Translations under genes and position numbers: made by a program
Part shown: positions 1 to 33,578 of the stretch, in pieces
How the letters are laid out: every line of letters starts with the position of its first letter
How positions within the stretch are numbered: the stretch's first letter is position 1
NCBI GenBank assembly: GCA_020433455.1
Contig: JAGRCP010000014.1
Coordinates: 1-33,578 of the forward strand
Direction: 5' to 3'
Source: Caldilineaceae bacterium
GTDB taxonomy: Bacteria > Chloroflexota > Anaerolineae > Caldilineales > Caldilineaceae
Length of the DNA stretch: 33,578 bases
The notes under the pieces: generated by a model
Seen by the model: the letters and a program-made list of their open reading frames with translations, nothing else
Databases searched by the model: none
Told to the model about the DNA's origin: nothing

Positions 1-2
1 CC

Positions 3-371
3 GGCATGATCCTGCTGGCCGAGCGGGCTGACGGCCAGAAATCAGGCGGACAGCCCCTCATTGGCGGGCTGGACGTGACGGTAAGCCGCAATTACTTCGG
101 TCGCCAGGTCAACAGCTTCGAGACGCTGCTGGATGCGCCTTGTCTGGGGCCGGAACCGACGCCCGCGGTCTTCATCCGCGCGCCCGCCATTGTGGAGATG
201 GGCCCGGACGTCGCGTCCCTGGCCACGGTTCCCGGCAAAGGAGGGGAGCCGGTCACCGTAGCCGTACGTCAGGGATCGCTGCTGGCAACAGCCTTTCATC
301 CTGAGTTGACGGACGACTTGCGCTGGCATCGCTATTTTCTGACCCTGCTGGAAGATGCGTCCCATGGCTGA
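3..371 (+). CDS. pdxT: PdxT, pyridoxal 5'-phosphate synthase glutaminase subunit (3' part only)
   Basis: This is the C-terminal two thirds of a PdxT-type glutamine amidotransferase; the gene begins before the window. PdxT hydrolyses glutamine and channels ammonia to PdxS, which makes pyridoxal 5'-phosphate from ribose 5-phosphate and glyceraldehyde 3-phosphate. The visible frame opens with GMILLA, the segment that in PdxT follows the oxyanion/nucleophile region. It then shows [19 protein letters not shown], the family signature, and ends with [13 protein letters not shown], which holds the His and Glu of the Cys-His-Glu triad. The nucleophilic Cys lies in the missing part. The stop overlaps the start of the next gene, so the two are probably co-transcribed. 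pdxS is expected upstream but is not visible. Confidence 0.93.
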
Positions 372-873
372 CGCGATCAGAACCCCGCGCGATCTGGCCC
401 AATTTCTGCTCGATGCGCGGATCGCAGGAGAACTCATCACCGATATCGGCGATACGCCCACTGTGCCCGCGGCCGCGGAGGCATTGGGCGTGTCGTCGGA
501 GCAGATTATCAAAACGCTGCTTTTTTGGGTGGAGAAAGAGGGCGAGAGACAGGCGATTGTCGTCATCAGCAACGGCGTGAGCCGCGTCGATAAGCGATCG
601 CTGGCCGCGCATTTCGGCGTGGGGCGCAAGCGGATCAAGTTGGCCAAGCCCGATGAGGTGCTGGAACTGTTGGGCTATCCGGCCGGCGGCGTACCGCCCT
701 GGGGCCATCGTACCGAATGCCCGGTCATCCTGGATGACGCGGTGGCGGATGCCGCGGCCCGCTTCGGCGGCGTGCTTTACGGCGGCGGCGGCGATGACAG
801 GACCATGCTGCGCATGACTTTTGACGAACTTCTCCGCGTGACCCGCCCGGATATGTTGGCGGTGAGTGAATAG
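364..873 (+). CDS. YbaK/EbsC family aminoacyl-tRNA deacylase
   Basis: A protein of about 169 residues with the YbaK/ProX editing fold, which removes wrongly attached amino acids from tRNA in the cytosol. Family hallmarks are an N-terminal helix pair, the strand-turn [15 protein letters not shown] (YbaK proteins have a conserved Lys here), [20 protein letters not shown], and the Gly-rich [13 protein letters not shown] loop, with an acidic/Gly-rich segment [11 protein letters not shown] near the end. A start 9 nt earlier is possible, but GGAAG at 350-354 lies 9 nt before the ATG at 364, so that start is preferred. The gene overlaps pdxT by 8 nt, suggesting coupled translation. The exact tRNA substrate cannot be read from the sequence. 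Confidence 0.88.
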
Positions 874-940
874 ACGTCGCTCAACAGTTGATCCGTGATC
901 TTTGTCGGGAATGTCAAGGCGCTTCGGAAAATCTTTCGGC

Positions 941-1405
941 CTATTGCTGGGAGAGCGCGGCGGCTTCCGCTTCCCACGCGTCAGCGATCATCTGAAAGAT
1001 GTCCACTTCGGTGACGATGCCGACCAGACGCCTGCGTTTGGGGAAGCGCGGGTCCGCCTCGACCACGGGCATGCCGCTCACTTTGTGTGCGATAAAAAGC
1101 TGTACCAATTGACCGACGGTCATCTCCGGACCGACGGTAATCACGTCCGGCGTCATGATGTCGGCCACGGTGAGCCACTCGTGGTCTACGTCGGGCGAAT
1201 AGGCTCCCAGCACGCTATCCACGGTCTCGGCTTCCAGAACGTCGGTGTCGGTTATGATGCCTACGATGCAGCCGTCATCGTCCACCACGGGCAGACGCCG
1301 TACGTCAAAATCTTCCATGACTTGCGCCCCGTCCACCATGAGTTCCTCCGGGTGAATCGAGATGACGACGGTTTCCATGATGTCTCGAACAAGCTTGCGG
1401 TGCAT
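941..1405 (-). CDS. CBS-domain pair protein
   Basis: A protein of about 154 residues made almost entirely of two CBS motifs: VRDIMETVVISIHPEEL...RRLPVVDDDGCIVGIITDTDV (residues ~4-60) and VADIMTPDVITVGPEMTV...SGMPVVEAD...LVGIVTEVDIF (~80-145). CBS pairs bind adenine nucleotides and act as energy or ligand sensors, alone or on partner proteins. The longer upstream frame (to 1477) is not used: the ATG at 1405 has AGGAG 7 nt upstream. It is transcribed away from the M24 peptidase. No catalytic or membrane domain is attached, so its partner is unknown. Confidence 0.88.
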   Translation of the reverse strand: MHRKLVRDIMETVVISIHPEELMVDGAQVMEDFDVRRLPVVDDDGCIVGIITDTDVLEAETVDSVLGAYSPDVDHEWLTVADIMTPDVITVGPEMTVGQLVQLFIAHKVSGMPVVEADPRFPKRRRLVGIVTEVDIFQMIADAWEAEAAALSQQ

Positions 1406-1516
1406 GGCCGGCTCCTTTTGCAAATGTGCAGTCGCAAAGAGTGGAGATAAAGAAAACGACGGAGCGAAAGAGGGCAAAGCTGGTTTGGATCGCCAAGCTA
1501 TCTGAGTATAGCATAG

Positions 1517-1538
1517 ATTGTCCGGCGGACCGACAAAT
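1517..1538. promoter_or_regulatory. Inverted repeat between divergent genes, possible operator
   Basis: ATTGTC and GACAAAT arms flank a 9-nt GC-rich centre in the spacer between the CBS gene and the M24 peptidase. It sits next to a TATACT-like -10 for the minus strand (at about 1506-1511). Only one copy was seen, so an operator role is a guess. Confidence 0.25.
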
Positions 1539-1588
1539 TGAAATCCTCACCCGCATAACATAAGAAAACGATACCGGAGAACAGACGC

Positions 1589-2833
1589 ATGAAATCTGAT
1601 CTGAATCAACTGATGAATGAGCGCAACCTGGACGGGTTTCTGGTGCTGGGAAATTCCAGCGGCAATCAGGTGCTCAATTACCTGACCGGCGGCGCGCATT
1701 TGGAGCAGGCTGTTGTCTTCCAGAAGCGGGGCGGTCCGGCCACCCTCATCCACGGCGGTATGGAACGGGACAATGCGCTGCGTACAGGATTGGCGCTTGT
1801 TGAGCGGGATAAGGTCTACAACCCCTATACGTTTCTCCACAAGCACGCCGGCGATGAGTTGGCCGCGACGGCTGATTACCTGGCGCAGGTGATGGCTGAT
1901 CACGACTTGCAGGGGCGCATCGGCGTCTACGGAACCCAGGATGCAGGGGCGGCCTATGCTTTACTGACTGCGCTGCAAGCGACGCTCTCCGCGCAGGGCG
2001 GCAAGAGCGAAATTGTGGGGGAATACGGCGGTGAGACCATCTTCATGGCCGCGCGGGCGACCAAAGATGACGCCGAAATTACCGAAATGCACGCGGCGGG
2101 CCGCCTGACCAGCCTGGTGGTCGGCGAAACCTGGGACTTCCTCCAAGGCCACGCCGTGGAGGGCGAAACGTTGGTCACGGCAAGCGGCGAAGCGCTGACC
2201 ATCGGCGATGTGAAGCGCTTTATCCGCGAGCGTATCAGCTTTTACGGCATGACGGAAGATCACGAGGCCATCTTCAGCCTGGGCCGGGATGCAGGCGTGC
2301 CCCATAACAGCGGCAATCCGGCCGACGCGCTGCGCCTGGGACAGAGCATTATTTTTGACATTTATCCTCGGCTGGCCAGCGGCTATTACCATGACATGAC
2401 GCGCACCTGGTCGCTGGGCTATGCGTCTCCCCAAGTGCAGCAGGCGTGGGATGAGTGCAAGGAAATCTTCGATCGGGTTATGGCCGCCGCCAATATAGGC
2501 GTCCCCTGTCGGGAGTTGCAGTTGATGACCTGCGCCTACTTTGAAGAGAAGGGCCACCCCGTTTCGTGCGTTACGCCGGGGCTGCACGACGGTTATGTTC
2601 ACAGCCTGGGCCACGGCGTGGGGTTGGACGTTCACGAGCAGCCCCGCTTGAGCCACGCGCAGGGCAACAAAACTCTGCTCTCGCCGGGCCACGTGGTGAG
2701 CATTGAGCCGGGCCTCTATTATCCCGACCGCGGTTTCGGCGTGCGGATTGAGGACACCATCGCCTTTACGGAAGCAGGCGAGCGCATAAACTTGACTGAC
2801 TTTCGTTATGATCTGGTCATTCCCCTAAGCTAA
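1589..2833 (+). CDS. M24 family metallopeptidase (Xaa-Pro aminopeptidase/prolidase type)
   Basis: A 414-residue pita-bread-fold aminopeptidase with an N-terminal creatinase-like domain (residues ~1-165) and a C-terminal catalytic domain. All five dimetal ligands are visible in order: Asp in IIFDIYPR (~257), Asp in YYHDMTRT (~269), His in [12 protein letters not shown], Glu in [10 protein letters not shown] and Glu in FGVRIEDTI. Such enzymes cleave peptides with proline as second residue, in the cytosol. Substrate preference (aminopeptidase, dipeptidase or creatinase-like) cannot be decided from sequence. GGAG at 1576-1579 lies 9 nt before the ATG. A NUDIX gene follows after 28 nt on the same strand. 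Confidence 0.92.
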
Positions 2834-2861
2834 CCGGGCCAACTTTTTCTACGCTTCAATC

Positions 2862-3350
2862 ATGTACGATGCTACCTATCCCGTTCAAATCCCCCGTCGT
2901 TATCCGCCCGCGCCACTGGTGGGCGTGGCCGCGGCTGTTCTGAATGCAGCCGGCCAGGTTTTGCTGGTCCAACGCGGGCAGCCGCCCCGGGCCGGAAGCT
3001 GGGGCCTGCCCGGCGGACTTCTGGACCTGGGCGAGCGTCTGGTTGACGGCGTGCGGCGTGAAGTGCGCGAAGAATGCGGAATCGAAATCGAGGTGCACGA
3101 TCTGGTCGCGGCTTTCGAGCCGCTGGAACGCGATGCCGATGGGCGTATCGAATACCACTACATTGTGCTGGATTACTGGGCCGTCCACGTAAGCGGCGCG
3201 CCCGTCGCGCAGGACGACGCCGCGGCTGTCGCCTGGGCGAGCGTGGACGATTTAGACCGGTTCCATCTGCTGCCGGCGACCCGCATCGTGGTTGAGCAGG
3301 CCCATGAAAAGTGGCGTGCTGCAGGCGAGGAAGACGCTGATTTGGGTTGA
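2862..3350 (+). CDS. NUDIX hydrolase
   Basis: A 162-residue NUDIX protein. The box is complete: [18 protein letters not shown] followed by REECGI matches GX5EX7REUXEEXGU, which binds the divalent metal that drives hydrolysis of a nucleoside diphosphate linked to another group. It is preceded by the usual strand [18 protein letters not shown] and by SWGLPGG. The C-terminal part ([15 protein letters not shown]...VAWASVDDL) resembles ADP-ribose/ADP-sugar pyrophosphatases and MutT-like enzymes, but the substrate cannot be assigned. It may be in one operon with the M24 peptidase. Confidence 0.9.
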
Positions 3351-3791
3351 ATGAGGCAAGCGCCGCGGCTGTATCGGCCGATCGTTTTTCCAGCCGCCAA
3401 TTGGCAGATTTTCTACTCAGTGTATTATACTACTGATGCAAAGTCGTTGACGTCGTTTCCATGTTCTGCGATTCAAACGGCTTTCACAACTTTGATCAAT
3501 AACCGCATAGCCATTCTGATTTCACCACGAAACATGAGCGTCTGCCAGAGCAAGTAACGGGTCGTAAAGGTCATGCAGTCGTGGTGTTTTTAGTTTGACA
3601 CGATGTTGTGTGTTTCGGTTTGCGATCATTCTATATGGCCTGTAGTTACATCGATCCGTTACCGTTGCGAATGAAAAGTACAATGACCTGCGGGCGTTTT
3701 GATACTGCATACGCACTCATCGTACGTATCCGTCGTCGCAGCGAGTGACCCCATTGAACCCTCATCTAAACAATCGGAAGGATCGGAAAAA
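3351..3791. other. Long AT-richer intergenic region, no gene supported
   Basis: About 440 bases without a convincing reading frame; the short frames have no family features and poor starts. Base composition is visibly more AT-rich than the flanking genes. It contains promoter-like words (TTGGCA at about 3402 with TATTAT/TATACT downstream; TTGACA at about 3595) and presumably holds the promoter of the downstream DUF1269-like gene. No tRNA-like fold or repeat was recognised. Confidence 0.5.
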
Positions 3792-4292
3792 ATGGCAACT
3801 CTAACAGCTCTGCAATTTGATACCGTAGACGGTGCGCAGGAAGCGTTGAATGCCGTAAAGTCAATGACCCAGGAGAATTTGGTCGACTTGTATGATGCAG
3901 CCTACGTTGATTGGCCGGAAGGCAAGAAGAAACCACAGACCCACCAATTGACGAGCACAACTGGCGCCGGCGCCGGTTGGGGCGCTTTCTGGGGCTTTCT
4001 CTTTGGGCTTATCTTTTTTATCCCGCTGCTTGGGACCCTGTTCGGCGCTGCCATGGGCGCGCTTACCGGCGCCCTGACCGACGTCGGCATTGATAACAAC
4101 TTCATTGATAAGGTTCGTAGCCAGGTCAAGGAAGGCACATCCGCGCTTTTCCTGCTCACCGGCAGCGCAACCGTAGACAAGGTGGTTGACGGCCTGAAGC
4201 AGTTCAATCCTCAGGTAATTTCCACCAACCTTTCCAAGGAAAATGAGGCCAAGCTGCGCGCTGCCTTTGCTGCTGAGGAGAGCGACGCCTAA
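3792..4292 (+). CDS. DUF1269-like membrane protein
   Basis: A 166-residue protein: an N-terminal alpha/beta segment (MATLTALQFDTVDGAQEALN, ~1-50), then TGAGAGWGAFWGFLFGLIF and LGTLFGAAMGALTGALTDVG (~57-97), a Gly/Ala-rich hydrophobic hairpin that could span or insert in the membrane, then a soluble tail IDNNFIDKVRSQVKEGTSALFLL. This order (ferredoxin-like halves around a glycine-zipper hairpin) is that of the DUF1269 family, whose biochemical role is not known. The start is chosen because GGAAGGA (3777-3783) lies 8 nt upstream; a longer frame from 3699 has no ribosome site. It stands alone, followed by a strong hairpin. Confidence 0.82.
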   Translation: MATLTALQFDTVDGAQEALNAVKSMTQENLVDLYDAAYVDWPEGKKKPQTHQLTSTTGAGAGWGAFWGFLFGLIFFIPLLGTLFGAAMGALTGALTDVGIDNNFIDKVRSQVKEGTSALFLLTGSATVDKVVDGLKQFNPQVISTNLSKENEAKLRAAFAAEESDA

Positions 4293-4315
4293 AGTGCGCC
4301 GTTCCTTGCGCTGAA

Positions 4316-4360
4316 GAACTCACTTTTCCGCTGCCATGAATGAAGCGGAAAAGTGAGTTC
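4316..4360 (+). terminator. Perfect 17-bp stem-loop after the DUF1269-like gene
   Basis: A perfect 17-bp inverted repeat (left arm 4316-4332, right arm 4344-4360) with an 11-nt loop begins 24 nt after the stop. There is no T-run behind it, so it may be a factor-dependent terminator or an RNA 3'-end stabiliser rather than a classical intrinsic terminator. Confidence 0.5.
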
Positions 4361-4378
4361 GGGTACGCAAACGCAAGA

Positions 4379-4436
4379 CCAGGGAAGCTTGGTTTCTTAC
4401 GGCCTACTGCTCTGGCAGAAACCTATGCTTCCCCGG
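4379..4436 (+). repeat. Imperfect inverted repeat upstream of serS promoter
   Basis: Arms 4379-4397 and 4417-4436 pair at about 17 of 20 positions around a 19-nt loop. It lies between the previous hairpin and the serS promoter and may complete termination of the upstream transcript. Confidence 0.4.
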
Positions 4437-4488
4437 TTCCGGATTGTTACGCCTTGAACCCGGCTGCTGTTGTGATTTCTTTTGGATC

Positions 4489-4518
4489 TTGACACACTTT
4501 GCAACGGTATGCTACCAT
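4489..4518 (+). promoter_or_regulatory. Promoter of the T-box/serS transcript
   Basis: A consensus -35 TTGACA (4489-4494) is followed after 18 nt by TACCAT (4513-4518); TATGCT overlaps as an alternative -10. Transcription would begin near 4525, just ahead of the T-box stem I. Confidence 0.6.
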
Positions 4519-4539
4519 CGCGTTTGTTATACTGAATCG

Positions 4540-4764
4540 ACTTTGATCGAGGCCACGGCTTTTTTCACGATTTGCTCAGAGAGTTGCCGGTCGCTGCAAG
4601 GCAATCAAATCGTTAAAAGTCAGCACCGCGTGAGTTCCCGGCAGGCAATGGCCGGGCGGGTTATACCGTTATCTATGCAATGAAGGCCGCTGCCACACGT
4701 AGCGGCAAAATCAGGTGGCACCACGGAAACCCTTTCGTCCTGACCAGGATGGAGGGGCTTTTTT
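4540..4764 (+). promoter_or_regulatory. T-box riboswitch, serine-responsive
   Basis: This leader has the parts of a tRNA-sensing T-box. Stem I: ACGATTTG (4567-4574) pairs perfectly with CAAATCGT (4606-4613), enclosing the CAGAGAG bulge region and an apical hairpin with the GGTCGCTG loop typical of T-boxes. Following the 3' strand, GTCAGCAC (about 4619-4626) is the expected specifier loop; AGC (4622-4624) followed by A, or the overlapping TCA, are both serine codons. A hairpin 4686-4706 fits stem III. The T-box word AGGTGGCACCACGG lies at 4713-4726, directly before the terminator. Uncharged tRNA-Ser is expected to pair with this bulge and favour read-through into serS. Confidence 0.93.
4730..4764 (+). 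terminator. T-box-controlled intrinsic terminator
   Basis: Left arm 4730-4741 and right arm 4746-4757 form a 12-bp stem with a 4-nt loop, followed by six T (4759-4764). Its 5' arm overlaps the region needed for the antiterminator. Confidence 0.9.
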
Positions 4765-4810
4765 ATTGGGTATCATATTTTCCGTCAGGAAGAAAGGCCG
4801 GGAGGCAATC

Positions 4811-6094
4811 ATGCTGGATATTCGTTGGATGCGAGAACATCGGGAAGAGCTGGCCGAGGCGATGGCCAAGCTCAATGCCGTTGATGCTCCCTGGGAGCGC
4901 GCGCTGGACCTGGATGAGGAGCGGCGCACGCTGCTGACCGAGGTAGAAGCTCTGCGCATGGAGCGCAACACCGGCTCCAAGGAGATTGGCCGCCTCTTCC
5001 AAGCCGGCGAGACGGAAGAGGCCAACGTACTCAAGGCGCGGATGGGCGAAGTGCGGGACGTGATCAGCGTCCTGGAGGAGCGCCTCAACGAGGTTGAGGC
5101 CGAGTATGAGAATGCCATGCTGCGCATCCCCAACCCGCCCGAGCCGGATGTCCCCGTCGCGCCCGATGAGGGCGGCAACGTGGTCATCAAGGAGTGGGGA
5201 GAGAAACCGAGCTTTGACTTTACGCCGGAGCCTCATTGGGATTTGGGGGAACGGCTGGACGTCATTGATTTTGAACGAGGGGTGAAGATTTCGGGCAGCC
5301 GCTTTTATCTGCTCAAGGGCGCGGGCGCGCGCTTGCAGCGGGCTCTGAGCGCCTGGTTCCTGGACGTCCACACCGCCCAGCACGGCTATACGGAAATCTA
5401 TCCGCCCTTCCTGGTGCGGGAGCGCTGCATGGTGGGCACGGGCAACCTGCCCAAATTCGGCGATGTGCTCTACCGGGATGCGGAGGAGGATTACTGGCTG
5501 ATTCCCACAGCCGAAGTGCCGCTGACCAACATCCACCGGGACGAAATTCTGGAGGCTGACGCATTGCCCGTCAAGTATGTGGCCTCGACCCCCTGCTTCC
5601 GACGAGAGAAGGTTGCCGCGGGGCGCGATGCCCGGGGCATCAAGCGCGTCCATCAGTTTCAGAAAGTGGAGATGGTCAAGTTTGTCGAGCCCAGCACCGG
5701 GCGCGAGGAACTGGAGTCGCTGACCCAGGATGCAGAAGAATTGTGCGAGCAACTGGGACTGCCCTATCGGCGGGTCGCCATTGCTACCGGCGATCTCTCG
5801 TTTGTGGCCGCAATTAAGTATGATATCGAGGTCTGGGCGGCCGGTTGCGGCGAGTGGCTGGAGGTCAGCTCGTGCTCGCTTTTTCGGGATTTCCAGGCGC
5901 GACGCGCCAACATTCGCTATCGTCCCGAAGAGGGCGGGAAAACGGAATACGTCTACACCCTCAACGGTTCGGGCCTGGCCCTGCCCCGCATCATTATCGC
6001 CATTCTGGAGAATAACCAGCAGGCCGACGGCTCGGTGGTGATTCCCGAAGTGCTGCGGCCGTACATGGGCGGGGCTGAAAAGATCAATGGTTAA
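4811..6094 (+). CDS. serS: Seryl-tRNA synthetase
   Basis: A 427-residue class II synthetase that charges tRNA-Ser (and tRNA-Sec where present) in the cytosol. The N-terminal ~100 residues are the charged two-helix coiled coil that contacts the long variable arm of tRNA-Ser. The catalytic core shows TAEVPLTN, motif 2 CFRREKVAAGRDARGIKRVHQF, the serine/tRNA-specific block VEMVKFVEP, and motif 3 LNGSGLALPRIIIAILENNQ. Length and motif order are normal. The frame extends upstream into the T-box, but the ATG at 4811 has GGGAGG 5 nt before it and begins with the family-typical MLDIRWMREH. Regulation is by the T-box directly upstream. Confidence 0.97.
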   Translation: MLDIRWMREHREELAEAMAKLNAVDAPWERALDLDEERRTLLTEVEALRMERNTGSKEIGRLFQAGETEEANVLKARMGEVRDVISVLEERLNEVEAEYENAMLRIPNPPEPDVPVAPDEGGNVVIKEWGEKPSFDFTPEPHWDLGERLDVIDFERGVKISGSRFYLLKGAGARLQRALSAWFLDVHTAQHGYTEIYPPFLVRERCMVGTGNLPKFGDVLYRDAEEDYWLIPTAEVPLTNIHRDEILEADALPVKYVASTPCFRREKVAAGRDARGIKRVHQFQKVEMVKFVEPSTGREELESLTQDAEELCEQLGLPYRRVAIATGDLSFVAAIKYDIEVWAAGCGEWLEVSSCSLFRDFQARRANIRYRPEEGGKTEYVYTLNGSGLALPRIIIAILENNQQADGSVVIPEVLRPYMGGAEKING

Positions 6095-6097
6095 TGG

Positions 6098-6120
6098 GCT
6101 CTTCCGGATCTCATGTGGTT
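6098..6120 (+). repeat. Solo copy of a ~22-bp terminal-repeat-like sequence
   Basis: Four nt after the serS stop is a sequence matching, at 20 of 22 positions, the inverse complement of 7287-7308, and closely matching 7137-7158. It shares the core TCCGGATCTC followed by TGTGGTTGACA. Together with 7287-7308 it would bracket a 1.2-kb segment holding the broken gene below. Confidence 0.55.
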
Positions 6121-6197
6121 GACAAGGCAAAACGGCCATTTTGGGCAAAACTTTGGTAACCAGCCAGGTCGAGCCAGAGACGCTGAAAGAGCGTCGA

Positions 6198-7006
6198 TTA
6201 TAAGATTCTGATGTTGGCGAAGCTGCCATATTGATAGTTCTGGTAGAGCTGCTCACTGGTATTGGGCGACGTACTGATTCGAATTTTCTCAAGCAGACCG
6301 TTACCGTCGGCGCTGTTTGTGTTCCAATCGTAGTAAGTCTGGCTGCGCCACAGGTAGTTGGGAGCGCTTCTGGACAGGCGTATGGCGATGAGACGTCCGC
6401 AGGAAGGCGTCATAGTCGTAAATGGTAATATAGGGATTACCCGGCGCGCCGCTGATGCGCACCGTCTCGCTCGGAGCGGACAGCGAGACGGTGTGCATCA
6501 CTCCAGCGCCAAATGAGACGCCGGTCATCGGCCCCGTCATATTGCTCGCCCCGGATCGCATCGCCGTCCAGCAGGATTCCGACTGCATCCCCCGCGGTCA
6601 GGCTCGCTTCATCGCCGGTCGACACAAGATCGTTCTGTACGTCAACCAGCAGGAAAAGGGTGGCATCGTCATGCAGAAGGCGAACAGCTGCGCTCAGGTT
6701 TTCGGCAGGCGCGTCATTTCCGCCGGTCAGGGGAATCGCTTCCACTTCCTCCCAGACGGGATCGATGAAGCCGTCTACCAATGGTGTATCTCCCACGCGC
6801 AAGACCATAGTTGCCGGCGGCGCAGGCGGCAGCGTACCCGGCGCGTCCGGCTCGGGATCCGGGTCAATTAGGCGCGCTAAATCCGTCTCCTGATGCAGCA
6901 GCAGGGGCTGGACAAGGATGACGAAGATGAGCAGGAAGGCGATGCCTCGGCTTTTGCGCAGGCTAACTTGCCGAGATGAAAGGTTGAACCTGCTGTCGGG
7001 GGCCAT
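6198..7006 (-). pseudogene. Frameshifted membrane-anchored CBM9/DOMON-like protein
   Basis: The intact 5' part (7006 down to about 6440) encodes an N-terminal anchor (GIAFLLIFVILVQPLLL, ~21-37), a Pro-rich linker and a sugar-binding-like domain with VDGFIDPVWEEVEAIPLTG, LFLLVDVQND, VGILLDGDAIRG and YDGADDRR, the pattern of family-9-like carbohydrate-binding or DOMON domains. Sensible protein then continues in a second frame (about 6530-6415: HTVSLSAPSETVRISGAPG) and a third (about 6413-6198: YLWRSQTYYDWNTNSADGNG, LYQNYQYGSFANIRIL, then stop and a small stem-loop). Two frameshifts in one gene suggest decay, though sequencing errors are possible; the first frame alone would give a truncated 189-residue protein. 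It lies between terminal-repeat-like sequences. Confidence 0.55.
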
Positions 7007-7135
7007 GATTTACTCTTCGTGGGGATGGGAATTTATGCAACAGGGCCCCCCATTGTAGACGTAGGCCGGTCTTGCGGGGTGGATCAACTGTCCCTTCTGA
7101 TGGGTGACGAATATCCTGTTTTGCCGGGCGGGCGG

Positions 7136-7309
7136 GTTCTTTCGGATCTTGTGTGGTTGACACGGCCGCCCCGCCATGAATGGCCGGGGCTATGGAGTGG
7201 CGACGGCTGAAGCTGCCTTGAAACCAGCCCCATTGATGGGGCGCTGCTCCATAGCCCGGCGGCTTCAGCCCTGGGCGACGGTCGATAACCACACGAAATC
7301 CGGAAGAGC
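7136..7309. mobile_element. MITE-like palindromic element (no ORF)
   Basis: A 170-bp element with terminal inverted repeats 7137-7158 and 7287-7308 (18 of 22 positions pair). Inside are a second, subterminal inverted repeat (GGGGCTATGGAG near 7176 against CTCCATAGCCC near 7249, continuing into GGCTGAAGC / GCTTCAGCC) and a central hairpin AGCCCCATTGATGGGGC. It encodes nothing. Size, termini and internal dyads are those of a non-autonomous miniature element or large REP-like palindrome. A third copy of the terminus is at 6098-6120. No clear target duplication was found. Confidence 0.55.
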
Positions 7310-7345
7310 CGGCGGGCGTTTGGAATCAGTGAGGGCAGCACCCTC

Positions 7346-8179
7346 TTATAAATGCCGCTCCAGCCATTCGTACAGATCGGCAAGGACGGTCGCGCGATCC
7401 AGGTCGTTGTGGAGTTCGTGATAACCGCCAGGATAGGCGACGAAGGTGCAATCGGTCGAGCCGACCTCATCGGCCAGACGCCGGCTGCCGGAAATAGGCA
7501 CCAGTTGATCGCCTTCGCCGTGATAGATGAGGAGGGGCAAGACAATTTTCCCCGCGCGGCGATGGACTTCGGGGGCCATGCGCAACATCTCATTGCCCAG
7601 GCGCACAGAGGCTTTATCGTGATTGAGTGAATCCTGCTGATACCGTAGGACTTCCGCCGGCTCCCGGGAGATGGCGCCTGCATCCAACGACGTAGAAAGG
7701 CTGAGTCCGGGCGTTACCCGGTTGAGCAGCTTCATCGCCGTCTTGATCAGCGGGGAGACATTCGCTTCCTCCAGAAGCGGGGCGGAGAGCACCGCCCCGT
7801 TAAGTCCTGCCTGATGATCCAGGAGGTAGCTGGCGACAATAAGGCCGCCCATACTGTGGCCCATGATGAAGCGAGGCAGGTTCGGCTCTTCGCGCTTAAC
7901 CAAATTAACCAATGCGTCAGCATCCTGAACATATTGTTCCCACTCGGACAGACCGCCCCGCTTGCCTGGGGAACAGCCATGACCATAAAGGTCCAATGCA
8001 TAGACCGCGACCCCTCGAGGGACGAGGTAATCGACCAGGTAGTTATAGCGTCCGCCGTGTTCGCCAAAGCCGTGGATCAAGATCAACACGGCTCGAGGCT
8101 CGTCCTCGGGCCGCCAACTTTGGTAAAAGAGGGGCGCGGCATGGGAAGCAGCAAGTTCACCCGTTACGTGGCGCATCAT
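7346..8179 (-). CDS. Alpha/beta hydrolase, monoacylglycerol lipase/lysophospholipase type
   Basis: A protein of about 277 residues of the Hydrolase_4 (monoglyceride lipase-like) family. Visible features are the oxyanion segment LILIHGFGEHGGRYNYL (~33-49), YALDLYGHGCSPGKRG, the nucleophile elbow MGHSMGGLIVASYLL (~105-119), the acid in YHGEGDQLVP and the catalytic His in GGYHELHND. Such enzymes hydrolyse monoacylglycerols or lysophospholipids in the cytosol or at the membrane surface. No signal peptide is seen. Start choice is uncertain among TTG 8182, ATG 8179 and ATG 8176; AAAGG at 8184-8188 suits either ATG. It is divergent from nrdR. Confidence 0.9.
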   Translation of the reverse strand: MMRHVTGELAASHAAPLFYQSWRPEDEPRAVLILIHGFGEHGGRYNYLVDYLVPRGVAVYALDLYGHGCSPGKRGGLSEWEQYVQDADALVNLVKREEPNLPRFIMGHSMGGLIVASYLLDHQAGLNGAVLSAPLLEEANVSPLIKTAMKLLNRVTPGLSLSTSLDAGAISREPAEVLRYQQDSLNHDKASVRLGNEMLRMAPEVHRRAGKIVLPLLIYHGEGDQLVPISGSRRLADEVGSTDCTFVAYPGGYHELHNDLDRATVLADLYEWLERHL

Positions 8180-8226
8180 CAAGCCTTTGCGTTATGAAAG
8201 TTGGGCTAACCGAAATTCAGAATTGT

Positions 8227-8232
8227 ATTATA
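8227..8232 (-). promoter_or_regulatory. -10 element of the hydrolase gene
   Basis: A consensus TATAAT on the minus strand, about 48 nt before the start codon; no good -35 is visible at the proper distance. Confidence 0.4.
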
Positions 8233-8352
8233 CAGGTTGAGATAGCGTACCACATTTCCCGGCTTCCCCCACATTACGTTAATCCAACCTTAAAATTTCG
8301 CGTCCGACCTTTTCTCCTCAGGGAAAGAGCAACAGAACAGACGTTTTGACAC

Positions 8353-8439
8353 TTGCGCGGCGTTGGAACCTATGCTATACTCGTGCCCTCGCACCCAATA
8401 TCTAGTCGATGCAGGGCAAAGAAATACTACATATTGTGG
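8353..8439 (+). promoter_or_regulatory. nrdR promoter with two NrdR boxes
   Basis: TTGCGC (8353-8358), a 17-nt spacer and TATACT (8376-8381) make a plausible promoter with a start near 8388. Just downstream are two words like the NrdR box (ACACWATATWTTG): ACCCAATATCTAG at 8393-8405 and, on the other strand, CCACAATATGTAG at 8439-8427. Their dyad centres (8400.5 and 8431.5) are 31 bp apart, the three-helical-turn spacing known for NrdR box pairs. Binding here would block nrdR transcription, i.e. autorepression, and possibly nrdJ by read-through. Confidence 0.72.
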
Positions 8440-8561
8440 TTATATTAGACAGATTTGAAGTAATTGTTCCATTGTATCAGAAGCAAAATTTCATTACGGC
8501 AGATTGTAACAGCAGTGTGTTCAAAGACATAGTTATTACGCACAGAGCCAAGGATGCATGA

Positions 8562-9017
8562 ATGCGCTGTCCCTATTGCGGCAGTACGGATCATAAAGTA
8601 ATGGACACCCGGGACGCCGGTGATTCCATTCGTCGCCGTCGTCGTTGCGTGGAATGCGAAGAGCGTTTTACCACTTACGAGCATGTGGCAGCCAGCATGC
8701 TGGTCGTCAAGAGCGACGGCCGGCGCGAGCAGTTTGATCGTCAAAAGCTACTCTCAGGCATTCAGACCGCGGCCACCAAGCGCCCCATCAGTTCGGATAC
8801 GCTGGAGCTGATGGCCGCACAGATCGAAGATGAGCTGCAAAGCCTGGGACGGGCCGAAGTGCCGAGCCACAATATCGGCACGTTGGTCCTGGATCATTTG
8901 GCCCAAATCGACCAGGTTGCTTACATCCGCTTTGCCAGCGTTTATCTGGAGCTAACAGACCTGAACGACGTGTTGTCCGAGATCGATCGGGTCATGGGAC
9001 GTTCGTCAGCCGGGTAG
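8562..9017 (+). CDS. nrdR: Transcriptional repressor NrdR
   Basis: A 151-residue NrdR, the ATP/dATP-sensing repressor of ribonucleotide reductase genes. The N-terminal zinc ribbon has MRCPYCGS and [14 protein letters not shown] (four Cys, ~3, 6, 31, 34). The ATP-cone follows from ~48 ([20 protein letters not shown]) to ~140 ([16 protein letters not shown]). Length is standard. AAGGATG lies close before the ATG. It is followed after 294 nt by its likely target nrdJ, and preceded by a pair of NrdR boxes. Confidence 0.97.
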
Positions 9018-9311
9018 CGCGGAATGCCGATAAAGCAAGAGATGAGCGAACGGCCGCGCGCCCGTTCGCAAAAGAAAACACTGGTTGAAGCGGTAATTTG
9101 TCTGCCGATACATACGGCAATCTCCGCATCATTCATTGCACATTTGTAAACCTAACTTACCCCTAATTTCTATTTGTGTAGCTTGCGGAAGCGATGAAGC
9201 TTTCTGCTTTTTTTACCGCGTGCCAACGGCGTCGTGGCGGGCCTCTTATTCTCCTGCCCCCTTATCCTCCTGATGCGGTGCAGGAGCAAGTTGTAACAAG
9301 AAAGGCATTTT
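9018..9311. other. nrdR-nrdJ spacer
   Basis: 294 bases with no gene. It contains an 8-bp hairpin (9046-9053 with 9062-9069) without a T-run, and two ATTTGT words 30 bp apart (9142 and 9172) that only weakly resemble NrdR boxes. A clear promoter for nrdJ was not found, so read-through from the nrdR promoter is possible. Confidence 0.4.
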
Positions 9312-11648
9312 ATGAGCAGTCAATCCGGTATTTCCAATCCTTCAAACGTCATGACGCAAGAAGCCGCCAAGGGAACCAACGGCAACGGAATCCGCGCACC
9401 CTACACAAACGGCAGCAACGGCAAGGCGAGCATTCAGGCTCCTGCGCTTATCGTCAAACGTGACGGACGCCAGGTCGAGTTTGACCCCGCCCGCATCGAG
9501 ACCGCGCTCCTGCGCTGCTTTAACAGCTTGCCCAAAGAGCCGGACACGCCGCTGAATGAGCTGACCCAGCACGCCGTCAATATTGTGGCGGCCAAGTACA
9601 AAATTCCCAGCGTAGAGCAGGTCCAGGATATCGTGGAGATGGTGCTTCTGGCCGCGGGCGAATACGACGCCGCCAAGCACTATATTCTCTACCGGGCCGA
9701 GCGGGCGCGGATGCGGGTTGAGCGTCCTATCCCTGACGAAGTACGGGAGGCTTTTGCCGCTTCTGACGAGTACTTCCCGACTCAACTCCAGAAATTTCAG
9801 TTCTATGATAAGTACGCGCGCTTCAACTATGAAGAGATCCGACGCGAAACCTGGCTGGAAACGGTCAATCGCGCCGCCGCGTTCCTGCGCGAACTCTCGG
9901 AGGATAAGCTGCCCGACGAGGATTACGTCCGCCTGCGCGAGGGTATCCTCAACATGCAGGCCATGCCTTCCATGCGCCTGCTGGCTATGGCCGGCCCGGC
10001 CGCGCGCCGCAGCAACATCACCATCTACAATTGCTCCTACATGCCTGCGGATAGCCTGGACGCGTTTGTCGAAGCCCTCATCATTTCCATGAGCGGCTGC
10101 GGCGTGGGCTATTCGGTGGAGCGCATCTACGTGGAGCAGTTGCCGCGCATCACGCGTCAGACCGGCGCCCAAGCCCTGCCCTTCAGGGTTCCGGACTCGG
10201 CCGAAGGCTGGGCTGAAGCCCTGCGTCTGGGCCTTAACACCTGGATCGAAGGCGGCGACGTGGAATTTGACTTCACGGATGTGCGGCCCGCGGGCGCGCC
10301 CCTGCACACCAAGGGCGGCCGCGCGTCAGGTCCGGAACCTCTGCGCACCATGCTCAACTTCGTACGCGACCGCATCTTCGCCCGTCAGGGCAGCTTCCTG
10401 CGCCCGCTGGATGCGCACGACATCATGTGCGCGGTGGGGGGCGCGGCCGTTTCCGGCGGCGTGCGGCGCACCGCGATGATTGCGCTCTTCGACTTTGATG
10501 ACGATGAGATGCGCCAGTGCAAAAACGCCAAAAATATCGTGGGCAACGAACAGCGCTGGAACGCCAATAACTCGGCCGTCTGGCCGGACCGGGATCTGAG
10601 CCAGGCCGAAATCACCCGCTATCTTCTGGAGATGGTGGAGTCGGGCACGGGCGAGCCGGGCATATTCAGCCGCCGGGCCGCCGTCAATACCCTGCCCGAA
10701 CGCCGCATCGCCGCGGACTTCGGCACGAATCCCTGCGGTGAAATATTACTCAGACCGTACGAATTTTGTAATCTTAGTATCGCCGTGGCAAGGCCTGAGG
10801 ATGATATTGAAACACTCAAGGAGAAGGTGGAGCTGGCCACCATCATCGGCACCATCCAGGCCATGGGAACCTACTTCCCGGGCCTGCGCGCGCAATGGCA
10901 AAAGAATTGCGAAGAAGAACGACTGTTGGGCGTGGATATCAACGGTCAGATGGACAGCGAACTGGCGCGTGATCCGCTGGTGCAGGATGAGTTACGCCGC
11001 CACGCGGTGAAGGTGAACAAGAAGTATGCCGAACTGCTGGGCATCAACCAATCGGTCTCCGTAACGTGCGTCAAGCCGTCGGGCAATTCTTCCCAATTGC
11101 TCAACTGCTCGCCGGGCGTACATCCCCGCTGGGCGCCCTATTACGTGCGCAACGTGCGGGTGGGAACCCATACGCCGGTCTACAAGGTGCTGCGCGACGC
11201 GGGCGTGCCCATGGATCCGGAAAACGGCCAGACCGCGGAAAATGCCACCACCTGGGTGGCCCACTTCCCGGTCAAGGCTCCCGACGGAGCCATCACCCGC
11301 AACGATCGCAGCGCGCTGGAGCAGTGTGATTATTGGCTCCAGGTCAAGACCCACTGGACCGAGCACAATCCCAGCGTGACCATTACCTATAGCGGGAACG
11401 AGGTTCTGGATATCATCAAGTGGGTGTGGGAAAACCAGGACAAGATCGGCGGCATGACCTTCCTGCCCGCATTTGACGCCCAGTACGACCAGATGCCCTA
11501 CGAGGAGATTTCCCAAGAGGAGTACTACAAACTGGCGTCCAAGTTCCCCAATATCGACTTCTCCAAGCTCTGGCGCTATGAGCAGGAGGACTACACCACC
11601 GCGGCCCAGGAGCTGGCCTGCATGGGCGGTCATTGCGATATTATTTAG
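9312..11648 (+). CDS. nrdJ: Adenosylcobalamin-dependent ribonucleoside-triphosphate reductase (class II)
   Basis: A 778-residue single-chain class II reductase of the RTPR type, which uses coenzyme B12 to make deoxyribonucleotides without oxygen. After a low-complexity N-terminus, an ATP-cone (~45-135, LIVKRDGRQVEFDPARIETALL) gives allosteric dATP/ATP control. The barrel has NCSY (Cys241), SGCGVGYSVERIYV, FTDVRPAGAPLHTKGGRASG, NPCGEI (Cys475, Glu477: the thiyl-radical Cys and its partner) and VKPSGNSSQLLNCSPGVHPR. The C-terminal ACMGGHCDII carries the redox Cys pair (770, 775) that re-reduces the active site. AAAGG precedes the ATG. A short stretch just after NPC has markedly lower GC than the rest. 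Confidence 0.96.
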   Translation: MSSQSGISNPSNVMTQEAAKGTNGNGIRAPYTNGSNGKASIQAPALIVKRDGRQVEFDPARIETALLRCFNSLPKEPDTPLNELTQHAVNIVAAKYKIPSVEQVQDIVEMVLLAAGEYDAAKHYILYRAERARMRVERPIPDEVREAFAASDEYFPTQLQKFQFYDKYARFNYEEIRRETWLETVNRAAAFLRELSEDKLPDEDYVRLREGILNMQAMPSMRLLAMAGPAARRSNITIYNCSYMPADSLDAFVEALIISMSGCGVGYSVERIYVEQLPRITRQTGAQALPFRVPDSAEGWAEALRLGLNTWIEGGDVEFDFTDVRPAGAPLHTKGGRASGPEPLRTMLNFVRDRIFARQGSFLRPLDAHDIMCAVGGAAVSGGVRRTAMIALFDFDDDEMRQCKNAKNIVGNEQRWNANNSAVWPDRDLSQAEITRYLLEMVESGTGEPGIFSRRAAVNTLPERRIAADFGTNPCGEILLRPYEFCNLSIAVARPEDDIETLKEKVELATIIGTIQAMGTYFPGLRAQWQKNCEEERLLGVDINGQMDSELARDPLVQDELRRHAVKVNKKYAELLGINQSVSVTCVKPSGNSSQLLNCSPGVHPRWAPYYVRNVRVGTHTPVYKVLRDAGVPMDPENGQTAENATTWVAHFPVKAPDGAITRNDRSALEQCDYWLQVKTHWTEHNPSVTITYSGNEVLDIIKWVWENQDKIGGMTFLPAFDAQYDQMPYEEISQEEYYKLASKFPNIDFSKLWRYEQEDYTTAAQELACMGGHCDII

Positions 11649-11673
11649 GTGCATTCGGATGGCACGCGGTTGA

Positions 11674-11742
11674 CTGAAAAATAACTTGTGACACGTGAGG
11701 GCTGCGCGCGACAGCCGTCACGTGTCACAAGTCATCTTTCAG
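11674..11742. repeat. 31-bp palindrome between convergent genes (RYGTGAY family)
   Basis: Arms 11674-11704 and 11712-11742 pair at 28 of 31 positions around a 7-nt loop; the core is CTTGTGACACGTGA. It lies between nrdJ and the convergent response regulator and could terminate both, although there is no T-run. It shares GTGAC heptamers with 15891-15946, 17425-17487 and 23441-23490. Confidence 0.7.
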
Positions 11743-11778
11743 AAGACGGACCCATGCATTCCAGAGCGCCTGTTTTCG

Positions 11779-12450
11779 CTACTGGGGCGGCAAGTGATTA
11801 TGGATGTGATGGCGAACGGCGTAGGCCGCGGCTTCGGCCCGGGAGGAGAGGTCCAGCTTGTTGAGGATAGAACTGACGTAGTTGCGCACCGTCTTTTCGC
11901 TCAAATAGACCTTGGCGGCAATCTCTTTATTGGTTAGCCCTTCGGTAATCTGGGCCAGGATATTGATCTCCTGATCCGTCAGCGTGGCAAAAGTCTCATC
12001 CTCTTCCCGCCGGGCATTCTCCCGTACGCGCTGAAAAACCCGCTGGGTGACGGCCGGATCGAGCATAGAGTCGCCCCGTCCCACCGTTTCCAGAGAGCGG
12101 ACCAGGTCGTCGCTGCCGATTTGCTTGAGCACATAGCCCGATGCACCGGCGGAGATGGCCTCGAAGAGCATATCGTCATCAGCATAGGAAGTCAGAATGA
12201 TCACCTTGACGTCAGGATGAGCGGAGACAATCTCCCGGGTCGCTTCGATGCCGTTCTTGCCCGGCAGGCGAATGTCCATGATGACAATATCAGGGTTGCA
12301 GTAAGCGGTCTTCTCCATCGCTTCCTGCGCGGTTGCAGCTTCGCCGACGATCTCAAATTGCTCATAACGCGCCAGGACGGTACGTAGACCGATGCGCACA
12401 ACTTCATGATCGTCAACTAATAAAATCCGCAAACGCATTCCGTAGCCCAT
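11779..12450 (-). CDS. NarL/FixJ (DevR-like) response regulator
   Basis: A 223-residue two-component regulator. The receiver domain (~5-125) has the acidic pair VDDHE, phosphoacceptor Asp59 in VIMDIRLPG, Thr/Ser in ILTSYA and Lys in GYVLKQI. The C-terminal LuxR-type helix-turn-helix (~158-215) reads [22 protein letters not shown]...[16 protein letters not shown]. It is divergent from a GAF histidine kinase, its obvious partner. TATAAA on the minus strand (12464-12459) lies only about 10 nt before the ATG at 12450, so the mRNA may be leaderless; an in-frame ATG at 12438 is an alternative start. DNA targets cannot be read. Confidence 0.93.
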
Positions 12451-12540
12451 CCCAGAAGTTTATAAAAAAAACCGATAAAAAGTAAGCGACATAATTTTTG
12501 CGAATGGCGCAGATACCATCTCTTATTGTATCATAGGCCC

Positions 12541-13716
12541 ATGCAGCATGAGGAACAACTACGCGCTATTACAGCAGCATCCGAAGCCGTCACTGCGGGG
12601 CTGGAACTGAATGATGTCCTTCAGGGCGTAGTCGATGCCAGTCGGCGATTGGTGCGGGCGCGCTACGCTGCGTTGGGCGTGCTCAACGAGACGGGCGACC
12701 AAATTGAGCAGTTCATTACGTCCGGCATTGACGAGACGACCCGCCGCAGCGTCGGTCCTTATCCCCAGGGTATGGGCTTGTTAGGCCACATCATCAACCA
12801 CCGCAAGCCTCTGCGCGTGGATAAGATTAACGCTGATCCCCGAACGGCCGGCTTTCCGCCCAACCATCCTATTATGACCTCCCTGCTAGGCGCGCCCATC
12901 ATTTCCCGGGATCGGGTTTTCGGCAATCTCTACCTTACCGACAAGATAACGGATAGCAGCGACGATAACGGTGACGGCAGTACGGTCGCGGCTCAGGTGG
13001 CCCCCTTCACACAGGAAGATCAGCAATTGGTGGAGCTTTTCGCCCGTCAGGCCGCCATCGCGATCGAAAACGCCCTGCTCCACCGGCAAAGTCATCAGTT
13101 GGTTATCGCCCAGGAGCGAGAGCGCTTTGCTATGGACCTCCACGACGGCATCATCCAGTCCGTTTACGCCGTGGGCCTTACGCTGGAAGAAGCGCGCTAT
13201 CAACTGGACAGGGATACTTCCCTGGCCGGCGCGGCAATCGATGACGCCGTCGTGCATCTCAATGAAGTGACCGCCGACATTCGCAGCTATATCCTCAATT
13301 TGCGCACCAAGCGCTTAAATGCCGACGACCTGGGCACGGGCCTTCACAACCTCGTCCGGGAGCTGCGCGCCCATACTTTCCTCAGCGCTGAGCTGGATGT
13401 CGATCCCGATGTGAACGAACGCTTGACCGAAAAACAGACCGGCGAAATGCTCCACATCGCCCAGGAAGCGCTCAACAACATCCGCCAACACGCCCGAGCC
13501 AGACGCGTGATCATCAACTTGACCTACCGGGACAACAACGCGCTTTTGCGCATTGTGGATGACGGCAGCGGCTTTGATCACGCGGCCGTCAACTCGGGCA
13601 ACGGCTTGGGTAATATGCAAGAACGAGCCGCTGCGCTGGGGGGCTACGCTGAGGTCCGAACAATTCCCCAGGAAGGCACGCTGATCCTCATCTCCATCCC
13701 ATTTATCTTGGACTAA
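12541..13716 (+). CDS. GAF-domain sensor histidine kinase (HisKA_3 type, DevS-like)
   Basis: A 391-residue cytosolic sensor kinase without membrane segments. A single GAF domain (~5-180) contains GMGLLGHIINHRKPLRVD...DPRTAGFPPNHPIMTSLLGAPI, very close to the heme-binding GAF of mycobacterial DevS/DosT, although a heme ligand cannot be proven here. The HisKA_3 dimerisation helix holds phosphoacceptor His201 in ERERFAMDLHDGIIQSVYAV. The HATPase domain has the N-box EALNNIRQHARA, DDGSGFD and GNGLGNMQERAAALGG. It should phosphorylate the divergent response regulator, in response to gas, redox or another small ligand. An upstream TTG at 12526 is possible; ATG 12541 is preferred. Confidence 0.93.
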   Translation: MQHEEQLRAITAASEAVTAGLELNDVLQGVVDASRRLVRARYAALGVLNETGDQIEQFITSGIDETTRRSVGPYPQGMGLLGHIINHRKPLRVDKINADPRTAGFPPNHPIMTSLLGAPIISRDRVFGNLYLTDKITDSSDDNGDGSTVAAQVAPFTQEDQQLVELFARQAAIAIENALLHRQSHQLVIAQERERFAMDLHDGIIQSVYAVGLTLEEARYQLDRDTSLAGAAIDDAVVHLNEVTADIRSYILNLRTKRLNADDLGTGLHNLVRELRAHTFLSAELDVDPDVNERLTEKQTGEMLHIAQEALNNIRQHARARRVIINLTYRDNNALLRIVDDGSGFDHAAVNSGNGLGNMQERAAALGGYAEVRTIPQEGTLILISIPFILD

Positions 13717-13727
13717 CGTCCAGAACG

Positions 13728-13792
13728 CCGTCATCCCCGCCACAAATTTCTGAGAATATCTGAGGATAGATGTCATTACGCGGCAATGACGG
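13728..13792. repeat. Inverted repeat after the kinase gene
   Basis: CCGTCATCCCCGC (13728-13740) and its near inverse (13780-13792, 11 of 13) enclose 39 nt; a smaller hairpin TGTCATT/AATGAC is nested in the right half. Likely an intergenic palindromic repeat or terminator. Confidence 0.4.
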
Positions 13793-13883
13793 ATGTCCCT
13801 GTATTTTGGCGCGTACGATGAAGTATACTGCCGATGAAGGCAGTCCTCGCATTAGGCGGTTTGTATCCCGGCAGGAGTGAAAT

Positions 13884-14846
13884 GTGAATCAACCGGCGAT
13901 TATCACCGACCAACTCACGTTTGATTTTGGCGCGTTACGCGCTGTGGAGCGACTTTCCCTGACCGTGCGTCGGGGGGCGATCTATGGGCTGTTGGGCCCT
14001 AACGGCGCAGGCAAGACGACCGTCATTCGCCTGCTGCTGGGTCTGCTGGAGCCGACATCAGGCGTTGCCCGGGTTTTGGGCATGAAGACAACCCATTACG
14101 GCGGTGACATCCGCCGGCGCACGGGCGCATTGCTGGAGGGCGATAAGCTCTACGAAAATCTGACCGCGCTGGAAAATCTCCGGTACTATGGCCGGCTCCG
14201 TCAGATGAACGAACAGGAGAGCCTTGCCCGCAGTCAGGAATTGCTGGTCGGTTTTGAGTTATGGGACCGACGCGATGAGCCCATTCAGACCTGGAGCCGG
14301 GGCATGAGAAAGAAGCTGGCGGTTGCGCGTACGCTGCTCAATCGCCCCGAACTCATCCTTCTTGACGAGCCCACCGGCGGACTGGATCCGGTTGCTACAG
14401 CCACTCTCTATAGCCAATTGCAAGAATTTTCCGTCCGGGAAGGGACGACCATCTTCCTGACCACCCACAAGCTGAGCGAAGCCGAGCAGCTCTGCAATGA
14501 GGTCGCCATCCTCTACGCGGGGCGGCTCATGGCGGAGGGCCCCGTGGCCGAGCTGCGTGCGCTGGGCGCCGCGCCGCTCCTCCTCATCCGCGGGGACGGA
14601 TTTAACGAAGCAATGGTAGCGCTGCTGGCGCGTCGTCGGGAGGTGGTTGATATTCGAATTCAGCCCCACAGCCTGCTCATCGAACTGGCCGACGCCGACA
14701 CCCATATTTCTCCGCTGATTAACCTCCTCGTCGAATCCGGCGCCGACATTGAAGAAGTGCAGCGCACCAACGCCAGCCTGGAAAGCGTAGTAATGCGCCT
14801 GGTGCGGGAAAAAAAGGCCGACCAGGACATCGCACTGGCGGTATAA
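13884..14846 (+). CDS. ABC transporter ATP-binding protein (orphan, ABC-2/CcmA type)
   Basis: A 320-residue ATPase of the drug/export class. Walker A is GPNGAGKTTV, the Q-loop region is RTGALLEGDKLYENLT, Walker B is LILLDEPTGGLDP and the switch His is in TTHKLSE. The signature is degenerate (WSRGMRKKLA instead of LSGGQ), as is common in this subclass. A C-terminal regulatory domain (~220-310) follows. It starts with GTG at 13884, with AGGAG 7 nt upstream. Its usual partner, a multi-pass ABC-2 permease, is not in the window: the next gene is a protease. It may act with a permease encoded elsewhere. Confidence 0.9.
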   Translation: MNQPAIITDQLTFDFGALRAVERLSLTVRRGAIYGLLGPNGAGKTTVIRLLLGLLEPTSGVARVLGMKTTHYGGDIRRRTGALLEGDKLYENLTALENLRYYGRLRQMNEQESLARSQELLVGFELWDRRDEPIQTWSRGMRKKLAVARTLLNRPELILLDEPTGGLDPVATATLYSQLQEFSVREGTTIFLTTHKLSEAEQLCNEVAILYAGRLMAEGPVAELRALGAAPLLLIRGDGFNEAMVALLARRREVVDIRIQPHSLLIELADADTHISPLINLLVESGADIEEVQRTNASLESVVMRLVREKKADQDIALAV

Positions 14847-14849
14847 GCG

Positions 14850-15000
14850 GGGCGGCAGGTGGCAAGTTGCAAGTTGCAGGCGGCAAGCCGCAGGTTGCCC
14901 CGCTCGCCCACCCACTCTACGCTTACCTGCCACCTGCCACCTGCCTACCTGCCACCAGCCTACCTGCCTACCTGCCACCTGCCTACCTGCTCCCCTGCTT
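14850..15000. repeat. Heptamer repeat cluster in inverted orientation
   Basis: From about 14851 to 14899 runs a string of 7-mers of the form KGCARGT (GGCAGGT GGCAAGT, TGCAAGT, TGCAGGC and so on). From about 14930 to 14997 the complementary form ACCTGCC(T) is repeated at least nine times. The two halves can fold on each other. This is the 7-nt short-tandem-repeat class seen in intergenic DNA of cyanobacteria and some other phyla. It carries no reading frame with protein character. Confidence 0.75.
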
Positions 15001-15124
15001 GACAAACCCCTCGCCCCCGTCTAGCATTGGCGTGACATAACCCTCCCGATGCACGACAATTGGAATTGACCAATCAGCCGGTAAACAAAGCAACAAGTCA
15101 GCGAGACAGCAAAGGAGACAGAGC

Positions 15125-15889
15125 ATGTCCGATGTTATTCGAGCGTGCGTAGATCGCGTGATTCCGACTGCGCGGCGGATGGAAGCCCAGGCGCTGGCCG
15201 AAGCGGAAAACCCGGATAATCTCATTCCGCCGGGTGAGCCGGCGCCCCTCTCCGGCGCAGTCGATACGCGCAAGTTATGGAAAGTGGGCCGGGTGCTAAA
15301 CGTGGCGTTTGTGGACGGCATTCCCGCGGTGCAGCAGAAGGTCGCCGACATTGCGCTTACGTGGACTGAATTCGCCAACATCGGCCTGGATTTCGGCGAT
15401 AATCCCAATGCAGAGATTCGTATCTCCTTTGCCCAGCCCGGCTCCTGGTCCTACATCGGCGTGGATGCGCTCCTCATCGAGCCGCCCAATCCCACCATGA
15501 ATTTCGGCTGGCTCACGCCCGCAACAAACGACGAAGAGTATCAGCGGGTGGTGCTCCACGAGTTCGGCCACGCATTGGGCATGATCCACGAGCATCAGAA
15601 TCCGGCCAATGAAATTCCGTGGAACCGGGAAGCGGTGCTGGACTATTACATGGGCCCGCCCAATAACTGGGCCAAACATCAGGTAGAATCCAACATCTTT
15701 CAGGCTTACGCCAGGCAGCACACCAAGTACACGGATTTCGACCTGCTCTCAATCATGCGCTACCCCATCCCCAGGGAGCATCTGGCCGACCCCGCATGGG
15801 GCGCGGGGCATGATGTGGAGTGGCAGAATTATCAGCTTTCAGAAGTAGACAAGCAGTTTATTGCCGAATGCTATCCGTTTGACGAGTGA
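15125..15889 (+). CDS. Metzincin-type zinc metalloprotease (astacin/M12A-like)
   Basis: A 254-residue protease. The extended zinc site VLHEFGHALGMIHEHQNP (~141-158) is HExxHxxGxxHE, which in metzincins gives three His ligands plus the astacin-type Glu. The Met-turn is in LLSIMRYPIP (~207-216), and a preceding strand FGWLT supplies the usual edge strand. No signal peptide, propeptide or membrane anchor is visible, unlike secreted astacins, so it may act in the cytosol, be released by lysis, or act on an internal target. AAGGAG lies 7 nt before the ATG. It is followed, after a palindrome, by a transglutaminase-fold gene. Confidence 0.88.
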   Translation: MSDVIRACVDRVIPTARRMEAQALAEAENPDNLIPPGEPAPLSGAVDTRKLWKVGRVLNVAFVDGIPAVQQKVADIALTWTEFANIGLDFGDNPNAEIRISFAQPGSWSYIGVDALLIEPPNPTMNFGWLTPATNDEEYQRVVLHEFGHALGMIHEHQNPANEIPWNREAVLDYYMGPPNNWAKHQVESNIFQAYARQHTKYTDFDLLSIMRYPIPREHLADPAWGAGHDVEWQNYQLSEVDKQFIAECYPFDE

Positions 15890-15890
15890 G

Positions 15891-15946
15891 GCGTGACGAA
15901 TGAAACGTGATGCGTGACAGCGCATACCTTCACGCATCACGCGTCA
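15891..15946. repeat. RYGTGAY heptamer palindrome
   Basis: Heptamers GCGTGAC, GAATGAA, ACGTGAT, GCGTGAC (15891-15918) lead into a hairpin with arms 15901-15917 and 15930-15946 (15 of 17 paired). It begins two nt after the protease stop. Confidence 0.7.
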
Positions 15947-16030
15947 ACTATTCGCGTCTCCAGCGTCAGTCAACCATCTGAAATCCGATTGAACCTGATT
16001 TATCGACGCTGACGACAGGAAGAAAAACGC

Positions 16031-17425
16031 ATGGATTACGCGGAAATGGCGCTGGAAGAACTGCTGGCCCTGGAATATGATCTGACGTCAGCGGTAGAAC
16101 GGTTGGCGCAGCAACCCTATATAGAAGTCGGAACGGAGCTGCTCAGCGCCCAGGATCAGCTCTACGCGGTGGAAAAAGCCCGAAGCCGAGCCGAGCAGAT
16201 CGAGCGCACGGCGCAGGCAGAAACCGAAACCACAGGAGAAATCGTAGAGGAAGCCGGGGAAGAGGCCGCGTCGCCGCAGGACGCCGGCCCCACAAAAGTG
16301 ATGCGCGGCGGGAAGACGCGCCGCAGCCTGGGCGGCGAGCAGATCAAGGAACGCGTGCGCGGCATGACCGACGAAGTCAGCATCGAATACACCATCAATC
16401 TGCCCCGGGTGCCCACCAGCGTTTATAACTTGCTGGACGTGACGGAAGAGCCTCTCCTCTATTGCGAGTTTACGCGTACGGACGGCGCGGCTTTCGGCGG
16501 CGCAACTTTCGGCAGCAGCGCAAGGCGAGACGGTTCCCGCCGCACCTTCATGAACGATTCGAGCCGGCGCTACCGGGTGCGCTCCTTTATCCAGCACTTC
16601 TCGTCTGACGCGGTGAACATCGTGACGCTGGAGCCGGGAGAAACCGTAACCGTGCGCCAGTTGCCCACCCTGCTGCCGGACCGGGTGGCGCAAATCAACG
16701 AGCTGACCCGGGCGACCCTTCACATCATCATCGAACGCCAGAAAGCCGCGGATTCGCCCGAGTGGCTGCTGGAGACCCACGTTACCGAGCCCATTTGGCT
16801 GCTGGCCAAGACCTCGGCGCCCCAGGCGTCCCTGGATCCCAGAACCGGCAAGTGGACGGACCTGACCCGCTACATGGGCGCGTTCGTCACGCCCAATACG
16901 CCGGCCGTAATCGGCTTTCTGCGCACCGTGGCCGACGGTCATCCTGACAAGCAGCTCAGCGGCTACCAGGGTGATGTGCGCTCCCAGGTCGAGGCCATCT
17001 ACACAGCCCTGCGACAGTCGGGTATGATTTATGTCAATTCAGTTATGGATTTTAATCCTGGCCGACGCGCCCAGAGCCAGCGGGTGCGCCTGCCCAGCGA
17101 GAGCCTGAGCCAGCGCATGGCCAACTGCATTGACGGCGTGGTGCTCATGGCCAGCCTTATTCAGGGCATTTCCGTCAATCCCTGCATTGTGGTCCTGCCC
17201 CGCCATGCCCTGGTGGGCTGGGAGACCGGGCCCCAAAGCGATACGTGGGAATATGTGGAGACGACCATGTTGGCTACCCACGACTTTGAGACCGCGGTAA
17301 AAGTGGGCAACAGCCGGGTAGCGACCCACCAAAAGCGCTTCGAGGATACGGGCGATCCCGCCTGGTACCGTCGCTGGTCCCTACGCGATTTGCGCACTAT
17401 TTACGGCATTATGCCCCTGGAGTGA
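16031..17425 (+). CDS. Transglutaminase-fold (cysteine peptidase-like) protein
   Basis: A 464-residue protein. An acidic, Ala/Glu-rich helical N-terminus (~1-110, probable coiled coil) is followed by a beta-rich region (~115-260) of unknown type, then a segment AFVTPNTPAVIGFLRTVAD...GYQGD (~280-320). The C-terminal core has RLPSESLSQRMANCIDGVVLMASLIQG, VVLPRHALVGWE and YVETTML: an order of Cys, His and acidic residue that fits transglutaminase-like cysteine peptidases, as found attached to DUF4011-type helicases and some conflict-system proteins. No signal peptide. It follows the metzincin on the same strand. Function is unknown; a proteolytic or cross-linking role is inferred only from the triad. 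Confidence 0.7.
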   Translation: MDYAEMALEELLALEYDLTSAVERLAQQPYIEVGTELLSAQDQLYAVEKARSRAEQIERTAQAETETTGEIVEEAGEEAASPQDAGPTKVMRGGKTRRSLGGEQIKERVRGMTDEVSIEYTINLPRVPTSVYNLLDVTEEPLLYCEFTRTDGAAFGGATFGSSARRDGSRRTFMNDSSRRYRVRSFIQHFSSDAVNIVTLEPGETVTVRQLPTLLPDRVAQINELTRATLHIIIERQKAADSPEWLLETHVTEPIWLLAKTSAPQASLDPRTGKWTDLTRYMGAFVTPNTPAVIGFLRTVADGHPDKQLSGYQGDVRSQVEAIYTALRQSGMIYVNSVMDFNPGRRAQSQRVRLPSESLSQRMANCIDGVVLMASLIQGISVNPCIVVLPRHALVGWETGPQSDTWEYVETTMLATHDFETAVKVGNSRVATHQKRFEDTGDPAWYRRWSLRDLRTIYGIMPLE

Positions 17426-17487
17426 GAAGTGAACGCATGATGCATGACCCGTGACAGAATTCATCGCGGGCAACACATTACGCATCA
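17425..17487. repeat. RYGTGAY-type palindrome between convergent genes
   Basis: Heptamers GTGAGAA, GTGAACG, CATGATG, CATGACC, CGTGACA follow the stop of the upstream gene. TTACGCATCACC (17477-17488) forms the imperfect right arm, inside the end of the minus-strand ABC gene, whose last codons (Gly-Asp-Ala-stop) are repeat sequence. Confidence 0.5.
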
Positions 17488-18641
17488 CCGGCCCGATTGG
17501 CCTGATTCTCATCCAAACGCTCTTCCACAATCTGGGTGAAACGATCCCGGACTTCGCCGTTCTCACCCAGCAGTTCGGCAAAAACATCCCCGTCCAGGGC
17601 TGCCAGTTCGACTTCGCCTGCGGGCGAAGCGATCAGCGTCGCGCGGTTGCTCCCGCCGCGCAGCAGTTCAATCTCGCCGAAGTACTGCCCCGGCCCCAGA
17701 ATGGCCGCGGTTACATCGTTCCCCCGCAGGTCCTTGACCAACACTTCCACGTGCCCCTTGGTAATGAGATAGAAATGTTCGGGCGCATCTCCCTCCTGCA
17801 AAATCGCTTCGCCGGGCGCATAGTGAAGCGTCTCCAGCTTTTCCATGGCGTACAGCAAAAGATCCTCATGCAGCAGGGGAAATGCGTCGGCCAGGTATTC
17901 ATCGATGATGCGACCGTCGGCCAGCACAATGGTGCGCGAGACGCGTTTGGCCAGGTCCTGATCGTGGGTCACCATGATCATGGTCGTGCCCTGATCGATG
18001 AGCACCTCAAAGAGGTCGAAAATTTCGTTGGCGGTTTTAGAGTCCAGGTTGCCGGTGGGTTCATCCGCCACCAGGAGAAGGGGATCGTTGGCCAGCGCGC
18101 GGGCAATGGCCACCCGCTGCTGCTGACCGCCCGACACTTCCGACGGCAGTTTGTAGGCGTGCTCGGCAATGCCCACCTGGTCCAGCAGATGGAGCGCACG
18201 TTCCTTGCGCGCCCGGCCGCGGTAGGTGTCGCAAAAGTCCATGGGCAGCATGACGTTGTCAATGATACGGATGGTAGGCAGGAGTTGAAAAAACTGGAAA
18301 ACAATGCCGATGTTCTTACCGCGCCAGGGAGCCAGCGCGCCTTCCCGCAGATCAGCCAGGTCCGTATCGCCGATGAGCACCCGCCCTGACGTGGGGCGAT
18401 CAATGCCGGTAATCATGTTGATGAGGGTCGATTTACCACTGCCGGACTTGCCGATCACGGCCACGAATTCGCCCTTGTCCACGGCAAAATCGATCCCTTT
18501 GAGGGCAGGAAAGTCGCCTGCAGGCGTTTGGTAATTCTTAATGATCGCCTGCAACTCAATGAAATGGCGGTTGCCGTGACGATAGCTGCCGTCGCCGTCG
18601 GCATTTGCCTGTTGTTTCTGCTGCCGTAATCCTGCAAACAT
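17478..18641 (-). CDS. MacB/LolD-type ABC ATPase fused to a cNMP-binding domain
   Basis: A 387-residue fusion. Residues ~28-250 are an ABC ATPase of the MacB/LolD/FtsE class: Walker [12 protein letters not shown]-loop [10 protein letters not shown], signature SGGQQQR, Walker [13 protein letters not shown], switch His in VTHDQ. Residues ~262-372 form a cyclic-nucleotide-binding (Crp-like) domain with [24 protein letters not shown] and [22 protein letters not shown], the phosphate-binding-cassette region. The domain implies nucleotide or ligand gating of the transporter or its lipid/lipoprotein export. AAGGAG precedes the ATG by about 10 nt. No FtsX/MacB-type permease is found in the window. 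Confidence 0.9.
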
Positions 18642-18751
18642 GCGATATATGCTCCTTGCCGCGCACCGAGGTCAGATCGTCTGACCAATCATCCCGAGAA
18701 TGAGCCGCGCTGTCAAATTCCACGCGTAAAAATCTTCGTTCCCTCGACAAT

Positions 18752-18827
18752 ACGTGGATTAAAGCGCAGATGACGCGGAAACGGCGGATTCCGACGAATT
18801 CTTTGCAGAATCCGTCAGAATCCGCCG
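18752..18827. repeat. Heptad-structured 20-bp palindrome (GCGGATTC type)
   Basis: Arms 18782-18801 and 18808-18827 pair at 18 of 20 positions around TTTGCA. The left flank (GTGGATTAAAGCGCAGATGACGCGG) has the look of widespread intergenic repeats with 7-nt spacing. It lies upstream of the ABC-cNMP gene. Confidence 0.6.
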
Positions 18828-19057
18828 TCGCGGCAGGCAATACAATGCGCAAGCTAATCCAGTTCGGCGTCAACACCGCGGTAGGAATCATGCTTGCTCT
18901 GGCAGAGGCGGCAGCGGTTGAAACCGCAGCCTGCTACGGAAAACCGGCTCAAAGCCGGTTCGTGCAGCGGAGACTTACGTGCTTCAGCGCGTTTCCCATA
19001 GCAGAGCCGACTTCATCCGGCGGCCTGACCCCACGAAACCTCAGAGAGCCGGATTGG
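18828..19057. other. Hairpin-rich intergenic region
   Basis: No supported gene. It holds short palindromes GCGGTT-GA-AACCGC (18914-18927) and AACCGGCT-CAA-AGCCGGTT (18942-18960). Near 19026-19052 is a sequence related (about 20 of 27) to the right end of the 7.1-7.3 kb MITE-like element, so this may be the remnant of a similar element. Confidence 0.4.
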
Positions 19058-19321
19058 CTAACGGGACAGCCCCGGTCGCAGGCCCAGGCGCAAACCCGGC
19101 TGCAAAACGGCGCGCGGCGGGGCAGGGGCTGCCTTCTGCTCGTCAACGACTACTCCGTTTACCGGCGCTTCCGCTTCAACGGCTTCTGCCTCAACTGTTT
19201 CCATATCAACGGCTGAGGCGTTTCCATTTTTCCCGGGAAGTTTTTCAGCCATATCGACCGCCGCTTGCGCATCAACATCCTTATGCTCCGTTCCGGGCCC
19301 GGAAGGCAATATTTGTGCCAC
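19058..19321 (-). CDS. Possible small acidic protein, unknown
   Basis: A GTG-started frame of 87 residues. The support is an unusually strong ribosome site: AGGAGG on the minus strand 6 nt before the GTG. The protein is acidic and low in complexity (VDMETVEAEAVEAEAPV), with a Pro/Arg/Leu-rich tail (PRAVLQPGLRLGLRPGLSR) that may come from repeat-derived DNA. No signal peptide, membrane segment, Cys motif or family was recognised. A leader hairpin (about 19360-19400) lies upstream. It could equally be a fortuitous frame. Confidence 0.4.
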   Translation of the reverse strand: MAQILPSGPGTEHKDVDAQAAVDMAEKLPGKNGNASAVDMETVEAEAVEAEAPVNGVVVDEQKAAPAPPRAVLQPGLRLGLRPGLSR

Positions 19322-19539
19322 AACAACCTCCTCATGCTAGGCATGCAACAGCCTGAAGAAGCGACGCCCGCAAACGGGGCCTTGTCGCTTTCAGTCAGAC
19401 AACCTGATTGGATGACGGGCAAACGAGGGAGCAGAATGGCGAATGGGGGAGATGGCCAATACAGTATGCGGGGAAAGCGTGACGGGTTTGCCGGTTCCGG
19501 GCATAACGACGCCCAAACCAGGCCAAAGTTACGCAAAAT

Positions 19540-19971
19540 TCAGACGTCCGCTTCTCCAGACGACAGCGTAATCAGGTCGCCTTCGATGCGAGCCGGGTCA
19601 TCGGTGATCAGAAGGGCGAAATCTTCGGGCGTCAAGGAGAGAAGGGGAAAGGCAGCCTGGTAGAGTTCGTCGGCGACAATGGCGGCCAGCGCAAAGAAGC
19701 TGTCCACGCCCGTAGTGAGGATGGCAGCGGGCGCCGTGCCTGCCGCCACGGCTTCCAACAGCACGGCGGTGGTGGTGGAAGAGCCCCGGGTATGGGGCAG
19801 GGCCAAAATCCGGCCCGCAGCGACTTGCCCGGCTAAAGGATGGCGCTGATCGATAATCGTGCCGGTTCGGTAGTCATAACCGCCCCAAAAGGAAAGGGGC
19901 TCCCGGCTCACCAGCAGCCTTCCCCTGGCCTGGCCGGGAATGACGACCTGCGCCCGAATCACCCGGCCCAT
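19540..19971 (-). CDS. Aconitase X small (swivel) subunit, DUF126
   Basis: About 143 residues, the swivel domain of a two-subunit aconitase X. The block LLVSREPLSFWGGYDYRTGTI followed by IDQRHPLAG and ILALPHTRGSSTTTAVLLEA is diagnostic of DUF126 and contains the catalytic/substrate-binding Ser-rich loop. With the large subunit it forms a [Fe-S] dehydratase: in bacteria cis-3-hydroxy-L-proline dehydratase, in archaea phosphomevalonate dehydratase; sequence alone does not choose. The ATG at 19971 overlaps the end of the large-subunit gene by 13 nt, pointing to translational coupling; an upstream start at 20019 is less likely. Confidence 0.9.
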   Translation of the reverse strand: MGRVIRAQVVIPGQARGRLLVSREPLSFWGGYDYRTGTIIDQRHPLAGQVAAGRILALPHTRGSSTTTAVLLEAVAAGTAPAAILTTGVDSFFALAAIVADELYQAAFPLLSLTPEDFALLITDDPARIEGDLITLSSGEADV

Positions 19972-21224
19972 AGCGTCTCGTCCCGGACCACGACGCCCGC
20001 AACAGCCGAATTGACGCAATCTTCCAGACTGCCGAAAGTGACGTCGGTTTCCAACATGCCGGGCGAATAGTAGGCGTACTTGGCTGAGTTGGTCATAATA
20101 CGCTTGATGGCAGGCGGCAGCATAGGCGTGGTGAGGATACAGGTGTCCACCGTCAATTCGCCGCCAAAGGCGCGTAAGGCGTCCAGGTGGCCGGCGCGCT
20201 GGGCCAGCATGGACATCATGCGGCTGGTCGTGACCAGGAAGCGCACATCCGAATGACGAGTGCGCCCGGCCAGCAGCGGCGCAAGGGCCGCAAACTCGGC
20301 CAGGGAAAAGTGGGGACTGCCCAGCACGACCATATCCAGGGCCGCTCCCGCACGGGTGGTCAATTCCCGGCGCGCTTGCCGAAGATGCGGGAGCGTGATC
20401 TCCATCACCTGCGCGGGAGCCTGATGTTGGAGGGCCTCATCCAGCGTGGCGGCTTCAGGCGTGATGCCCGCGATATGGAAGAGGGCCACTGCGCCCGATG
20501 ATGCGCCGCCCGCGGCCAGGGCCTTGAGCTGATCTTCGGTAGGCCCCACGCAAAAGCCGTCGAGAACCGGTACCCGCTCACCCGCCAGCTTGCCCATAAG
20601 GTGGCCCAAAACGGGATAGAAGCTGTCATGGGCCTGGAGAGCCGGGGGAATGTCCGCAAGGCGCAGCAGGAGAGTAGCCCGGCGATTCTCTGTAAGATGC
20701 AGCCCGGCCGCAGGCGCACGCCCGGTGATGGCGCAGCAAATATCCAATAGATCGGGGTATCGTTCCGTGCGCGCGCCGATGACGGAATTGGCGAAAGCAA
20801 TGGCGTTGGACTCGCCCCAGGCGATCTGTTGACCGAAGCGGGGCCTCCACTCGGTTTGGTAAGGCGCACAGGTCCAGGTGGGCGTGCAGCCCATAGACTG
20901 GTAGGCGACCATCTGCCGATGGGCTTTCTCCGCCCACGCCCGAGGAACGGCCCACTCGTGCCAGTGACTTTCATCCACGCCGCTTACGTTGAGGGTGGTA
21001 GGGACGCGCACCTGCGCGCCCAGCTCGGCCAGGCGCTCGGCGTACTCCAGCCCGGCGTCGCCGATGTAGAGGCTGCTGTCGATGTGCGCGCCGCTAATGT
21101 CCAACAATTCGGTTGCGCCGTAGACGGACGCCATGCGCGCCAGGATCGTCATGGCCATACGCGGGGCCGGCCCGGCCCGGCCGTCTAACATGCGCTGGTC
21201 CTGAGAAGAGAGGTGCAAGGTCAT
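19959..21224 (-). CDS. Aconitase X large (catalytic) subunit, DUF521
   Basis: About 421 residues, the catalytic subunit of aconitase X. It shows MTLHLSSQDQRMLDG at the start, DISGAHIDSSLYIGDAGLEYAE, MGCTPTWTCAPYQTEWRPRFGQ, AWGESNAIAFANSVIGARTERYPD, FCVGPTEDQ and TVDTCILTTPM: the Cys residues in the second, fifth and sixth blocks are the likely Fe-S ligands or active-site residues. It dehydrates a small hydroxy acid, either cis-3-hydroxyproline (catabolism) or 5-phosphomevalonate (isoprenoid synthesis). No proline-catabolic or mevalonate genes lie nearby to decide. The TTG at 21281 is rejected in favour of ATG 21224. Confidence 0.92.
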   Translation of the reverse strand: MTLHLSSQDQRMLDGRAGPAPRMAMTILARMASVYGATELLDISGAHIDSSLYIGDAGLEYAERLAELGAQVRVPTTLNVSGVDESHWHEWAVPRAWAEKAHRQMVAYQSMGCTPTWTCAPYQTEWRPRFGQQIAWGESNAIAFANSVIGARTERYPDLLDICCAITGRAPAAGLHLTENRRATLLLRLADIPPALQAHDSFYPVLGHLMGKLAGERVPVLDGFCVGPTEDQLKALAAGGASSGAVALFHIAGITPEAATLDEALQHQAPAQVMEITLPHLRQARRELTTRAGAALDMVVLGSPHFSLAEFAALAPLLAGRTRHSDVRFLVTTSRMMSMLAQRAGHLDALRAFGGELTVDTCILTTPMLPPAIKRIMTNSAKYAYYSPGMLETDVTFGSLEDCVNSAVAGVVVRDETLWAG

Positions 21225-21283
21225 GGGGAGGCAAAGATTTGAAAAATGATTGAATTGCTGATTCGATCGCTTTGACTGCAAAT

Positions 21284-21312
21284 ATCATGGCACAAGAGAG
21301 ACGGGTATGCAA
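21284..21312 (-). promoter_or_regulatory. Promoter of the aconitase X operon
   Basis: On the minus strand TTGCAT (21312-21307), 17 nt, then CATGAT (21289-21284). The start would be near 21277, giving a leader of about 53 nt. Confidence 0.5.
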
Positions 21313-21339
21313 CCAACCATACGCCAGATCTGCCCAATC

Positions 21340-21374
21340 AAAAAACGCTGCCCCAGCCAAGGGCGGCGTTTTTC
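21340..21374 (-). terminator. Terminator of twin unit 1
   Basis: AACGCCGCCC pairs with GGGGCAGCGTT, followed by a T-run on the minus strand. It also has five T on the plus strand, so it may act in both directions. Confidence 0.8.
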
Positions 21375-21406
21375 ATCGTGGAGCAGGGTTTGCATCCGCA
21401 GCGGAA

Positions 21407-21634
21407 TTAGCCGACATGGCCGCCTCCATAGCTGCGGCGTTGGGGCGCAACCTGGACCTTCATACGATGGCCAATCCGTTCTAAAAGCGTCCCCGTGCGA
21501 TAGAGCAGGGTCGTTTCCGGATCCCGGGGATATGCAACGGCTCCCTCAGGACGATTGCGTAAAATGCGCTTTATTTCTTCTTCACGCGCCTTCAACGCAG
21601 TATCAGTTTCAAATTGGTAAAGCATAGAAAACAT
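21407..21634 (-). CDS. Small protein of twin unit 1, unknown
   Basis: A 75-residue protein. It shares with the protein at 21946-22167 the blocks REEEI (helical, charged N-terminal half), TLLYR-G-LLE-IGHRMKVQV and the C-terminus APQRRSYG-G followed by G. About half of the residues agree over the aligned part, so the two are paralogues from a tandem duplication. AGAGG lies 6 nt before the ATG. No membrane segment or signal peptide is present; the first ~35 residues should form an amphipathic helix and the end is basic and Gly-rich. It has its own promoter, structured leader and terminator. No known family was recognised. Confidence 0.8.
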   Translation of the reverse strand: MFSMLYQFETDTALKAREEEIKRILRNRPEGAVAYPRDPETTLLYRTGTLLERIGHRMKVQVAPQRRSYGGGHVG

Positions 21635-21770
21635 AAGTAACCTCTCATTGCTAAATTAGCTTGCGCCGCACGCTCCTCTGTGCAGCAACAGCCTGACAAA
21701 AAAGAACGCCCGTAGACCCATGTCTACAGACGTATTTTGAGCTGCGCACGGGGAATCCGTCACGCAGCCA
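21635..21770 (-). ncRNA. Structured leader RNA of twin unit 1
   Basis: Between the promoter and the small ORF is a structured leader. The first hairpin (21769-21741) pairs GCTGCG with CGCAGC plus an inner ACGG/CCGT. After TCAAAAT comes a 12-bp fully paired hairpin (21733-21704) with a 5-nt loop, followed by TTCTTTTTT: an intrinsic-terminator shape ahead of the gene. The same arrangement with compensating changes is found at 22168-22290. It could be a riboswitch or attenuator, or a short sRNA of about 75 nt with occasional read-through. Confidence 0.65.
21698..21733 (-). terminator. Attenuator-like terminator in leader 1
   Basis: A 12-bp stem starting ACGTCTGTAGAC with its complement GTCTACGGGCGT (including GU pairs), followed on the minus strand by a run of T, 64 nt before the start codon. 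Confidence 0.7.
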
Positions 21771-21776
21771 AACGAA

Positions 21777-21805
21777 AGTATACGCCGACAAACAAAAAGA
21801 GGCAA
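21777..21805 (-). promoter_or_regulatory. Promoter of twin unit 1
   Basis: TTGCCT (21805-21800), 17 nt, TATACT (21782-21777) on the minus strand. The -10 and the following TTTC are identical to those of unit 2. Confidence 0.75.
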
Positions 21806-21879
21806 GACCAAAGTTGTACGATTAAGCTACGTTTTTTCTTGTGCAGAATCGACAACTTTCGGACGCATCGCGCTGCATC

Positions 21880-21912
21880 AAAAAAACGCCGCCCCCGGGC
21901 AGAGGCGGCGTT
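21880..21912 (-). terminator. Terminator of twin unit 2
   Basis: A 9-bp stem AACGCCGCC / GGCGGCGTT with a 9-10-nt loop and a 7-T tail on the minus strand; the same GCCGCC stem is used by unit 1. Confidence 0.85.
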
Positions 21913-21945
21913 CATCTTGGAGAAGGGTCATCGTTCATGATGCAG

Positions 21946-22167
21946 TCAGCCGGCGCTGCCGCGCCCATAGCTGCGGCGCTGGGGTGCGACGACCTGGACC
22001 TTCATGCGATGGCCGATGCCTTCCAGAAGATTGCCTACCCGGTAAAGCAGGGTTTCTTCGGGATGCTCCTGACGCAGAATCGCATCAGCCAGGCGTTCCT
22101 GCTGGATACGGGCGATTTCCTCTTCGCGCATCTGCTTCACAACATCCATACTGTATTGGTTCCACAT
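21946..22167 (-). CDS. Small protein of twin unit 2, unknown
   Basis: A 73-residue paralogue of the protein at 21407-21634. The N-terminal half (MWNQYSMDVVKQMREEEIAR and onward) is a charged helix. The second half ETLLYRVGNLLEGIGHRMKV followed by QVVAPQRRSYGRG is the conserved part, which suggests function lies there, perhaps in nucleic-acid or membrane-surface contact given the Arg-rich tail; that is speculation. GAGGTG lies 6 nt before the ATG and the context AATGAG-GGT-ACTTATG is shared with unit 1. It has its own promoter, leader and terminator. Confidence 0.8.
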   Translation of the reverse strand: MWNQYSMDVVKQMREEEIARIQQERLADAILRQEHPEETLLYRVGNLLEGIGHRMKVQVVAPQRRSYGRGSAG

Positions 22168-22290
22168 AAGTCACCTCATTGTGTAGTGCGGCTGCGATAT
22201 GTACGCAGCAAAAAACAAAAAACAAACGCCCGCAGACGAAAGGTCTACAGACGCATTTTGGGCTGCGTACGGGAAAGCCATACGCAACTA
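22168..22290 (-). ncRNA. Structured leader RNA of twin unit 2
   Basis: Homologous to leader 1. Hairpin one (22288-22262) is an 11-bp stem GTTGCGTATGG / CCGTACGCAGC with loop CTTTC. The linker CCCAAAAT is near identical to that of copy 1. Hairpin two (22254-22226) is 12 bp with an ATT-like linker and loop CTTTC, then TTGTTTTTTG. Where the two copies differ inside stems, pairing is kept (A-U or U-A replaced by GU, G-U by A-U), supporting selection on RNA structure. Confidence 0.65.
22217..22254 (-). terminator. Attenuator-like terminator in leader 2
   Basis: The 12-bp stem GCGTCTGTAGAC / GTCTGCGGGCGT with T-rich tail on the minus strand, the counterpart of 21698-21733. Confidence 0.65.
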
Positions 22291-22296
22291 AATGAA

Positions 22297-22325
22297 AGTA
22301 TAACGCAATGCGTTAAAAAAATCAA
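22297..22325 (-). promoter_or_regulatory. Promoter of twin unit 2
   Basis: TTGATT (22325-22320), 17 nt, TATACT (22302-22297) on the minus strand, in the same place relative to the leader as in unit 1. Confidence 0.75.
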
Positions 22326-22371
22326 GTCCAAAAGCCTACGATTTGGCTTTTCTCTTTCACCATCTCCCGGG

Positions 22372-22377
22372 TATACT
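22372..22377 (+). promoter_or_regulatory. -10 element of the RNase/inhibitor operon
   Basis: TATACT on the plus strand, 51 nt before the RNase start, with a weak TTTTCT -35 18 nt upstream. It diverges from the unit 2 promoter. Confidence 0.45.
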
Positions 22378-22427
22378 GGTCCGGCACTGGATGACCCGGA
22401 ATTCAGCATCACACGAAAGAATCGACT

Positions 22428-22979
22428 ATGACAGCCAACTCATCAGGAGGCGGCAACAAAAAGCTGACCAGCGGCGGCCTTATCGCCATCATTATTGCCG
22501 TGGTGGTTGCCCTGGCCGGCGGCGGCAACTTTTTTGACACCCTGAATCAGGTCAACGAAGCCATAACGCCGGCCACAGTTACCGTCATTGCGGCGGAGAT
22601 GACCCACACCGCGGCCGACGGGCCTGCCGCGACCGCGACCGTCGCAACGGCCACGCGCGCGGCAGCCGCGCCCCAGGCGACGCCACGCGTCTCCCGCAGC
22701 GGATTGCCGCTCATCCCCTACGCTGAGTTGCCGCCCGAGGCCCAGGACACGCTGGCGCTCATCAAAAGCGACGGGCCCTTCCCCTTTGACCGGGACGGCC
22801 TGACCTTCCAAAATCGGGAGGGCATTCTGCCCGGCAAGCGCGCCGGCTACTATCAGGAGTACACGGTTATTACGCCCGGATCTTCGGACCGGGGAGCGCG
22901 GCGCATCGTCACCGGGGCGGAGGGCGAAATCTACTACACCGACGATCACTATGACAGCTTTCGCGAGGTGAGCTTCTGA
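22428..22979 (+). CDS. Membrane-anchored barnase-like ribonuclease
   Basis: A 183-residue protein: a hydrophobic segment GGLIAIIIAVVVALAGGG (~16-33) as signal or anchor, an Ala/Thr-rich linker (~45-88), then a microbial RNase domain of the barnase (RNase N1/T1) family. By comparison with barnase, FQNREGILPGK carries the guanine-binding Arg/Glu (130, 131), YYQEYTV the general base (Glu144), RRIV the phosphate-binding Arg (158-159) and TDDHYDSF the general acid (His174). It should cleave RNA after guanine, outside the cytoplasmic membrane. The next gene is a barstar-like inhibitor with a TGATG overlap, which protects the producer cell. Confidence 0.9.
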   Translation: MTANSSGGGNKKLTSGGLIAIIIAVVVALAGGGNFFDTLNQVNEAITPATVTVIAAEMTHTAADGPAATATVATATRAAAAPQATPRVSRSGLPLIPYAELPPEAQDTLALIKSDGPFPFDRDGLTFQNREGILPGKRAGYYQEYTVITPGSSDRGARRIVTGAEGEIYYTDDHYDSFREVSF

Positions 22980-23416
22980 TGTGGCAACTGGAGAAATTAC
23001 TCAGCGGCGATCCTGCGCCCGGCATTTATCGCTATGCTGGCAAGGAGCATCCGGCCGATCTACGCGAGGACCTGGCGATCTTCGGCTGGGAACTCTTCTA
23101 TCTCGACGGGCGGAGCGTACGTGACAAACAGTCATTTTTGCAGGCCGCGGGCGCGGCCATGGATCTCCCGGCCTACACCGGCAAAAACTGGGATGCGTTT
23201 GAGGAAGTAATCCGCGATCTGGATACAGAATATACGGAGGGCTATGTGCTGCTCTTTGAGTACCCGAGTAATTTTGCCGCCGACGCGCCCGAAGATTGGG
23301 CGACGGCCAAGTCCATCCTGCAGGACGCCTGCCGCTTTTGGACCGGGGAGGGCCGGCCGTTCTACGTCCTGCTGCGGCGGGTGGATAGAGGGATGAGGGA
23401 GATCCCCATGCTGTAA
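22979..23416 (+). CDS. Barstar-like ribonuclease inhibitor
   Basis: A 145-residue protein, longer than classical barstar (about 90), with the barstar core LFYLDGRSVRDKQSFLQAAG, then YTGKNWDAFEEVIRDL and YVLLFEY. Barstar blocks barnase by inserting the helix after NxDA into the active site; here Asp72 matches barstar Asp35, while the key Asp39 position appears to be Glu76. The extra N-terminal ~35 residues are of unknown role. No signal peptide, so it stays in the cytosol. Its ATG shares bases with the RNase stop (TGATG), a coupled pair as in other barnase/barstar loci. Confidence 0.9.
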   Translation: MWQLEKLLSGDPAPGIYRYAGKEHPADLREDLAIFGWELFYLDGRSVRDKQSFLQAAGAAMDLPAYTGKNWDAFEEVIRDLDTEYTEGYVLLFEYPSNFAADAPEDWATAKSILQDACRFWTGEGRPFYVLLRRVDRGMREIPML

Positions 23417-23440
23417 GCGGGGATATCGTAGTAGATGTTT

Positions 23441-23490
23441 AGCGTGATGCGTGACCGGATTGCTTGCAATCCACTGTCACGTATCACGTT
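23441..23490. repeat. RYGTGAY heptamer palindrome between convergent genes
   Basis: Outer arms AGCGTGATGCGTGAC (23441-23455) and its near inverse (23476-23490, 13 of 15) enclose an inner hairpin GGATTG-CTTG-CAATCC. The stop of the minus-strand reductase gene lies inside: its last residues Glu-Arg-Asp-Thr are read from the repeat. Confidence 0.75.
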
Positions 23491-24313
23491 CATACATGGC
23501 CAGCAGCTGCCCGGCCCCGTCCAGCGCCCCGAGATCCAAACAGAGCGAAGCGGGCGTCATGCTGACGCCGCCGCCCAGAAGCGATCCGCTGACCAAGGGA
23601 TCATAGACTTCGCCGCCCAGAAGGCGATTGGCCGTCGTCAGATAGAGGCGGTCAATGACGCCGTCGGCCAGGAGCGTATGATGGACCCGCGGCCCGGCCG
23701 CGCTATAGATAATGCCGTATCCCCGCCCGGCCAGCCCGTCAATAAACCGACTGCCCGCAACGTCCTCTTCTCCCGCAAGAAAAACCTCCGCTCCCGCTTC
23801 TTCCAGCGCGCGCATACGGACCGGATCCGCGGCCGCGGTTGTGGCGACGATAACCCGTCGCCCGTCGCTTAACAGCCGGGGGGCAATGGGAAAGTCTAAG
23901 TCACGGCTCATAACCGCGTAATCCGGATAGGGAGAGAGTCCCCGCTCCCCGCGCCAGTCCGTGATATCCCTGAATTCCGCTTTGTCGTAGACCTCCACCA
24001 GCTCCCGCACCCTGCCGGCGGCCGTCTCGCGCAGGTGGCCGCTGCTGGTGACGATAACGTCCGCCTGGACGGCCAGTTCCTGAAAGAGACGCCAGTCCCG
24101 GGGATTGGCGATGCTGCGCGGGACGCCCATACCGTTGCCGCTGGGTCGGGGCAGCGCGATGCGCCCGTCCAGGCTGACGATGAAGTTGGTGTAGACAAAG
24201 GGGGCGCGGGCGTGGCCCAGCCGCCGCACGTCATGGTCGAGGTAAAGACCGGCCAGCGGCCGCTCCTGCGCAGGAGGCGGATAGAGGGCCAGGACGGAGC
24301 CGCCGGACGTCAT
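23477..24313 (-). CDS. RibD C-terminal-domain reductase (DHFR-like)
   Basis: A 278-residue protein of the RibD_C/dihydrofolate-reductase-like superfamily, NADPH-dependent reductases whose best-known member reduces a pyrimidine intermediate of riboflavin synthesis. Visible are PFVYTNFIVSLDGRIALP (substrate/NADPH-binding start), DWRLFQELAVQADVIVTSSGHLRET, a nucleotide-binding stretch RRVIVATTAAAD, and IIYSAAGPRVHHTLLADGVIDRLYLTTANRLLGG. No deaminase domain is attached and no riboflavin genes are near, so the substrate is unknown. It is the last gene of a four-gene operon; its ATG overlaps the preceding stop (ATGA). Confidence 0.85.
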   Translation of the reverse strand: MTSGGSVLALYPPPAQERPLAGLYLDHDVRRLGHARAPFVYTNFIVSLDGRIALPRPSGNGMGVPRSIANPRDWRLFQELAVQADVIVTSSGHLRETAAGRVRELVEVYDKAEFRDITDWRGERGLSPYPDYAVMSRDLDFPIAPRLLSDGRRVIVATTAAADPVRMRALEEAGAEVFLAGEEDVAGSRFIDGLAGRGYGIIYSAAGPRVHHTLLADGVIDRLYLTTANRLLGGEVYDPLVSGSLLGGGVSMTPASLCLDLGALDGAGQLLAMYERDT

Positions 24314-25278
24314 GCTTGCTCCGGGATGGGCGGTAATGACGCCCCGGTTTCGGTGACGATGCCCGCGATTTCCTCCACGGTCTTATCCAGGTACGAGTGA
24401 ACGCCGTCCACGGTCGTATCGGCGTCCAGGTAAGAGCCGGGACCGTTGTGAGTCATGTCGCCCATATGAATGATGGTCACGCGATCCTCTTCCCGCGCCT
24501 GATTCCAAAAAGAGTTTTTCATAATCGGCCAGCGACCGGGGAAAATGATGCGACCGAGACGCTCAACCTTATCCCTGGAACCGTGAATATGGTAAATGTG
24601 CTCAACATCAACCTGACCGGGATCGGAGCAAAAGACGCCCGCCAGAGAGATAATCCGCACGGGCGCGTTCAGCTTTTCGGCGACGAGGGAAGCGCAGCCC
24701 ATAGCGATCTGCCCGCCGCCGCTATAGCCCAGCAGATAGACGGGCGTACCCGAACCGAACGGATAGCCGTGACGCGCCAAGCCGTGGAGGACAATCTCCG
24801 TCGTCCCCCGGTCGTACATGACGCCGTAACGGTGATCGGATGAGACCATGACCTGGAACATGTTGCGCACGTTGCCGATGAGGCCCCACGGTCGGCGGGC
24901 TTCTTTGCCCCGGAAAACCAGACGCCAAAACGCGCTAAAGATCCGGTTGCCCGTCAGCGCGGTGTTGGTCACCGAGTAGGGATAGATGTCATCTACGATT
25001 TCTATTTGGGGCAGGCGGACGATCAGGTGATCCAGAAATACCCGCTCTTCGGGAATATGCACTTCGGCTTTCATGCTGCCGATGCCGGTGAGAAAAACCA
25101 CAAAGCGGCTATCGGAAGAAAGCGGCCCCGTCACCGGATCCAGAGAAAGCCCGTGGCGATCTGCCGACGGGGAGGGAAACCAGCCCGCCCACCAGCCCAA
25201 AGACTCCAGCGGGGCGAGTACGGCCATCATGACCAGCGCAATCGCAAACAGGGATAAGACGGCAACAATAAAATTCAT
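24310..25278 (-). CDS. Membrane-anchored alpha/beta hydrolase
   Basis: A 322-residue protein with an N-terminal membrane anchor (FIVAVLSLFAIALVMMAVLAP, ~3-23) and a hydrolase-like domain: FVVFLTGIGSM as first core strand and oxyanion region, VYLLGYSGGGQIAMG (~180-194) as nucleophile elbow with Ser in GYSGG, HIHGSRDKVE as likely acid loop and MGDMTHNGPGSYLD carrying the candidate catalytic His. Substrate unknown; the neighbouring phospholipase and membrane protein suggest lipid or lipid-linked esters. Both ends overlap neighbours by ATGA. Confidence 0.75.
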   Translation of the reverse strand: MNFIVAVLSLFAIALVMMAVLAPLESLGWWAGWFPSPSADRHGLSLDPVTGPLSSDSRFVVFLTGIGSMKAEVHIPEERVFLDHLIVRLPQIEIVDDIYPYSVTNTALTGNRIFSAFWRLVFRGKEARRPWGLIGNVRNMFQVMVSSDHRYGVMYDRGTTEIVLHGLARHGYPFGSGTPVYLLGYSGGGQIAMGCASLVAEKLNAPVRIISLAGVFCSDPGQVDVEHIYHIHGSRDKVERLGRIIFPGRWPIMKNSFWNQAREEDRVTIIHMGDMTHNGPGSYLDADTTVDGVHSYLDKTVEEIAGIVTETGASLPPIPEQA

Positions 25279-25988
25279 GATGATTTGCCCTCGTCAGATT
25301 GGCCGTTCTCGGTTGACTGGGGCGCGTCGGGCTTATTATTCGTCATCGCCAGGGTAATCTGGGTCACGGCTTCATTCACGTCCAACATGAGCTTTCTGCC
25401 CGACGTAACATCCATGGCCCAGTGCGCGATACTATTCAAGAGCCGCCCCGTTAATGCGCGGATGAAAAGGACGCTCACCAGACCGATGACGGCCAGGGAA
25501 ACGGCTTGATTAAATTCAACCCCATCCAGCCGTCCGATATAGACCGCCATGAGGCCATAGGACCAAACGTAGAGGATCTGAAGAATCGGCTGGCCCGCGT
25601 ACGGTAAGAAGCCGAGAAAGCCCAAAAGCAGGGGAATATAACTGACGCCAATGACGATAAAGAGCATTTTGCTGGGCACGGCCGCAGCCAATATGCGGGT
25701 GGAGAAAAGCCAAAAGAGCGTCACCCAAATCAGGAAATTGACGGCGTTGAGCAGCGCGCTGATCAGGAGACTGAGCACAAAGCGCATCGGCTTGACCTGA
25801 TTGGCGAAGAGCACCACGCTCTGGCCAATGGCCTCTGACAACCCGGCCAACACGACCAGCCAAATCACCAGGCTCCTCCAGTTCGCTGCCGAGGAGAGCA
25901 ACTCAATCGGATCGGCCGAGCCCGTGAAAAAGGCGGCAATAATGTCCCATACCTGAACGCGGGACGCGGCAACAAGTGAAGCAATCAT
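25275..25988 (-). CDS. Multi-pass membrane protein, Yip1-domain-like
   Basis: A 237-residue protein with about five hydrophobic segments (for example SLVIWLVVLAGLSEAIGQSV, FVLSLLISALLNAVNFLIWV, MLFIVIGVSYIPLLLGFLGF and AVSLAVIGLVSVLFIRALTG), followed by a hydrophilic, acidic C-terminal tail of about 50 residues. The pattern, including a GVSYIPLLLGFLGFLP-type segment, is like Yip1-family proteins, whose bacterial role is unclear. AAGGAG lies 5 nt before the ATG at 25988, so a longer frame to 26021 is rejected. ATGA overlaps on both sides place it firmly in the patatin operon. Confidence 0.75.
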   Translation of the reverse strand: MIASLVAASRVQVWDIIAAFFTGSADPIELLSSAANWRSLVIWLVVLAGLSEAIGQSVVLFANQVKPMRFVLSLLISALLNAVNFLIWVTLFWLFSTRILAAAVPSKMLFIVIGVSYIPLLLGFLGFLPYAGQPILQILYVWSYGLMAVYIGRLDGVEFNQAVSLAVIGLVSVLFIRALTGRLLNSIAHWAMDVTSGRKLMLDVNEAVTQITLAMTNNKPDAPQSTENGQSDEGKSS

Positions 25989-28051
25989 GAAAGCTCCTTC
26001 AACCCTCCTCCTTCGACCCACGTTTGGAGCGGCCCCCTGGCATACTGATAGCCTGCATCGGCAATGTCGGCATAGGCGTCAAAGTCAAACAGGCTGTAAT
26101 CTCCCACCGGCGGCTGGAGGACGATATCCGCATGGGCCAGCTGGCCGGGTACGGCATTGATGCTGCCCAGCGCATTGGCGCGCATCATGATGCTGACAAT
26201 CGAGGGCGCATGCAGGTTATCGACAAAGGGGTTGAGCCGCCGCCGCAGCACTTTCCAGCCGCTGAGCGATTCTCCATACGCAAATCCTTTGGCGTCCCGC
26301 TTGGTAAAGCCCAGGTCCACAGCAATGACCGGTCCTGAATCAACCATGGTGCGAACGACATCCGCAGGCGTATTGTCAAAAACGCCGCCGTCAATCAGCA
26401 GATCGCCCGAATCCGTCAGGGCGGGCGGCATGACGCCCGCGATGGCCGTGCTGGCCCGCACGGCATGATGCAGCGGACCGCGTCGGTGGACAGTCATTTC
26501 GGCCCGGGTGAGATTACCGCTGATGGTAAAGGGCGCGATCCACAAATCCTCCATCATGACGTTCCCAAACACCTCACGATACGCTGCGTTGAGGCGTTCG
26601 GCACTCGTCACCGACGTAAAAGGGAATGTGGGCTGCATCCAAATGCGCTTCTGCATGAGGCGCGTGCGCGCAACCTCTTCCATCTTGTCTACGGTGTAAC
26701 TCTGGGCATAGAGCGCGGCGATGATGGAGCCGGCGCTGGTGCCGCCCACCACGTCGGCCTGGATGCCCATCTCTTCCAGCGCGCGGGCAACGCCCGCACA
26801 CGCGGCCGCGCGCATGCCGCCGCCGCCGAAAACCAGGCCGATTGCCCGCCCCTGGACAAACCGGACCAGCCGATCCATGCCCCGACCGCTGTCCAACGCC
26901 ACATGATGATGACGCGTGATGGTCCGGGCGTCAAGCCAGGCCGCGGTATTTTGAAATGCGTCGCTCTCCCGCGGGCGGAGGAGCGCCAGTTCCCGGGGCG
27001 GCAAAAGGTTCGGGTGATCCAGGTTGTCGATGGCCTGCTCGGCCGGGCTAAGGGCCGGCGTATCATCGGTGCGGCCGACAATGAGCAGGCGATCAGCCTG
27101 TTCCGCCACGCGCCGGGTCCAGTTGGGATAGGCGTCGTCGGCCAGATAAAAGAGGGTCGAATACCGGGCGGCCTGGGCCTGAAGCCAGTCCACGAAGCCG
27201 TAGGCGTTCACCACGGCTTCCAGGGGCGGTCCGCCGTATTGGGCCAGTTCGGCCTGAGCGTCGGCCGGCGTGATGAGGCCGACTGAGTCTCTTCTGCCCA
27301 AGGCATTCGCCAACTGACGGGCGAAGGCTTCCACGTCGGCTGACGCGGGCACGATGGCGATCACCTTGCCGCCGGGCGCTATGACCCGCCCCGTCTCCAC
27401 GGCTTCCATACGCGTCGCCATGTCGGAGAGGAGCCGGATCATAATCTGGGGCTTGCGACCGACCAGTTCAGTCAGCGCGGCGAGGGGCAGCAGGCAGACG
27501 TCACTGTCCTGCAGGGCATAGGCCGATGTTTCATGCTCTCTTCCCTGCACCAGGGAGCTTTCGCCCAGCAGGCGGCCGTCTCCATAGTCGGCCAGAATGC
27601 GCTCATCGCCGTCCGCCGTTTTGCGTACTGCCCGCATTCGGCCGTCAACCAAAATGTAAAGATACTCCGACGGATCGCCCTGGCGGAAGAGCGTCTCGCC
27701 CCGGCGCACGTAGCGCCAGACGAGTGCGCCCGTCACCGGCTGAAGCAGGTCATCGACCGCGGGATCGGCCGGTGCCGCCGCGCCCGCGGCGGCCGTACGG
27801 GCGGCCAAGGTCGCTTCCACTTCCCCGCGCAGAGCGGGGTCATGGGGCAGCAACTCCTGCCAGTCAGGGCGCGTCTCTTCCAGCGCAGCCGCGGTGAGGG
27901 GCGGCCGCTCCCTGGTTGGCGGCAAGTTGAGCAGCAGCCGCGCGGCCTGACTGCGCTTGGCCAAAATATGGGTCACACGGTCTATGATGAGATCGGCCAG
28001 CAAAGTCGGATCCGTGGTGAGATAAGCGGGAGAAGAAGGTTCGTTTATCAT
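25985..28051 (-). CDS. NTE-like patatin phospholipase with cNMP-binding domain
   Basis: A 688-residue protein in the layout of eukaryotic neuropathy target esterase. After a helical N-terminus (~1-95), a cyclic-nucleotide-binding domain (~105-215: RRGETLFRQGDPSEYLYILV and GDGRLLGESSLVQGREHE) is followed by a Rossmann-like middle domain (~225-390) and a patatin domain (~400-600). The latter has GLVFGGGGMRAAA (oxyanion hole), GGTSAGSIIA (catalytic Ser at about 437) and LLIDGGVFDNTPADV (catalytic Asp). It should deacylate phospholipids or lysophospholipids at the membrane. It leads a four-gene operon and diverges from a Crp/Fnr gene. The promoter lies so close that the mRNA may be leaderless. 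Confidence 0.93.
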   Translation of the reverse strand: MINEPSSPAYLTTDPTLLADLIIDRVTHILAKRSQAARLLLNLPPTRERPPLTAAALEETRPDWQELLPHDPALRGEVEATLAARTAAAGAAAPADPAVDDLLQPVTGALVWRYVRRGETLFRQGDPSEYLYILVDGRMRAVRKTADGDERILADYGDGRLLGESSLVQGREHETSAYALQDSDVCLLPLAALTELVGRKPQIMIRLLSDMATRMEAVETGRVIAPGGKVIAIVPASADVEAFARQLANALGRRDSVGLITPADAQAELAQYGGPPLEAVVNAYGFVDWLQAQAARYSTLFYLADDAYPNWTRRVAEQADRLLIVGRTDDTPALSPAEQAIDNLDHPNLLPPRELALLRPRESDAFQNTAAWLDARTITRHHHVALDSGRGMDRLVRFVQGRAIGLVFGGGGMRAAACAGVARALEEMGIQADVVGGTSAGSIIAALYAQSYTVDKMEEVARTRLMQKRIWMQPTFPFTSVTSAERLNAAYREVFGNVMMEDLWIAPFTISGNLTRAEMTVHRRGPLHHAVRASTAIAGVMPPALTDSGDLLIDGGVFDNTPADVVRTMVDSGPVIAVDLGFTKRDAKGFAYGESLSGWKVLRRRLNPFVDNLHAPSIVSIMMRANALGSINAVPGQLAHADIVLQPPVGDYSLFDFDAYADIADAGYQYARGPLQTWVEGGGLKELS

Positions 28052-28057
28052 GCAGAC

Positions 28058-28086
28058 ATTGTGCCCGCGGAAGGGGATGACGTCAA
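28058..28086 (-). promoter_or_regulatory. Promoter of the patatin operon
   Basis: TTGACG (28086-28081), 17 nt, CACAAT (28063-28058) on the minus strand. A start 7 nt beyond the -10 falls at the ATG itself (28051), and no Shine-Dalgarno is present, so a leaderless message is likely. Confidence 0.6.
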
Positions 28087-28140
28087 TATTTATGCGGGGC
28101 GGGGGAAGGGATCATCGGAGCGACGCCGGGTTCAAGCCCC

Positions 28141-28169
28141 TTGCATCGGGCCTGAACATCCTCCATAAT
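28141..28169 (+). promoter_or_regulatory. Promoter of the Crp/Fnr gene
   Basis: TTGCAT (28141-28146), 17 nt, CATAAT (28164-28169). The start would be near 28176, directly at the first palindrome. A second -10-like TACAAT is at 28238-28243, but a start from it (about 28250) would cut off the AGGAG ribosome site. Confidence 0.5.
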
Positions 28170-28174
28170 CATAT

Positions 28175-28217
28175 GCGCGTGCTGCTGCGCACGCGCAGCC
28201 TGTGCGCTAACGCACAG
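28175..28217. promoter_or_regulatory. Tandem palindromes, probable Crp-type operators
   Basis: Palindrome A: arms GCGCGTGC (28175-28182) and GCACGCGC (28189-28196). Palindrome B: CTGTGCG (28200-28206) and CGCACAG (28211-28217). Both contain YGTGC-N6-GCACR, the same geometry as the Crp consensus TGTGA-N6-TCACA with A replaced by C; centres are 23 bp apart. They lie between a Crp-family gene and the divergent patatin operon. Confidence 0.65.
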
Positions 28218-28257
28218 CAGGACGCCCCCGCAACCGTTACAATTCAGGAGAAAGCAC

Positions 28258-28995
28258 GTGGACAAGCGACTAGCCCAGCGGGTGATGACGTTGCAAGGCA
28301 TGCCCTTGTTTCAAGAACTTAACGAGGCCGACCTGGAAAAGCTCGCCCAGGCGCTCCAAACGCGCACCTATAACCGGGACGAAATTATCTTTCGTCAGGG
28401 CGATCCCTACCGGGAGCTCTATCTGGTAATCAAGGGCAAGGTACGAGTCTACAAAATCAGCCCCGGTGGTGAGGAAACGACCATCGCCATTTTTTCTACC
28501 AATGACGTAATCGGCGAATTAGCCGCGCTGGATGACAAGCCCCGCTCGGCGACAGGCAAAGCCATGAGCCCGGTGACGCTCCTGATTATGAGTCAGCAGG
28601 CTTTTCTTGACCACATGCGCACCATGCCCGGACTGGCGCTGGGGATGGCCCGGGTCCTCGCGGCCAAACTGCGCTGGACCGCGGCCTACGCCGAATCCAT
28701 CGCCCAGTTTGACGCGGCCGGCCGCTTGCTCCACATCCTGCTGGTCAACAACGATCGCTACGGCGAAATGCTGGAGCCGGGCAGGCGCTATCGCATCAAC
28801 CTGGGCCTCACCCAAAGCGACCTGGCCTCCATGGTCGGGGCGCGGCGGGAATGGGTGAATCGAATTCTGAGCGACTGGCGACGGCGCGGGCTGGTCGAAT
28901 TTGACCGGGGCGTCATCACCATCCTGGATCTTCCCCAGGTTGTGGCCGAACGGGATAGCCGCATCGAAGCCAATATGGCCGGCGATGAATGGTAG
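28258..28995 (+). CDS. Crp/Fnr family transcriptional regulator
   Basis: A 245-residue regulator. The N-terminal cNMP-binding fold (~10-125) has [38 protein letters not shown] and [21 protein letters not shown] at the ligand cassette. A long dimerisation helix (~125-160) and the HTH_CRP domain (~165-235) follow: [20 protein letters not shown] then [11 protein letters not shown]. In the recognition helix, RREWVNRIL keeps the Arg, Glu and Arg of the Crp pattern SRETVGRIL. There is no Cys cluster for Fe-S, so it is not Fnr-type oxygen sensing. GTG start with AGGAG 7 nt upstream. Likely targets are its own gene and the divergent patatin operon. Confidence 0.93.
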
Positions 28996-29080
28996 AACAA
29001 GAGAGGTCTATGCCACCGGTCAGGCAGGAGTGAAGCGTAATCCGCGGAGGGCGACGGCAAGAGGCAAACAGCATAACGCT

Positions 29081-29122
29081 CGATAAATAGGGCGGTTGCC
29101 ATGGCAACCGCCCTATTTATCG
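29081..29122. terminator. 42-bp perfect palindrome, bidirectional terminator candidate
   Basis: Every base from 29081 pairs with its partner up to 29122, centred on CCATGG; the inner half is GC-rich (GGGCGGTTGCC) and the outer half AT-rich (GATAAATA). It lies between convergent genes and suits termination in both directions. Confidence 0.7.
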
Positions 29123-29130
29123 GGGCGGAT

Positions 29131-29493
29131 TTACGTTTGGGGCATGGTTGCGATGAGCTTGTGCAGCTCGCGCACGACGTCATCAATGCGGCGCTTGTAG
29201 CGCAACATTTCGCGACGACATTCTACTTCAGCGCTGTTTTCGGTTTTGAAGCTCCGCAGCGTTTCCTCTAATTCAACATCAACGCGCAATTTGCTCATAT
29301 TCACCGGATTGCCGCGCAGATACTCGCGTACCTGACGGGCGATGCTGGTGTCATAGTAGGTTAAATCATTGTGCAGATCGACGAGCCGATCCGACGCAAT
29401 TGCGGGCATCGGCATCGACCGGACGGTTTCCCAGGCTCGGTTTAACTTACGTCGGTTCACGTTCTTCTGTCCACGGGTAAAATGAATGAACAT
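29131..29493 (-). CDS. Small helical protein, unknown
   Basis: About 120 residues, highly charged and almost entirely helical by eye: NVNRRKLNRAWETVRSM, ASDRLVDLHNDLTYYDTSIA, DVELEETLRSFKTENSAEVE and REMLRYKRRIDDVVRELHKL, with heptad-like spacing suggesting a helical bundle or coiled coil. No membrane segment, Cys pair or known motif. The frame runs on to 29712, but a consensus TATAAT at 29563-29558 lies inside that extension, so the ATG at 29493 is preferred; no clear Shine-Dalgarno is seen. Divergent from the phosphorylase gene. Confidence 0.6.
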   Translation of the reverse strand: MFIHFTRGQKNVNRRKLNRAWETVRSMPMPAIASDRLVDLHNDLTYYDTSIARQVREYLRGNPVNMSKLRVDVELEETLRSFKTENSAEVECRREMLRYKRRIDDVVRELHKLIATMPQT

Positions 29494-29557
29494 GACGGCA
29501 ATATAGAAAAAGCCGGCAATAGGATGCGAAGAGTAGAGGCTGTCTCCACGCGCCGGG

Positions 29558-29563
29558 ATTATA
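29558..29563 (-). promoter_or_regulatory. -10 element of the small helical protein gene
   Basis: A perfect TATAAT on the minus strand, about 65 nt before the preferred ATG; the -35 region is T-rich but not consensus. Confidence 0.5.
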
Positions 29564-29741
29564 ACAGGTGGAGAAACAAAAACCGAAAATTTCAGAAGGT
29601 CGGGATTTTTTTGATCTGCACGTCTACTTTGCCAACCGCGCCAATCGATGCTATCGTCCAACGATACTCGCTTGGCTTGCCGGGCCGCGCTAACATTATT
29701 TGACAGCGTCACTTCACTTGAGTCTATGCCAATTTGAACCT

Positions 29742-30488
29742 ATGCCAAACGCTGACTGCATGATCCTGCTGGCTGTGCTGCTGCCGCCGACCGCGCTCCA
29801 AATTCTGGGCAACGTCGTAGAAGAGCAGACCATCACCACGCCCTACGGCGACGTGGGGCCGCTGGCCCTGCGCATGCCCCTTGACGGCCCGCCGGTTTGG
29901 ATTGCACCCTACACCGGACTGCCCGACCGTACGGACCCCCGGGCGACTATCTTCGCGGCCCGGGAATTAGGCGCGCGGCGCATTCTGGGCTGGGAGCAGG
30001 GTGCGGGTCTTAGCCCTACTCTGGAGCCGGGCCATTCGGTAGTTGCCGAAGATTACATCGACTGGACGCGTCGCGGTCCCGACACTTTTGTGGAACGACG
30101 CCGGACCGATTTTGACGCCGACGCGCTGGCCCGACGGCCCGCCTTCTGCCCGGAGATGAGCCAGGCCTTGCACCGCACACTTCCCCACGCGACCAACGGC
30201 ATCTATCTGGCGACTGACGGCCCCCGCCGGGAAACGCCTGCAGAGGCGCGTCTCTATCACCGCCTGGGCGCAGATGTGCTGGGGCACAATCTCGTCCCGG
30301 AGGCAGCGCTGGCTCAGGAGTTGGGCCTCTGTTTTGCCGGTCTCATCACGCTGGGGGCCCGGGGCGCGGATCGCACGCCTTCTCCGCGTCGCAACGTGGT
30401 GCGCGGCGAACTTCATGCGATCCTCAATGCATTGCCCGGTTATCTGGCCGGCCTGCGCGACGCACCGACGTGCAGTTGTGCGGAATAA
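29742..30488 (+). CDS. MTAP/PNP family nucleoside phosphorylase
   Basis: About 248 residues of the trimeric purine nucleoside phosphorylase family, most like S-methyl-5'-thioadenosine phosphorylase. The diagnostic block is GIYLATDGPRRETPAEARLY followed by HRLGADVLGHNLVPEAALAQELGLCFAGLITLG, which holds the base- and ribose-binding residues; family members usually have Met-Thr (GMT) where this has Gly-His-Asn. The N-terminal PYTGLPDRTDPRATIFAARELGARRILG matches the phosphate-binding/nucleoside region. Such enzymes cleave methylthioadenosine or purine nucleosides with phosphate for salvage. Start uncertain: ATG 29742 or ATG 29760, neither with a good ribosome site. A weak promoter TTGCCA-17-TATCGT is at 29629-29657. 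Confidence 0.82.
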   Translation: MPNADCMILLAVLLPPTALQILGNVVEEQTITTPYGDVGPLALRMPLDGPPVWIAPYTGLPDRTDPRATIFAARELGARRILGWEQGAGLSPTLEPGHSVVAEDYIDWTRRGPDTFVERRRTDFDADALARRPAFCPEMSQALHRTLPHATNGIYLATDGPRRETPAEARLYHRLGADVLGHNLVPEAALAQELGLCFAGLITLGARGADRTPSPRRNVVRGELHAILNALPGYLAGLRDAPTCSCAE

Positions 30489-30635
30489 ACCCATAAATCC
30501 TGGTGGAGATTCACATATCAACCCTGACAGAGACAGGTCCGCCGAATTTCCGATGCGATATCTCCGCCGACTGCTACTATCCGAATCCGTTATCGACCTG
30601 TTACGAATAGAAAACAAATAGAAAGCGAATTTTTT

Positions 30636-33539
30636 ATGACCGCCACCCACGATTTTGAACTCGTACGCGAGGAAACCATTGAAGAGTATGACCTCCAGGC
30701 CCGCATCTATCGTCATGTCGGAACGGGCGCGGAACTGCTTTCCATCATCGCCGATGACGAAAATAAAGTTTTCGGCGTCTCCTTCGCCACGCCGCCTGCG
30801 GACTCGACGGGCATCGCGCACATCATGGAGCACGCAGTTCTGGGCGGTTCGGAAAAATACCCCCTCAAGGAGCCGTTCGTCCAGCTAATCAAAGGCTCCC
30901 TCAACACCTTTCTCAACGCTTTTACTTCGCCGGATAAAACCACCTATCCTGTAGCCAGCGCCAATCTGCAGGACTTTTATAATCTGGTTGACGTCTATCT
31001 GGATGCCGTCTTCCATCCCCTCATCACGCCCTATCACCTGGAGCAGGAGGGATGGCACTACGAACTGGACGCGCCCGACGACCCGCTCACGTATAAAGGC
31101 GTCGTCTTCAATGAAATGAAGGGCGTTTACTCCTCGCCTGATGCCGTACTCGGCCGTACAAGCCAGCATGCGCTCTTCCCCGATAACGCGTACGCCAATG
31201 ATTCCGGCGGCGATCCCCGCGTGATTCCCGATCTGACCTATCAACAGTTTACCGACTTTCACGCCGCCTACTATCATCCTTCTAACGCCCGCTTTTTCTT
31301 TTACGGCGATGACGATCCGGAAGAGCGGCTGCGGATTCTGGAAAGCGTCATCACCGGTTATGAACAGCGGGATGTAGACGGCTCTGTCGCGCTTCAGGCC
31401 GCGCCCGACCGGCCCCGACGCGTCGTGGAATTCTACGGCGTGAACGGCGAAGAAGACGTAGCGGGCAAAAGCCGTCTCATGCTCAACTGGCTTCTGCCCG
31501 AGCAGGATGATCCGGAACTGGGCATGGCCCTCAGCGTGCTTTCCTATGCGCTGGTGGGCGCACAGTCAGCGCCCCTGCGCAAAACGCTGGTCGATTCGGG
31601 CCTGGCGGAGGATGTCATCGGCGACGGGATCAGCGCCTACCTGCGCCAGATGACCTTCAGCGTGGGACTGAAGAATCTGGCCGGCGAGGATATCGACGCC
31701 GCAGAAGCGCTGATCCTGACCGCGCTGGCCGATCTGGCCGAAACAGGCATTGACGAAGACATGGTAGACGCAGCCCTCAATTCCATGGAGTTCGCCCTGC
31801 GGGAAAATAATACCGGCCCTTACCCCCGGGGTCTTTCCATCTACATGCAGGCGCTCAGTCGCTGGCTATACGGCGGCGATCCCCTGGAGGCGATACGTTT
31901 TGAAAAGCCTCTGGACGCGTTGCGCACGAAATTGGCCGAGGAGCCCGACTATCTCCAATCTCTCATGCGCACTTACCTGTTGGACAACCCGCCCGTCACC
32001 GTGGTGCTGACGCCCGATCCCGGGCTGAATGCCGCGCAGGAAGAGGCGGAGCAGGCGCGTTTGGATGCGGCCAAAGCCGCCATGTCGCCGGACGACATCC
32101 AGGCCGTCATGAAAAACACGCAGACGCTCCGCGAACTGCAAAACCGGCCCGACAGCCCCGAAGATTTGGCCAAGTTGCCCTCACTGACGCTAGGGGATTT
32201 GGACCCGTCGGTGAGCATCACCCCCACGGATATTGGCGAGCTGGACGGGGCAACGTTCCTCGCCCACGATCTTTTCACCAATGGCATCGTCTATCTAAAC
32301 CTGGGCTTTAACCTCCACGTCGTACCCCAGGAACTGCTGCCCTACGCCCGCTTCCTGGGCAAAGCCTTCATCCAGATGGGAACGGAAAGCGAAGACTATG
32401 TGAAATTTTCGCGCCGCATTGACCGCACCACCGGCGGCGTCTACCCCTCCACCTACGTCTCGCCTGCACGCAATCAGGCTGAAGGGGTGGCCCGCTTCTT
32501 CCTTAACGCCAAGGCGACTGTAGCCCAAACACCGGAAATGCTGGCTATCCTGCGGGATATGCTGCTGACGGTCAAGCTGGACGACCCCGTGCGCTTGCGC
32601 CAGATCGTGCTGGAAAGCAAGGCCCGTCTGGAGGCCGGGCTGATTCCTTCGGGACACAGCTACGTGAGCGGTCGGCTCCATGCCCACTTTACGCCCGCGG
32701 ATTGGGCGGATGAGCAAATGGCGGGCATCGACTACCTCTTTTTTGTGCGCCGCTTGGCCCAGGAGATGGAAACGGACTGGCCCGGCGTGCTGGCTAAGCT
32801 GCGTACGGTGCAGCAATTGCTCATCAATCGTCAGGGCCTCCTCATCAACCTGACCCTGGACGACGAGAACCGGAAGCTTGTCCAGCCTCAGATTTCCGCC
32901 ATGCTGGATGAGCTGCCCGGCGCTCCCGCCCAGGACGCGGTCTGGCAACCGGCAACGCTGCCTGCGCCGGAAGGACTCGCTATTCCTGCGCAGGTAAACT
33001 ACGTGGGCAAGGGCGCCAATCTGTACGAACTGGGCTACGCCTATCACGGCTCCATCCACGTGATCACCAATCTGGTGCGCACGGGCTGGCTGTGGGACAA
33101 GGTTCGGGCCCAGGGCGGAGCCTACGGTGCATTCTGCCGCTTTGACCGACAAGGAGGCGTCTGGACGTACCTCTCTTACCGCGATCCCAATCTGGCGACC
33201 ACGCTGGAAAACTACGATGCCACGGCCCGGTTCCTGAGCAAAGCCGACATCAGCCAGGACGAATTGACCAAGTCCATCATCGGCGCAATCGGCAATCTGG
33301 ACGCCTATCAACTGCCCGATGCCAAGGGTCGCACCGCGATGCATCGCTACTTTTTGGGGGTCACCGAGGCCGAGCGTCAGCAGAGCCGGGATGAAGTGCT
33401 GGGAACGACCGTGGACGACATCCGCCGCTTTGCCGACGTGCTTCAGGCCGCGGCCCAGGCGGGCACGGTTGTCGCCATGGGCTCCGATGACGCGCTCCAG
33501 GCAAGCGACATCCCCTTTACCGTTACAAAAGTGCTGTAG
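30636..33539 (+). CDS. M16C metallopeptidase (presequence protease/PreP-like)
   Basis: A 967-residue zinc peptidase of the M16C family, whose two large halves close around unfolded peptides. The inverted zinc motif HIMEH is at 62-66 (His62, Glu65, His66), followed by LNTFLNAFTSPDKTTYPVAS and the distal Glu in GVVFNEMKGVYSSPD. Later blocks include WLLPEQDDPELGMALSVLSYALVG and the C-terminal substrate-contact region VRAQGGAYGAFCRFDR. Length matches full PreP. No signal peptide, so it probably degrades peptides in the cytosol. It stands alone; 147 nt of AT-richer spacer lie upstream, without a clear promoter. Confidence 0.95.
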   Translation: MTATHDFELVREETIEEYDLQARIYRHVGTGAELLSIIADDENKVFGVSFATPPADSTGIAHIMEHAVLGGSEKYPLKEPFVQLIKGSLNTFLNAFTSPDKTTYPVASANLQDFYNLVDVYLDAVFHPLITPYHLEQEGWHYELDAPDDPLTYKGVVFNEMKGVYSSPDAVLGRTSQHALFPDNAYANDSGGDPRVIPDLTYQQFTDFHAAYYHPSNARFFFYGDDDPEERLRILESVITGYEQRDVDGSVALQAAPDRPRRVVEFYGVNGEEDVAGKSRLMLNWLLPEQDDPELGMALSVLSYALVGAQSAPLRKTLVDSGLAEDVIGDGISAYLRQMTFSVGLKNLAGEDIDAAEALILTALADLAETGIDEDMVDAALNSMEFALRENNTGPYPRGLSIYMQALSRWLYGGDPLEAIRFEKPLDALRTKLAEEPDYLQSLMRTYLLDNPPVTVVLTPDPGLNAAQEEAEQARLDAAKAAMSPDDIQAVMKNTQTLRELQNRPDSPEDLAKLPSLTLGDLDPSVSITPTDIGELDGATFLAHDLFTNGIVYLNLGFNLHVVPQELLPYARFLGKAFIQMGTESEDYVKFSRRIDRTTGGVYPSTYVSPARNQAEGVARFFLNAKATVAQTPEMLAILRDMLLTVKLDDPVRLRQIVLESKARLEAGLIPSGHSYVSGRLHAHFTPADWADEQMAGIDYLFFVRRLAQEMETDWPGVLAKLRTVQQLLINRQGLLINLTLDDENRKLVQPQISAMLDELPGAPAQDAVWQPATLPAPEGLAIPAQVNYVGKGANLYELGYAYHGSIHVITNLVRTGWLWDKVRAQGGAYGAFCRFDRQGGVWTYLSYRDPNLATTLENYDATARFLSKADISQDELTKSIIGAIGNLDAYQLPDAKGRTAMHRYFLGVTEAERQQSRDEVLGTTVDDIRRFADVLQAAAQAGTVVAMGSDDALQASDIPFTVTKVL

Positions 33540-33578
33540 CCGGCCAGAGAGGAAAATATAAAAGAGGCGGGCCGCGCG

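Follow-up and report, generated by a model that had tools for sequence, protein, structure and literature searches.

Two small proteins of 73 and 75 residues are encoded side by side on the minus strand of contig JAGRCP010000014.1 from a Caldilineaceae bacterium (Chloroflexota; assembly GCA_020433455.1), within the stretch of 33,578 nucleotides that we analyzed and call the window. What are these proteins, and why is each preceded by a long, folded leader? The best overall explanation, to which we assign a probability of about 0.5, is that they derive from a duplicated stand-alone gene for a small adaptor protein, each copy lying behind an attenuator-like leader.

Two Complete Transcription Units in Tandem

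Units A (about 22340-21880) and B (about 21820-21340) are neighboring, complete transcription units of the minus strand, each running from its promoter through a folded leader, a strong ribosome site and a small open reading frame (ORF) to a terminator; all the elements that the initial annotation had named are thus found at these positions. Promoter scanning identified TTGATT-17-TATACT for A (22297..22325, minus strand) and TTGCCT-17-TATACT for B (21777..21805, minus strand), exactly two sigma-70-like promoters in region 21300-22420 versus 0.8 expected in shuffles, together with seven terminator-like sites versus 1.6 expected. The spacer of promoter A contains a perfect 15-nt palindrome flagged as an inverted repeat, TAACGCATTGCGTTA (22301..22315, no strand assigned), which looks operator-like and is absent from the spacer of promoter B. 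The ATG lies 129 nt from the end of the -10 box in A and 142 nt from it in B. The ribosome sites are GAGGTGA in A (22177-22171) and GAGAGG in B (21646-21641); the start context that had been written as AATGAG-GGT-ACTTATG is only an approximation of the actual sequences, AATGAGGTGACTTATG in A and AATGAGAGGTTACTTATG in B. Terminator hairpins of the GCCGCC type close both units, with a 13 bp stem and T-run in A (21884..21913, minus strand) and a GC-rich stem and T-run in B (about 21340..21370, minus strand).

Alignment of the two units shows that their DNA similarity starts upstream of the -35 box and continues as far as the final terminator, and consequently their duplication cannot be attributed to chance: they are old tandem copies of a stand-alone gene. 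A DNA query with the units returned this single locus from their own genome, and direct searches of genome contigs, phages and viral contigs did not retrieve close relatives.

Regarding the neighboring genes, an Aconitase X (AcnX) gene lies downstream of unit B (window 19959-21281, minus strand). On the other side, window 22428-23416 of the plus strand carries, divergent from unit A, a gene for a barnase-type ribonuclease with an N-terminal hydrophobic stretch (PF00545, E 6e-25), directly followed by a barstar gene (PF01337, E 3e-24). The nuclease has relatives in 20 of 46 Caldilineaceae genomes, own genome included, and none of 20 other barnase-type loci has small units within 1.5 kb upstream; a linkage of A and B to the barnase-type gene was rejected on this basis.

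Sequence Constraint and Predicted Structure of the Proteins

Protein A (73 aa, MWNQYSMDVVKQMREEEIARIQQERLADAILRQEHPEETLLYRVGNLLEGIGHRMKVQVVAPQRRSYGRGSAG; 21946..22167, minus strand) and its paralogue B (75 aa; 21407..21634, minus strand) share 58% identity over 73 residues. Neither ends in APQRRSYG as previously described, for five residues come after (RGSAG and GGHVG). Codon substitutions, which the initial annotation had named as one test of its reading, give an overall dS of 1.56, dN of 0.37 and dN/dS of 0.23 by Nei-Gojobori counts, a pattern indicating that both ORFs are under purifying selection. The constraint is uneven: the C-terminal half shows dN 0.14, dS 1.20 and dN/dS 0.12, whereas the N-terminal half has dN 0.68 and an amino acid identity of 34%, from which it follows that constraint falls on the C-terminal helix while the N-terminal half has diverged. 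The earlier suggestion of an old duplication of which both copies are kept is supported.

Two AlphaFold runs predicted two helices each (residues 2-34 and 40-50 in one, 2-32 and 36-54 in the other) and an unstructured tail, with low confidence (mean pLDDT 67 and 60). Helix 2 is weakly amphipathic, since shuffled sequences reach its moment in 153 of 2000 cases for A and in 70 of 2000 for B (family median 17%); given these counts, a strongly amphipathic helix 2 is unconvincing.

An Unnamed Protein Family in Chloroflexota

The Pfam, NCBIfam and PHROGs models do not match A or B, so the statement that they belong to no known family holds for curated libraries; it does not hold for the phylum, in which iterated profiles recover abundant relatives. 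The family rests on this iteration because matches of the first class-wide profile search turned out, on inspection, to be frames open by chance, in many cases antisense to another gene. A hidden Markov model (HMM) of A and B alone, applied at relaxed E values within the same taxonomic family, reached two relatives encoded by intergenic small ORFs, L034 (74 aa, RLLYRVGELLENAGGQLK) and L044 (60 aa, RLLSTIGALLILVGQRLK), the addition of which brought in new members at E 6.9e-7 and 3.9e-5. A nine-row profile then matched 37 of 298 genomes of the class (E <= 0.01), and a 36-row profile matched 41 of 46 Caldilineaceae genomes (E <= 0.05), a count that includes some of its training members and is circular for A and B, which seed it. 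Across the phylum, the latter profile matched at least 53 of 400 genomes at E <= 1e-4, mostly outside the class; this search scored only 14 candidates per genome, and wherever the number scored is small the count is a minimum. The initial annotation had proposed an HMM search in Chloroflexota genomes, and homologues were indeed found beyond the locus, in other genomes and classes.

Since R, L, A and E are abundant in the members, we ran a reversed-profile control on the same 46 genomes, which matched eight of them at E <= 0.05 with a best E of 0.011. The profile match of the family of the window proteins, covering helix 1 and the RxGxLLxxxGxRLK helix, beats this control, and genus g9, which contributed nothing to the training, has 13 genomes matched at 1.7e-4 or better. 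On the strength of these profiles, A and B very probably belong to an unnamed, divergent family of small proteins in Chloroflexota, the boundary of which hinges on iterated profiles of sequences that are short and helical.

Members have a median length of 76.5 aa and a recurrent anatomy: a charged N-terminal helix with (Y/H)xE(R/L)LREAExxRL, a variable linker and the motif RxGxLLIxxGxRLK/Q (also RxGxLLxxxGxRLK). A Shine-Dalgarno sequence of at least 4 nt precedes 69 of 72 matches examined, although the choice of start partly used it. Three diverged pairs of other members have dN/dS values of 0.24, 0.37 and 0.23; four near-identical orthologues range from 0.23 to 1.23 with a handful of changes each, and are uninformative. 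When 36 members were scanned against Pfam and NCBIfam, only isolated, unrelated weak matches appeared. Besides A and B, a profile search found no further family members in their own genome.

Genomic Context and a Possible Relation to Envelope Stress

Members of the family occur as stand-alone genes, as tandem pairs or in first position ahead of DUF2089, Toastrack-like or MFS genes. In four Caldilineaceae genera (g3, g7, g9 and g11) a DUF2089 gene (zinc ribbon plus HTH) follows a member, the two often overlapping by 4 nt; elsewhere the genes that follow members code for MFS transporters, an ArsR-type regulator or a methyltransferase. Five further genomes contain tandemly paired small members (L174-L178), seemingly with one promoter per pair, unlike A and B; the pairs of L175-L178 form two-gene operons whose promoters carry TGTGTG/ACACA repeats.

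A promoter score of at least 8 was obtained for 39 of 81 upstream regions. In stand-alone or paired members such as L088, L161, L175, L177 and L178, too, a hairpin occupies the predicted start, while the leaders of most members in DUF2089 operons are short (43-60 nt). The 5' hairpins of other stand-alone members are unrelated in sequence to the leaders of A and B, and the median fold z is only -0.7 over all 39 leaders, as delimited by predicted start sites; a 5' hairpin is thus a feature of some members and not of the family. The orthologous leaders of L088, L161 and L213 have a common hairpin upstream of the ribosome site, in which, as judged by eye, L088 and L161 differ in both bases of one pair. 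Another palindrome, GCAACCGGTTGC, which we take to resemble an operator of the LacI family, is found at or near the promoters of L088, L161, L152 and L213, in two other genera.

These contexts raise the alternative that A and B are components of an envelope-stress response, acting at the inner membrane face with DUF2089/Toastrack (PSP-like) partners while helix 2 binds the membrane or a membrane protein. The first-gene position in four genera speaks for it, as do the Toastrack-like products encoded downstream in some cases, even if these were recognized by eye and the one scanned (L118) has no Pfam match. SHOCT-like bi-helical domains are a further comparison, but their conserved motif differs from that of the A/B family, and neither the SHOCT-like nor the DUF2089 C-terminal Pfam models match A, B or the 36 members scanned. 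In the portions of a published survey drawn on here, such domains resemble our family in being short, two-helical and located near Toastrack and DUF2089 genes, the association of DUF2089 with Toastrack is tied to a PSP-like response, and a small first gene of the A/B kind receives no mention alongside them (PMC11237479). The window pair departs from these operons, however, since A and B stand alone, with neither such a neighbor nor another member in their genome, and the weak amphipathicity of helix 2 also argues against membrane binding. We therefore regard an envelope-stress role of A and B as unlikely.

Structure of the Leaders

Each leader folds into three hairpins. In A, hairpin 1 (11 bp; 22262..22288) lies near the predicted transcription start, hairpin 2 (12 bp; 22226..22254) is followed by TTGTTTTTTG, and hairpin 3 spans 22191..22209 (6 bp); the equivalents in B are hairpin 1 (21741..21768), hairpin 2 (21706..21733; 12 bp, with TCTTTTTTG after it) and hairpin 3 (21661..21688), all on the minus strand. 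Both leaders fold better than all their shuffles (z of -4.65 for A and -3.80 for B), and their mean column identity is 86%. In hairpins 1 and 2, 45 of 45 cells are paired across both copies and all five stem substitutions preserve pairing, but these changes are one-sided G-U exchanges and constitute weak covariation. The terminator scan found hairpin 2, a feature absent from the initial annotation, to resemble an intrinsic terminator between the predicted start site and the ORF in A as well as in B.

A covariance model of the leader retrieved only ordinary terminators across 61 genomes, a result that agrees with the terminator reading of hairpin 2; Rfam gave no family match at or near gathering score. 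Hence, the previously proposed conserved leader is structured and common to both copies, but it is not a conserved RNA beyond this locus. We give roughly even odds to partial termination at hairpin 2. The presence of this terminator-like hairpin makes a sensor-regulated small protein plausible; the units might conceivably represent a new RNA-protein module. Minimum-energy and centroid folds differ in that the 5' arm of hairpin 3 of leader A, GCTGCGTAC, can alternatively pair with the 3' arm of hairpin 1. This alternative, the 9-bp version of which is absent in B, leaves hairpin 2 intact, and therefore no classical antiterminator is visible in leader A. The leaders resemble intrinsic-terminator attenuators in that each copy has a hairpin with a T-run between its promoter and its ORF, and differ from them in that no antiterminator, sensor or Rfam leader match was found.

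The same features could be read differently, with the RNA as the main product: hairpins 1 and 2 and the U-run would delimit a small RNA that terminates after about 75 nt, with the protein arising from read-through. The maintenance of the hairpins in both copies, the terminator-like nature of hairpin 2 and a leader better conserved than the N-terminal coding half fit this possibility. It is nevertheless quite unlikely, given that purifying selection acts on the ORFs and that their products are part of a protein family spread across the phylum, while relatives yield only ordinary terminators with the leader model and Rfam offers no match.

Leader A also contains an open frame of 36 codons (window 22171-22281, minus strand), which starts at an ATG close to the 5' end and closes with a TGA that overlaps the main ORF's ribosome site. 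Translation of such a frame could in principle be sensed and set the terminator, as in the control demonstrated for a DUF1127 gene of Sinorhizobium meliloti (PMC12218461). We consider this very unlikely here, for copy B has GTG at that position, a one-base loop difference shifts the frame at hairpin 2, and no ribosome site precedes the frame in A; as the frame breaks in B, a conserved upstream ORF was rejected. Finally, although no copy of the units was found at the equivalent place in relatives, the notion that A and B are decaying or non-functional duplicates is extremely improbable in view of their dN/dS and of the promoters, ribosome sites and terminators that are intact in both.

A Possible Mode of Action

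According to the adaptor reading, each copy would be transcribed from its own promoter, and the transcript would begin at or near hairpin 1, a stem-loop that may protect the 5' end. About 75 nt into the transcript, hairpin 2 and its U-run would probably halt part of the transcripts, such that the protein would be made mainly upon read-through of the attenuator or under strong promoter activity. The product would be a small, non-catalytic protein consisting of helix, linker, helix and basic tail, most likely an adaptor whose helices bind a regulatory or envelope protein in a manner similar to DUF1127; we hold this role only tentatively, by analogy. Both copies have probably been retained because their control diverged (the palindrome being in promoter A only), as did their N-terminal halves, and they may respond to different triggers.

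The DUF1127/YjiS proteins of Proteobacteria offer the best working comparison. They too are short, arginine-rich and often encoded by several genes per genome, they are reported to act through protein binding as adaptors (PMC12501420), and the S. meliloti gene mentioned above is controlled by a leader attenuator. However, the present family differs in its length of about 76 aa, its two helices and its phylum, and the DUF1127 model of Pfam/NCBIfam does not match A, B or the 36 members scanned; the likeness is therefore one of working, not of membership.

Significance for Chloroflexota

The family is present in about nine of ten sampled Caldilineaceae genomes and in other classes, yet it lacks a Pfam or NCBIfam model and consequently annotation has no name for it. 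Its recurrent first-gene position before DUF2089 provides a lead into envelope-stress control in a phylum for which few tools exist, and two natural attenuator-like leaders are available in the window pair. More speculatively, and with a low likelihood in our estimate, the family could constitute a phylum-wide class of small adaptors through which envelope-stress (DUF2089/Toastrack) and other regulons deliver a switchable output, leader attenuators being what releases stand-alone copies, A and B among them. If so, proteins of 75 residues would be the effectors of a PSP-like response.

Follow-up and report, generated by a model that had tools for sequence, protein, structure and literature searches.

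Premature termination of transcription in 5' leaders, with a functional short RNA as its product or with none, is well documented (PMC7815308, PMC5089854, PMC12218461). Such termination is described as widespread in Escherichia coli, where it can release stable RNAs such as ChiZ and IspZ (PMC7815308); the sRNA UpsM of Rhodobacter sphaeroides derives from the 268-nt 5' leader of the dcw cluster and occurs across Rhodobacteraceae (PMC5089854); and a small DUF1127 gene of Sinorhizobium meliloti is subject to leader attenuation that depends on translation of an upstream ORF (PMC12218461).

The locus described here lies in a window of 33,578 nucleotides (the whole stretch of DNA analyzed) from a Caldilineaceae bacterium and comprises two tandem units, each with a terminator predicted in the leader of a small ORF. 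The likeness to UpsM is that a Rho-independent terminator in the 5' UTR would cut short the transcripts from the promoter of the gene itself and so give a short RNA; the difference is that UpsM comes from a 268-nt, Rhodobacteraceae-wide leader of a cell-division cluster, whereas the leaders here are ~72 nt long, exist as two tandem copies in a single genome and precede small orphan ORFs. With the DUF1127 gene the locus shares a small gene preceded by a leader in which transcription stops early, as predicted in our case, but the S. meliloti system needs upstream ORF translation and no credible upstream ORF is present here. The E. coli ChiZ and IspZ leaders likewise combine 5'-UTR premature termination with a short RNA. 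Orphan status aside, nothing found sets the two-unit leader apart in mechanism, and within a limited literature survey the arrangement is ordinary. The locus is a clean orphan example, from an uncultured lineage, in which a short leader RNA ending at a terminator is coupled to a small protein that is itself an orphan. At present it mainly illustrates that a leader may look conserved and yet be confined to two copies in a single genome; its importance would grow if read-through proved to be set by the RNA or by a trans factor.

Organization of the two units

The units lie on the minus strand at a spacing of about 520 bp (unit 2, 22325->21884; unit 1, 21805->21341) and follow a common order of -10-like TATACT, hairpin H1, CAAAAT, 12-bp hairpin with U-tract, Shine-Dalgarno sequence (SD, GAGG-type in both), ORF and second terminator. 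In unit 2 the sigma-70-like promoter TTGATT-17-TATACT (22297..22325, 9/12 matches), which has TATACTTTC in common with unit 1, is followed by the 11-bp H1 (22262..22288), the CAAAAT linker or A-tract (22255..22260), the 12-bp terminator hairpin (22226..22254) with its U-tract at 22225-22217, an orphan ORF of 73 aa (P0002, 21946..22167) and a terminator behind the ORF (21884..21913), all on the minus strand. Unit 1 repeats this arrangement on the same strand, with the promoter TTGCCT-17-TATACT (21777..21805, 9/12 matches), an 11-bp H1 with a single bulged G (21741..21768), CAAAAT (21734..21739), a 12-bp terminator hairpin (21706..21733) with its U-tract at 21705-21698, an ORF of 75 aa (P0001, 21407..21634) and a terminator behind the ORF (21341..21373). 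H1 itself is simple, a single hairpin whose loop has 5 nt. Coordinates, folds and the terminator scan agree with the first-pass annotation, which had assigned H1, CAAAAT, a 12-bp stem and a U-tract to both units; its distance of 60-85 nt from terminator to start codon is close to the 71 nt (unit 1) and 58 nt (unit 2) that we measured from the end of the stem.

Stability of the hairpins and competing pairings

H1 and the terminator together fold at -38.6 kcal/mol in unit 1 and -35.0 kcal/mol in unit 2 (z -5.07 and -7.00), and none of 200 shuffles was as good in either unit. H1 alone gave z -4.13 (unit 1) and -5.68 (unit 2). For the full leader, ending at the start codon, z was -4.34 and -4.66, with 1/200 and 0/200 shuffles as good; a third hairpin 3' of the terminator was not significant against shuffles (z -0.17 and -1.60). 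A terminator scan of 21200-22450 returned 8 sites against 1.9 expected. The promoter-like boxes directly upstream of both leaders, 2 found against 0.9 expected, are weak when taken alone. By sequence alone, an intrinsic terminator sits between a promoter-like box and the start codon in each unit, and on this footing the leader anatomy is real and conserved between both copies. Because CAAAAT partly pairs with the U-tract in the minimum-energy folds, the linker may be merely the A-tract of the terminator.

When the terminator stem was forbidden, 18.1 and 18.4 kcal/mol were lost and both arms stayed unpaired in the minimum-energy fold; no replacement pairing of the kind expected from a mutually exclusive antiterminator was found in either unit. 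Pairing between the upstream leader and the terminator 5' arm reached -11.1 in unit 1 (5% shuffle tail -10.5) and -6.1 in unit 2 (shuffle median -7.0), so no such pairing was strong in both copies. Pairing is possible in both copies between the 3' arm of H1 and the segment directly behind the terminator, at -16.4 and -18.2 kcal/mol, a strength equaled by fractions of 0.037 and 0.006 of 1000 mononucleotide shuffles, and this predicted alternative might matter in the read-through RNA. Since it encloses the terminator rather than breaking it, it would not act as an antiterminator.

Conservation between the copies

Over the stretch that begins with the -10 box and closes with the terminator stem, 63/76 aligned bases are identical between the units, with two gap columns, and the spacer behind the leader has diverged. 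At the third codon positions of P0001 and P0002, 36/73 are identical and 37/73 differ, so that the leader, at 13/76 differences, is the slower of the two (Fisher p 2.4e-5); without the -10 box the comparison of 13/70 with the third codon positions gives p 9.4e-5. Change at a rate below that of silent sites points either to function or to gene conversion limited to this segment. We regard the leader as probably selected, and leader-only gene conversion may be the other cause of the similarity; with two sequences from one genome the two are not separable with certainty.

All 22 pairs in the two-row alignment are standard in both copies, with 17 invariant, 5 changed on one side and none on both. 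The five one-sided changes swap C and U, or A and G, across from a G or U and pass through G-U, and retention of pairing in 5/5 changed pairs has a probability of about 0.002-0.07 under random single substitutions, depending on the transition share. The earlier description of differences that keep pairing by compensating changes is therefore accurate for pairing, which stays standard in 22/22 pairs, but overstated for compensation, with 0/22 pairs changed on both sides, a count that from two sequences can neither prove nor refute structure.

The encoded proteins

P0001 and P0002 are paralogues with 58-59% identity. Their NG86 values (dN 0.37, dS 1.49, dN/dS about 0.25, falling to about 0.16 over the last 39 codons) indicate that the ORFs are under purifying selection and look coding. 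Between the two, the C-terminal tail HRMKVQ(V)VAPQRRSYG has hardly altered, and the N-terminal half has diverged. Structure prediction for P0002 gave two helices at pLDDT 67 and pTM 0.30, with one PDB match at E 5.5, and gave no information on what the protein does.

Neither protein matched Pfam, NCBIfam or PHROGs. In their own genome no relatives were found apart from the pair itself, and there were none in the 45 remaining family genomes (the genomes of the order are the same 46 as the family set) or, under each tool's own criteria, in collections of phages, plasmids, viruses and genomes. Four weak matches among 395 other class genomes and one among 399 other phylum genomes were rejected on translation: one falls in an ABC-transporter-like protein, two are antisense to long frames, and the remaining two are short frames without the P0001/P0002 pattern.

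Relatives of the leader RNA

Rfam 15 gave no matches at the gathering cut-off, and a permissive threshold gave a single 12.8-bit match (cut-off 40), which falls in the ORF and its 3' end, and none in the leaders; the first-pass annotation had recognized no known riboswitch class, and the Rfam comparison bears this out. A covariance model (R1) was built from the two leaders and searched against the family and class sets. The family, class and phylum sets used for RNA or protein overlap, and the class and phylum sets are samples; searches over >40 genomes use stricter filters and could miss weak relatives. By construction R1 gives the two leaders it was built from about 100 bits, and it gives terminators elsewhere up to 37 bits, so much of it describes just a good terminator.

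In their own genome R1 found the two leader copies only. Matches at E <= 1 occurred in 12/45 other family genomes and were rejected because none, as judged by eye, has H1 plus terminator. Matches at E <= 1e-4 occurred in 8/395 other class-sample genomes, at nine loci that, read against R1 and in their context, were rejected as good terminators with a first helix broken or unrelated at most; two of the nine lie directly behind apparent tRNA genes, by eye. Near AcnX, the best 80 of 144 loci yielded two weak matches of 19.0 and 12.9 bits, with broken pairs. Two exact 17-base matches in viral contigs were also discarded, as they lie inside a phage gene that R1 does not match.

One family-genome match (L013, R1 22.1 bits) has the stem bases CTGTAGAC/GTCTGCGG in common with unit 2; its terminator-like hairpin at 1290-1360 (-) contains the same eight stem pairs, and the gene that follows is, by eye, of aminoglycoside-acetyltransferase type. 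This match was taken as chance, since it lacks H1, its fold over 101 nt is no better than shuffles (z -0.94), and among 396 class genomes the pattern CTGTAGAC-N(3-6)-GTCTRCGG has 7 occurrences (2 here and one each in 5 others), compared with 13 for the same pattern read backwards. No relative of the leader RNA was thus found outside its own genome in 46 family genomes or 396 class genomes, own genome included in both. The suggestion of a conserved RNA class does not hold up: only the two copies were recovered, and neither the family and class searches nor the two-copy alignment revealed a structure with two-sided covariation across genomes.

Models of leader function

On balance we lean towards each unit being a separate small gene whose 5' leader would end in an intrinsic terminator with limited read-through. 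Transcription would start directly before H1, as the -10 box suggests, and a start placed 8 bases after that box predicts short RNAs of 71 and 73 nt. Most RNA polymerases would halt on reaching the U-tract, freeing a ~72-nt RNA whose two ends each carry a hairpin, and a minority would pass the terminator and give rise to the 73-75 aa protein. Because the leader offers no substitute for the terminator stem, read-through would be either a fixed low fraction or set in trans, for example raised by a protein that recognizes H1; with no cis rival to the terminator, premature termination with limited read-through is the simplest reading. We infer the ~72-nt product, the read-through fraction and the trans factor from sequence. 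The earlier proposal of regulated read-through or a ~75-nt sRNA survives in part: the terminator between promoter-like box and ORF would imply a ~72-nt RNA, but regulation by a riboswitch is unsupported, as nothing replaces the forbidden stem.

The ~72-nt RNA could itself be the selected product, a trans-acting sRNA, with the downstream protein secondary or regulated apart. An H1 at the predicted 5' end and a terminator at the 3' end form the usual layout of stable sRNAs, the stem sequence is kept beyond what pairing requires (17/22 pairs unchanged), and UpsM is a precedent in print for an sRNA made from a 5' leader with a terminator (PMC5089854). We consider this unlikely, since the ORF behind the leader is itself under selection and no relative elsewhere reveals a conserved seed. 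It is more doubtful that the terminator is an unregulated leftover, carried along by duplication and merely lowering expression; two tandem copies in one genome would suit such an origin, but the leader has changed less than silent sites, in contrast to the diverged spacer that follows it.

We give little credence to a lineage-restricted, tandem-duplicated two-part system in which one promoter supplies a ~72-nt two-hairpin RNA and a small protein whose basic tail is conserved; the protein would then bind H1 and tune its own read-through, or the RNA would guide the protein. A ligand-binding riboswitch, or another cis attenuator with a competing antiterminator, is slightly less probable again. 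Leader position and terminator fit such an element, and the H1 3' arm can pair behind the terminator in both copies, but no structure competes with the terminator stem, the pairing of the upstream leader with the terminator 5' arm exceeds the 5% shuffle tail in unit 1 only, H1 is just a plain hairpin with a loop of 5 nt, and neither an Rfam match nor a family was found. Attenuation through a translated upstream ORF, as for the Sinorhizobium DUF1127 gene (a published small-gene case, PMC12218461), is highly improbable: both leaders are indeed traversed by an open frame that begins at a GTG or ATG within H1, but the start codon differs between the copies (GTG, ATG), the predicted transcription start is just a few bases upstream of it, an indel of one base within the terminator loop throws the remainder of the frame out of register, and no conserved short ORF with an SD was seen in the two leaders.

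Genomic neighborhood

Divergent from unit 2, a gene at 22428-23416 (+) encodes a barnase-type ribonuclease (Pfam PF00545) with a hydrophobic N-terminal stretch, adjoining a gene for a barstar-type inhibitor (PF01337). Relatives of this RNase occur in 20/46 family genomes, own genome included, and an ad hoc motif found no similar ORF beside the RNase gene in 20 loci of 19 other family genomes. Directly downstream of unit 1 lies an Aconitase X (AcnX, PF04412) gene at 19959-21281 (-), whose best matches are mostly from Chloroflexota MAGs (the top two at 72 and 70%), with several labeled Acidobacteria; on these matches a Chloroflexota origin is likely.

An imperfect inverted repeat lies directly upstream of both promoters (21806-21862 and 22327-22350, minus strand), with AATCGTA and a CTTT(T)GG-like stretch in common; it may serve as an operator or terminate some other unit. 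Arms of the two post-ORF terminators, at 21361-21373 and 21882-21894, are mutually perfectly complementary over 13 nt at a distance of 508 nt.
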